From Siphonodentalium dalli (Eukaryota; Mollusca; Scaphopoda; Gadilida; Siphonodentaliidae): 64,000 nucleotides of DNA. Below the pieces are notes generated by a model, which saw only the letters and a program-made list of their open reading frames with translations, made no database searches and was not told where the DNA came from. This document shows positions 1 to 64,000 of the stretch, piece after piece (within the stretch, counting starts at the first letter, position 1; every line of letters starts with the position of its first letter). The stretch spans positions 109,706,278 to 109,770,277 of the forward strand of contig CP136069.1 in the NCBI GenBank assembly GCA_032622095.1. The letters are read 5' to 3'. Position numbers and translations under genes: made by a program.

Positions 1-37
1 ATACATTCCAGTGTTTATCAATCAGACGCAGTCCATA
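1..37 (+). repeat. Left terminal inverted repeat, outer part
   Basis: The 37 bases are the exact reverse complement of 17275-17311. The window begins here, so the repeat may extend further left. Confidence 0.9.
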
Positions 38-643
38 CTCATATAATTGTCTCCACAATACCTGAAATAATTTGACACCATTACTCTTACATAAATAATA
101 AAGAGCGTTTATTCTTTACTTCTCTATCCCGATGAAGTTATTGAGTATATGACAGGTGTGCATTATCGCGAATTATAAATTATTGAGATGTTGTACTATT
201 TTGAATCACGATTGGACGAAGAGGGTGATGCGAAATTACAACCCCAGAATGAACTGACATATTCGATGGAACAAATTTTCAAGTATGTACACATAATCAC
301 ACGCGGCATTGGGGGAACACATGTCGAAAAAGACTCACACCTTGGATAAATTTACCAAATGACTGCAAACATTACGTAATAACCACTTATAGACCTATTC
401 ATACTTACGTGATCATAACCCGTTAAACAACTAATGTTGTCTCATCCGTGCTAACTATGTTCGGGGGTTATGGTATGTAAATATCTATGACGAAGCTTCC
501 TTTTATGCATGTTCAGACACGCTTTCAATTAAGTTATCTATAGCATGTCTGAAACATTACTTGATAGTTATCAAAAATATGTATACATAATACGTACAGG
601 TGATAAGACACTCAATAATTGGTCTGAGGCATTACGTTATGGA
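38..643. repeat. 606 bp block present only in the left terminal region
   Basis: This block interrupts the left terminal repeat and has no counterpart in the right one, where the two flanks are only 3 bases apart. It includes a diverged copy (368-500) of the polymerase promoter region (914-1054), a GTTCAGACACG inverted pair (507-522 with 543-555) and one AACGCTCTT motif in reverse (101-109). I see no coding region in it. Confidence 0.7.
368..500 (+). repeat. Diverged duplicate of the polymerase promoter region
   Basis: It aligns with 914-1054: both contain ATTACGTAATAACCACTTAT and later TTCGGGGGTTATGGTAT, followed by AAATATCTATG and CGAAGCTTC. In this copy the TATA core is altered (TATGTAAATA at 474-483), so it is probably not a working promoter. 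Confidence 0.75.
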
Positions 644-900
644 ATGAATAACGTTACTCATACGAACGAAGAGTGTTTCACTTGTACAAAATTACTGATT
701 ACAACACGAATGCACTGAGCCTTGAAATTTATATTCCACATCTTCCTTAAATGTCCCAACAGATACAGCCATAGGCATAGTTTTATGCTCGTCCTAATTG
801 GTGATCCATAGACATCTATGCTGAATGATACTTTTCGACATTAATGTGAACTCAATATTTTATCTCACAATGTACAAACGTTTATGCTATCGCCTTCGGT
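644..900 (+). repeat. Left terminal inverted repeat, inner part
   Basis: It matches 17015-17271 in reverse complement over 257 bases with few mismatches; homology stops sharply at 900 (17015 on the right). No gene is seen in it. Confidence 0.88.
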
Positions 901-1028
901 GTCATTGTTATAACAACATTACGTAATAACCACTTATCGACCTATTCATACTTACGCTCATATATAATCGTATATAATGTTACCTTATCCGTGCTTACAT
1001 ATGTTCGGGGTATGTTCGGGGGTTATGG

Positions 1029-1038
1029 TATATAAATA
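1029..1038 (+). promoter_or_regulatory. TATA box of the polymerase gene
   Basis: TATATAAATA lies 73 bases before the first ATG (1111) and just after the G-rich TTCGGGGGTTATGG block shared with 461-476. Spacing fits an RNA polymerase II promoter with a short 5' UTR. Inferred from position and sequence only. Confidence 0.6.
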
Positions 1039-1110
1039 TCTATGCCGAAGCTTCATCCCATATAGTGAATAGACACCGTTGTAATCACTTCTCAGGACTT
1101 ATTCTCGAAA

Positions 1111-2853
1111 ATGGCTGAAGAAATAATGACACCTCTAACAGTGGAGGAAATTTATGAAATAGAATGTATTCTACAATATATCGAAGAATACGACAGGGCT
1201 ATAGAAGCTTATCAGCTTGATGAAGATATTGTTGAAGCATCTACGCTTTGTTCAGGAGATGACCCATGGCGAACCAAATCGGATACGGAGAAGATGATGC
1301 ACCTAAAAATGATGTTACAAACTCACAACCCGATACAGCTGGACCATCAGGCTTACAAAACCGAGAAGACGAACATACACCTGATCAAGACGAAGGAGCC
1401 GTAAAATCAGACAGTCAAACAGCCAGCAGTTCTGATAATCAAATAACCGGATATAGCATTCGCAAAAGAAGTGAACGGACCTTCGGAAACAATTTGGCAA
1501 CACAGAGAACATATGAAATCAAACTAGATGAAATTTACAAAGATAAAAAGTTAATCGACATATACAGGAATCTACATTCAATGTTCGAGGACACTATTCA
1601 AAGAGCTCGTGGAAATTTGGCTGACAATGATCTTGGTAGAGTTATCATTCACCATGAGAGTTTGGACAACCCTATAATAGTTCCGTTACAAACGTTGCAA
1701 ACGTTAAATGCTAACACGGTGATTGACAGAATCGAACTCGTTTTGAACAGTAACCAAACACTGACTGTTAATCAAAGTTTCAGCATAGATATAGGCACCA
1801 TTGAGTTACCTAAAGGTGGAGCACGGCGGAGGATAACGGCGTTACACTCTGAAAGTAATATTCTAAGAAATAAAACATCGATCGTTACGATTGAAAATAC
1901 CGACAATATGTGTATGGCTCGGGCTATCGCCATTTGTTGGTGTAAATTAAATATTTGCAGTCCTGATGAATGGCTAGAAATAACCCAGAATAGAGGAACC
2001 AGAAGTAATTTACAGCTCATCATGGACTACAGAAAAGTACCGATCAATTATTACAACAATATGACGTACAAAAAACGTACTGAGCAAGGAAAATTAGCCA
2101 AAGCAATTAGTGACATCGCCGGTGTACCAACAGACAGACCAGCCAGTTTAGCAGTCCTAAAAGCATTCGCGGACACTCTGAATTTGACAATACTAGTCGT
2201 TAGTGCTAGACTAGGTAATAAATTCATTACCAGCGCGCCTACAGACGTAGCAGAAAGACCCGTGATATATTTATATCTGACTGATAATGAACATTTCCAC
2301 GCTATTCAATCCATAACAGGATTCTTTAGTGCAGTATATTTCTGTGTGCATTGCTTAAAACATTATTCAACCAAAGGAAAGCATTATTGTGAACGCACCT
2401 GTTTCGTGTGTAAAAGTGATAAATGTGAACAAAGTGAAAACAAAGAACATTGTTCAGATTGTAACATGACGTGTATGTCTCATCAATGTTTCGTGCATCA
2501 TAAAGCAAAACCTATTAATCAAGCTTCGAAAGAAACGACAGCTCCTTGCGAGAAATGGTGGAAATGTTTGGACTACAAAAGTCATGGAGACACGGAAAAG
2601 ACGTCCGAATCAACACGTGTGCGGAGAAACATTTTGTAGATCGTGTGACAAATACACAATGGCAGGACACGAATGTTATGTAAGGGCCATACTTCCTGTT
2701 ACTGACAATGAAAGGGCTAAATTCTGTTTCTTTGACTTTGAAACCTTTCAACACGATATACTGGAATGTTCAGACGGATATTCACCTTTACATACAAAGG
2801 ATTGCCAGGACTGTAAAGAGGATCATATATGCAAGAAATGTGCTTGGTGTCAG
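1111..2853 (+). pseudogene. polB: Protein-primed DNA polymerase B, N-terminal portion with Exo I (frame-broken)
   Basis: This is the 5' part of the Polinton replicative polymerase. It runs in three pieces: an acidic N-terminus from the ATG at 1111 to about 1265, a long piece at 1266-2639 in another frame, and a third piece from about 2584 in the first frame. The second piece holds the family's N-terminal region followed by a cysteine/histidine-rich stretch (about 2340-2500, several CxxC pairs), probably zinc-binding. The third piece contains the Exo I motif FFDFETF (catalytic D at 2734 and E two residues later). Coding ends at CAG 2853, immediately followed by a good splice donor, GTGAGT. Frame changes near 1265 and 2590 mean either decay or base-call errors. 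The N-terminal piece before 1266 could instead be a separate small gene. Confidence 0.82.
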
Positions 2854-2873
2854 GTGAGTCTTAACCTAATTGT

Positions 2874-2900
2874 AATATATATATATATATATATATATAT
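2874..2900. repeat. (AT)n microsatellite
   Basis: Uninterrupted alternating AT run inside the intron-like block. Confidence 0.9.
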
Positions 2901-2995
2901 GTAACACATTACAGTCGAAATCACGATAACGTAACGCTCTTTATTATCGGCGCGCATAAGTAGAGACGCTCTTTTATTTTTAAAATTATATTAGA

Positions 2996-3725
2996 CTAGA
3001 AGGTGACCCGACTTCGTCCGGGCTATTCAAAAACCAAATTTCAAGTCGATTGCTCCACCCGTTTCCTAGATCTGGTCTGCGCATGCGCGAAGCTGGTGTC
3101 GCACGTGCTCGGCGACCCGATAAAATTCGTTTCCGGGGCAAGATACATTCACATACCAAATTTCAAGTCGATAGCTACACCCGTTTCCGAGATATATAGC
3201 CCAATGTCATTTGCGGATACCTCGGCCGGTGATGAGTTAACGCGACACAGTCAAATGCATCGGCAGGGTGAGAGTTAACGTAATCTAACTTTATGACCTC
3301 TGACGACGTCATAGAAATTACGCATTGATTTTATCCCGATAAAAGCATTGTACCACTTGTACCTAATAATTGAGGCAGATAACTAAAACGGATACATACA
3401 TATTATATATCGTTGGAAAGATGAAGCCACACAGATTCTAACCGTGCAAATTATATGACTGGCAATTTATTATTCGCGCTATATCGAATCGATTTGTGAG
3501 CACCGAACTGAAATATATTAGCGCAAAAACGGCGTAAAAATAGATTTGACCTCCGCACGTGAAAAGTTGACCTCACACGGACAAATAAATATGCCTATGT
3601 TCGTCTCCGGCCGAAAATACCCTAAAATACCAAATTTCATCGAAATTGGCTTAGTCGTTTTCGAGTCCATCGATTTCAAACACACAAACAAACACATACA
3701 CACACAGATCTTTCAAAATATATAA
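2996..3725 (+). mobile_element. Retroposon-like insertion (LINE/SINE-tail type), unclassified
   Basis: This 730 bp segment separates the end of one 452 bp repeat unit (2933-2995) from the start of the next (3728), so it inserted into that array. It carries three related copies of a CAAATTTCAAGTCGAT-type phrase (near 3039, 3158 and 3633) and ends in a CA-rich tract, ACACACAAACAAACACATAC, then an AT-rich tail. That layout resembles 3' ends of non-LTR retroposons common in invertebrates. Short TTAGA/ATAGA flanks may be target duplication. The ORF inside is short and not convincing. Confidence 0.5.
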
Positions 3726-3727
3726 TA

Positions 3728-5045
3728 GATTATCGAGGAACGCTCTTTAGCTGTTACTTTATCTGCGTGTGAGATTACCATATAACAATTACATACTTGA
3801 ATTCGACCAAAGTTAAGGGTCTCAATATTAAAATTCAACTAAACTGAGTCACAGATGTTAAACCGAGTAATTAACTTTTTTTTAATTCTTGACACATTGA
3901 AAATGTGTAACATATTTTTTGTGAAAAGAGTTTTGTAATTGTTATATGGTAAACTAACATAATATATAATTTTTAACTTTATTGAACTTGATATCTGCGT
4001 GCTTGAATCGTCAACGATAGAGGCTATATGTCGATGGTCTGATCATCATACATTTTTAATATTGACACGTAGATTGGAACGAGTAATTTTTAGGGTCAAC
4101 ACACAAACAATATTAATACGTCAACGCTCTTTATTATCGGCGCGCATAAGTAGAGACGCTCTTTTATTTTTAAAATTATATTAGATTATCGAGGAACGCT
4201 CTTTAGCTGTTACTTTATCTGCGTGTGAGATTACCATATAACGATTACATACTTGAATTCGACCAAAGTTAAGGGTCTCAATATTAAAATTCAACTAAAC
4301 TGAGTCACAGATGTTAAACCGAGTAATTAACTTTTAATTCTTGACACATTGAATATGTGTAACATATTTTTTGTGAAAAGAGCTTTGTAATTGTTATATG
4401 GTAAACTAACATAATATATAATTTTTAACTTTATTGAACTTGATATCTGCGTGCTTGAATCGTCAACGATAGAGGCTATATGTCGATGGTCTGATCATCA
4501 TACATTTTTAATATTGACACGTAGATTGGAACGAGTAATTTTTAGGGTCAACACACAAACAATAGTAATACGTCAACGCTCTTTATTATCGGCGCGCATA
4601 AGTAGAGACGCTCTTTTATTTTTAAAATTATATTAGATTATCGAGGAACGCTCTTTAGCTGTTACTTTATCTGCGTGTGAGATTACCATATAACAATTAC
4701 ATACTTGAATTCGACCAAAGTTAAGGGTCTCAATATTAAAATTCAACTAAACTGAGTCACAGATGTTAAACCGAGTAATTAACTTTTAATTCTTGACACA
4801 TTGAAAATGTGTAACATATTTTTTGTGAAAAGAGCTTTGTAATTGTTATATGGTAAACTAACATAATATATAATTTTTAACTATATTGAACTTGGTATCA
4901 GCGTGCTTGAATCGTCAACGATACAGGCTATATGTCGATGGTCTGATCATCATACATTTTTAATATTGACACGTAGATTGGAACGAGTAATTTTTAGGGT
5001 CAACCCACAAACAATAGTAATACGTCAACGCTCTTTATTAACGTT
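3728..5045 (+). repeat. Three tandem 452-456 bp repeats inside the polymerase gene
   Basis: Units start at GATTATCGAGG at 3728, 4184 and 4636, giving periods of 456 and 452; the first has extra T residues. The third stops near 5040, where the shared unit end would continue. The last about 63 bases of an earlier unit survive at 2933-2995. Each unit contains AACGCTCTTTA twice. A 61-64 residue ORF recurs in each copy at the same offset; I take it as a by-product of repetition. Confidence 0.92.
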
Positions 5046-5161
5046 GAACCTATACCAAAACATTTTTTTTTTAAATAATTATCTGAACAAAGTGTAGACG
5101 TTTATTTTGTTTTTATTATCAATAAAGCTAGAGGTTAAAACGTTCAATTATTACTTTTCAG

Positions 5162-7986
5162 AACTGTTTAAAAACATGGTGCGGAAAAGTTCAGCATACA
5201 CCCATTTCCTCGTCGCCCAAACAGCTTGCTACGAATGCATGCATGAATCGCTGGAAACGAAACCGAACTGTAGAAATTGCGGTCCTTTATGTGATGCTTG
5301 TAACGACGGTGATGCGAAGAAGAAGAAGAAGAATGACCGAAATTTATGTCCGGATACATGCGGACTCCGTGAGGTTATATTTAGCGGTCATGATACCGGT
5401 GAAAAGTTTGGAAAATGGTTATTCTCTGAACAACATACGGGATTCATAGCACTGGCTCACAACTTCAAGGGTTACGATGGATATTTTCTCATGGAATATC
5501 TCATTGATCAATCATTGAGACCCAAAGTTATATATAATGGATCCAAATTGATGTACCTATACGTGGAAAAAGATCTTCATATCAAAGTACTGGACAGTCT
5601 CAGCTTTCTACCAATGAAGCTGGCACTGTTACCAAAAACATTCGGTCTTGATGGCGAGAAAAAAGGATGGTTCCCACACTTTTTCAATAAACCAGCCAAC
5701 CAGAATTATGAAGGACCCTATCCGGATGCCAAATATTACGGTGCTGATTATATGGGTGTGGCTGAACGAAAAGACTTCACGAAGTGGCACGCGGCTCAAA
5801 CAAATGCAGTTTTCATCTTCAAGAAAGAATTATCGGATTATTGTCGTAGTGATGTCAATATTTTGAGACAAGCTTGCATAAAATTCAGAACCCACATCAT
5901 GAACGCGACTGGAAATATACAACCCGTAATTGACGAGTTTTCTGGCGATATGAAGTTCAAACTGGTTGGTGCCGTTGATCCATTCCAATACGTTACCATC
6001 GCATCGGTATGTATGGGGATATTCAGAACGAAGTTCGTCGACGAGGAATGGAGAGTGCGCCTAAGTACCGAAGGGAAAACGTGGCTTCCAGCTAAATGTA
6101 AAGATGGAACTTTGTCGATTTTATACAAAGGTGAATGGGTTCAAGAAACAAAACTTGAAGATGAACGCGACGTACAAATTCGAGAGAAAGAATTTCTCAA
6201 ATCACAGATAGCTCGCGTCCCCAAGACATCATATAAAGATCAATACAGCAAAAGTTCGATTCAATGGCTGGAATGGATGATGTTCAAAGATAAAATCCAC
6301 ATAACTCACGCTTTGAACGGCCGTGAAAAGAAACTCGATGGTGCAAAGTACAGATTGGATGGATATTGTGAAGAGTTAAACACGACATTCAAATTTCACG
6401 GATGTCAATTCCATGGATGTGAACTTTGTCTGAGTCACGATAGAGACGTAGTCAAGAATCCGATAACCAACCAGACACCTAATGAATTATACGGACTGAC
6501 ACAGAAAAAGAAGAAGTATATAGAAAGTCGAGGCCTGAAATATGTGTGCATTTGGGAACACGAGTTCGTCGCTGCCCAAAAGACTAATCCGGAGCTTCGT
6601 GATTTCATTACTAGTTTGGACATTGTTGAACGACTAGAGCCTAGAGACAGTTTCTTCGGCGGCAGAACGAATGCAACTAAATTACACTACAAAGCTGACG
6701 TTGGTGAGAAAATACACTATTTTGACTTCACGTCGCTCTATCCAACTGTGCTCAAATACGCTCGATACCCGATTGGACACCCGAAAATCATTTTGGGCGA
6801 TGACATTACAGAACTTAATGATTACTTCGGAATAGCTCAAGTCAAGATTTTACCACCTAATAGACTCTATCACCCCGTATTACCGTATCGATCCAACGGT
6901 AAACTGAAGTTTCCACTGTGCAGGACTTGTGCTGATAATGAAAATCAACGACCTTGCACGTGTACGTGCCAACAGAGAGCTATGACTGGTGTTTGGTGTA
7001 TTCCTGACCTGGAGACAGCTATCAAAGTAGGATACAAGATTCTCAAAATATATGAAATATACCATTGGACCGAAACGTCAGACTATGGACAACAAAATGG
7101 ATTATTCACTGAATATATAAACACATTCTTAAAGTTCAAGCAGCAGGCTAGCGGTCCTCCGGATTGGATAAAATCTACCGAAGACATGGACAAATACATC
7201 ACAGAGTATAAAGACAACGAAGGTATATTGCTGGACAGAGAAAGCATCGAAAGAAATCCAGGATTACGCCAAATATCCAAGCTGATGCTGAATTCTTTTT
7301 GGGGAAAATGGGGTCAAAACCAGAATTTCAAACAGACCGAATATTTCCATGAATCGGAACAAGACAATCTATTCCAACTCATTTCAAATCCAATGAAACA
7401 AATGGAAAATTTTCATGTCATAACCGATGACATTCTTCAAATGGAGTGGACTTATAGAAATGACTGTGCGCCGTGTGGATCATCGAATAACATATATTTG
7501 GCCACGTTCACGACGTGTCACGCGCGATTAATGTTATATGAAGTTATTCATTCCTTGGGCAGAAGAGTGTTATATTACGACACGGATAGTTGTGTATTCA
7601 GCAGCACCGAGGATCAAATTAATCCCCCACTGGGTGACTATTTGGGACAGTTGACTAGTGAGCTAGACCCGGATGAATACATCGAGGAATTTGTTTCTGG
7701 AGGACCCAAGAATTACGCTTATAGAACCAATAAAGCTAAAGAGACGTGTAAAGTTCTGGTTTTATCTTTGAACTTCGAAAATTCAAAGTTCATCAATTTC
7801 AACACGATTAAAGATCTGTTAGAATCCAGAAGTACAGTGCCCATCACCACAACCAATCCTCGAAAAATATGCAGGTCCAAAGGAAAAAGATAATTATATA
7901 ACAGATCTGAGGAGAAGCAGTACCGAGTTGTGTATACAAAACGCAGACGCCTGGATAACCTGGATACTCTGCCATATGGATATTGA
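5162..7986 (+). pseudogene. polB: Protein-primed DNA polymerase B, catalytic portion (Exo II to Pol C), stop-interrupted
   Basis: This part has the exonuclease and polymerase core of a protein-primed family B polymerase. Visible motifs in order: Exo II HNFKGYDGYF (5458), Exo III YCRSDVNIL (about 5838), Pol A DFTSLYPTV (6724), Pol B LMLNSFWGKWG (about 7285) and Pol C YYDTDS with both aspartates (7579-7587). Catalytic residues look intact. Just after the splice-like junction the reading frame changes near 5205. A TAA at 7891-7893 cuts the frame, yet the same frame continues to a family-typical C-terminus ending TLPYGY and TGA at 7984-7986. I therefore extend the gene past the stop and call it a pseudogene. 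A cysteine cluster lies near 5235-5320. Confidence 0.9.
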
Positions 7987-8075
7987 ACGAGGTACGTAAT
8001 ATATATTATATAATTTAATCGTCTATATTTGATCAAGGTTGTAATGAGAGTGTAAACATTCGATCGATGGCAGCT

Positions 8076-8159
8076 ATCGGATTATACTAAGGCGTGTTCA
8101 GACACGTTCGATGTTAGATAACATCGAGCGTGCCTGAACACGTATTACTATAATCCGAT
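8076..8159. promoter_or_regulatory. 84 bp near-palindrome with GTTCAGACACG arms
   Basis: The two arms pair around a centre between 8117 and 8118 (GATGTTA/TAACATC at the core, TCGGATTATA/TATAATCCGA at the ends) with few mismatches. Its left arm, 8094-8117, is nearly the same as the reverse complement of 16971-16995, upstream of the right-arm genes. It lies about 45 bases before a TATA box. It could be an operator for an element-encoded factor, or a structured replication signal. Confidence 0.65.
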
Positions 8160-8203
8160 GGCAGTCATTGGTCAATTTATCCACGGTGTCCATTTTTTCG
8201 ATC

Positions 8204-8209
8204 TATAAA
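8204..8209 (+). promoter_or_regulatory. TATA box for the PC4-like/TBP-like gene pair
   Basis: TATAAA, within ATCTATAAAATGC, stands about 75 bases before a splice donor (8281), and the first coding ATG on the far side of the predicted intron is at 9309. Inferred from sequence and position. Confidence 0.5.
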
Positions 8210-8395
8210 ATGCTACCCAATCCAGTTCACATTTACAAATTCGTTAGTCCTATACTGTGTGTGTGAAACATTCTATACAGGTTAGTTATGAATTAGTTGT
8301 TTTGTCTATCATTGCATTTACCTCCAGTACAGTCTTAACGCTCTTTATACTTATAATATTATATCGGTCTTAAACCAAAAACAAATATGTTTTTT

Positions 8396-8956
8396 TTATT
8401 TTCTCAACGAAGAGTCACCATAATTCCAGATTATTCTGAATGACCAGATTAATTCATTCTCTAATTCTGAAATATATTTCGATTTACTTGTAGAAATGTA
8501 ATCCAAAATCACGCATCTGTTAAGTATTTGTTCAATCGTGAACAGTGTACACGGTTCACGGAGAATGATATATCCGTGAATTATTGTCACTTCTTCAAAA
8601 CTTCTCTGATTGAAAACCCAGTCTCGGTATTCTGCAAATCTCACAAAGTTATCTCCAATAAGTTCACGAATGTCATGTATTTTGTTTTTAGGAACGCCTC
8701 TAAATACCCAGCGATTCGAAAACATTTGATTCAATATATCCTGTAAGAAATCAGTTTCAAATTCAGACCTCGCAATCAAAGATTTCAATCGCTGTACAGG
8801 AAAATATCCTTCATCTATATTCTTCAGTATTATTTTAATTTCTCTTATAAACCAATTGTGTAGTAGTTGTTTTTTTATTTCTGGATTTATAGTTGACATG
8901 TCAATTAGCTGATTGTATATTTTCTCCAGTGTTTCTGCGGGTAGTATTTTCTCCAT
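8396..8956 (-). CDS. Uncharacterised protein, 186 aa, inside predicted UTR intron
   Basis: I do not recognise this family. The frame stays open up to 9301, but upstream of 8956 it runs through the GC-rich minisatellite and gives only Ala/Gly/Pro/Arg-rich repeats, so I choose the ATG at 8956. The remaining protein is mostly helical in character, rich in Ile, Leu, Lys and Glu, with no signal peptide or membrane segment and no catalytic motif that I can name. The stop TAA overlaps an AATAAA signal (8394-8399 read in reverse), as in the TBP-like gene, which supports a real 3' end. It is the only minus-strand gene in the left arm, so it may be a later acquisition. Confidence 0.5.
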   Translation of the reverse strand: MEKILPAETLEKIYNQLIDMSTINPEIKKQLLHNWFIREIKIILKNIDEGYFPVQRLKSLIARSEFETDFLQDILNQMFSNRWVFRGVPKNKIHDIRELIGDNFVRFAEYRDWVFNQRSFEEVTIIHGYIILREPCTLFTIEQILNRCVILDYISTSKSKYISELENELIWSFRIIWNYGDSSLRK

Positions 8957-9002
8957 AATGAACTGACTCAATGAATCAATTTTCTTATTCTTATTGAGTA
9001 TG

Positions 9003-9235
9003 CGAGGGAGGGGGCGGACCCCCAGTGCGGGGCGGGCGGACCCCCCAGTGCGGAACCCCAGGGCGGGGCGGGCGGACCCCCCAGTGCGGACCCACAGGGC
9101 GGGCGGGCGGTCCCCCCAGTGCGGACCCCCAGGGCGGGCGGGCGGTCCCCCCAGTGCGGACCCCAGGGCGGGCGGGCGGACCCACAGTGCGGACCCCCAG
9201 GGCGGGCGGGCGGACCCCAGGGCGGGCGGACTCCT
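9003..9235. repeat. GC-rich minisatellite, period about 34-36 bp
   Basis: About six copies of a unit containing CCCCCAGTGCGGACCCC and AGGGCGGGCGGGCGG. Base composition is extremely unlike the AT-rich surroundings. G runs on the plus strand and C runs in the same unit suggest strong secondary structure. Frames through it are open on both strands, but I regard those as spurious. Confidence 0.92.
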
Positions 9236-9308
9236 TTCGGACTTTGTACTCTCGATGTGTAACTGATAAGTAATGTTTGTTTTCTTATTTTCCAGGTTCA
9301 AATAAAAA

Positions 9309-9920
9309 ATGACTGATCAACCCGATGTTGAAGGAAACCAACGGACTGAAACCAACGAGAGAGCATTCCATCCACAATGCTTAGTCCCGTTAGGAAATGA
9401 CATTTTCCTATTTGACGGTCGATTCCTGGGAAACTTGTATATCCACATAAGAGAGTGCGGTGAAGTTTATGCAGGCCAAAAATTTCCGACAAAATCTGGA
9501 ATAACATTAAATCTAAGGAGATTCAAAGAGTTGAAATCTTACCTATCAGATATACATCAAGAAGTGGTCAGTTATCGTACCGGGGAATCCGATGTATTCA
9601 TGAGACGTCATATCGGTGGGAATTTCTTCATTACTATAAAGAGCGGCATCCCGCGTGTTGACATTCGCAGGTATTGGCTGCCTGAACATTCAGATGATTT
9701 GTGTGCAACCAAATACGGAATATCTCTGACATTCGACCAATTTGAAGAACTAGCTGGAGCTATATTCGTCCTGTGTGCTAATATTCCTGAAATTGATCAG
9801 ACTGTGCAGTGTTATTTGACCGACGATCACCAAAACCAGGAAGGATCTTTAAGATGTATGGAATGCTGCCCCAACGGTGATAGAACATGTTTGATTAACC
9901 GGATGCAGACATTGATCTAA
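9309..9920 (+). CDS. PC4-like protein with two PC4 domains (ssDNA-binding / transcription coactivator type)
   Basis: The 203-residue protein contains two segments with the PC4/Sub1 pattern (strands around an IR.Y/IREC core, then a GI.L motif, then a helix with F/W..L). The first is at about 31-86 (IHIRECGEVY, PTKSGITLN, RFKELKSYLSDI) and the second at about 98-166 (VDIRRYWLPE, KYGISLTFDQFEEL, then a helix). The second is the clearer match. PC4 proteins bind single-stranded DNA and assist RNA polymerase II initiation; in viruses such folds can also serve replication. A cysteine cluster, CMECC with C194, closes the protein. The ATG at 9309 follows a strong splice acceptor. The TBP-like gene starts 11 bases after the stop, so the two are probably co-expressed. 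The family call rests on pattern only. Confidence 0.72.
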   Translation: MTDQPDVEGNQRTETNERAFHPQCLVPLGNDIFLFDGRFLGNLYIHIRECGEVYAGQKFPTKSGITLNLRRFKELKSYLSDIHQEVVSYRTGESDVFMRRHIGGNFFITIKSGIPRVDIRRYWLPEHSDDLCATKYGISLTFDQFEELAGAIFVLCANIPEIDQTVQCYLTDDHQNQEGSLRCMECCPNGDRTCLINRMQTLI

Positions 9921-9931
9921 ACATTACTCCT

Positions 9932-10456
9932 ATGATGCTACGAAAAACTAATGTCGTATGTTCTGCAGATTTGAACTGTTCTATTAATCTAAGGGATTTG
10001 ACACTCGGCTGTTCGAACATTGAATACAATTCCAAAAAGTTTAGCGGAGTTGTATGGAAACATTCTAAATTCGGTGGATGTTGCCTCGTGTTTAACACGG
10101 GTAAAATTTGTGTTAACGGGCGTTCTGATAATGTCAAACAGACACGCGTTCGACTGCGTCGATACGCTCGACATATTCAAAAATGTGGTTGGCGAGTGAG
10201 ATTACATTGCATAAAAATTTTGACAATGTCTGCATTTTGTCAGTTAAATGGAAAACTTGACTTAAACGTTTTAGTGAAACTTATGGAATGTTCTTACGAA
10301 TCAGAGCTGTTCCCTGCGGCAATGTTCAGACGTGAGAAAATACATTTTACATGCTTTCATAATGGAAAAATTGTGATTACAGGCATTAAAAGTGAAAAGC
10401 AGATGTTAAATATTGTATATCCTACTATATGTGAACTTGAATTACTTTCAGAATAA
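9932..10456 (+). CDS. TATA-box-binding protein (TBP)-like protein
   Basis: The 174-residue protein looks like a complete two-repeat TBP core. Repeat 1 (about 6-90) has NVVCSADLNCSINL, SKKFSGVVWK, LVFNTGKICVNG and RRYARHIQKCGW. Repeat 2 (about 91-170) has SYESELFPAAMFR, CFHNGKIVITGIKSE and IYP-like VYPTI near the end. The four phenylalanines that kink TATA DNA in known TBPs have counterparts here at F37, F54, F127 and F142. Length is close to the conserved TBP core, with no N-terminal extension. It follows the PC4-like gene by 11 bases with no room for its own promoter, so translation from a dicistronic or alternatively processed transcript is likely. The TAA overlaps AATAAA. The frame is intact, unlike most other genes here. 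It could direct transcription of the element's own TATA promoters; that is inference. Confidence 0.85.
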   Translation: MMLRKTNVVCSADLNCSINLRDLTLGCSNIEYNSKKFSGVVWKHSKFGGCCLVFNTGKICVNGRSDNVKQTRVRLRRYARHIQKCGWRVRLHCIKILTMSAFCQLNGKLDLNVLVKLMECSYESELFPAAMFRREKIHFTCFHNGKIVITGIKSEKQMLNIVYPTICELELLSE

Positions 10457-10457
10457 A
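10452..10457 (+). terminator. Poly(A) signal overlapping the TBP-like stop codon
   Basis: AATAAA includes the TAA stop at 10454-10456. It is the expected 3' end of the left arm. Confidence 0.6.
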
Positions 10458-10759
10458 TATATATATGTATCGATTATCTTTTTTCATTCGGGAAGGGCTC
10501 ACATACCTTTGTTTTTTGGCTTTTGACAACAAAAAAAAACAATAGATTTTTTTTGTTTTGGCAACAGACCTAATACCCCTCACCCGCCTCCCTCCACAGC
10601 CCCCTCAACCCAGTCATATATATATATATATATATATATATTTTCCCAGTCATACATATGATAATATAAGAACGATAAATGATTACATTTACAATATTTT
10701 ATTTATATACATAATATAATTTAAAGAGTGTTTCTCTCGTTGTCGCTAATGAAGAGCGT
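10458..10759. other. Convergent intergenic region with microsatellite and homopolymers
   Basis: No gene is seen. It holds an A/T-homopolymer stretch (10500-10565), a C-rich stretch (10570-10612), an (AT)n run (10617-10641), an AATAAA on the minus strand near 10695-10702 suited to end the right-arm transcripts, and an AACGCTCTT motif in reverse (10752-10760). Confidence 0.6.
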
Positions 10760-11206
10760 TTACAGAATATATTTCAACATAAAATCCTTATTAATTAAAT
10801 CATTATACATATAATTATTGGCACTGAAACGCCTCATTATATTTTCTAGACTGTATCCACACAGTTTATAGAATGCAAAGTTTATGCAATAGGGACCGCA
10901 TATATTAGAACCCTGTAATCTGTAATCATTACACTCGTAACGAGGTCCATTCAATAACAACACGTGTTTAAATCGTCCGTTGTAACACTCGGGTTTTAAC
11001 CCCATAGGGTCGAAGAACTCTGATAGTTTATGTTCATGGAATATCATCAATGTCCAGTGGCGTCCAGGTTGGCTACTCTCGTCAGTGTTAACTATATACA
11101 TCCGGGGATATTGGATATAAAGAGGTAATTTGTCTATGGGACAAACATCTATCTCATTATGGTTTGTGAAACTATTTATCGCCCTCATGAGTCCGCGTGT
11201 ATTCAT
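10760..11206 (-). CDS. Adenain-like cysteine protease (Polinton PRO)
   Basis: The 148-residue protein has the C5/Ulp1-type protease order of catalytic residues: H50 in GRHWTL, D66 in FFDPMG, Q98 in LQGS and C103 in NICGPYC. In adenovirus and Polintons this enzyme cleaves capsid precursors during virion maturation. The length is close to, though a little below, the family's usual 150-200 residues. Its ATG overlaps the stop of the upstream capsid gene as TAATG at 11206, suggesting coupled expression. The frame is intact. Confidence 0.88.
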   Translation of the reverse strand: MNTRGLMRAINSFTNHNEIDVCPIDKLPLYIQYPRMYIVNTDESSQPGRHWTLMIFHEHKLSEFFDPMGLKPECYNGRFKHVLLLNGPRYECNDYRLQGSNICGPYCINFAFYKLCGYSLENIMRRFSANNYMYNDLINKDFMLKYIL

Positions 11207-12287
11207 TATTCAATGCAAACTTTACGACTCTCGTCAACTTTGAGAGCGGCAGGAAATTTGGCATAAACAATTACCGTACAATTGTCTTTCAAAGCCGATG
11301 AGAATTTAATCTCAAGGCGTGTGTGACCTTTCTGAGGTATAACTCTATCGTGATTACGAAGTTGCATCCAAAAGTCGCAAAGTTGAACGGGTTCTTATCG
11401 CGTGAACCGCTTTCAGCCTTTGATGATACTAAGCCAATAATACATCTACTAGGTACGTCTCCTTGAAATAGATTATCTTCTCCCAAACTGAATGCACCTT
11501 TTGACACTGTATACGTCTTTATGATAGATTTTGAAAAAGGATAACACGCATTCCTTTTCTTGAGTGACTCAGTATGACTGAGTAATACACCAGGGTTAAC
11601 TTTCACAGTCGCTAGTCTCAAATTAGCTTCCTGTATTTTCAACTTGTATGTCTCAGTGGTTCCCGTATACATCAGTCTAAAAACATCTCTCGTCTGCCAG
11701 AATTTTGACGTGAGCGGGAGACCATTTAGTAGTAATTTGTCCTGTTGGAAGAAGTCAAGCTGAATTGATCCCATAATATCCATTATTTGACTAGTACGGG
11801 TTGTTTTGGACCTGTAATACAGGCCAGAGTTCCCGCTTTTCGAATCTGCCAGGTCCATACCACCTGCCGTGTCCTTTTCGAACGCTTGTCCATGTAGCTG
11901 TTCCTTACGTTCAGTTTCCAAGAGTACATCGAAATATGCTTTGTATGGATAATTCGGACCGACTTGACTCACGGGAACTTGCTGTATATTCAAATCGATC
12001 TGCGAAAATATTGAATGTAGGGGTGCATTTATCAGACCCACATCGTCATTAACGGTTAGAGCCGAACCATCTTGCTTGGTTATTTTGAGTTTGAGAAGTA
12101 GCAATGTGCGTTTGAGGTCCATGTAGGTTGTGGCCATGGCGGGAATATTGAACTCTAAAGCTGCAGTGTCTGTCAGCTGATTCACGGGTCTGTAATTTAT
12201 CCATTCTGTCGATTGTATTCCACTGTCAACCGCCGGCGATTCAAATAATGCCAATTTATCGGTATGGTACTCTCTGTATTCATTCAT
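11206..12287 (-). pseudogene. Major capsid protein (double jelly-roll, hexon-like), frameshifted near C-terminus
   Basis: The protein matches the Polinton major capsid family: an N-terminal region with WINYRPVNQLTDTAALEFNIP, then NYPYKAYFDVLLE and, later, SRCIIGLV. Frame one stops at 11289. However, a neighbouring minus frame continues from about 11340 to a TAA at 11206-11208 and encodes the family's usual ending (TRLEIKF, VIVYAKF). That stop overlaps the protease ATG, so it is the genuine gene end, and a single-base frame change near 11340 is inferred. The start ATG overlaps the stop of the upstream small gene (ATGA at 12284-12287). The length (about 360 codons) is on the short side for this family. 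Confidence 0.85.
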
Positions 12288-12597
12288 GATTTATCGAATA
12301 TAGTTTTCACTTTCTTAGGATTATTAGCCAAACCGCTAGCGAACACTCTCTTATTGTTTTTTTTGGACGCCTTACGTGTGTGTGTCAACTTATTTTCTGC
12401 AACTTCGGCTTTGGCCATTTCAATCGCTTGCGCGACGGGCGTCACTACGTTAATATGTGGTCTTCTTCACCATCAGTATTTTGAGTTCTGTCAATAAAGT
12501 AGCGACCCTCATTATCTGGCGTTAACTTCCCATTAATCATGTCCCTGAAATGTTTTCTCCACTTTTCAATATCGGTTGGAATATACGTGATCGACAT
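12284..12597 (-). pseudogene. Small basic Polinton protein upstream of the major capsid gene, frameshifted
   Basis: The first frame from the ATG at 12597 encodes MSITYIPTDIEKWRKHFRDM and continues to a TAG near 12447. A second frame takes over near 12455 with VVTPVAQAIEMAKAE and a lysine-rich tail, ending in TGA at 12284-12286. The total of 314 bases is not a multiple of three, consistent with one lost or gained base. It overlaps the penton-like gene by 32 bases and the capsid gene by ATGA. Position and composition suggest a small virion or core protein; function is unknown to me. Confidence 0.6.
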
Positions 12598-13003
12598 GTT
12601 TCTTCAAATGTAGTGTACAAGTCACTCTTTTTTCTGCATTTATTTTAGAAAGTTTATCGCCTCTTATAAAAATCCTGAGACGCTGAAGTTTATCCTGCCT
12701 TACGTTTATGTAGAATGAGTCCTCAAAACTCCGCCAATCACCCGTATCACGTGTGTCTCTCTTTATAACCCTGAGGATGGGGGATGATGTGTCACAAGCT
12801 ATTGATTCTCCACATATGTCCGAGCAAATATATAATAAATCCGTGTCTATATGATCAGTTATATTTATGTCTTTCAAACAACATAACCACGTTCCTTCCA
12901 ATATTAATAAACCAGGTAACTCTATTGTGAAGTCGAGAGGACGATTATCTGGATATTTATCTATGGAATCGTCGCTAGTCAGGTACAGATAATAATTATC
13001 CAT
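12566..13003 (-). CDS. Minor capsid (penton-like) protein
   Basis: The 145-residue protein starts with MDNYYLYLTSDDS, followed by DFTIELPGLLILEGTWLCCL and ICSDICGES; this beta-rich pattern is what I know from Polinton minor capsid proteins that form the pentons as a single jelly roll. Its place next to the major capsid gene supports this. It has no signal peptide. It is rather short for the family, but no frame break is obvious. The stop lies 32 bases inside the next gene. The assignment rests on pattern and context. Confidence 0.65.
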   Translation of the reverse strand: MDNYYLYLTSDDSIDKYPDNRPLDFTIELPGLLILEGTWLCCLKDINITDHIDTDLLYICSDICGESIACDTSSPILRVIKRDTRDTGDWRSFEDSFYINVRQDKLQRLRIFIRGDKLSKINAEKRVTCTLHLKKHVDHVYSNRY

Positions 13004-13007
13004 ATGA

Positions 13008-13505
13008 CTAGTTTCTAATTTTTTTCAAAAGAGAATCAATATTCATCTCTTCTCTTATAGTTTTATCAACATCACTGAATATATACTTGAAGTCAGACCA
13101 CTGATTATACGGAATACTTATAATCGTCGGAGTGTTATTCACAACTCGCATAATGTCTGTATAAATGTGCCCTTGATTATTACATAATGTAACAGTAATG
13201 TTTGATCGTATTGTCCACTTTTTCACGAACCCACAGGGGTGTTGTTCGTAATCATGGGGGTGTGACTCATTCGTATGACGTAATTCATAGTCCACCGGCT
13301 CACGCGGTATCTTCTTTGGAACTAAAATACCTGGTAGTGACAGAGTTATTGCCATAATAGTAAATCCTATCCATTTAAGGAGCTTCATATGTAGACGACC
13401 GCGTTCTGTTTGAAACATATTCATCAAGGTACCTGTTATATTATCCATGATTGTAATGGTTCCCGTGGATAGCTTACTCTTATTAATTTTGATATCTGGC
13501 GACAT
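13008..13505 (-). CDS. Membrane protein with a possible PC4-like C-terminal domain
   Basis: The 165-residue protein has one hydrophobic segment at about 42-62 (LLKWIGFTIMAITLSLPGIL), suited to span a membrane. After it comes a charged linker, then a region (about 101-155) with strands and the phrase IISIPYNQWSDF followed by DVDKTI. That region resembles the GISL..QW..L..DID pattern of PC4 proteins, but the usual glycine is missing, so this is tentative. The start at 13505 overlaps the end of the integrase reading frame by 23 bases; ATGs at 13448 and 13388 are alternatives. The gene ends 4 bases before the penton-like start. Polintons often carry a short membrane protein; its role is unknown. 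Confidence 0.5.
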   Translation of the reverse strand: MSPDIKINKSKLSTGTITIMDNITGTLMNMFQTERGRLHMKLLKWIGFTIMAITLSLPGILVPKKIPREPVDYELRHTNESHPHDYEQHPCGFVKKWTIRSNITVTLCNNQGHIYTDIMRVVNNTPTIISIPYNQWSDFKYIFSDVDKTIREEMNIDSLLKKIRN

Positions 13506-14612
13506 CGGACTCTAAAATCCATGAATTAAATTTGTCAGGCCATGAATGCCAGTGCACCATGACTTCAGTTTGACCCTTTCGTTTCCTTTTTTTGACAATT
13601 TTATCTATTCTGTAAACTGTTTCGTCATCAACGCGCACCCTTTGAAGTTCTGACTAGTAGAAAGCGCCCTCAATGGCTTCATCCAAGAAATCTGTCAATG
13701 TATACAAGGGTATGTTCTGCCTGTAAAACTTCTTAGTCACTTTGAACAACTCTCCAGTCCATTTCTGAGAATATTCTCGGTCAAAAACTGAATGGTGTGT
13801 GATATTCTAACGATATCATTTACATTGTATTTGAACTTTTTCTTCAATTTACTTTTAACACCTCCCTTCTGTCTTATTAACCACTGATCAAGGCGAGACT
13901 CATCTTCATTCTCAACAGTTATTGAGTCAGGGGTGGTACCCAAAGAACGATGTATTGTATGGTTATAACTTTTCACAATATCTTGTAGAATGTCGATATA
14001 TCTAGCATTATTATGCTTTATCATATAACGTGAAATCTTCTGCTTTATAGTTTTTATGACCCGTTCCGAATAATTGGCTTTCATTTCGTTTTGCGTAAAA
14101 ATTTGAAATATATGAAGATCCTTAAGGTAACTTTTGACCCGTTTGTTTGTGAATTCCGAACCGTGGTCCGTTCGGAGGAGGCGAGGTGTTCTTCCACCTT
14201 CAAATATATGTTTCATAGCATTGATCACATTAATTGCAGTTTTTCTCTTTATAGCTTCGCACCATAGCTTCCTAGAAAAAATGTCAATCATTATTAACAC
14301 GTACGTGTAATTGTCGTTGTCTTTGGAAACATCATTCATATCCATGAGGTCTCCATCCCATTGACTGTCAGAAGCGTTTACAATAACACGAGACCTCGGG
14401 AATTTTCGTCTAACACTTTTTGTTAGGGAATAACTTTCATGATTTTGTAGCCACGCCACAATCTCGCGCTTGGAAATGATGTGCTTATTTTCAGATTTTA
14501 CAGTCTGATGCAACTTTGTAGCTCCTGAGTACGATGCGGGGTGACCCGGATTAAAATAAATTGAACTCAGATAATCTTTCCAATCGGCCATATTGTTCAC
14601 AGCGATATCCAA
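13483..14612 (-). pseudogene. Retroviral-type integrase with C-terminal chromodomain, frameshift and stop
   Basis: The main frame (14612 down to 13737) has the DDE core of the rve family: D88 in QWDGDLMDM, D149 in RTDHGSEF and E183 in ANYSERV, with 33 residues between the last two. This enzyme would insert the element into host DNA. Near 13790 the coding signal moves to another frame, which carries a TAG at 13654-13656 and then a chromodomain-like segment (YRIDKIVKKRKRKGQ, then HWHSWPDKFNSWI) to a TAA at 13483-13485. Polinton integrases commonly end in a chromodomain, so I treat all of it as one broken gene. I do not see an obvious N-terminal HHCC zinc finger. The start overlaps the upstream gene by 16 bases. 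Confidence 0.88.
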
Positions 14613-14980
14613 CGTTTCTTCTTTATCTTAGTCAGTCTACCGGCGATTATACCCGGAGGTCTAGATATTTCACGCTTAATCTCTCTTATTTTCTTTTTTC
14701 TTTGCTTAGTGTGTGTCTTTTTCGATGTATTATTAGATGTGTTAACTCCTGATTTTTCGATTGCCTCCTGAGGTTCAGTCGCTTGAACTGTATTAACAAT
14801 CTGATTATTCATCGGGTCCCTTTCTTTATTAATTTCGTCAGAATGGCTACTATTGTTTGCCGAGATGTCGCTGTGTTCAATATCAGGCTCCGATGAAACT
14901 TTTTTGTGTTCACTTTTTTCTGTGTACATCATATATCTTTCATACGGGATCAAAACAGTTTTCTTCACAGACTCCATCAC
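14597..14980 (-). CDS. Charged Polinton accessory protein, 127 aa
   Basis: The N-terminus is KKTVLIPYERYMMY. The middle (about 20-90) is low complexity, rich in Ser, Asn, Glu and Asp. The C-terminus is strongly basic with KKKIREIKRE, RPPGII and KKKRWISL. I recall this arrangement, a short VPYERY start and a basic PPG...W end, from proteins encoded next to integrase in other Polintons; the function is not known to me. It overlaps the upstream gene by 4 bases (ATGA type) and the integrase by 16, indicating a compact cluster. The basic tail could bind DNA. Confidence 0.6.
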   Translation of the reverse strand: MMESVKKTVLIPYERYMMYTEKSEHKKVSSEPDIEHSDISANNSSHSDEINKERDPMNNQIVNTVQATEPQEAIEKSGVNTSNNTSKKTHTKQRKKKIREIKREISRPPGIIAGRLTKIKKKRWISL

Positions 14981-15324
14981 AAAAACTGTTTCAATTTAGG
15001 TTCAACGATGATAAACATCAAAGCAATGGCGGGTGAGTGAATATTCACACTTTTTCTTTTCCTCAACAAGCTCACAGATTTATCACCCAAGAATATATAA
15101 AATGATTTATATTGCCGTAATTTAGCTTTTTGTTGAACTGTAACTGTTAAAATTTCATGTAATAAATTGACCGTAATTTCGACTAGAACTTTCAACTGAT
15201 TATTAGTTATCGATGTCAATAATGCGTTTCGTTGAGATCTTGATTGGGTTGATGTCAATATTCTGACAAAATTCAACTCCTTACGTAATAATCGACTCAT
15301 TTTATCGTCGCGACTCAGCTCCAA
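14977..15324 (-). CDS. Small conserved Polinton-type protein, 115 aa, function unknown
   Basis: The protein is mostly helical in character: LLRKELNFVRILTS, then NNQLKVLVEITVNLLHEIL, then QQKAKLRQYKSFYIFLG. A basic KRKS patch and a hydrophobic end, VEPKLKQFL, follow. Small proteins of this pattern lie between the ATPase and integrase in other Polintons. Homologues would favour the second ATG (MSRLLRKEL at 15300), so the true protein may have 107 residues. It follows the ATPase stop by 35 bases. No enzyme motif is visible. Confidence 0.55.
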   Translation of the reverse strand: MELSRDDKMSRLLRKELNFVRILTSTQSRSQRNALLTSITNNQLKVLVEITVNLLHEILTVTVQQKAKLRQYKSFYIFLGDKSVSLLRKRKSVNIHSPAIALMFIIVEPKLKQFL

Positions 15325-15359
15325 TACTGCCCCTTCTTATTACGTAGTAGGTACGTAAA

Positions 15360-16004
15360 TTATAGGTCTTGGTTGGGAAATACGTCTGTTCGTAGTCTGT
15401 ATTTATCCTCAGTGTGAGGGGACATATCTATTATAAGATACGCAAATGGTTTCTTCATACAATCCTTGTATGCATCAATGAGTACTTTAGATTTACCGGG
15501 ATACAATTGTCTACCCAATGTGGAAATTTGTGATCCATCCCTCAAATTTTTGAATAAAATTAGATATCCTGTGTTTAAGGCTATAGTTCTCGCAGCCTTG
15601 CCTTGTGCGTATAAATGTTGTGAAATAAATAGCACCGAAAGACAGCGATGATGAGTTTGCTGCGTAAATAGTAATTCAATCTCTTTTTGGTCAATAATAC
15701 GATGCATCAAGTCGTCTAATATTAACATATTATGTTTACCATCAGCAATTTCTTCGATTTCTGTTTGGGTAGGTAATCCTTGATGCATGACCAAATTTTC
15801 GATTGATGATTCAATTTCATCATAGAAATTTTGATAAATACCGTAACAGTACATTATTTTCTTAGGTGGATCTCTAGAATACATTCCACTAAGATTTTGT
15901 AGGAATCTGTAGACCCATCTCGTCTTACCAGAACCAGTTGGTCCATTGATGCAAATACTAGAACAAGGTTCAAATGGTATGGCGCTATGGTTAGTTGACC
16001 CCAT
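15360..16004 (-). CDS. FtsK/HerA-type genome-packaging ATPase (A32-like)
   Basis: The 214-residue protein has a Walker A motif, GPTGSGKT (21-28), and a Walker B motif, MLILDDL (93-99, acidic pair D97-D98). Further on, FISQHLYAQGK (about residues 125-135) matches the conserved Q-containing sensor region of the poxvirus A32/Polinton ATPase family. This ATPase drives DNA into the capsid. Length is typical and the frame is intact. The ATG at 16004 is the first after a TATA-like sequence. It heads the cluster that continues through the small proteins, integrase, capsid genes and protease. Confidence 0.92.
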   Translation of the reverse strand: MGSTNHSAIPFEPCSSICINGPTGSGKTRWVYRFLQNLSGMYSRDPPKKIMYCYGIYQNFYDEIESSIENLVMHQGLPTQTEIEEIADGKHNMLILDDLMHRIIDQKEIELLFTQQTHHRCLSVLFISQHLYAQGKAARTIALNTGYLILFKNLRDGSQISTLGRQLYPGKSKVLIDAYKDCMKKPFAYLIIDMSPHTEDKYRLRTDVFPNQDL

Positions 16005-16425
16005 TTTTGTTCACTGTGTCCTATTTATTAGTAGCTATACAGTTCTTATATACATCATACGTACACATTTGTTATGGAAGGCGTGTGTAGAGCAGCTTTA
16101 TATGGGTCGAAAGCGTGGTCTGATAAGGTTGATGGAAGAGAACGTGTAGGTTGAAGAGGCTATGGCCGGAACGAATATCTTCGGTGAAGATACAGAGGAC
16201 CCTTCTAATGTTCAGAGACAGGTGGTTGGTGGATGTTGTGGTGGGCGGGCGGGTATTATCACGTTGGTCTGTGATTGAGTGAAAAAAATCTCTTGTCAAA
16301 GATAGAACCACGATAGAACCCAGGGAGATATTATTTTGAAAATTATATCATACATATATTTATTATTGATAACATAAACAAAAACAATATAACATTATAC
16401 AATTCAATCAACAGCGTTACTAAAT
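16005..16425. other. Region between ATPase and acidic-protein genes
   Basis: No convincing gene. ORFs of 67 and 79 codons on opposite strands lack recognisable features. A TATA-like sequence on the minus strand (16047-16053) lies near the ATPase. Minus-strand AATAAA-like A/T-rich DNA near 16360-16380 may end the acidic-protein transcript. Confidence 0.4.
16047..16053 (-). promoter_or_regulatory. TATA-like box for the ATPase-led gene cluster
   Basis: Read on the minus strand it is GTATATAAG, about 45 bases before the ATPase ATG at 16004. Inferred. Confidence 0.45.
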
Positions 16426-16851
16426 CTACCAGTCACAGTCAGACATTTCTTCTGATGAATATGCACTATCCATGAGATATCCATATTCGGCATCCAACTC
16501 CAGTTCACGTTCCCAATCTTCGGGACGTTCGCAATAACAGTCTGTGCTTGACTCGGAATCAGACCACGACGAATGGGAACTGGTGGTCCAATAGTCCGCC
16601 TCCACGTCCCGATAAGAACTGTCTGAGGATATTGACCACTGGTCAGAGTCTCTGTCATCAGGGCCATTGTCTTCATCTTGATTGATATCCAAAATGGGTA
16701 CAGCCTCACCAGTATTGTTCTCATGTATATCCAATACGGGTACAGCCTCACCATTATTGTTCTCATGTTCAGACTCGTGTTGATCACTTAGACATGGACA
16801 CACAGAGGTTAGGCCTAAACATAAATATTTGAATATAGTTTCCAGCAGCAT
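16426..16851 (-). CDS. Acidic repeat-containing protein, 141 aa
   Basis: I do not recognise this protein. The frame is open from 16947, but I choose the ATG at 16851 because it follows TATA-like DNA and begins a sensible hydrophobic N-terminus, MLLETIFKYLCLGL, ending in a CPC pair that could be lipidated. Two copies of a 14-residue repeat follow, each containing NNxGEAVPxLDI. The second half is rich in Ser, Asp and Glu. It is the outermost right-arm gene. An acidic tail of this kind could interact with transcription or chromatin proteins, but that is speculation. Confidence 0.55.
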   Translation of the reverse strand: MLLETIFKYLCLGLTSVCPCLSDQHESEHENNNGEAVPVLDIHENNTGEAVPILDINQDEDNGPDDRDSDQWSISSDSSYRDVEADYWTTSSHSSWSDSESSTDCYCERPEDWERELELDAEYGYLMDSAYSSEEMSDCDW

Positions 16852-16874
16852 TTTTGTAGGTTGTCGATAGTATG

Positions 16875-16901
16875 ACTTATATGTTATGAAAATATATATA
16901 T
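16875..16901 (-). promoter_or_regulatory. TATA-like region of the acidic-protein gene
   Basis: Minus-strand AATATATATATTTT followed by ACATATAAGTC, ending about 25-50 bases before the ATG at 16851. Two possible TATA boxes; I cannot choose between them. Confidence 0.4.
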
Positions 16902-16970
16902 TTTTTCGCGAATAAATACCTAAAATCAAATGTGAACAGCTGCACATTTACAATTAGTATAAAACTATTT

Positions 16971-16995
16971 CTAAACATCGAACTTGTCTGAACAC
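16971..16995 (-). promoter_or_regulatory. GTGTTCAGACA motif upstream of right-arm promoter
   Basis: Read on the minus strand it matches 8094-8117 with one substitution and one extra base. It lies about 75-95 bases before the TATA-like DNA of the acidic-protein gene. Confidence 0.55.
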
Positions 16996-17014
16996 TCATA
17001 GCTATCAAATGATA

Positions 17015-17311
17015 ACCGAAGGCGATAGCATAAACGTTTGTACATTGTGAGATAAAATATTGAGTTCACATTAATGTCGAAAAGTATCATTCAGCATAGA
17101 TGTCTATGGATCACCAATTAGGACGAGCATAAAACTATGCCTATGGCTGTATCTGTTGGGACATTTAAGGAAGATGTGGATTATAAATTTCAAGGCTCAG
17201 TGCATTCGTGTTGTAATCAGTAATTTTGTACAAGTGAAACACTCTTCGTTCGTATGAGTAACTTTATTCATGGATATGGACTGCGTCTGATTGATAAACA
17301 CTGGAATGTAT
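17015..17311 (-). repeat. Right terminal inverted repeat
   Basis: 17015-17271 matches 644-900 and 17275-17311 matches 1-37, both reversed. It is continuous here except for 3 bases, so this side keeps the older arrangement. The repeat may continue past 17311, but the left counterpart lies outside the window. Confidence 0.88.
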
Positions 17312-17697
17312 GCATTCATACCGATGGTGACAATGTCCAAAATTACAGTGACTCGGACCAGTCCATACACATATAATTGGTATAAAGCTATTTCTAAACA
17401 TCGATTAATAAAATTAACAGAGTTTCATGAAAAATATTTAAAATTTGTTTGAACAAAAATAACAAAAGATATTACACGCAAATATTTAAAAATACATTCG
17501 ACATTTAATAGTCGGCCGAGATTTGGGTAAGAGACCGAAAACTCATTATAAAGTTTTGAGATTTGTTTAAAATGTTTAAAATTTTGGATTTTTTTTTTGG
17601 TTTTGAAAAAAAATATTTTGGGAATATTTTAGTACAAACAATTTTACCCCCATAAAATCAATTTTTAGATGTGAGGGTAACGAGACCCCCGTACTAC
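17312..17697. other. Spacer between Polinton and satellite array
   Basis: No gene is seen. It contains GTCCATACACATATAATTGG (17371-17390), an inverted relative of the left-end sequence at 31-50, and a direct repeat of 16952-16981 at 17375-17404. The element's outer end may therefore lie within this stretch. The rest is A/T-rich with T and A homopolymers near 17585-17615. Confidence 0.5.
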
Positions 17698-17845
17698 TAA
17701 TGTGTTCTGGAGTCGGGGAGCGAGTACACCGTGGAATGCTAAAGGTGAAGGTAACCGAAGAATGACCTTCACCTGATACGTTATTAAAGGATGACATCGC
17801 GTTTATTTGATTTGTACATAATATCTAAATAATTTAAACTGGTGA

Positions 17846-18148
17846 ATGAATGGGGGAACGGATTTTTGTGAGCGGGAAATGTATTTAACTAGCTGTTGTA
17901 GATCTGGGTTTTTCCAGATCAAATTTGGCTGTGAGATAGCCCTGTCGTACACTTGGGGATTTATTTTAAAAAGCAAACACATGACCTATGATTTTTCTTG
18001 CATTTTCGTGATCAACTGGTGTCAATCTAGCTGGGTAAACATCACTGGTATGGCCTGCAGGCTTCAATTCAGCGAATTTGGCCGAAACGTTAACACTGTC
18101 GCCTATGTGAAACCATTTAGTTCCGTGATTCCTATAAGAAAAATTTGA
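17846..18148 (+). other. 100-codon ORF carried by every long satellite monomer (probably not a gene)
   Basis: The same ORF, starting MNGGTDFCEREMY, is present in all 27 long monomers and absent from all short ones. Copies differ at only a few residues (H/P in KSKHMTYD, S/C in CQSSW, V/G in AYVKP), and the copy at 36463 is shortened by a one-base loss. Copies are so alike at the DNA level that their openness says nothing about selection. I see no known domain. Confidence 0.3.
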
Positions 18149-19665
18149 ATTTTACGAAATTTCACGTCTCGCCATGATAAGTTGTTATTTCCATATTTTC
18201 TTATTTTCAAATGATAATGACCACATTTTGGACAGATTTAAAGAAGAAACGCATGGATTCGCCTGTAGATAGTAAAGAAAGTGATAAATCTGGTAATTTT
18301 GCATGGATGTCAGGTACCATTAGGGGGTCAGGGGGTCTAAAGCCCCCCTCCCCACAATTTTGAGGAGTGTTAGCCCCCCCCCCCCCACCCATTGGGAAAA
18401 TGTGTCATTTGACCCAATTAAGCTTTTCCGGCACCCAGTAGCCTTATCTTGGACCGTAGCTCCACCCCAAGCCGGGGGGGGGGGTGATGGCGTCACCACT
18501 AGAGTTACTGTCGTGCAAAACTGTCATGGCAGCTTTGTTAAACAGACCGTATGCCCTGCCATCTGGTAAAATTTCATTCCTGAGGCTTTGTCTGATGTTG
18601 TATCATAATGTTTCGATATTTAAATTGACTTATGGTTGCTTTACATTGCTATTAAAATATTTTTTTTTTTTATTTTCTGTTAATTTTGGTAAATATTTAT
18701 TATAAATTGCCAAATTCTGCATGAAAAGGGTTTAAAATTGGACAATATATCCCTCTCAAAATGTATATTAACATTTCCTCTTCAATTTAGTAATATTATG
18801 GTATATAAGGACATACTTCAGTTATACAAGATGCATTAGCTAGTAAAATTGAAAAAAAAGCTAAATTTTTTGGCTTTATTTTGAGGATTGACACTAATTT
18901 TCAGGATGCCTCATATTGGAAAAATAAACCACTACTGCTCGATATAATCCATTTTTGATTTCAGTAAGGTCTATATTTTGATAAAATACTATAAGAAACG
19001 CTGTTATTCACACATATACATATATATAATAGGAATCAGGGAGCTAAATGTGTTCTGGAGTCGGGGAGCGAGTACACCGTGGAATGCTAAAGGTGAAGGT
19101 AACCGAAGAATGACCTTCACCTGATACATGCGACACGTTATTAAAGGATGACATCGCGTTTATTTGATTTGTACATAATATCTAAATAATTTAAACTGGT
19201 GAATGAATGGGGGAACGGATTTTTGTGAGCGGGAAATGTATTTAACTAGCTGCTGTAGATCTGGGTTTTTCCAGATCAAATTTGGCTGTGAGATAGCCCT
19301 GTCGTACACTTGGGGATTTATTTTAAAAAGTAAACACATGACCTATGATTTTTCTTGCATTTTCGTGATCAACTGGTGTCAATCTAGTTGGGTAAACATC
19401 ACTGGTATGGCCTGCAGGCTTCAATTCAGCGAATTTGGCCGAAACGTTAACACTGTCGCCTATGGGAAACCATTTAGTTCCGTGATTCCTATAAGAAAAA
19501 TTTGAATTTTACGAAATTTCACGTCTCGCCATGATAAGTTGTTATTTCCATATTTTCTTATTTTCAAATGATAATGACCACATTTTGGACAGATTTAAAG
19601 AAGAAACGCATGGATTCGCCTGTAGATAGTAAAGAAAGTGATAAATCTGGTAATTTTGCATGGAT

Positions 19666-20653
19666 GTCAGGTACAGTGTTCGCGCTGGACGGAAAAAAAC
19701 TTTAGCCAAAAGTTTGGCCAAATGAAAATTTTATTAGCCAAATGAATTTTTTTTAGCCAAATTAAATCATCGTTTTCTGGTCGGTTCACAATTAATGACT
19801 AAAACGTAAAATCTAACAGACACAGGTAAAATACACAATAATTTAAATAATTTTGATGAACTAGAAGTATTTTTATATACATCATTTATTAAAAATTTAT
19901 TTAATCTTTATGTGAAAGAGTGATTTGGGGGGGGGGGGGGGTAACCCGCGATTGTCCTTAATTTTTGTTTTGTTTTATATCAATATCTTTTTTTAAATCA
20001 TTAAATATTTATCCTTGCGAAAATATCTAAGTGACATCTTGAAACTAATAACTTAATATTGTTACGCAATTATCAGATTACAATCTGTCATAAAAGCATG
20101 CATATTATTTTAACTGAATCGATATTGACGACAAATAGCCACAAAATATCTGACGTGATCCACTTTGGCTGATTAAGCTATTGTCTTACAATTGGTGCTC
20201 ATAAACCTCGACGGTCATAAATACAATGTCATCATAAACAATGCATTGTGCAGAGGCCCCGTGAGACAGACAATGGGGGATTAATCTTTCTCCAGATTAA
20301 AACACTAAATATGATTGCATATCACTTTGTGATTGCTTGGTTGATAGAGTTGTCGATCGGCTAGACTAGATCGTTCACATCACTAAATGTTAGAGCTTAC
20401 CTTTTGCTGCTACGGAACGATATTTCATAAGTACGAAAATGATGAAATACTTTCGTCATCTAACTTTATCTTGAAATGTCGATCTATTGAGCGCTTTTAT
20501 TAATTAGCTTTCTGACTCCATGCTTTCAGTCTCCATTTGGGGTCAAAAAAGTTTAGCCAAAAGTTTAGCCAAATGAAATTTTTATTAGCCAAATTCGAAA
20601 AAGATTAGCCATTGGCTAATTTGGCTACCGACAGCGCGAACACTGGTCAGGTA
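19666..20653. mobile_element. hAT-type MITE (972 bp) inserted in a satellite monomer, with 8 bp target duplication
   Basis: The insertion (19674-20645) begins CAGTGTTCGCGCTG and ends CAGCGCGAACACTG, a perfect 14 bp inverted repeat. It is flanked on both sides by GTCAGGTA (19666-19673 and 20646-20653), an 8 bp duplication typical of hAT transposons. Subterminal TTAGCCAAA-like repeats are present at both ends. There is no transposase-length ORF, so it is non-autonomous. A G14-like run lies near 19927. Only this monomer of the 37 carries it, so the insertion happened after that monomer was last homogenised or copied. Confidence 0.92.
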
Positions 20654-23600
20654 CCATTAGGGGGTCAGGGGGTCTAAAGCCCCCCTCCCCACAATTTTGA
20701 GGAGTGTTAGCCCCCCCCCCACCCATTGGGAAAATGTGTCATTTGACCCAATTAAGCTTTTCCGGCACCCAGTAGCCTTATCTTGGACCGTAGCTCCACC
20801 CCAAGTCGGGGGGGGGGGGGTGATGGCGTCACCACTAGAGTTACTGTCGTGCAAAACTGTCATGGCAGCTTTGTTAAACAGACAGTATGCCCTGCCATCT
20901 GGTAAAATTTCATTCCTGAGGCTTTGTCTGATGTTGTATCATAATGTTTCGATATTTAAATTGACTTATGGTTGCTTTACATTGCTATTAAAATATTTTT
21001 AATTTTTATTTTCTGTTAATTTTGGTAAATATTTATTATAAATTGCCAAATTCTGCATGAAAAGGGTTTAAAATTGGACAATATATCCCTCTCAAAATGT
21101 ATATTAACATTTCCTCTTCAATTTAGTAATATTATGGTATATAAGGACATACTTCAGTTATACAAGATGCATTAGCTAGTAAAATTGAAAAAAAAAGCTA
21201 AATTTTTTGGCTTTATTTTGAGGATTGACACTAATTTTCAGGATGCCTCATATTGGAAAAATAAACCACTACTGCTCGATATAATCCATTTTTGATTTCA
21301 GTAAGGTCTATATTTTGATAAAATACTATAAGAAACGCTGTTATTCACACATATACATATATATAGGAATCAGGGAGCTAAATGTGTTCTGGAGTCGGGG
21401 AGCGAGTACACCGTGGAATGCTAAAGGTGAAGGTAACCGAAGAATGACCTTCACCTGATACATGCGACACGTTATTAAAGGATGACATCGCGTTTATTTG
21501 ATTTGTACATAATATCTAAATAATTTAAACTGGTGAATGAATGGGGGAACGGATTTTTGTGAGCGGGAAATGTATTTAACTAGCTGTTGTAGATCTGGGT
21601 TTTTCCAGATCAAATTTGGCTGTGAGATAGCCCTGTCGTACACTTGGGGATTTATTTTAAAAAGCAAACCCATGACCTATGATTTTTCTTGCATTTTCGT
21701 GATCAACTGGTGTCAATCTAGTTGGGTAAACATCACTGGTATGGCCTGCAGGCTTCAATTCAGCGAATTTGGCCGAAACGTTAACACTGTCGCCTATGGG
21801 AAACCATTTAGTTCCGTGATTCCTATAAGGAAAATTTGAATTTTACGAAATTTCACGTCTCGCCATGATAAGTTGTTATTTCCATATTTTCTTATTTTCA
21901 AATGATAATGACCACATTTTGGACAGATTTAAAGAAGAAACGCATGGATTCGCCTGTAGATAGTAAAGAAAGTGATAAATCTGGTAATTTTGCATGGATG
22001 TCAGGTACCATTAGGGGGTCAGGGGGTCTAAAGCCCCCCTCCCCACAATTTTGAGGAGTGTTAGCCCCCCCCCACCCATTGGGAAAATGTGTCATTTGAC
22101 CCAATTAAGCTTTTCCGGCACCCAGTAGCCTTATCTTGGACCGTAGCTCCCCCCCCCCAAGTCGGGGGGGGGGGGGGGTGATGGCGTCACCACTAGAGTT
22201 ACTGTCGTGCAAAACTGTCATGGCAGCTTTGTTAAACAGACAGTATGCCCTGCCATCTGGTAAAATTTCATTCCTGAGGCTTTGTCTGATGTTGTATCAT
22301 AATGTTTCGATATTTAAATTGACTTATGGTTGCTTTACATTGCTATTAAAATATTTTTAATTTTTATTTTCTGTTAATTTTGGTAAATATTTATTATAAA
22401 TTGCCAAATTCTGCATGAAAAGGGTTTAAAATTGGACAATATATCCCTCTCAAAATGTATATTAACATTTCCTCTTCAATTTAGTAATATTATGGTATAT
22501 AAGGACATACTTCAGTTATACAAGATGCATTAGCTAGTAAAATTGAAAAAAAAAGCTAAATTTTTTGGCTTTATTTTGAGGATTGACACTAATTTTCAGG
22601 ATGCCTCATATTGGAAAAATAAACCACTACTGCTCGATATAATCCATTTTTGATTTCAGTAAGGTCTATATTTTGATAAAATACTATAAGAAACGCTGTT
22701 ATTCACACATATACATATATATAGGAATCAGGGAGCTAAATGTGTTCTGGAGTCGGGGAGCGAGTACACCGTGGAATGCTAAAGGTGAAGGTAACCGAAG
22801 AATGACCTTCACCTGATACATGCGACACGTTATTAAAGGATGACATCGCGTTTATTTGATTTGTACATAATATCTAAATAATTTAAACTGGTGAATGAAT
22901 GGGGGAACGGATTTTTGTGAGCGGGAAATGTATTTAACTAGCTGTTGTAGATCTGGGTTTTTCCAGATCAAATTTGGCTGTGAGATAGCCCTGTCGTACA
23001 CTTGGGGATTTATTTTAAAAAGCAAACACATGACCTATGATTTTTCTTGCATTTTCGTGATCAACTGGTGTCAATGTAGCTGGGTAAACATCACTGGTAT
23101 GGCCTGCAGGCTTCAATTCAGCGAATTTGGCCGAAACGTTAACACTGTCGCCTATGGGAAACCATTTAGTTCCGTGATTCCTATAAGAAAAATTTGAATT
23201 TTACGAAATTTCACGTCTCGCCATGATAAGTTGTTATTTCCATATTTTCTTATTTTCAAATGATAATGACCACATTTTGGACAGATTTAAAGAAGAAACG
23301 CATGGATTCGCCTGTAGATAGTAAAGAAAGTGATAAATCTGGTAATTTTGCATGGATGTCAGGTACCATTAGGGGGTCAGGGGGTCTAAAGCCCCCCTCC
23401 CCACAATTTTGAGGAGTGTTAGCCCCCCCCCCCACCCATTGGGAAAATGTGTCATTTGACCCAATTAAGCTTTTCCGGCACCCAGTAGCCTTATCTTGGA
23501 CCGTAGCTCCACCCCAAGTCGGGGGGGGGGGGGGGGTGATGGCGTCACCACTAGAGTTACTGTCGTGCAAAACTGTCATGGCAGCTTTGTTAAACAGACC

Positions 23601-26600
23601 GTATGCCCTGCCATCTGGTAAAATTTCATTCCTGAGGCTTTGTCTGATGTTGTATCATAATGTTTCGATATTTAAATTGACTTATGGTTGCTTTACATTG
23701 CTATTAAAATATTTTTTTTTTTTATTTTCTGTTAATTTTGGTAAATATTTATTATAAATTGCCAAATTCTGCATGAAAAGGGTTTAAAATTGGACAATAT
23801 ATCCCTCTCAAAATGTATATTAACATTTCCTCTTCAATTTAGTAATATTATGGTATATAAGGACATACTTCAGTTATACAAGATGCATTAGCTAGTAAAA
23901 TTGAAAAAAAAGCTAAATTTTTTGGCTTTATTTTGAGGATTGACACTAATTTTCAGGATGCCTCATATTGGAAAAATAAACCACTACTGCTCGATATAAT
24001 CCATTTTTGATTTCAGTAAGGTCTATATTTTGATAAAATACTATAAGAAACGCTGTTATTCACACATATACATATATATAATAGGAATCAGGGAGCTAAA
24101 TGTGTTCTGGAGTCGGGGAGCGAGTACACCGTGGAATGCTAAAGGTGAAGGTAACCGAAGAATGACCTTCACCTGATACATGCGACACGTTATTAAAGGA
24201 TGACATCGCGTTTATTTGATTTGTACATAATATCTAAATAATTTAAACTGGTGAATGAATGGGGGAACGGATTTTTGTGAGCGGGAAATGTATTTAACTA
24301 GCTGCTGTAGATCTGGGTTTTTCCAGATCAAATTTGGCTGTGAGATAGCCCTGTCGTACACTTGGGGATTTATTTTAAAAAGTAAACACATGACCTATGA
24401 TTTTTCTTGCATTTTCGTGATCAACTGGTGTCAATCTAGTTGGGTAAACATCACTGGTATGGCCTGCAGGCTTCAATTCAGCGAATTTGGCCGAAACGTT
24501 AACACTGTCGCCTATGGGAAACCATTTAGTTCCGTGATTCCTATAAGAAAAATTTGAATTTTACGAAATTTCACGTCTCGCCATGATAAGTTGTTATTTC
24601 CATATTTTCTTATTTTCAAATGATAATGACCACATTTTGGACAGATTTAAAGAAGAAACGCATGGATTCGCCAGTAGATAGTAAAGAAAGTGATAAATCT
24701 GGTAATTTTGCATGGATGTCAGGTACCATTAGGGGGTCAGGGGGTCTAAAGCCCCCCTCCCCACAATTTTGAGGAGTGTTAGCCCCCCCCCCACCCATTG
24801 GGAAAATGTGTCATTTGACCCAATTAAGCTTTTCCGGCACCCAGTAGCCTTATCTTGGACCGTAGCTCCACCCCAAGTCGGGGGGGGGGTGATGGCGTCA
24901 CCACTAGAGTTACTGTCGTGCAAAACTGTCATGGCAGCTTTGTTAAACAGACAGTATGCCCTGCCATCTGGTAAAATTTCATTCCTGAGGCTTTGTCTGA
25001 TGTTGTATCATAATGTTTCGATATTTAAATTGACTTATGGTTGCTTTACATTGCTATTAAAATATTTTTAATTTTTATTTTCTGTTAATTTTGGTAAATA
25101 TTTATTATAAATTGCCAAATTCTGCATGAAAAGGGTTTAAAATTGGACAATATATCCCTCTCAAAATGTATATTAACATTTCCTCTTCAATTTAGTAATA
25201 TTATGGTATATAAGGACATACTTCAGTTATACAAGATGCATTAGCTAGTAAAATTGAAAAAAAAAGCTAAATTTTTTGGCTTTATTTTGAGGATTGACAC
25301 TAATTTTCAGGATGCCTCATATTGGAAAAATAAACCACTACTGCTCGATATAATCCATTTTTGATTTCAGTAAGGTCTATATTTTGATAAAATACTATAA
25401 GAAACGCTGTTATTCACACATATACATATATATAGGAATCAGGGAGCTAAATGTGTTCTGGAGTCGGGGAGCGAGTACACCGTGGAATGCTAAAGGTGAA
25501 GGTAACCGAAGAATGACCTTCACCTGATACATGCGACACGTTATTAAAGGATGACATCGCGTTTATTTGATTTGTACATAATATCTAAATAATTTAAACT
25601 GGTGAATGAATGGGGGAACGGATTTTTGTGAGCGGGAAATGTATTTAACTAGCTGTTGTAGATCTGGGTTTTTCCAGATCAAATTTGGCTGTGAGATAGC
25701 CCTGTCGTACACTTGGGGATTTATTTTAAAAAGCAAACCCATGACCTATGATTTTTCTTGCATTTTCGTGATCAACTGGTGTCAATCTAGTTGGGTAAAC
25801 ATCACTGGTATGGCCTGCAGGCTTCAATTCAGCGAATTTGGCCGAAACGTTAACACTGTCGCCTATGGGAAACCATTTAGTTCCGTGATTCCTATAAGAA
25901 AAATTTGAATTTTACGAAATTTCACGTCTCGCCATGATAAGTTGTTATTTCCATATTTTCTTATTTTCAAATGATAATGACCACATTTTGGACAGATTTA
26001 AAGAAGAAACGCATGGATTCGCCTGTAGATAGTAAAGAAAGTGATAAATCTGGTAATTTTGCATGGATGTCAGGTACCATTAGGGGGTCAGGGGGTCTAA
26101 AGCCCCCCTCCCCACAATTTTGAGGAGTGTTAGCCCCCCCCACCCATTGGGAAAATGTGTCATTTGACCCAATTAAGCTTTTCCGGCACCCAGTAGCCTT
26201 ATCTTGGACCGTAGCTCCCCCCCCCCAAGTCGGGGGGGGGGTGATGGCGTCACCACTAGAGTTACTGTCGTGCAAAACTGTCATGGCAGCTTTGTTAAAC
26301 AGACAGTATGCCCTGCCATCTGGTAAAATTTCATTCCTGAGGCTTTGTCTGATGTTGTATCATAATGTTTCGATATTTAAATTGACTTATGGTTGCTTTA
26401 CATTGCTATTAAAATATTTTTTATTTTTATTTTCTGTTAATTTTGGTAAATATTTATTATAAATTGCCAAATTCTGCATGAAAAGGGTTTAAAATTGGAC
26501 AATATATCCCTCTCAAAATGTATATTAACATTTCCTCTTCAATTTAGTAATATTATGGTATATAAGGACATACTTCAGTTATACAAGATGCATTAGCTAG

Positions 26601-29600
26601 TAAAATTGAAAAAAAAGCTAAATTTTTTGGCTTTATTTTGAGGATTGACACTAATTTTCAGGATGCCTCATATTGGAAAAATAAACCACTACTGCTCGAT
26701 ATAATCCATTTTTGATTTCAGTAAGGTCTATATTTTGATAAAATACTATAAGAAACGCTGTTATTCACACATATACATATATAGTATAGGAATCAGGGAG
26801 CTAAATGTGTTCTGGAGTCGGGGAGCGAGTACACCGTGGAATGCTAAAGGTGAAGGTAACCGAAGAATGACCTTCACCTGATACATGCGACACGTTATTA
26901 AAGGATGACATCGCGTTTATTTGATTTGTACATAATATCTAAATAATTTAAACTGGTGAATGAATGGGGGAACGGATTTTTGTGAGCGGGAAATGTATTT
27001 AACTAGCTGTTGTAGATCTGGGTTTTTCCAGATCAAATTTGGCTGTGAGATAGCCCTGTCGTACACTTGGGGATTTATTTTAAAAAGCAAACCCATGACC
27101 TATGATTTTTCTTGCATTTTCGTGATCAACTGGTGTCAATCTAGTTGGGTAAACATCACTGGTATGGCCTGCAGGCTTCAATTCAGCGAATTTGGCCGAA
27201 ACGTTAACACTGTCGCCTATGGGAAACCATTTAGTTCCGTGATTCCTATAAGGAAAATTTGAATTTTACGAAATTTCACGTCTCGCCATGATAAGTTGTT
27301 ATTTCCATATTTTCTTATTTTCAAATGATAATGACCACATTTTGGACAGATTTAAAGAAGAAACGCATGGATTCGCCTGTAGATAGTAAAGAAAGTGATA
27401 AATCTGGTAATTTTGCATGGATGTCAGGTACCATTAGGGGGTCAGGGGGTCTAAAGCCCACCTCCCCACAATTTTGAGGAGTGTTAGCCCCCCCCCCACC
27501 CATTGGGAAAATGTGTCATTTGACCCAATTAAGCTTTTCCGGCACCCAGTAGCCTTATCTTGGACCGTAGCTCCCCCCCCCAAGTCGGGGGGGGGGGGGG
27601 GGTGATGGCGTCACCACTAGAGTTACTGTCGTGCAAAACTGTCATGGCAGCTTTGTTAAACAGACAGTATGCCCTGCCATCTGGTAAAATTTCATTCCTG
27701 AGGCTTTGTCTGATGTTGTATCATAATGTTTCGATATTTAAATTGACTTATGGTTGCTTTACATTGCTATTAAAATATTTTTTATTTTTATTTTCTGTTA
27801 ATTTTGGTAAATATTTATTATAAATTGCCAAATTCTGCATGAAAAGGGTTTAAAATTGGACAATATATCCCTCTCAAAATGTATATTAACATTTCCTCTT
27901 CAATTTAGTAATATTATGGTATATAAGGACATACTTCAGTTATACAAGATGCATTAGCTAGTAAAATTGAAAAAAAAGCTAAATTTTTTGGCTTTATTTT
28001 GAGGATTGACACTAATTTTCAGGATGCCTCATATTGGAAAAATAAACCACTACTGCTCGATATAATCCATTTTTGATTTCAGTAAGGTCTATATTTTGAT
28101 AAAATACTATAAGAAACGCTGTTATTCACACATATACATATATAGTATAGGAATCAGGGAGCTAAATGTGTTCTGGAGTCGGGGAGCGAGTACACCGTGG
28201 AATGCTAAAGGTGAAGGTAACCGAAGAATGACCTTCACCTGATACATGCGACACGTTATTAAAGGATGACATCGCGTTTATTTGATTTGTACATAATATC
28301 TAAATAATTTAAACTGGTGAATGAATGGGGGAACGGATTTTTGTGAGCGGGAAATGTATTTAACTAGCTGTTGTAGATCTGGGTTTTTCCAGATCAAATT
28401 TGGCTGTGAGATAGCCCTGTCGTACACTTGGGGATTTATTTTAAAAAGCAAACACATGACCTATGATTTTTCTTGCATTTTCGTGATCAACTGGTGTCAA
28501 TGTAGCTGGGTAAACATCACTGGTATGGCCTGCAGGCTTCAATTCAGCGAATTTGGCCGAAACGTTAACACTGTCGCCTATGGGAAACCATTTAGTTCCG
28601 TGATTCCTATAAGAAAAATTTGAATTTTACGAAATTTCACGTCTCGCCATGATAAGTTGTTATTTCCATATTTTCTTATTTTCAAATGATAATGACCACA
28701 TTTTGGACAGATTTAAAGAAGAAACGCATGGATTCGCCTGTAGATAGTAAAGAAAGTGATAAATCTGGTAATTTTGCATGGATGTCAGGTACCATTAGGG
28801 GGTCAGGGGGTCTAAAGCCCCCCTCCGCACAATTTTGAGGAGTGTTAGCCCCCCCCCACCCATTGGGAAAATGTGTCATTTGACCCAATTAAGCTTTTCC
28901 GGCACCCAGTAGCCTTATCTTGGACCGTAGCTCCACCCCAAGTCGGGGGGGGGGGGGTGATGGCGTCACCACTAGAGTTACTGTCGTGCAAAACTGTCAT
29001 GGCAGCTTTGTTAAACAGACCGTATGCCCTGCCATCTGGTAAAATTTCATTCCTGAGGCTTTGTCTGATGTTGTATCATAATGTTTCGATATTTAAATTG
29101 ACTTATGGTTGCTTTACATTGCTATTAAAATATTTATTTTTTTTATTTTCTGTTAATTTTGGTAAATATTTATTATAAATTGCCAAATTCTGCATGAAAA
29201 GGGTTTAAAATTGGACAATATATCCCTCTCAAAATGTATATTAACATTTCCTCTTCAATTTAGTAATATTATGGTATATAAGGACATACTTCAGTTATAC
29301 AAGATGCATTAGCTAGTAAAATTGAAAAAAAAGCTAAATTTTTTGGCTTTATTTTGAGGATTGACACTAATTTTCAGGATGCCTCATATTGGAAAAATAA
29401 ACCACTACTGCTCGATATAATCCATTTTTGATTTCAGTAAGGTCTATATTTTGATAAAATACTATAAGAAACGCTGTTATTCACACATATACATATATAT
29501 AATAGGAATCAGGGAGCTAAATGTGTTCTGGAGTCGGGGAGCGAGTACACCGTGGAATGCTAAAGGTGAAGGTAACCGAAGAATGACCTTCACCTGATAC

Positions 29601-32600
29601 ATGCGACACGTTATTAAAGGATGACATCGCGTTTATTTGATTTGTACATAATATCTAAATAATTTAAACTGGTGAATGAATGGGGGAACGGATTTTTGTG
29701 AGCGGGAAATGTATTTAACTAGCTGCTGTAGATCTGGGTTTTTCCAGATCAAATTTGGCTGTGAGATAGCCCTGTCGTACACTTGGGGATTTATTTTAAA
29801 AAGTAAACACATGACCTATGATTTTTCTTGCATTTTCGTGATCAACTGGTGTCAATCTAGTTGGGTAAACATCACTGGTATGGCCTGCAGGCTTCAATTC
29901 AGCGAATTTGGCCGAAACGTTAACACTGTCGCCTATGGGAAACCATTTAGTTCCGTGATTCCTATAAGAAAAATTTGAATTTTACGAAATTTCACGTCTC
30001 GCCATGATAAGTTGTTATTTCCATATTTTCTTATTTTCAAATGATAATGACCACATTTTGGACAGATTTAAAGAAGAAACGCATGGATTCGCCAGTAGAT
30101 AGTAAAGAAAGTGATAAATCTGGTAATTTTGCATGGATGTCAGGTACCATTAGGGGGTCAGGGGGTCTAAAGCCCCCCTCCCCACAATTTTGAGGAGTGT
30201 TAGCCCCCCCCCCCCACCCATTGGGAAAATGTGTCATTTGACCCAATTAAGCTTTTCCGGCACCCAGTAGCCTTATCTTGGACCGTAGCTCCACCCCAAG
30301 TCGGGGGGGGGGGGGGTGATGGCGTCACCACTAGAGTTACTGTCGTGCAAAACTGTCATGGCAGCTTTGTTAAACAGACAGTATGCCCTGCCATCTGGTA
30401 AAATTTCATTCCTGAGGCTTTGTCTGATGTTGTATCATAATGTTTCGATATTTAAATTGACTTATGGTTGCTTTACATTGCTATTAAAATATTTTTAATT
30501 TTTATTTTCTGTTAATTTTGGTAAATATTTATTATAAATTGCCAAATTCTGCATGAAAAGGGTTTAAAATTGGACAATATATCCCTCTCAAAATGTATAT
30601 TAACATTTCCTCTTCAATTTAGTAATATTATGGTATATAAGGACATACTTCAGTTATACAAGATGCATTAGCTAGTAAAATTGAAAAAAAAAGCTAAATT
30701 TTTTGGCTTTATTTTGAGGATTGACACTAATTTTCAGGATGCCTCATATTGGAAAAATAAACCACTACTGCTCGATATAATCCATTTTTGATTTCAGTAA
30801 GGTCTATATTTTGATAAAATACTATGAGAAACGCTGTTATTCACACATATACATATATATAGGAATCAGGGAGCTAAATGTGTTCTGGAGTCGGGGAGCG
30901 AGTACACCGTGGAATGCTAAAGGTGAAGGTAACCGAAGAATGACCTTCACCTGATACATGCGACACGTTATTAAAGGATGACATCGCGTTTATTTGATTT
31001 GTACATAATATCTAAATAATTTAAACTGGTGAATGAATGGGGGAACGGATTTTTGTGAGCGGGAAATGTATTTAACTAGCTGTTGTAGATCTGGGTTTTT
31101 CCAGATCAAATTTGGCTGTGAGATAGCCCTGTCGTACACTTGGGGATTTATTTTAAAAAGCAAACCCATGACCTATGATTTTTCTTGCATTTTCGTGATC
31201 AACTGGTGTCAATCTAGTTGGGTAAACATCACTGGTATGGCCTGCAGGCTTCAATTCAGCGAATTTGGCCGAAACGTTAACACTGTCGCCTATGGGAAAC
31301 CATTTAGTTCCGTGATTCCTATAAGAAAAATTTGAATTTTACGAAATTTCACGTCTCGCCATGATAAGTTGTTATTTCCATATTTTCTTATTTTCAAATG
31401 ATAATGACCACATTTTGGACAGATTTAAAGAAGAAACGCATGGATTCGCCTGTAGATAGTAAAGAAAGTGATAAATCTGGTAATTTTGCATGGATGTCAG
31501 GTACCATTAGGGGGTCAGGGGGTCTAAAGCCCCCCTCCCCACAATTTTGAGGAGTGTTAGCCCCCCCCACCCATTGGGAAAATGTGTCATTTGACCCAAT
31601 TAAGCTTTTCCGGCACCCAGTAGCCTTATCTTGGACCGTAGCTCCCCCCCCCCAAGTCGGGGGGGGGGGGGTGATGGCGTCACCACTAGAGTTACTGTCG
31701 TGCAAAACTGTCATGGCAGCTTTGTTAAACAGACAGTATGCCCTGCCATCTGGTAAAATTTCATTCCTGAGGCTTTGTCTGATGTTGTATCATAATGTTT
31801 CGATATTTAAATTGACTTATGGTTGCTTTACATTGCTATTAAAATATTTTTTATTTTTATTTTCTGTTAATTTTGGTAAATATTTATTATAAATTGCCAA
31901 ATTCTGCATGAAAAGGGTTTAAAATTGGACAATATATCCCTCTCAAAATGTATATTAACATTTCCTCTTCAATTTAGTAATATTATGGTATATAAGGACA
32001 TACTTCAGTTATACAAGATGCATTAGCTAGTAAAATTGAAAAAAAAGCTAAATTTTTTGGCTTTATTTTGAGGATTGACACTAATTTTCAGGATGCCTCA
32101 TATTGGAAAAATAAACCACTACTGCTCGATATAATCCATTTTTGATTTCAGTAAGGTCTATATTTTGATAAAATACTATAAGAAACGCTGTTATTCACAC
32201 ATATACATATATAGTATAGGAATCAGGGAGCTAAATGTGTTCTGGAGTCGGGGAGCGAGTACACCGTGGAATGCTAAAGGTGAAGGTAACCGAAGAATGA
32301 CCTTCACCTGATACATGCGACACGTTATTAAAGGATGACATCGCGTTTATTTGATTTGTACATAATATCTAAATAATTTAAACTGGTGAATGAATGGGGG
32401 AACGGATTTTTGTGAGCGGGAAATGTATTTAACTAGCTGTTGTAGATCTGGGTTTTTCCAGATCAAATTTGGCTGTGAGATAGCCCTGTCGTACACTTGG
32501 GGATTTATTTTAAAAAGCAAACACATGACCTATGATTTTTCTTGCATTTTCGTGATCAACTGGTGTCAATGTAGCTGGGTAAACATCACTGGTATGGCCT

Positions 32601-35600
32601 GCAGGCTTCAATTCAGCGAATTTGGCCGAAACGTTAACACTGTCGCCTATGGGAAACCATTTAGTTCCGTGATTCCTATAAGAAAAATTTGAATTTTACG
32701 AAATTTCACGTCTCGCCATGATAAGTTGTTATTTCCATATTTTCTTATTTTCAAATGATAATGACCACATTTTGGACAGATTTAAAGAAGAAACGCATGG
32801 ATTCGCCTGTAGATAGTAAAGAAAGTGATAAATCTGGTAATTTTGCATGGATGTCAGGTACCATTAGGGGGTCAGGGGGTCTAAAGCCCCCCTCCCCACA
32901 ATTTTGAGGAGTGTTAGCCCCCCCCCCCCACCCATTGGGAAAATGTGTCATTTGACCCAATTAAGCTTTTCCGGCACCCAGTAGCCTTATCTTGGACCGT
33001 AGCTCCACCCCAAGTCGGGGGGGGGGGGTGATGGCGTCACCACTAGAGTTACTGTCGTGCAAAACTGTCATGGCAGCTTTGTTAAACAGACCGTATGCCC
33101 TGCCATCTGGTAAAATTTCATTCCTGAGGCTTTGTCTGATGTTGTATCATAATGTTTCGATATTTAAATTGACTTATGGTTGCTTTACATTGCTATTAAA
33201 ATATTTATTTTTTTTATTTTCTGTTAATTTTGGTAAATATTTATTATAAATTGCCAAATTCTGCATGAAAAGGGTTTAAAATTGGACAATATATCCCTCT
33301 CAAAATGTATATTAACATTTCCTCTTCAATTTAGTAATATTATGGTATATAAGGACATACTTCAGTTATACAAGATGCATTAGCTAGTAAAATTGAAAAA
33401 AAAGCTAAATTTTTTGGCTTTATTTTGAGGATTGACACTAATTTTCAGGATGCCTCATATTGGAAAAATAAACCACTACTGCTCGATATAATCCATTTTT
33501 GATTTCAGTAAGGTCTATATTTTGATAAAATACTATAAGAAACGCTGTTATTCACACATATACATATATATAATAGGAATCAGGGAGCTAAATGTGTTCT
33601 GGAGTCGGGGAGCGAGTACACCGTGGAATGCTAAAGGTGAAGGTAACCGAAGAATGACCTTCACCTGATACATGCGACACGTTATTAAAGGATGACATCG
33701 CGTTTATTTGATTTGTACATAATATCTAAATAATTTAAACTGGTGAATGAATGGGGGAACGGATTTTTGTGAGCGGGAAATGTATTTAACTAGCTGCTGT
33801 AGATCTGGGTTTTTCCAGATCAAATTTGGCTGTGAGATAGCCCTGTCGTACACTTGGGGATTTATTTTAAAAAGTAAACACATGACCTATGATTTTTCTT
33901 GCATTTTCGTGATCAACTGGTGTCAATCTAGTTGGGTAAACATCACTGGTATGGCCTGCAGGCTTCAATTCAGCGAATTTGGCCGAAACGTTAACACTGT
34001 CGCCTATGGGAAACCATTTAGTTCCGTGATTCCTATAAGAAAAATTTGAATTTTACGAAATTTCACGTCTCGCCATGATAAGTTGTTATTTCCATATTTT
34101 CTTATTTTCAAATGATAATGACCACATTTTGGACAGATTTAAAGAAGAAACGCATGGATTCGCCTGTAGATAGTAAAGAAAGTGATAAATCTGGTAATTT
34201 TGCATGGATGTCAGGTACCATTAGGGGGTCAGGGGGTCTAAAGCCCCCCTCCCCACAATTTTGAGGAGTGTTAGCCCCCCCCACCCATTGGGAAAATGTG
34301 TCATTTGACCCAATTAAGCTTTTCCGGCACCCAGTAGCCTTATCTTGGACCGTAGCTCCCCCCCCCAAGTCGGGGGGGGGGGGGGGGGTGATGGCGTCAC
34401 CACTAGAGTTACTGTCGTGCAAAACTGTCATGGCAGCTTTGTTAAACAGACAGTATGCCCTGCCATCTGGTAAAATTTCATTCCTGAGGCTTTGTCTGAT
34501 GTTGTATCATAATGTTTCGATATTTAAATTGACTTATGGTTGCTTTACATTGCTATTAAAATATTTTTTATTTTTATTTTCTGTTAATTTTGGTAAATAT
34601 TTATTATAAATTGCCAAATTCTGCATGAAAAGGGTTTAAAATTGGACAATATATCCCTCTCAAAATGTATATTAACATTTCCTCTTCAATTTAGTAATAT
34701 TATGGTATATAAGGACATACTTCAGTTATACAAGATGCATTAGCTAGTAAAATTGAAAAAAAAGCTAAATTTTTTGGCTTTATTTTGAGGATTGACACTA
34801 ATTTTCAGGATGCCTCATATTGGAAAAATAAACCACTACTGCTCGATATAATCCATTTTTGATTTCAGTAAGGTCTATATTTTGATAAAATACTATAAGA
34901 AACGCTGTTATTCACACATATACATATATAGTATAGGAATCAGGGAGCTAAATGTGTTCTGGAGTCGGGGAGCGAGTACACCGTGGAATGCTAAAGGTGA
35001 AGGTAACCGAAGAATGACCTTCACCTGATACATGCGACACGTTATTAAAGGATGACATCGCGTTTATTTGATTTGTACATAATATCTAAATAATTTAAAC
35101 TGGTGAATGAATGGGGGAACGGATTTTTGTGAGCGGGAAATGTATTTAACTAGCTGTTGTAGATCTGGGTTTTTCCAGATCAAATTTGGCTGTGAGATAG
35201 CCCTGTCGTACACTTGGGGATTTATTTTAAAAAGCAAACACATGACCTATGATTTTTCTTGCATTTTCGTGATCAACTGGTGTCAATGTAGCTGGGTAAA
35301 CATCACTGGTATGGCCTGCAGGCTTCAATTCAGCGAATTTGGCCGAAACGTTAACACTGTCGCCTATGGGAAACCATTTAGTTCCGTGATTCCTATAAGA
35401 AAAATTTGAATTTTACGAAATTTCACGTCTCGCCATGATAAGTTGTTATTTCCATATTTTCTTATTTTCAAATGATAATGACCACATTTTGGACAGATTT
35501 AAAGAAGAAACGCATGGATTCGCCTGTAGATAGTAAAGAAAGTGATAAATCTGGTAATTTTGCATGGATGTCAGGTACCATTAGGGGGTCAGGGGGTCTA

Positions 35601-38600
35601 AAGCCCCCCTCCCCACAATTTTGAGGAGTGTTAGCCCCCCCCCCACCCATTGGGAAAATGTGTCATTTGACCCAATTAAGCTTTTCCGGCACCCAGTAGC
35701 CTTATCTTGGACCGTAGCTCCACCCCAAGTCGGGGGGGGGGGGGTGATGGCGTCACCACTAGAGTTACTGTCGTGCAAAACTGTCATGGCAGCTTTGTTA
35801 AACAGACCGTATGCCCTGCCATCTGGTAAAATTTCATTCCTGAGGCTTTGTCTGATGTTGTATCATAATGTTTCGATATTTAAATTGACTTATGGTTGCT
35901 TTACATTGCTATTAAAATATTTTTTTTTTTTATTTTCTGTTAATTTTGGTAAATATTTATTATAAATTGCCAAATTCTGCATGAAAAGGGTTTAAAATTG
36001 GACAATATATCCCTCTCAAAATGTATATTAACATTTCCTCTTCAATTTAGTAATATTATGGTATATAAGGACATACTTCAGTTATACAAGATGCATTAGC
36101 TAGTAAAATTGAAAAAAAAGCTAAATTTTTTGGCTTTATTTTGAGGATTGACACTAATTTTCAGGATGCCTCATATTGGAAAAATAAACCACTACTGCTC
36201 GATATAATCCATTTTTGATTTCAGTAAGGTCTATATTTTGATAAAATACTATAAGAAACGCTGTTATTCACACATATACATATATATAATAGGAATCAGG
36301 GAGCTAAATGTGTTCTGGAGTCGGGGAGCGAGTACACCGTGGAATGCTAAAGGTGAAGGTAACCGAAGAATGACCTTCACCTGATACATGCGACACGTTA
36401 TTAAAGGATGACATCGCGTTTATTTGATTTGTACATAATATCTAAATAATTTAAACTGGTGAATGAATGGGGGAACGGATTTTTGTGAGCGGGAAATGTA
36501 TTTAACTAGCTGCTGTAGATCTGGGTTTTTCCAGATCAAATTTGGCTGTGAGATAGCCCTGTCGTACACTTGGGGATTTATTTTAAAAAGTAAACACATG
36601 ACCTATGATTTTTCTTGCATTTTCGTGATCAACTGGTGTCAATCTAGTTGGGTAAACATCACTGGTATGGCCTGCAGGCTTCAATTCAGCGAATTTGGCC
36701 GAAACGTTAACACTGTCGCCTATGGGAAACATTTAGTTCCGTGATTCCTATAAGAAAAATTTGAATTTTACGAAATTTCACGTCTCGCCATGATAAGTTG
36801 TTATTTCCATATTTTCTTATTTTCAAATGATAATGACCACATTTTGGACAGATTTAAAGAAGAAACGCATGGATTCGCCTGTAGATAGTGAAGAAAGTGA
36901 TAAATCTGGTAATTTTGCATGGATGTCAGGTACCATTAGGGGGTCAGGGGGTCTAAAGCCCCCCTCCCCACAATTTTGAGGAATGTTAGCCCCCCCCCCA
37001 CCCATTGGGAAAATGTGTCATTTGACCCAATTAAGCTTTTCCGGCACCCAGTAGCCTTATCTTGGACCGTAGCTCCCCCCCCCAAGTCGGGGGGGGGGGG
37101 GGGGGTGATGGCGTCACCACTAGAGTTACTGTCGTGCAAAACTGTCATGGCAGCTTTGTTAAACAGACAGTATGCCCTGCCATCTGGTAAAATTTCATTC
37201 CTGAGGCTTTGTCTGATGTTGTATCATAATGTTTCGATATTTAAATTGACTTATGGTTGCTTTACATTGCTATTAAAATATTTTTTATTTTTATTTTCTG
37301 TTAATTTTGGTAAATATTTATTATAAATTGCCAAATTCTGCATGAAAAGGGTTTAAAATTGGACAATATATCCCTCTCAAAATGTATATTAACATTTCCT
37401 CTTCAATTTAGTAATATTATGGTATATAAGGACATACTTCAGTTATACAAGATGCATTAGCTAGTAAAATTGAAAAAAAAGCTAAATTTTTTGGCTTTAT
37501 TTTGAGGATTGACACTAATTTTCAGGATGCCTCATATTGGAAAAATAAACCACTACTGCTCGATATAATCCATTTTTGATTTCAGTAAGGTCTATATTTT
37601 GATAAAATACTATAAGAAACGCTGTTATTCACACATATACATATATAGTATAGGAATCAGGGAGCTAAATGTGTTCTGGAGTCGGGGAGCGAGTACACCG
37701 TGGAATGCTAAAGGTGAAGGTAACCGAAGAATGACCTTCACCTGATACATGCGACACGTTATTAAAGGATGACATCGCGTTTATTTGATTTGTACATAAT
37801 ATCTAAATAATTTAAACTGGTGAATGAATGGGGGAACGGATTTTTGTGAGCGGGAAATGTATTTAACTAGCTGTTGTAGATCTGGGTTTTTCCAGATCAA
37901 ATTTGGCTGTGAGATAGCCCTGTCGTACACTTGGGGATTTATTTTAAAAAGCAAACACATGACCTATGATTTTTCTTGCATTTTCGTGATCAACTGGTGT
38001 CAATGTAGCTGGGTAAACATCACTGGTATGGCCTGCAGGCTTCAATTCAGCGAATTTGGCCGAAACGTTAACACTGTCGCCTATGGGAAACCATTTAGTT
38101 CCGTGATTCCTATAAGAAAAATTTGAATTTTACGAAATTTCACGTCTCGCCATGATAAGTTGTTATTTCCATATTTTCTTATTTTCAAATGATAATGACC
38201 ACATTTTGGACAGATTTAAAGAAGAAACGCATGGATTCGCCTGTAGATAGTAAAGAAAGTGATAAATCTGGTAATTTTGCATGGATGTCAGGTACCATTA
38301 GGGGGTCAGGGGGTCTAAAGCCCCCCTCCCCACAATTTTGAGGAGTGTTAGCCCCCCCCCCCCCACCCATTGGGAAAATGTGTCATTTGACCCAATTAAG
38401 CTTTTCCGGCACCCAGTAGCCTTATCTTGGACCGTAGCTCCACCCCAAGTCGGGGGGGGGGGGGGGTGATGGCGTCACCACTAGAGTTACTGTCGTGCAA
38501 AACTGTCATGGCAGCTTTGTTAAACAGACCGTATGCCCTGCCATCTGGTAAAATTTCATTCCTGAGGCTTTGTCTGATGTTGTATCATAATGTTTCGATA

Positions 38601-41399
38601 TTTAAATTGACTTATGGTTGCTTTACATTGCTATTAAAATATTTTTTTTTTTTATTTTCTGTTAATTTTGGTAAATATTTATTATAAATTGCCAAATTCT
38701 GCATGAAAAGGGTTTAAAATTGGACAATATATCCCTCTCAAAATGTATATTAACATTTCCTCTTCAATTTAGTAATATTATGGTATATAAGGACATACTT
38801 CAGTTATACAAGATGCATTAGCTAGTAAAATTGAAAAAAAAGCTAAATTTTTTGGCTTTATTTTGAGGATTGACACTAATTTTCAGGATGCCTCATATTG
38901 GAAAAATAAACCACTACTGCTCGATATAATCCATTTTTGATTTCAGTAAGGTCTATATTTTGATAAAATACTATAAGAAACGCTGTTATTCACACATATA
39001 CATATATATAATAGGAATCAGGGAGCTAAATGTGTTCTGGAGTCGGGGAGCGAGTACACCGTGGAATGCTAAAGGTGAAGGTAACCGAAGAATGACCTTC
39101 ACCTGATACATGCGACACGTTATTAAAGGATGACATCGCGTTTATTTGATTTGTACATAATATCTAAATAATTTAAACTGGTGAATGAATGGGGGAACGG
39201 ATTTTTGTGAGCGGGAAATGTATTTAACTAGCTGCTGTAGATCTGGGTTTTTCCAGATCAAATTTGGCTGTGAGATAGCCCTGTCGTACACTTGGGGATT
39301 TATTTTAAAAAGTAAACACATGACCTATGATTTTTCTTGCATTTTCGTGATCAACTGGTGTCAATCTAGTTGGGTAAACATCACTGGTATGGCCTGCAGG
39401 CTTCAATTCAGCGAATTTGGCCGAAACGTTAACACTGTCGCCTATGGGAAACCATTTAGTTCCGTGATTCCTATAAGAAAAATTTGAATTTTACGAAATT
39501 TCACGTCTCGCCATGATAAGTTGTTATTTCCATATTTTCTTATTTTCAAATGATAATGACCACATTTTGGACAGATTTAAAGAAGAAACGCATGGATTCG
39601 CCTGTAGATAGTAAAGAAAGTGATAAATCTGGTAATTTTGCATGGATGTCAGGTACCATTAGGGGGTCAGGGGGTCTAAAGCCCCCCTCCCCACAATTTT
39701 GAGGAGTGTTAGCCCCCCCCCCACCCATTGGGAAAATGTGTCATTTGACCCAATTAAGCTTTTCCGGCACCCAGTAGCCTTATCTTGGACCGTAGCTCCA
39801 CCCCAAGTCGGGGGGGGGGGGGTGATGGCGTCACCACTAGAGTTACTGTCGTGCAAAACTGTCATGGCAGCTTTGTTAAACAGACAGTATGCCCTGCCAT
39901 CTGGTAAAATTTCATTCCTGAGGCTTTGTCTGATGTTGTATCATAATGTTTCGATATTTAAATTGACTTATGGTTGCTTTACATTGCTATTAAAATATTT
40001 TTTATTTTTATTTTCTGTTAATTTTGGTAAATATTTATTATAAATTGCCAAATTCTGCATGAAAAGGGTTTAAAATTGGACAATATATCCCTCTCAAAAT
40101 GTATATTAACATTTCCTCTTCAATTTAGTAATATTATGGTATATAAGGACATACTTCAGTTATACAAGATGCATTAGCTAGTAAAATTGAAAAAAAAAGC
40201 TAAATTTTTTGGCTTTATTTTGAGGATTGACACTAATTTTCAGGATGCCTCATATTGGAAAAATAAACCACTACTGCTCGATATAATCCATTTTTGATTT
40301 CAGTAAGGTCTATATTTTGATAAAATACTATAAGAAACGCTGTTATTCACACATATACATATATATAGGAATCAGGGAGCTAAATGTGTTCTGGAGTCGG
40401 GGAGCGAGTACACCGTGGAATGATAAAGGTGAAGGTAACCGAAGAATGACCTTCACCTGATACATGCGACACGTTATTAAAGGATGACATCGCGTTTATT
40501 TGATTTGTACATAATATCTAAATAATTTAAACTGGTGAATGAATGGGGGAACGGATTTTTGTGAGCGGGAAATGTATTTAACTAGCTGTTGTAGATCTGG
40601 GTTTTTCCAGATCAAATTTGGCTGTGAGATAGCCCTGTCGTACACTTGGGGATTTATTTTAAAAAGCAAACCCATGACCTATGATTTTTCTTGCATTTTC
40701 GTGATCAACTGGTGTCAATCTAGTTGGGTAAACATCACTGGTATGGCCTGCAGGCTTCAATTCAGCGAATTTGGCCGAAACGTTAACACTGTCGCCTATG
40801 GGAAACCATTTAGTTCCGTGATTCCTATAAGAAAAATTTGAATTTTACGAAATTTCACGTCTCGCCATGATAAGTTGTTATTTCCATATTTTCTTATTTT
40901 CAAATGATAATGACCACATTTTGGACAGATTTAAAGAAGAAACGCATGGATTCGCCTGTAGATAGTAAAGAAAGTGATAAATCTGGTAATTTTGCATGGA
41001 TGTCAGGTACCATTAGGGGGTCAGGGGGTCTAAAGCCCCCCTCCCCACAATTTTGAGGAGTGTTAGCCCCCCCCCCACCCATTGGGAAAATGTGTCATTT
41101 GACCCAATTAAGCTTTTCCGGCACCCAGTAGCCTTATCTTGGACCGTAGCTCCCCCCCCCCCCAAGTCGGGGGGGGGGGGGGGGTGATGGCGTCACCACT
41201 AGAGTTACTGTCGTGCAAAACTGTCATGGCAGCTTTGTTAAACAGACAGTATGCCCTGCCATCTGGTAAAATTTCATTCCTGAGGCTTTGTCTGATGTTG
41301 TATCATAATGTTTCGATATTTAAATTGACTTATGGTTGCTTTACATTGCTATTAAAATATTTTTTATTTTTATTTTCTGTTAATTTTGGTAAATATTTA

Positions 41400-44300
41400 T
41401 TATAAATTGCCAAATTCTGCATGAAAAGGGTTTAAAATTGGACAATATATCCCTCTCAAAATGTATATTAACATTTCCTCTTCAATTTAGTAATATTATG
41501 GTATATAAGGACATACTTCAGTTATACGAGATGCATTAGCTAGTAAAATTGAAAAAAAAAGCTAAATTTTTTGGCTTTATTTTGAGGATGGACACTAATT
41601 TTCAGGATGCCTCATATTGGAAAAATAAACCACTACTGCTCGATATAATCCATTTTTGATTTCAGTAAGGTCTATATTTTGATAAAATACTATAAGAAAC
41701 GCTGTTATTCACACATATACATATATATAAGAAAAATTTGAATTTTACGAAATTTCACGTCTCGCCATGATAAGTTGTTATTTCCATATTTTCTTATTTT
41801 CAAATGATAATGACCACATTTTGGACAGATTTAAAGAAGAAACGCATGGATTCGCCTGTAGATAGTGAAGAAAGTGATAAATCTGGTAATTTTGCATGGA
41901 TGTCAGGTACCATTAGGGGGTCAGGGGGTCTAAAGCCCCCCTCCCCACAATTTTGAGGAATGTTAGCCCCCCCCCCCACCCATTGGGAAAATGTGTCATT
42001 TGACCCAATTAAGCTTTTCCGGCACCCAGTAGCCTTATCTTGGACCGTAGCTCCACCCCAAGTCGGGGGGGGGGGGGGTGATGGCGTCACCACTAGAGTT
42101 ACTGTCGTGCAAAACTGTCATGGCAGCTTTGTTAAACAGACAGTATGCCCTGCCATCTGGTAAAATTTCATTCCTGAGGCTTTGTCTGATGTTGTATCAT
42201 AATGTTTCGATATTTAAATTGACTTATGGTTGCTTTACATTGCTATTAAAATATTTTTAATTTTTATTTTCTGTTAATTTTGGTAAATATTTATTATAAA
42301 TTGCCAAATTCTGCATGAAAAGGGTTTAAAATTGGACAATATATCCCTCTCAAAATGTATATTAACATTTCCTCTTCAATTTAGTAATATTATGGTATAT
42401 AAGGACATACTTCAGTTATACAAGATGCATTAGCTAGTAAAATTAAAAAAAAAAGCTAAATTTTTTGGCTTTATTTTGAGGATTGACACTAATTTTCAGG
42501 ATGCCTCATATTGGAAAAATAAACCACTACTGCTCGATATAATCCATTTTTGATTTCAGTAAGGTCTATATTTTGATAAAATACTATAAGAAACGCTGTT
42601 ATTCACACATATACATATATATAGGAATCAGGGAGCTAAATGTGTTCTGGAGTCGGGGAGCGAGTACACCGTGGAATGCTAAAGGTGAAGGTAACCGAAG
42701 AATGACCTTCACCTGATACATGCGACACGTTATTAAAGGATGACATCGCGTTTATTTGATTTGTACATAATATCTAAATAATTTAAACTGGTGAATGAAT
42801 GGGGGAACGGATTTTTGTGAGCGGGAAATGTATTTAACTAGCTGTTGTAGATCTGGGTTTTTCCAGATCAAATTTGGCTGTGAGATAGCCCTGTCGTACA
42901 CTTGGGGATTTATTTTAAAAAGCAAACCCATGACCTATGATTTTTCTTGCATTTTCGTGATCAACTGGTGTCAATCTAGTTGGGTAAACATCACTGGTAT
43001 GGCCTGCAGGCTTCAATTCAGCGAATTTGGCCGAAACGTTAACACTGTCGCCTATGGGAAACCATTTAGTTCCGTGATTCCTATAAGGAAAATTTGAATT
43101 TTACGAAATTTCACGTCTCGCCATGATAAGTTGTTATTTCCATATTTTCTTATTTTCAAATGATAATGACCACATTTTGGACAGATTTAAAGAAGAAACG
43201 CATGGATTCGCCTGTAGATAGTAAAGAAAGTGATAAATCTGGTAATTTTGCATGGATGTCAGGTACCATTAGGGGGTCAGGGGGTCTAAAGCCCCCCTCC
43301 CCACAATTTTGAGGAGTGTTAGCCCCCCCCACCCATTGGGAAAATGTGTCATTTGACCCAATTAAGCTTTTCCGGCACCCAGTAGCCTTATCTTGGACCG
43401 TAGCTCCCCCCCCAAGTCGGGGGGGGGGGGGGGGGGGGGTGATGGCGTCACCACTAGAGTTACTGTCGTGCAAAACTGTCATGGCAGCTTTGTTAAACAG
43501 ACAGTATGCCCTGCCATCTGGTAAAATTTCATTCCTGAGGCTTTGTCTGATGTTGTATCATAATGTTTCGATATTTAAATTGACTTATGGTTGCTTTACA
43601 TTGCTATTAAAATATTTTTTATTTTTATTTTCTGTTAATTTTGGTAAATATTTATTATAAATTGCCAAATTCTGCATGAAAAGGGTTTAAAATTGGACAA
43701 TATATCCCTCTCAAAATGTATATTAACATTTCCTCTTCAATTTAGTAATATTATGGTATATAAGGACATACTTCAGTTATACGAGATGCATTAGCTAGTA
43801 AAATTGAAAAAAAAAGCTAAATTTTTTGGCTTCATTTTGAGGATGGACACTAATTTTCAGGATGCCTCATATTGGAAAAATAAACCACTACTGCTCGATA
43901 TAATCCATTTTTGATTTCAGTAAGGTCTATATTTTGATAAAATACTATAAGAAACGCTGTTATTCACACATATACATATATATAAGAAAAATTTGAATTT
44001 TACGAAATTTCACGTCTCGCCATGATAAGTTGTTATTTCCATATTTTCTTATTTTCAAATGATAATGACCACATTTTGGACAGATTTAAAGAAGAAACGC
44101 ATGGATTCGCCTGTAGATAGTGAAGAAAGTGATAAATCTGGTAATTTTGCATGGATGTCAGGTACCATTAGGGGGTCAGGGGGTCTAAAGCCCCCCTCCC
44201 CACAATTTTGAGGAATGTTAGCCCCCCCCCCCACCCATTGGGAAAATGTGTCATTTGACCCAATTAAGCTTTTCCGGCACCCAGTAGCCTTATCTTGGAC

Positions 44301-47300
44301 CGTAGCTCCACCCCAAGTCGGGGGGGGGGGGGTGATGGCGTCACCACTAGAGTTACTGTCGTGCAAAACTGTCATGGCAGCTTTGTTAAACAGACAGTAT
44401 GCCCTGCCATCTGGTAAAATTTCATTCCTGAGGCTTTGTCTGATGTTGTATCATAATGTTTCGATATTTAAATTGACTTATGGTTGCTTTACATTGCTAT
44501 TAAAATATTTTTAATTTTTATTTTCTGTTAATTTTGGTAAATATTTATTATAAATTGCCAAATTCTGCATGAAAAGGGTTTAAAATTGGACAATATATCC
44601 CTCTCAAAATGTATATTAACATTTCCTCTTCAATTTAGTAATATTATGGTATATAAGGACATACTTCAGTTATACAAGATGCATTAGCTAGTAAAATTGA
44701 AAAAAAAAGCTAAATTTTTTGGCTTTATTTTGAGGATTGACACTAATTTTCAGGATGCCTCATATTGGAAAAATAAACCACTACTGCTCGATATAATCCA
44801 TTTTTGATTTCAGTAAGGTCTATATTTTGATAAAATACTATAAGAAACGCTGTTATTCACACATATACATATATATAGGAATCAGGGAGCTAAATGTGTT
44901 CTGGAGTCGGGGAGCGAGTACACCGTGGAATGCTAAAGGTGAAGGTAACCGAAGAATGACCTTCACCTGATACATGCGACACGTTATTAAAGGATGACAT
45001 CGCGTTTATTTGATTTGTACATAATATCTAAATAATTTAAACTGGTGAATGAATGGGGGAACGGATTTTTGTGAGCGGGAAATGTATTTAACTAGCTGTT
45101 GTAGATCTGGGTTTTTCCAGATCAAATTTGGCTGTGAGATAGCCCTGTCGTACACTTGGGGATTTATTTTAAAAAGCAAACCCATGACCTATGATTTTTC
45201 TTGCATTTTCGTGATCAACTGGTGTCAATCTAGTTGGGTAAACATCACTGGTATGGCCTGCAGGCTTCAATTCAGCGAATTTGGCCGAAACGTTAACACT
45301 GTCGCCTATGGGAAACCATTTAGTTCCGTGATTCCTATAAGGAAAATTTGAATTTTACGAAATTTCACGTCTCGCCATGATAAGTTGTTATTTCCATATT
45401 TTCTTATTTTCAAATGATAATGACCACATTTTGGACAGATTTAAAGAAGAAACGCATGGATTCGCCTGTAGATAGTAAAGAAAGTGATAAATCTGGTAAT
45501 TTTGCATGGATGTCAGGTACCATTAGGGGGTCAGGGGGTCTAAAGCCCCCCTCCCCACAATTTTGAGGAGTGTTAGCCCCCCCCACCCATTGGGAAAATG
45601 TGTCATTTGACCCAATTAAGCTTTTCCGGCACCCAGTAGCCTTATCTTGGACCGTAGCTCCCCCCCAAGTCGGGGGGGGGGGTGATGGCGTCACCACTAG
45701 AGTTACTGTCGTGCAAAACTGTCATGGCAGCTTTGTTAAACAGACAGTATGCCCTGCCATCTGGTAAAATTTCATTCCTGAGGCTTTGTCTGATGTTGTA
45801 TCATAATGTTTCGATATTTAAATTGACTTATGGTTGCTTTACATTGCTATTAAAATATTTTTTATTTTTATTTTCTGTTAATTTTGGTAAATATTTATTA
45901 TAAATTGCCAAATTCTGCATGAAAAGGGTTTAAAATTGGACAATATATCCCTCTCAAAATGTATATTAACATTTCCTCTTCAATTTAGTAATATTATGGT
46001 ATATAAGGACATACTTCAGTTATACGAGATGCATTAGCTAGTAAAATTGAAAAAAAAAGCTAAATTTTTTGGCTTCATTTTGAGGATGGACACTAATTTT
46101 CAGGATGCCTCATATTGGAAAAATAAACCACTACTGCTCGATATAATCCATTTTTGATTTCAGTAAGGTCTATATTTTGATAAAATACTATAAGAAACGC
46201 TGTTATTCACACATATACATATATATAAGAAAAATTTGAATTTTACGAAATTTCACGTCTCGCCATGATAAGTTGTTATTTCCATATTTTCTTATTTTCA
46301 AATGATAATGACCACATTTTGGACAGATTTAAAGAAGAAACGCATGGATTCGCCTGTAGATAGTGAAGAAAGTGATAAATCTGGTAATTTTGCATGGATG
46401 TCAGGTACCATTAGGGGGTCAGGGGGTCTAAAGCCCCCCTCCCCACAATTTTGAGGAATGTTAGCCCCCCCCCCACCCATTGGGAAAATGTGTCATTTGA
46501 CCCAATTAAGCTTTTCCGGCACCCAGTAGCCTTATCTTGGACCGTAGCTCCACCCCAAGTCGGGGGGGGGGGGGGTGATGGCGTCACCACTAGAGTTACT
46601 GTCGTGCAAAACTGTCATGGCAGCTTTGTTAAACAGACAGTATGCCCTGCCATCTGGTAAAATTTCATTCCTGAGGCTTTGTCTGATGTTGTATCATAAT
46701 GTTTCGATATTTAAATTGACTTATGGTTGCTTTACATTGCTATTAAAATATTTTTAATTTTTATTTTCTGTTAATTTTGGTAAATATTTATTATAAATTG
46801 CCAAATTCTGCATGAAAAGGGTTTAAAATTGGACAATATATCCCTCTCAAAATGTATATTAACATTTCCTCTTCAATTTAGTAATATTATGGTATATAAG
46901 GACATACTTCAGTTATACAAGATGCATTAGCTAGTAAAATTGAAAAAAAAAGCTAAATTTTTTGGCTTTATTTTGAGGATTGACACTAATTTTCAGGATG
47001 CCTCATATTGGAAAAATAAACCACTACTGCTCGATATAATCCATTTTTGATTTCAGTAAGGTCTATATTTTGATAAAATACTATAAGAAACGCTGTTATT
47101 CACACATATACATATATATAGGAATCAGGGAGCTAAATGTGTTCTGGAGTCGGGGAGCGAGTACACCGTGGAATGCTAAAGGTGAAGGTAACCGAAGAAT
47201 GACCTTCACCTGATACATGCGACACGTTATTAAAGGATGACATCGCGTTTATTTGATTTGTACATAATATCTAAATAATTTAAACTGGTGAATGAATGGG

Positions 47301-50300
47301 GGAACGGATTTTTGTGAGCGGGAAATGTATTTAACTAGCTGTTGTAGATCTGGGTTTTTCCAGATCAAATTTGGCTGTGAGATAGCCCTGTCGTACACTT
47401 GGGGATTTATTTTAAAAAGCAAACCCATGACCTATGATTTTTCTTGCATTTTCGTGATCAACTGGTGTCAATCTAGTTGGGTAAACATCACTGGTATGGC
47501 CTGCAGGCTTCAATTCAGCGAATTTGGCCGAAACGTTAACACTGTCGCCTATGGGAAACCATTTAGTTCCGTGATTCCTATAAGGAAAATTTGAATTTTA
47601 CGAAATTTCACGTCTCGCCATGATAAGTTGTTATTTCCATATTTTCTTATTTTCAAATGATAATGACCACATTTTGGACAGATTTAAAGAAGAAACGCAT
47701 GGATTCGCCTGTAGATAGTAAAGAAAGTGATAAATCTGGTAATTTTGCATGGATGTCAGGTACCATTAGGGGGTCAGGGGGTCTAAAGCCCCCCTCCCCA
47801 CAATTTTGAGGAGTGTTAGCCCCCCCCCCACCCATTGGGAAAATGTGTCATTTGACCCAATTAAGCTTTTCCGGCACCCAGTAGCCTTATCTTGGATCGT
47901 AGCTCCCCCCCAAGTCGGGGGGGGGGGGTGATGGCGTCACCACTAGAGTTACTGTCGTGCAAAACTGTCATGGCAGCTTTGTTAAACAGACAGTATGCCC
48001 TGCCATCTGGTAAAATTTCATTCCTGAGGCTTTGTCTGATGTTGTATCATAATGTTTCGATATTTAAATTGACTTATGGTTGCTTTACATTGCTATTAAA
48101 ATATTTTTTATTTTTATTTTCTGTTAATTTTGGTAAATATTTATTATAAATTGCCAAATTCTGCATGAAAAGGGTTTAAAATTGGACAATATATCCCTCT
48201 CAAAATGTATATTAACATTTCCTCTTCAATTTAGTAATATTATGGTATATAAGGACATACTTCAGTTATACAAGATGCATTAGCTAGTAAAATTGAAAAA
48301 AAAAGCTAAATTTTTTGGCTTTATTTTGAGGATGGACACTAATTTTCAGGATGCCTCATATTGGAAAAATAAACCACTACTGCTCGATATAATCCATTTT
48401 TGATTTCAGTAAGGTCTATATTTTGATAAAATACTATAAGAAACGCTGTTATTCACACATATACATATATATAAGAAAAATTTGAATTTTACGAAATTTC
48501 ACGTCTCGCCATGATAAGTTGTTATTTCCATATTTTCTTATTTTCAAATGATAATGACCACATTTTGGACAGATTTAAAGAAGAAACGCATGGATTCGCC
48601 TGTAGATAGTGAAGAAAGTGATAAATCTGGTAATTTTGCATGGATGTCAGGTACCATTAGGGGGTCAGGGGGTCTAAAGCCCCCCTCCCCACAATTTTGA
48701 GGAGTGTTAGCCCCCCCCCCCACCCATTGGGAAAATGTGTCATTTGACCCAATTAAGCTTTTCCGGCACCCAGTAGCCTTATCTTGGACCGTAGCTCCAC
48801 CCCAAGTCGCGGGGGGGGGGGGGGTGATGGCGTCACCACTAGAGTTACTGTCGTGCAAAACTGTCATGGCAGCTTTGTTAAACAGACAGTATGCCCTGCC
48901 ATCTGGTAAAATTTCATTCCTGAGGCTTTGTCTGATGTTGTATCATAATGTTTCGATATTTAAATTGACTTATGGTTGCTTTACATTGCTATTAAAATAT
49001 TTTTAATTTTTATTTTCTGTTAATTTTGGTAAATATTTATTATAAATTGCCAAATTCTGCATGAAAAGGGTTTAAAATTGGACAATATATCCCTCTCAAA
49101 ATGTATATTAACATTTCCTCTTCAATTTAGTAATATTATGGTATATAAGGACATACTTCAGTTATACAAGATGCATTAGCTAGTAAAATTGAAAAAAAAA
49201 GCTAAATTTTTTGGCTTTATTTTGAGGATTGACACTAATTTTCAGGATGCCTCATATTGGAAAAATAAACCACTACTGCTCGATATAATCCATTTTTGAT
49301 TTCAGTAAGGTCTATATTTTGATAAAATACTATAAGAAACGCTGTTATTCACACATATACATATATATAGGAATCAGGGAGCTAAATGTGTTCTGGAGTC
49401 GGGGAGCGAGTACACCGTGGAATGCTAAAGGTGAAGGTAACCGAAGAATGACCTTCACCTGATACATGCGACACGTTATTAAAGGATGACATCGCGTTTA
49501 TTTGATTTGTACATAATATCTAAATAATTTAAACTGGTGAATGAATGGGGGAACGGATTTTTGTGAGCGGGAAATGTATTTAACTAGCTGTTGTAGATCT
49601 GGGTTTTTCCAGATCAAATTTGGCTGTGAGATAGCCCTGTCGTACACTTGGGGATTTATTTTAAAAAGCAAACCCATGACCTATGATTTTTCTTGCATTT
49701 TCGTGATCAACTGGTGTCAATCTAGTTGGGTAAACATCACTGGTATGGCCTGCAGGCTTCAATTCAGCGAATTTGGCCGAAACGTTAACACTGTCGCCTA
49801 TGGGAAACCATTTAGTTCCGTGATTCCTATAAGGAAAATTTGAATTTTACGAAATTTCACGTCTCGCCATGATAAGTTGTTATTTCCATATTTTCTTATT
49901 TTCAAATGATAATGACCACATTTTGGACAGATTTAAAGAAGAAACGCATGGATTCGCCTGTAGATAGTAAAGAAAGTGATAAATCTGGTAATTTTGCATG
50001 GATGTCAGGTACCATTAGGGGGTCAGGGGGTCTAAAGCCCCCCTCCCCACAATTTTGAGGAGTGTTAGCCCCCCCCACCCATTGGGAAAATGTGTCATTT
50101 GACCCAATTAAGCTTTTCCGGCACCCAGTAGCCTTATCTTGGATCGTAGCTCCCCCCCAAGTCGGGGGGGGGGGGGGTGATGGCGTCACCACTAGAGTTA
50201 CTGTCGTGCAAAACTGTCATGGCAGCTTTGTTAAACAGACAGTATGCCCTGCCATCTGGTAAAATTTCATTCCTGAGGCTTTGTCTGATGTTGTATCATA

Positions 50301-53300
50301 ATGTTTCGATATTTAAATTGACTTATGGTTGCTTTACATTGCTATTAAAATATTTTTTATTTTTATTTTCTGTTAATTTTGGTAAATATTTATTATAAAT
50401 TGCCAAATTCTGCATGAAAAGGGTTTAAAATTGGACAATATATCCCTCTCAAAATGTATATTAACATTTCCTCTTCAATTTAGTAATATTATGGTATATA
50501 AGGACATACTTCAGTTATACAAGATGCATTAGCTAGTAAAATTGAAAAAAAAAGCTAAATTTTTTGGCTTTATTTTGAGGATGGACACTAATTTTCAGGA
50601 TGCCTCATATTGGAAAAATAAACCACTACTGCTCGATATAATCCATTTTTGATTTCAGTAAGGTCTATATTTTGATAAAATACTATAAGAAACGCTGTTA
50701 TTCACACATATACATATATATAAGAAAAATTTGAATTTTACGAAATTTCACGTCTCGCCATGATAAGTTGTTATTTCCATATTTTCTTATTTTCAAATGA
50801 TAATGACCACATTTTGGACAGATTTAAAGAAGAAACGCATGGATTCGCCTGTAGATAGTGAAGAAAGTGATAAATCTGGTAATTTTGCATGGATGTCAGG
50901 TACCATTAGGGGGTCAGGGGGTCTAAAGCCCCCCTCCCCACAATTTTGAGGAGTGTTAGCCCCCCCCCCACCCATTGGGAAAATGTGTCATTTGACCCAA
51001 TTAAGCTTTTCCGGCACCCAGTAGCCTTATCTTGGACCGTAGCTCCACCCCAAGTCGGGGGGGGGGGGTGATGGCGTCACCACTAGAGTTACTGTCGTGC
51101 AAAACTGTCATGGCAGCTTTGTTAAACAGACAGTATGCCCTGCCATCTGGTAAAATTTCATTCCTGAGGCTTTGTCTGATGTTGTATCATAATGTTTCGA
51201 TATTTAAATTGACTTATGGTTGCTTTACATTGCTATTAAAATATTTTTTATTTTTATTTTCTGTTAATTTTGGTAAATATTTATTATAAATTGCCAAATT
51301 CTGCATGAAAAGGGTTTAAAATTGGACAATATATCCCTCTCAAAATGTATATTAACATTTCCTCTTCAATTTAGTAATATTATGGTATATAAGGACATAC
51401 TTCAGTTATACGAGATGCATTAGCTAGTAAAATTGAAAAAAAAAGCTAAATTTTTTGGCTTCATTTTGAGGATGGACACTAATTTTCAGGATGCCTCATA
51501 TTGGAAAAATAAACCACTACTGCTCGATATAATCCATTTTTGATTTCAGTAAGGTCTATATTTTGATAAAATACTATAAGAAACGCTGTTATTCACACAT
51601 ATACATATATATAAGAAAAATTTGAATTTTACGAAATTTCACGTCTCGCCATGATAAGTTGTTATTTCCATATTTTCTTATTTTCAAATGATAATGACCA
51701 CATTTTGGACAGATTTAAAGAAGAAACGCATGGATTCGCCTGTAGATAGTGAAGAAAGTGATAAATCTGGTAATTTTGCATGGATGTCAGGTACCATTAG
51801 GGGGTCAGGGGGTCTAAAGCCCCCCTCCCCACAATTTTGAGGAATGTTAGCCCCCCTCCCCACCCATTGGGAAAATGTGTCATTTGACCCAATTAAGCTT
51901 TTCCGGCACCCAGTAGCCTTATCTTGGACCGTAGCTCCACCCCAAGTCGGGGGGGGGGTGATGGCGTCACCACTAGAGTTACTGTCGTGCAAAACTGTCA
52001 TGGCAGCTTTGTTAAACAGACAGTATGCCCTGCCATCTGGTAAAATTTCATTCCTGAGGCTTTGTCTGATGTTGTATCATAATGTTTCGATATTTAAATT
52101 GACTTATGGTTGCTTTACATTGCTATTAAAATATTTTTAATTTTTATTTTCTGTTAATTTTGGTAAATATTTATTATAAATTGCCAAATTCTGCATGAAA
52201 AGGGTTTAAAATTGGACAATATATCCCTCTCAAAATGTATATTAACATTTCCTCTTCAATTTAGTAATATTATGGTATATAAGGACATACTTCAGTTATA
52301 CAAGATGCATTAGCTAGTAAAATTGAAAAAAAAAGCTAAATTTTTTGGCTTTATTTTGAGGATTGACACTAATTTTCAGGATGCCTCATATTGGAAAAAT
52401 AAACCACTACTGCTCGATATAATCCATTTTTGATTTCAGTAAGGTCTATATTTTGATAAAATACTATAAGAAACGCTGTTATTCACACATATACATATAT
52501 ATAGGAATCAGGGAGCTAAATGTGTTCTGGAGTCGGGGAGCGAGTACACCGTGGAATGCTAAAGGTGAAGGTAACCGAAGAATGACCTTCACCTGATACA
52601 TGCGACACGTTATTAAAGGATGACATCGCGTTTATTTGATTTGTACATAATATCTAAATAATTTAAACTGGTGAATGAATGGGGGAACGGATTTTTGTGA
52701 GCGGGAAATGTATTTAACTAGCTGTTGTAGATCTGGGTTTTTCCAGATCAAATTTGGCTGTGAGATAGCCCTGTCGTACACTTGGGGATTTATTTTAAAA
52801 AGCAAACCCATGACCTATGATTTTTCTTGCATTTTCGTGATCAACTGGTGTCAATCTAGTTGGGTAAACATCACTGGTATGGCCTGCAGGCTTCAATTCA
52901 GCGAATTTGGCCGAAACGTTAACACTGTCGCCTATGGGAAACCATTTAGTTCCGTGATTCCTATAAGGAAAATTTGAATTTTACGAAATTTCACGTCTCG
53001 CCATGATAAGTTGTTATTTCCATATTTTCTTATTTTCAAATGATAATGACCACATTTTGGACAGATTTAAAGAAGAAACGCATGGATTCGCCTGTAGATA
53101 GTAAAGAAAGTGATAAATCTGGTAATTTTGCATGGATGTCAGGTACCATTAGGGGGTCAGGGGGTCTAAAGCCCCCCTCCCCACAATTTTGAGGAGTGTT
53201 AGCCCCCCCCCCCCCCCACCCATTGGGAAAATGTGTCATTTGACCCAATTAAGCTTTTCCGGCACCCAGTAGCCTTATCTTGGATCGTAGCTCCCCCCCA

Positions 53301-56300
53301 AGTCGGGGGGGGGGTGATGGCGTCACCACTAGAGTTACTGTCGTGCAAAACTGTCATGGCAGCTTTGTTAAACAGACAGTATGCCCTGCCATCTGGTAAA
53401 ATTTCATTCCTGAGGCTTTGTCTGATGTTGTATCATAATGTTTCGATATTTAAATTGACTTATGGTTGCTTTACATTGCTATTAAAATATTTTTTATTTT
53501 TATTTTCTGTTAATTTTGGTAAATATTTATTATAAATTGCCAAATTCTGCATGAAAAGGGTTTAAAATTGGACAATATATCCCTCTCAAAATGTATATTA
53601 ACATTTCCTCTTCAATTTAGTAATATTATGGTATATAAGGACATACTTCAGTTATACAAGATGCATTAGCTAGTAAAATTGAAAAAAAAAGCTAAATTTT
53701 TTGGCTTTATTTTGAGGATGGACACTAATTTTCAGGATGCCTCATATTGGAAAAATAAACCACTACTGCTCGATATAATCCATTTTTGATTTCAGTAAGG
53801 TCTATATTTTGATAAAATACTATAAGAAACGCTGTTATTCACACATATACATATATATAAGAAAAATTTGAATTTTACGAAATTTCACGTCTCGCCATGA
53901 TAAGTTGTTATTTCCATATTTTCTTATTTTCAAATGATAATGACCACATTTTGGACAGATTTAAAGAAGAAACGCATGGATTCGCCTGTAGATAGTGAAG
54001 AAAGTGATAAATCTGGTAATTTTGCATGGATGTCAGGTACCATTAGGGGGTCAGGGGGTCTAAAGCCCCCCTCCCCACAATTTTGAGGAGTGTTAGCCCC
54101 CCCCCCCACCCATTGGGAAAATGTGTCATTTGACCCAATTAAGCTTTTCCGGCACCCAGTAGCCTTATCTTGGACCGTAGCTCCACCCCAAGTCGCGGGG
54201 GGGGGGGGGGTGATGGCGTCACCACTAGAGTTACTGTCGTGCAAAACTGTCATGGCAGCTTTGTTAAACAGACAGTATGCCCTGCCATCTGGTAAAATTT
54301 CATTCCTGAGGCTTTGTCTGATGTTGTATCATAATGTTTCGATATTTAAATTGACTTATGGTTGCTTTACATTGCTATTAAAATATTTTTAATTTTTATT
54401 TTCTGTTAATTTTGGTAAATATTTATTATAAATTGCCAAATTCTGCATGAAAAGGGTTTAAAATTGGACAATATATCCCTCTCAAAATGTATATTAACAT
54501 TTCCTCTTCAATTTAGTAATATTATGGTATATAAGGACATACTTCAGTTATACAAGATGCATTAGCTAGTAAAATTGAAAAAAAAAGCTAAATTTTTTGG
54601 CTTTATTTTGAGGATTGACACTAATTTTCAGGATGCCTCATATTGGAAAAATAAACCACTACTGCTCGATATAATCCATTTTTGATTTCAGTAAGGTCTA
54701 TATTTTGATAAAATACTATAAGAAACGCTGTTATTCACACATATACATATATATAGGAATCAGGGAGCTAAATGTGTTCTGGAGTCGGGGAGCGAGTACA
54801 CCGTGGAATGCTAAAGGTGAAGGTAACCGAAGAATGACCTTCACCTGATACATGCGACACGTTATTAAAGGATGACATCGCGTTTATTTGATTTGTACAT
54901 AATATCTAAATAATTTAAACTGGTGAATGAATGGGGGAACGGATTTTTGTGAGCGGGAAATGTATTTAACTAGCTGTTGTAGATCTGGGTTTTTCCAGAT
55001 CAAATTTGGCTGTGAGATAGCCCTGTCGTACACTTGGGGATTTATTTTAAAAAGCAAACCCATGACCTATGATTTTTCTTGCATTTTCGTGATCAACTGG
55101 TGTCAATCTAGTTGGGTAAACATCACTGGTATGGCCTGCAGGCTTCAATTCAGCGAATTTGGCCGAAACGTTAACACTGTCGCCTATGGGAAACCATTTA
55201 GTTCCGTGATTCCTATAAGGAAAATTTGAATTTTACGAAATTTCACGTCTCGCCATGATAAGTTGTTATTTCCATATTTTCTTATTTTCAAATGATAATG
55301 ACCACATTTTGGACAGATTTAAAGAAGAAACGCATGGATTCGCCTGTAGATAGTAAAGAAAGTGATAAATCTGGTAATTTTGCATGGATGTCAGGTACCA
55401 TTAGGGGGTCAGGGGGTCTAAAGCCCCCCTCCCCACAATTTTGAGGAGTGTTAGCCCCCCCCACCCATTGGGAAAATGTGTCATTTGACCCAATTAAGCT
55501 TTTCCGGCACCCAGTAGCCTTATCTTGGACCGTAGCTCCCCCCCCCAAGTCGGGGGGGGGTGATGGCGTCACCACTAGAGTTACTGTCGTGCAAAACTGT
55601 CATGGCAGCTTTGTTAAACAGACAGTATGCCCTGCCATCTGGTAAAATTTCATTCCTGAGGCTTTGTCTGATGTTGTATCATAATGTTTCGATATTTAAA
55701 TTGACTTATGGTTGCTTTACATTGCTATTAAAATATTTTTTATTTTTATTTTCTGTTAATTTTGGTAAATATTTATTATAAATTGCCAAATTCTGCATGA
55801 AAAGGGTTTAAAATTGGACAATATATCCCTCTCAAAATGTATATTAACATTTCCTCTTCAATTTAGTAATATTATGGTATATAAGGACATACTTCAGTTA
55901 TACGAGATGCATTAGCTAGTAAAATTGAAAAAAAAAGCTAAATTTTTTGGCTTTATTTTGAGGATGGACACTAATTTTCAGGATGCCTCATATTGGAAAA
56001 ATAAACCACTACTGCTCGATATAATCCATTTTTGATTTCAGTAAGGTCTATATTTTGATAAAATACTATAAGAAACGCTGTTATTCACACATATACATAT
56101 ATATATAAGAAAAATTTGAATTTTACGAAATTTCACGTCTCGCCATGATAAGTTGTTATTTCCATATTTTCTTATTTTCAAATGATAATGACCACATTTT
56201 GGACTGATTTAAAGAAGAAACGCATGGATTCGCCTGTAGATAGTGAAGAAAGTGATAAATCTGGTAATTTTGCATGGATGTCAGGTACCATTAGGGGGTC

Positions 56301-59300
56301 AGGGGGTCTAAAGCCCCCCTCCCCACAATTTTGAGGAATGTTAGCCCCCCCCCCCACCCATCGGGAAAATGTGTCATTTGACCCAATTAAGCTTTTCCGG
56401 CACCCAGTAGCCTTATCTTGGACCGTAGCTCCACCCCAAGTCGGGGGGGGGGGGGTGATGGCGTCACCACTAGAGTTACTGTCGTGCAAAACTGTCATGG
56501 CAGCTTTGTTAAACAGACAGTATGCCCTGCCATCTGGTAAAATTTCATTCCTGAGGCTTTGTCTGATGTTGTATCATAATGTTTCGATATTTAAATTGAC
56601 TTATGGTTGCTTTACATTGCTATTAAAATATTTTTAATTTTTATTTTCTGTTAATTTTGGTAAATATTTATTATAAATTGCCAAATTCTGCATGAAAAGG
56701 GTTTAAAATTGGACAATATATCCCTCTCAAAATGTATATTAACATTTCCTCTTCAATTTAGTAATATTATGGTATATAAGGACATACTTCAGTTATACAA
56801 GATGCATTAGCTAGTAAAATTGAAAAAAAAAGCTAAATTTTTTGGCTTTATTTTGAGGATTGACACTAATTTTCAGGATGCCTCATATTGGAAAAATAAA
56901 CCACTACTGCTCGATATAATCCATTTTTGATTTCAGTAAGGTCTATATTTTGATAAAATACTATAAGAAACGCTGTTATTCACACATATACATATATATA
57001 GGAATCAGGGAGCTAAATGTGTTCTGGAGTCGGGGAGCGAGTACACCGTGGAATGCTAAAGGTGAAGGTAACCGAAGAATGACCTTCACCTGATACATGC
57101 GACACGTTATTAAAGGATGACATCGCGTTTATTTGATTTGTACATAATATCTAAATAATTTAAACTGGTGAATGAATGGGGGAACGGATTTTTGTGAGCG
57201 GGAAATGTATTTAACTAGCTGTTGTAGATCTGGGTTTTTCCAGATCAAATTTGGCTGTGAGATAGCCCTGTCGTACACTTGGGGATTTATTTTAAAAAGC
57301 AAACCCATGACCTATGATTTTTCTTGCATTTTCGTGATCAACTGGTGTCAATCTAGTTGGGTAAACATCACTGGTATGGCCTGCAGGCTTCAATTCAGCG
57401 AATTTGGCCGAAACGTTAACACTGTCGCCTATGGGAAACCATTTAGTTCCGTGATTCCTATAAGGAAAATTTGAATTTTACGAAATTTCACGTCTCGCCA
57501 TGATAAGTTGTTATTTCCATATTTTCTTATTTTCAAATGATAATGACCACATTTTGGACAGATTTAAAGAAGAAACGCATGGATTCGCCTGTAGATAGTA
57601 AAGAAAGTGATAAATCTGGTAATTTTGCATGGATGTCAGGTACCATTAGGGGGTCAGGGGGTCTAAAGCCCCCCTCCCCACAATTTTGAGGAGTGTTAGC
57701 CCCCCCCCACCCATTGGGAAAATGTGTCATTTGACCCAATTAAGCTTTTCCGGCACCCAGTAGCCTTATCTTGGATCGTAGCTCCCCCCCAAGTCGGGGG
57801 GGGGGGGGGGTGATGGCGTCACCACTAGAGTTACTGTCGTGCAAAACTGTCATGGCAGCTTTGTTAAACAGACAGTATGCCCTGCCATCTGGTAAAATTT
57901 CATTCCTGAGGCTTTGTCTGATGTTGTATCATAATGTTTCGATATTTAAATTGACTTATGGTTGCTTTACATTGCTATTAAAATATTTTTTATTTTTATT
58001 TTCTGTTAATTTTGGTAAATATTTATTATAAATTGCCAAATTCTGCATGAAAAGGGTTTAAAATTGGACAATATATCCCTCTCAAAATGTATATTAACAT
58101 TTCCTCTTCAATTTAGTAATATTATGGTATATAAGGACATACTTCAGTTATACAAGATGCATTAGCTAGTAAAATTGAAAAAAAAAGCTAAATTTTTTGG
58201 CTTTATTTTGAGGATGGACACTAATTTTCAGGATGCCTCATATTGGAAAAATAAACCACTACTGCTCGATATAATCCATTTTTGATTTCAGTAAGGTCTA
58301 TATTTTGATAAAATACTATAAGAAACGCTGTTATTCACACATATACATATATATAAGAAAAATTTGAATTTTACGAAATTTCACGTCTCGCCATGATAAG
58401 TTGTTATTTCCATATTTTCTTATTTTCAAATGATAATGACCACATTTTGGACAGATTTAAAGAAGAAACGCATGGATTCGCCTGTAGATAGTGAAGAAAG
58501 TGATAAATCTGGTAATTTTGCATGGATGTCAGGTACCATTAGGGGGTCAGGGGGTCTAAAGCCCCCCTCCCCACAATTTTGAGGAGTGTTAGCCCCCCCC
58601 CCACCCATTGGGAAAATGTGTCATTTGACCCAATTAAGCTTTTCCGGCACCCAGTAGCCTTATCTTGGACCGTAGCTCCACCCCAAGTCGGGGGGGGGGG
58701 GGGGGTGATGGCGTCACCACTAGAGTTACTGTCGTGCAAAACTGCCATGGCAGCTTTGTTAAACAGACAGTATGCCCTGCCATCTGGTAAAATTTCATTC
58801 CTGAGGCTTTGTCTGATGTTGTATCATAATGTTTCGATATTTAAATTGACTTATGGTTGCTTTACATTGCTATTAAAATATTTTTAATTTTTATTTTCTG
58901 TTAATTTTGGTAAATATTTATTATAAATTGCCAAATTCTGCATGAAAAGGGTTTAAAATTGGACAATATATCCCTCTCAAAATGTATATTAACATTTCCT
59001 CTTCAATTTAGTAATATTATGGTATATAAGGACATACTTCAGTTATACAAGATGCATTAGCTAGTAAAATTGAAAAAAAAAGCTAAATTTTTTGGCTTTA
59101 TTTTGAGGATTGACACTAATTTTCAGGATGCCTCATATTGGAAAAATAAACCACTACTGCTCGATATAATCCATTTTTGATTTCAGTAAGGTCTATATTT
59201 TGATAAAATACTATAAGAAACGCTGTTATTCACACATATACATATATATAGGAATCAGGGAGCTAAATGTGTTCTGGAGTCGGGGAGCGAGTACACCGTG

Positions 59301-61500
59301 GAATGCTAAAGGTGAAGGTAACCGAAGAATGACCTTCACCTGATACATGCGACACGTTATTAAAGGATGACATCGCGTTTATTTGATTTGTACATAATAT
59401 CTAAATAATTTAAACTGGTGAATGAATGGGGGAACGGATTTTTGTGAGCGGGAAATGTATTTAACTAGCTGTTGTAGATCTGGGTTTTTCCAGATCAAAT
59501 TTGGCTGTGAGATAGCCCTGTCGTACACTTGGGGATTTATTTTAAAAAGCAAACCCATGACCTATGATTTTTCTTGCATTTTCGTGATCAACTGGTGTCA
59601 ATCTAGTTGGGTAAACATCACTGGTATGGCCTGCAGGCTTCAATTCAGCGAATTTGACCGAAACGTTAACACTGTCGCCTATGGGAAACCATTTAGTTCC
59701 GTGATTCCTATAAGAAAAATTTGAATTTTACGAAATTTCACGTCTCGCCATGATAAGTTGTTATTTCCATATTTTCTTATTTTCAAATGATAATGACCAC
59801 ATTTTGGACAGATTTAAAGAAGAAACGCATGGATTCGCCTGTAGATAGTAAAGAAAGTGATAAATCTGGTAATTTTGCATGGATGTCAGGTACCATTAGG
59901 GGTCAGGGGGTCTAAAGCCCCCCTCCCCACAATTTTGAGGAGTGTTAGCCCCCCCCCACCCATTGGGAAAATGTGTCATTTGACCCAATTAAGCTTTTCC
60001 GGCACCCAGTAGCCTTATCTTGGACCGTAGCTCCACCCCAAGTCGGGGGGGGGGGTGATGGCGTCACCACTAGAGTTACTGTCGTGCAAAACTGTCATGG
60101 CAGCTTTGTTAAACAGACAGTATGCCCTGCCATCTGGTAAAATTTCATTCCTGAGGCTTTGTCTGATGTTGTATCATAATGTTTCGATATTTAAATTGAC
60201 TTATGGTTGCTTTACATTGCTATTAAAATATTTTTTATTTTTATTTTTTGTTAATTTTGGTAAATATTTATTATAAATTGCCAAATTCTGCATGAAAAGG
60301 GTTTAAAATTGGACAATATATCCCTCTCAAAATGTATATTAACATTTCCTCTTCAATTTAGTAATATTATGGTATATAAGGACATACTTCAGTTATACAA
60401 GATGCATTAGCTAGTAAAATTGAAAAAAAAAGCAAATTTTTTTGGCTTTATTTTGAGGATTGACATTAATTTTCAGGATGCCTCATATTGGAAAAATAAA
60501 CCACTACTGCTCGATATAATCCATTTTTGATTTCAGTAAGGTCTATATTTTGATAAAATACTATAAGAAACGCTGTTATTCACACATATACATATATATA
60601 AGAAAAATTTGAATTTTACGAAATTTCACGTCTCGCCATAATAAGTTGTTATTTCCATATTTTCTTATTTTCAAATGATAATGACCACATTTTGGACAGA
60701 TTTAAAGAAGAAACGCATGGATTCGCCTGTAGATAGTAAAGAAAGTGATAAATCTGGTAATTTTGCATGGATGTCAGGTACCATTAGGGGGTCAGGGGGT
60801 CTAAAGCCCCCCTCCCCACAATTTTGAGGAGTGTTAGCCCCCCCCCCCACCCATTGGGAAAATGTGTCGTTTGACCCAATTAAGCTTTTCCGGCACCCAG
60901 TAGCCTTATCTTGGACCGTAGCTCCCCCCCCCCCCAAGTCGGGGGGGGGGGGGTGATGGCGTCACCACTAGAGTTACTGTCGTGCAAAACTGTCATGGCA
61001 GCTTTGTTAAACAGACAGTATGCCCTGCCATCTGGTAAAATTTCATTCCTGAGGCTTTGTCTGATGTTGTATCATAATGTTTCGATATTTAAATTGACTT
61101 ATGGTTGCTTTACATTGCTATTAAAATATTTTTTTTTTTTATTTTCTGTTAATTTTGGTAAATATTTATTATAAATTGCCAAATTCTGCATGAAAAGGGT
61201 TTAAAATTGGACAATATATCCCTCTCAAAATGTATATTAACATTTCCTCTTCAATTTAGTAATATTATGGTATATAAGGACATACTTCAGTTATACAAGA
61301 TGCATTAGCTAGTAAAATTGAAAAAAAAAGCTAAATTTTTTGGCTTTATTTTGAGGATGGACACTAATTTTCAGGATGCCTCATATTGGAAAAATAAACC
61401 ACTACTGCTCGATATAATCCATTTTTGATTTCAGTAAGGTCTATATTTTGATAAAATACTATAAGAAACGCTGTTATTCACACATATACATATATATAGG
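41400..61500 (+). repeat. Long-short dimer zone of the satellite (period about 2250 bp)
   Basis: Short monomers follow long ones here; their junctions (ATATATATA directly joined to AGAAAAATTTG) are near 41727, 43982, 46227, 48473, 50722, 51613, 53858, 56107, 58355 and 60600. Each lacks the block of about 460 bp that in long monomers runs from GGAATCAGGGAGC to GTGATTCCTATA. Long-to-long spacing is 2243-2256, except 3134 where two short copies are adjacent (50722, 51613). Most short monomers share GATAGTGAAG instead of GATAGTAAAG, so they have a common origin. Confidence 0.93.
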
Positions 61501-64000
61501 AATCAGAGAGCTAAATGTGTTCTGGAGTCGGGGAGCGAGTACACCGTGGAATGCTAAAGGTGAAGGTAACCGAAGAATGACCTTCACCTGATACATGCGA
61601 CACGTTATTAAATGATGACATCGCGTTTATTTGATTTGTACATAATATCTAAATAATTTAAACTGGTGAATGAATGGGGGAACGGATTTTTGTGAGCGGG
61701 AAATGTATTTAACTAGCTGTTGTAGATCTGGGTTTTTCCAGATCAAATTTGGCTGTGAGATAGCCCTGTCGTACACTTGGGGATTTATTTTAAAAAGTAA
61801 ACACATGACCTATGATTTTTCTTGCATTTTCGTGATCAACTGGTGTCAATCTAGTTGGGTAAACATCACTGGTATGGCCTGCAGGCTTCAATTCAGCGAA
61901 TTTGGCCGAAACGTTAACACTGTCGCCTATGGGAAACCATTTAGTTCCGTGATTCCTATAAGAAAAATTTGAATTTTACGAAATTTCACGTCTCGCCATG
62001 ATAAGTTGTTATTTCCATATTTTCTTATTTTCAAATGATAATGACCACATTTTGGACAGATTTAAAGAAGAAACGCATGGATTCGCCTGTAGATAGTAAA
62101 GAAAGTGATAAATCTGGTAATTTTGCATGGATGTCAGGTACCATTATGGGGTCAGGGGGTCTACAGCCCCCCTCCCCACAATTTTGAGGAGTGTTAGGCC
62201 CCCCCCCCCACCCATTGGGAAAATGTGTCATTTGACCCAATTATGCTTTTCCGGCACCCAGTAGCCTTATCTTGGACCGTAGCTCCACCCCAAGTCGGGG
62301 GGGGGGGGGGGGGGTGATGGCGTCACCACTAGAGTTACTGTCGTGCAAAACTGTCATGGCAGCTTTGTTAAACAGACAGTATGCCCTGCCATCTTGTAAA
62401 ATTTCATTCCTGAGGCTTTGTCTGATGTTGTATCATAATGTTTCGATATTTAAATTGACTTATGGTTGCTTTAAATTGCTATTAAAATATTTTTTATTTT
62501 TATTTTCTGTTAATTTTGGTAAATATTTATTATAAATTGCCAAATTCTGCATGAAAAGGGTTTAAAATTGGACAATATATCCCTCTCAAAATGTATATTA
62601 ACATTTCCTCTTCAATTTAGTAATATTATGGTATATAAGGACATACTTCAGTTATACAAGATGCATTAGCTAGTAAAATTGAAAAAAAAAGCTTTTTTTT
62701 TTGGCTTTATTTTGAGGATTGACACTAATTTTCAGGATGCCTTATATTGGAAAAATAAACCACTATTGCTCGATATAATCCATTTTTGATTTCAGTAAGG
62801 TCTATATTTTGATAAAATACTATAAGAAACGCTGTTATTCACACATATACATATATATAGGAATCAGGGAGCTAAATGTGTTCTGGAGTCGGGGAGCGAG
62901 TACACCGTGGAATGCTAAAGGTGAAGGTAACTGAAGAATGACCTTCACCTGATACATGCGACACGTTATTAAAGGATGACATCGCGTTTATTTGATTTGT
63001 ACATAATATCTAAATAATTTAAACTGGTGAATGAATGGGGGAACGGATTTTTGTGAGCGGGAAATGTATTTAACTAGCTGCTGTAGATCTGGGTTTTTCC
63101 AGATCAAATTTGGCTGTGAGATAGCCCTGTCGTACACTTGGGGATTTATTTTAAAAAGTAAACACATGACCTATGATTTTTCTTGCATTTTCGTGATCAA
63201 CTGGTGTCAATCTAGTTGGGTAAACATCACTGGTATGGCCTGCAGGCTTCAATTCAGCGAATTTGGCCGAAACGTTAACACTGTCGCCTATGGGAAACCA
63301 TTTAGTTCCGTGATTCCTATAAGAAAAATTTGAATTTTACGAAATTTCACGTCTCGCCATGATAAGTTGTTATTTCCATATTTTCTTATTTTCAAATGAT
63401 AATGACCACATTTTGGACAGATTTAAAGAAGAAACGCATGGATTCGCCTGTAGATAGTAAAGAAAGTGATAAATCTGGTAATTTTGCATGGATGTCAGGT
63501 ACCATTAGGGGGTCAGGGGGTCTAAAGCCCCCCTCCCCACAATTTTGAGGAGTGTTAGCCCCCCCCCCACCCATTGGGAAAATGTGTCATTTGACCCAAT
63601 TAAGCTTTTCCGGCACCCAGTAGCCTTATCTTGGACCGTAGCTCCACCCCAAGTCGGGGGGGGGGGGGGTGATGGCGTCACCACTAGAGTTACTGTCGTG
63701 CAAAACTGTCATGGCAGCTTTGTTAAACAGACAGTATGCCCTGCCATCTGGTAAAATTTCATTCCTGAGGCTTTGTCTGATGTTGTATCATAATGTTTCG
63801 ATATTTAAATTGACTTATGGTTGCTTTACATTGCTATTAAAATATTTTTTATTTTTATTTTCTGTTAATTTTGGTAAATATTTATTATAAATTGCCAAAT
63901 TCTGCATGAAAAGGGTTTAAAATTGGACAATATATCCCTCTCAAAATGTATATTAACATTTCCTCTTCAATTTAGTAATATTATGGTATATAAGGACATA

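Follow-up and report, generated by a model that had tools for sequence, protein, structure and literature searches.

A TBP-like gene paired with a PC4-like gene in a Polinton family of the scaphopod Siphonodentalium dalli

The window, by which we mean the whole 64,000-nucleotide stretch of Siphonodentalium dalli DNA analysed (GCA_032622095.1, contig CP136069.1, positions 109,706,278 to 109,770,277, forward strand), contains a Polinton that carries a TBP-like gene. The genes and ends of the element are as follows.

644..900, plus strand: part of the left TIR, a further part of which lies at 1-42
5107..7893, plus strand: type B, putatively protein-primed, DNA polymerase (PolB), 928-aa ORF (DNA_pol_B_2, 5.5e-52)
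9309..9920, plus strand: PC4-like gene, 203 aa (Pfam PC4, 2.9e-13, two stretches in one chain)
9932..10456, plus strand: TBP-like gene, 174 aa, intronless, open from ATG to stop
10760..11206, minus strand: putative adenain-like protease, 148 aa (Peptidase_C5, E 0.025, below the cut-off)
11289..12287, minus strand: putative major capsid protein (MCP), C-terminal part damaged, 51 relatives
13737..14612, minus strand: retroviral-type integrase (rve, 7.7e-14), frame change near 13800
15360..16004, minus strand: P-loop protein with weak P-loop matches (e.g. Pox_A32, 0.017), probably a packaging ATPase
17015..17271, minus strand: part of the right TIR, 2/257 mismatches against the left arm

The TIR arms correspond over 257 bp with 2 mismatches, plus a further 37/37, and since part of the left TIR lies at 1-42 the repeat extends out of the window, the element's left end lying beyond it. 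At 43-643 the left TIR has about 600 bp that are absent from the right TIR and that include a diverged duplicate (77%) of the first ORF's promoter stretch. A tandem 452-bp repeat (2.9 copies, 3711-5040) lies directly upstream of PolB, and the DNA beside the element (from about 17699 to 64000) is satellite in units of about 1.36 kb, alternating from about 41 kb with variants of about 0.92 kb. An Rfam scan of the window returned nothing at the gathering threshold. One of the 51 MCP relatives, from Saccostrea, is named 'F54H12.2-like', which we take to be a name for the Polinton MCP, and the window protease matched at 40% the gene that follows MCP in a Solemya velum gill symbiont assembly (L001). 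The PC4-like gene stops 11 nt before the TBP start codon. Its protein matched PC4 in the PDB at 0.0067, its single-sequence structure model was uninformative (pLDDT 31), and the two PC4 stretches within one chain could form a built-in dimer. The original prediction described most neighbours of the TBP-like gene as broken. Damage is present in MCP (about 60-70 residues missing near the C-terminus and a frame change), in the integrase and in the gene upstream of MCP, which is split into two short pieces in this copy; the description fails for the PC4 (203 aa), protease (148 aa) and 145-aa genes, which are open and, as far as comparisons were made, similar in length to their relatives.

Analysis of the 174-aa ORF confirmed that it encodes a TBP-family protein. 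The Pfam TBP model PF00352 matched it in two stretches (E 3.3e-30, 104.2 bits against a cut-off of 22.9), in agreement with the two TBP repeats originally described, and TBPs of the PDB were matched with a best E of 2.8e-23 from the single sequence and 3.9e-34 from the family profile. Structure prediction, one of the checks proposed for the gene, returned the TBP saddle. Residues F37, F54, F127 and F142 align with F99, F116, F190 and F207 of yeast TBP, its DNA-kinking phenylalanines; all four of the counterparts that had been proposed are thus in place. NCBIfam gave matches to archaeal-type TBP models, all below the cut-off. A chance ORF was considered as an explanation of the gene and dropped.

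A TBP query of the element's genome assembly (2.23 Gb, 9 contigs) gave at least 455 first-look candidates, and the best 150, which were scored, are 94-100% identical and include 4 with a stop; these copy counts are lower bounds and are biased to intact copies. We read 28 copies chosen by TBP (L002-L029, the window's own included). PC4 lies upstream on the same strand in 28/28, although a few copies (L010, L011, L018) have it fragmented or interrupted, and the protease lies downstream on the opposite strand in 26/28, no protease being seen in the approximately 530-545 bases read past TBP in L022 and L023. MCP follows the protease in 8/8 stretches of 3.5 kb. The bias of this choice was tested with 40 of about 41 PC4 copies that, sorted by eye from 150 scored, were absent from the TBP list. 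Each of these 40 has TBP or part of it after PC4; the gene is complete with an open frame in 19 copies, and the other 21 have a broken one. PC4 therefore adjoins TBP or a TBP remnant in 68/68 copies read, which answers whether the same gene stands beside PC4 in other copies. At C2:85770832-85776891, three TBP matches share one orientation and are spaced by about 2.8 kb, which suggests that part of the element is repeated there in tandem.

The original prediction also took the open frame as a possible sign of recent activity or retained use. Openness by itself is a weak argument, because the TIR arms differ at 2/257 positions and 21/40 of the PC4-chosen copies carry a broken TBP, and it was dropped as proof of use; retained use gained its support instead from the contrast between shared and private variants. 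With the window copy as reference, variants in the 67 other copies were classed as shared (at least two copies) or private (one copy). TBP shared variants comprise 16 nonsynonymous to 20 synonymous changes and private variants 69 (5 stops) to 26 (Fisher p 0.0039), with the reservation that shared variants track subfamilies and are not independent events. Against a neutral expectation of 0.725 nonsynonymous or stop, calculated from the window codons with transitions weighted 4x transversions, shared variants are below neutral (p 0.0005) and private variants are at neutral (p 1.0). The contrast is seen in the 40 PC4-chosen copies alone (13:12 shared versus 49:15 private, p 0.039) and is not significant in the 27 TBP-chosen copies alone (12:15 versus 26:19, p 0.33). 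Private variants in those 27 are also below neutral (p 0.043), as expected because a TBP-based choice would remove damage. The PC4 gene, assessed in the TBP-chosen copies, showed 18:26 shared versus 39:22 private variants (p 0.029). The proposed dN/dS comparison across copies gave a pairwise NG86 value of 0.25 for TBP (276 pairs of 24 distinct copies, all TBP-chosen). The plain reading of these results is that protein changes are purged while the element spreads and that integrated copies then decay freely. The TBP gene thus appears to be maintained during spread, which suggests that the element steers the host gene-reading machinery to its own genes.

Residue conservation was counted over 125 family members including the window's copy (effective number about 56). 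The kinking positions are Phe in 111, 121, 122 and 84 of 125 members, the fourth being His in 36/125. In the numbering of yeast TBP, and at its base-reading positions, repeat 1 retains N69 in 122/125 members and V71 in 117/125 with T124 changed to Asn in 102/125, while in repeat 2 N159 is Thr in 123/125, V161 is Ser in 121/125 and T215 is kept in 119/125. The canonical Asn/Val pair is thus present in repeat 1 and replaced in repeat 2. Because repeat-2 residues that read bases are changed across the family, the preferred site of the element TBP probably departs from the standard TATA box. The two TFIIB-contact glutamates (E123 and E125 in the C lobe of the window copy) are retained, E186 in 111/125 (Asp in 7 more) and E188 in 120/125 (Asp in 3 more), and PMC7221094 assigns the TFIIB contact of TBP to these two residues. 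Helix H2 keeps R137 in 117/125 members, R141 in 120/125 and Arg or Lys at K138 in 106/125. The N-lobe stirrup is remade, with Trp at M104 in 117/125, His at I106 in 113/125, and Gly at 110 and 111 in 111/125 and 119/125 (W42, H44 and G48-G49 in the window copy), and with this rebuilding the contact to host TFIIA may have been lost. Measured against random sets of columns, conservation is higher in each of the kink, base-reading and TFIIB sets (65, 100 and 252 of 10000 random sets as low, respectively); the basic H2 set is no more conserved than random sets (2002 of 10000 as low).

In phylogenetic trees the element TBP family, relatives from other sources included, forms one clade at 100/100 (28 to 32 members used). 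As to its origin, and compatibly with any use that the element makes of the protein, the family could go back to an ancient capture, from an animal host, of a divergent lineage of TLF/TBPL1. Metazoan TLF/TRF2/TBPL1 is likewise an alternative TBP and shares an N-terminal NVVC stretch, and two trees group the element family with human TLF (97/80 and 98/96). This placement brings long branches together, two alternatives to it were not rejected (AU p 0.137 each), and human TLF, represented by a single sequence, lacks three of the four kinking Phe that most family members keep. We therefore regard a TLF origin as possible and rather doubtful. When TLF was left out of the tree, the AU test did not reject derivation from animal TBP by an ancient capture (p 0.49 and 0.58).

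The stretch upstream of PC4 contains candidate control signals.

8095..8140, no strand assigned: 21-bp element TGTTCAGACAnGTTCGATGTT as an inverted pair, located some 65-110 bp before the TATA box
8204..8210, plus strand: TATA box (TATAAAA) of a putative PC4-TBP transcription unit
8281..9295, plus strand: predicted 5' UTR intron, CAG/GTTAGT ... TTTTCCAG/GTTC, ending just before PC4
16974..16994, minus strand: 21-bp element, third copy, preceding the rightmost of the minus-strand ORFs listed

Twenty copies, some of them among the 68, were read for this stretch, which was located in 19. TATAAAA is unchanged in 17/18 copies holding it and the intron 5' site in 19/19, a constancy that is weak evidence of constraint because background identity is 92-99%. 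With up to 3 mismatches allowed, the 21-bp element matches the window 3 times, twice exactly and once with 2 mismatches, where 0.01 are expected, for a search pattern that was itself taken from the window sequence. No promoter motif of the capsid genes was identified and TATA-like sequences also stand upstream of other element ORFs, and consequently a separate recognition element is not demonstrated. The predicted intron contains most of a 301-aa minus-strand ORF (8396-9301), the N-terminal part of which crosses a GC-rich 35-bp minisatellite (9014-9218). Pfam gave no match to its 186-aa core, and the other copies read have related stretches.

We favour, with a probability of roughly 0.6, the reading that Polintons of this family regularly carry a gene for a TBP-family protein and that this protein acts as an alternative TBP: expressed from a promoter that the host can read, it would direct the host's TFIIB and Pol II to the element's promoters. 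Since the PC4-TBP unit carries a canonical TATA promoter, host TBP could start its transcription. The element TBP would then bind element promoters, bending the DNA through its conserved Phe, and would recruit host TFIIB and Pol II through the C-lobe Glu, with the PC4-like protein as a coactivator or single-strand binder. Element genes, perhaps the capsid genes, would in this way be favoured over host genes, and the protein could have a late-gene role. More tentatively, we propose that the base-reading face has been rewired asymmetrically, with Asn at both repeat-1 positions and Thr at both repeat-2 positions in most members, and that the protein still docks host TFIIB, making it a promoter-selectivity switch that would work wholly on host Pol II without a polymerase or TFIIB of the element's own.

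The retained TFIIB-contact Glu together with the changed base-reading residues would also suit a protein directed against the host, one that competes for TFIIB or promoters with the host's TBP and dampens host transcription. The greater-than-random conservation of the kink and base-reading sets speaks against such interference, and the pairing with a PC4-family gene fits activation better, making this explanation improbable. We consider still less probable a function in the replication or packaging of element DNA, in which TBP would bend origin or terminal DNA alongside a PC4-type single-strand binder and take no part in transcription. Both proteins belong to DNA-binding families and the 21-bp element is present both upstream of PC4-TBP and close to the right end, but this function gives no reason for keeping the TFIIB Glu within YEPELFP.

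The element TBP is distinct from that of the host. A human TBP query of the genome identified one exon at C6:155354090 with 92% identity, below which came 149 element-like matches at 32-34%. Within 30 kb read at this locus, four exon pieces are spread over about 11 kb, three of which, with lengths of 61, 35 and 34 residues, share 91-92% identity with human TBP, the fourth (16 residues) sharing 69%. Host TBP is therefore a different, intron-containing gene on C6. A recent retrocopy of host TBP caught in one element, with which an intronless gene of the TBP family would agree, was rejected, since host TBP is spliced and 91-92% identical to human versus 32-34% for the element copies, and the element family forms its own clade with many other copies. 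The original proposal of an intact TBP-like gene within a Polinton is supported, neither of the refuting outcomes named with it having occurred: the saddle is predicted, host TBP is a separate gene, and many copies stand beside PC4.

To our knowledge, gene control in Polintons has hardly been studied. The element shares PolB, integrase and TIRs with animal Polintons/Mavericks and adintoviruses, and probably the protease and MCP. A term search found no TATA/TBP in the main text of the Polinton/adintovirus papers PMC11071308, PMC10120064, PMC4028283, PMC11071296 and PMC8363768, and PC4 was likewise absent from those of them searched for it. The open-licence literature gave no paper with both Polinton and PC4, and no Polinton TBP in print was recognised in searches of open-licence papers. 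TBP or TBP-like proteins are carried by large DNA viruses (Nucleocytoviricota, mirusviruses, and as late factors beta/gammaherpesviruses), as the original prediction had said for some large DNA viruses and as PMC10132985, PMC11410667 and PMC12085832 bear out for large DNA viruses and mirusviruses; PMC10675990 describes TATA-binding proteins in Cymbomonas (algal) elements of putative mirusvirus origin. According to PMC7221094, viral TBPs mostly lack the TFIIB contacts, with C.L3.2 only about 40% conserved and the N-lobe signature not retained, and most such viruses encode their own TFIIB-like protein. The element TBP, in contrast, keeps host-type TFIIB contacts, and Pfam found no TFIIB-like gene among the window ORFs scanned. 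The BFVD viral matches shown are at most 22% identical to it, and absence of a viral family from the fold-search lists does not exclude such a family. With cellular TBP (a TFIID subunit) it shares the two repeats, the predicted saddle, the kinking Phe, the TFIIB Glu and the helix H2 Arg, and differs in its identity of about 30%, the replacement of the repeat-2 base-reading Asn and Val by Thr and Ser, the rebuilt N-lobe stirrup and the absence of a long N-terminal extension. Through a TBP and PC4 cassette, a small virus-like element could redirect host Pol II by a route that is concrete and open to testing, and should the DNA preference prove different, nature would here provide an example of TBP specificity changed with TFIIB docking retained.

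A single-sequence search for relatives of the element TBP returned 25 proteins and a profile search 267, of which the best 120 were examined. No relatives were confirmed in IMG/VR scans with TBP, MCP, PolB and PC4, tblastn of phage records gave none, and PHROGs has no family for TBP. Organisms among the matches listed include Sedimenticola, Ca. Thiodiazotropha taylori, Solemya velum gill symbiont assemblies and Pinctada imbricata. Solemya and Pinctada belong to the bivalves, which also harbour Thiodiazotropha, and the TBP relatives in symbiont assemblies are accordingly likely to be host DNA. Among the proteins named TBP in bivalve and symbiont assemblies, some may therefore be products of element genes rather than of host or bacterial ones. 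One TBP (P0011) and one MCP (P0135) each map to one ENA contig only, which in both cases is exactly 14,476 bases long and so probably the same. GTDB contigs gave none with TBP and one MCP locus, L001, where integrase, MCP and protease are present and no TBP was found in 13.2 kb, nor beyond the protease, which counts against TBP being a universal Polinton gene. The Polinton genes of L001 (1-3989) stand at the end of a symbiont scaffold, as host DNA or a misjoin.
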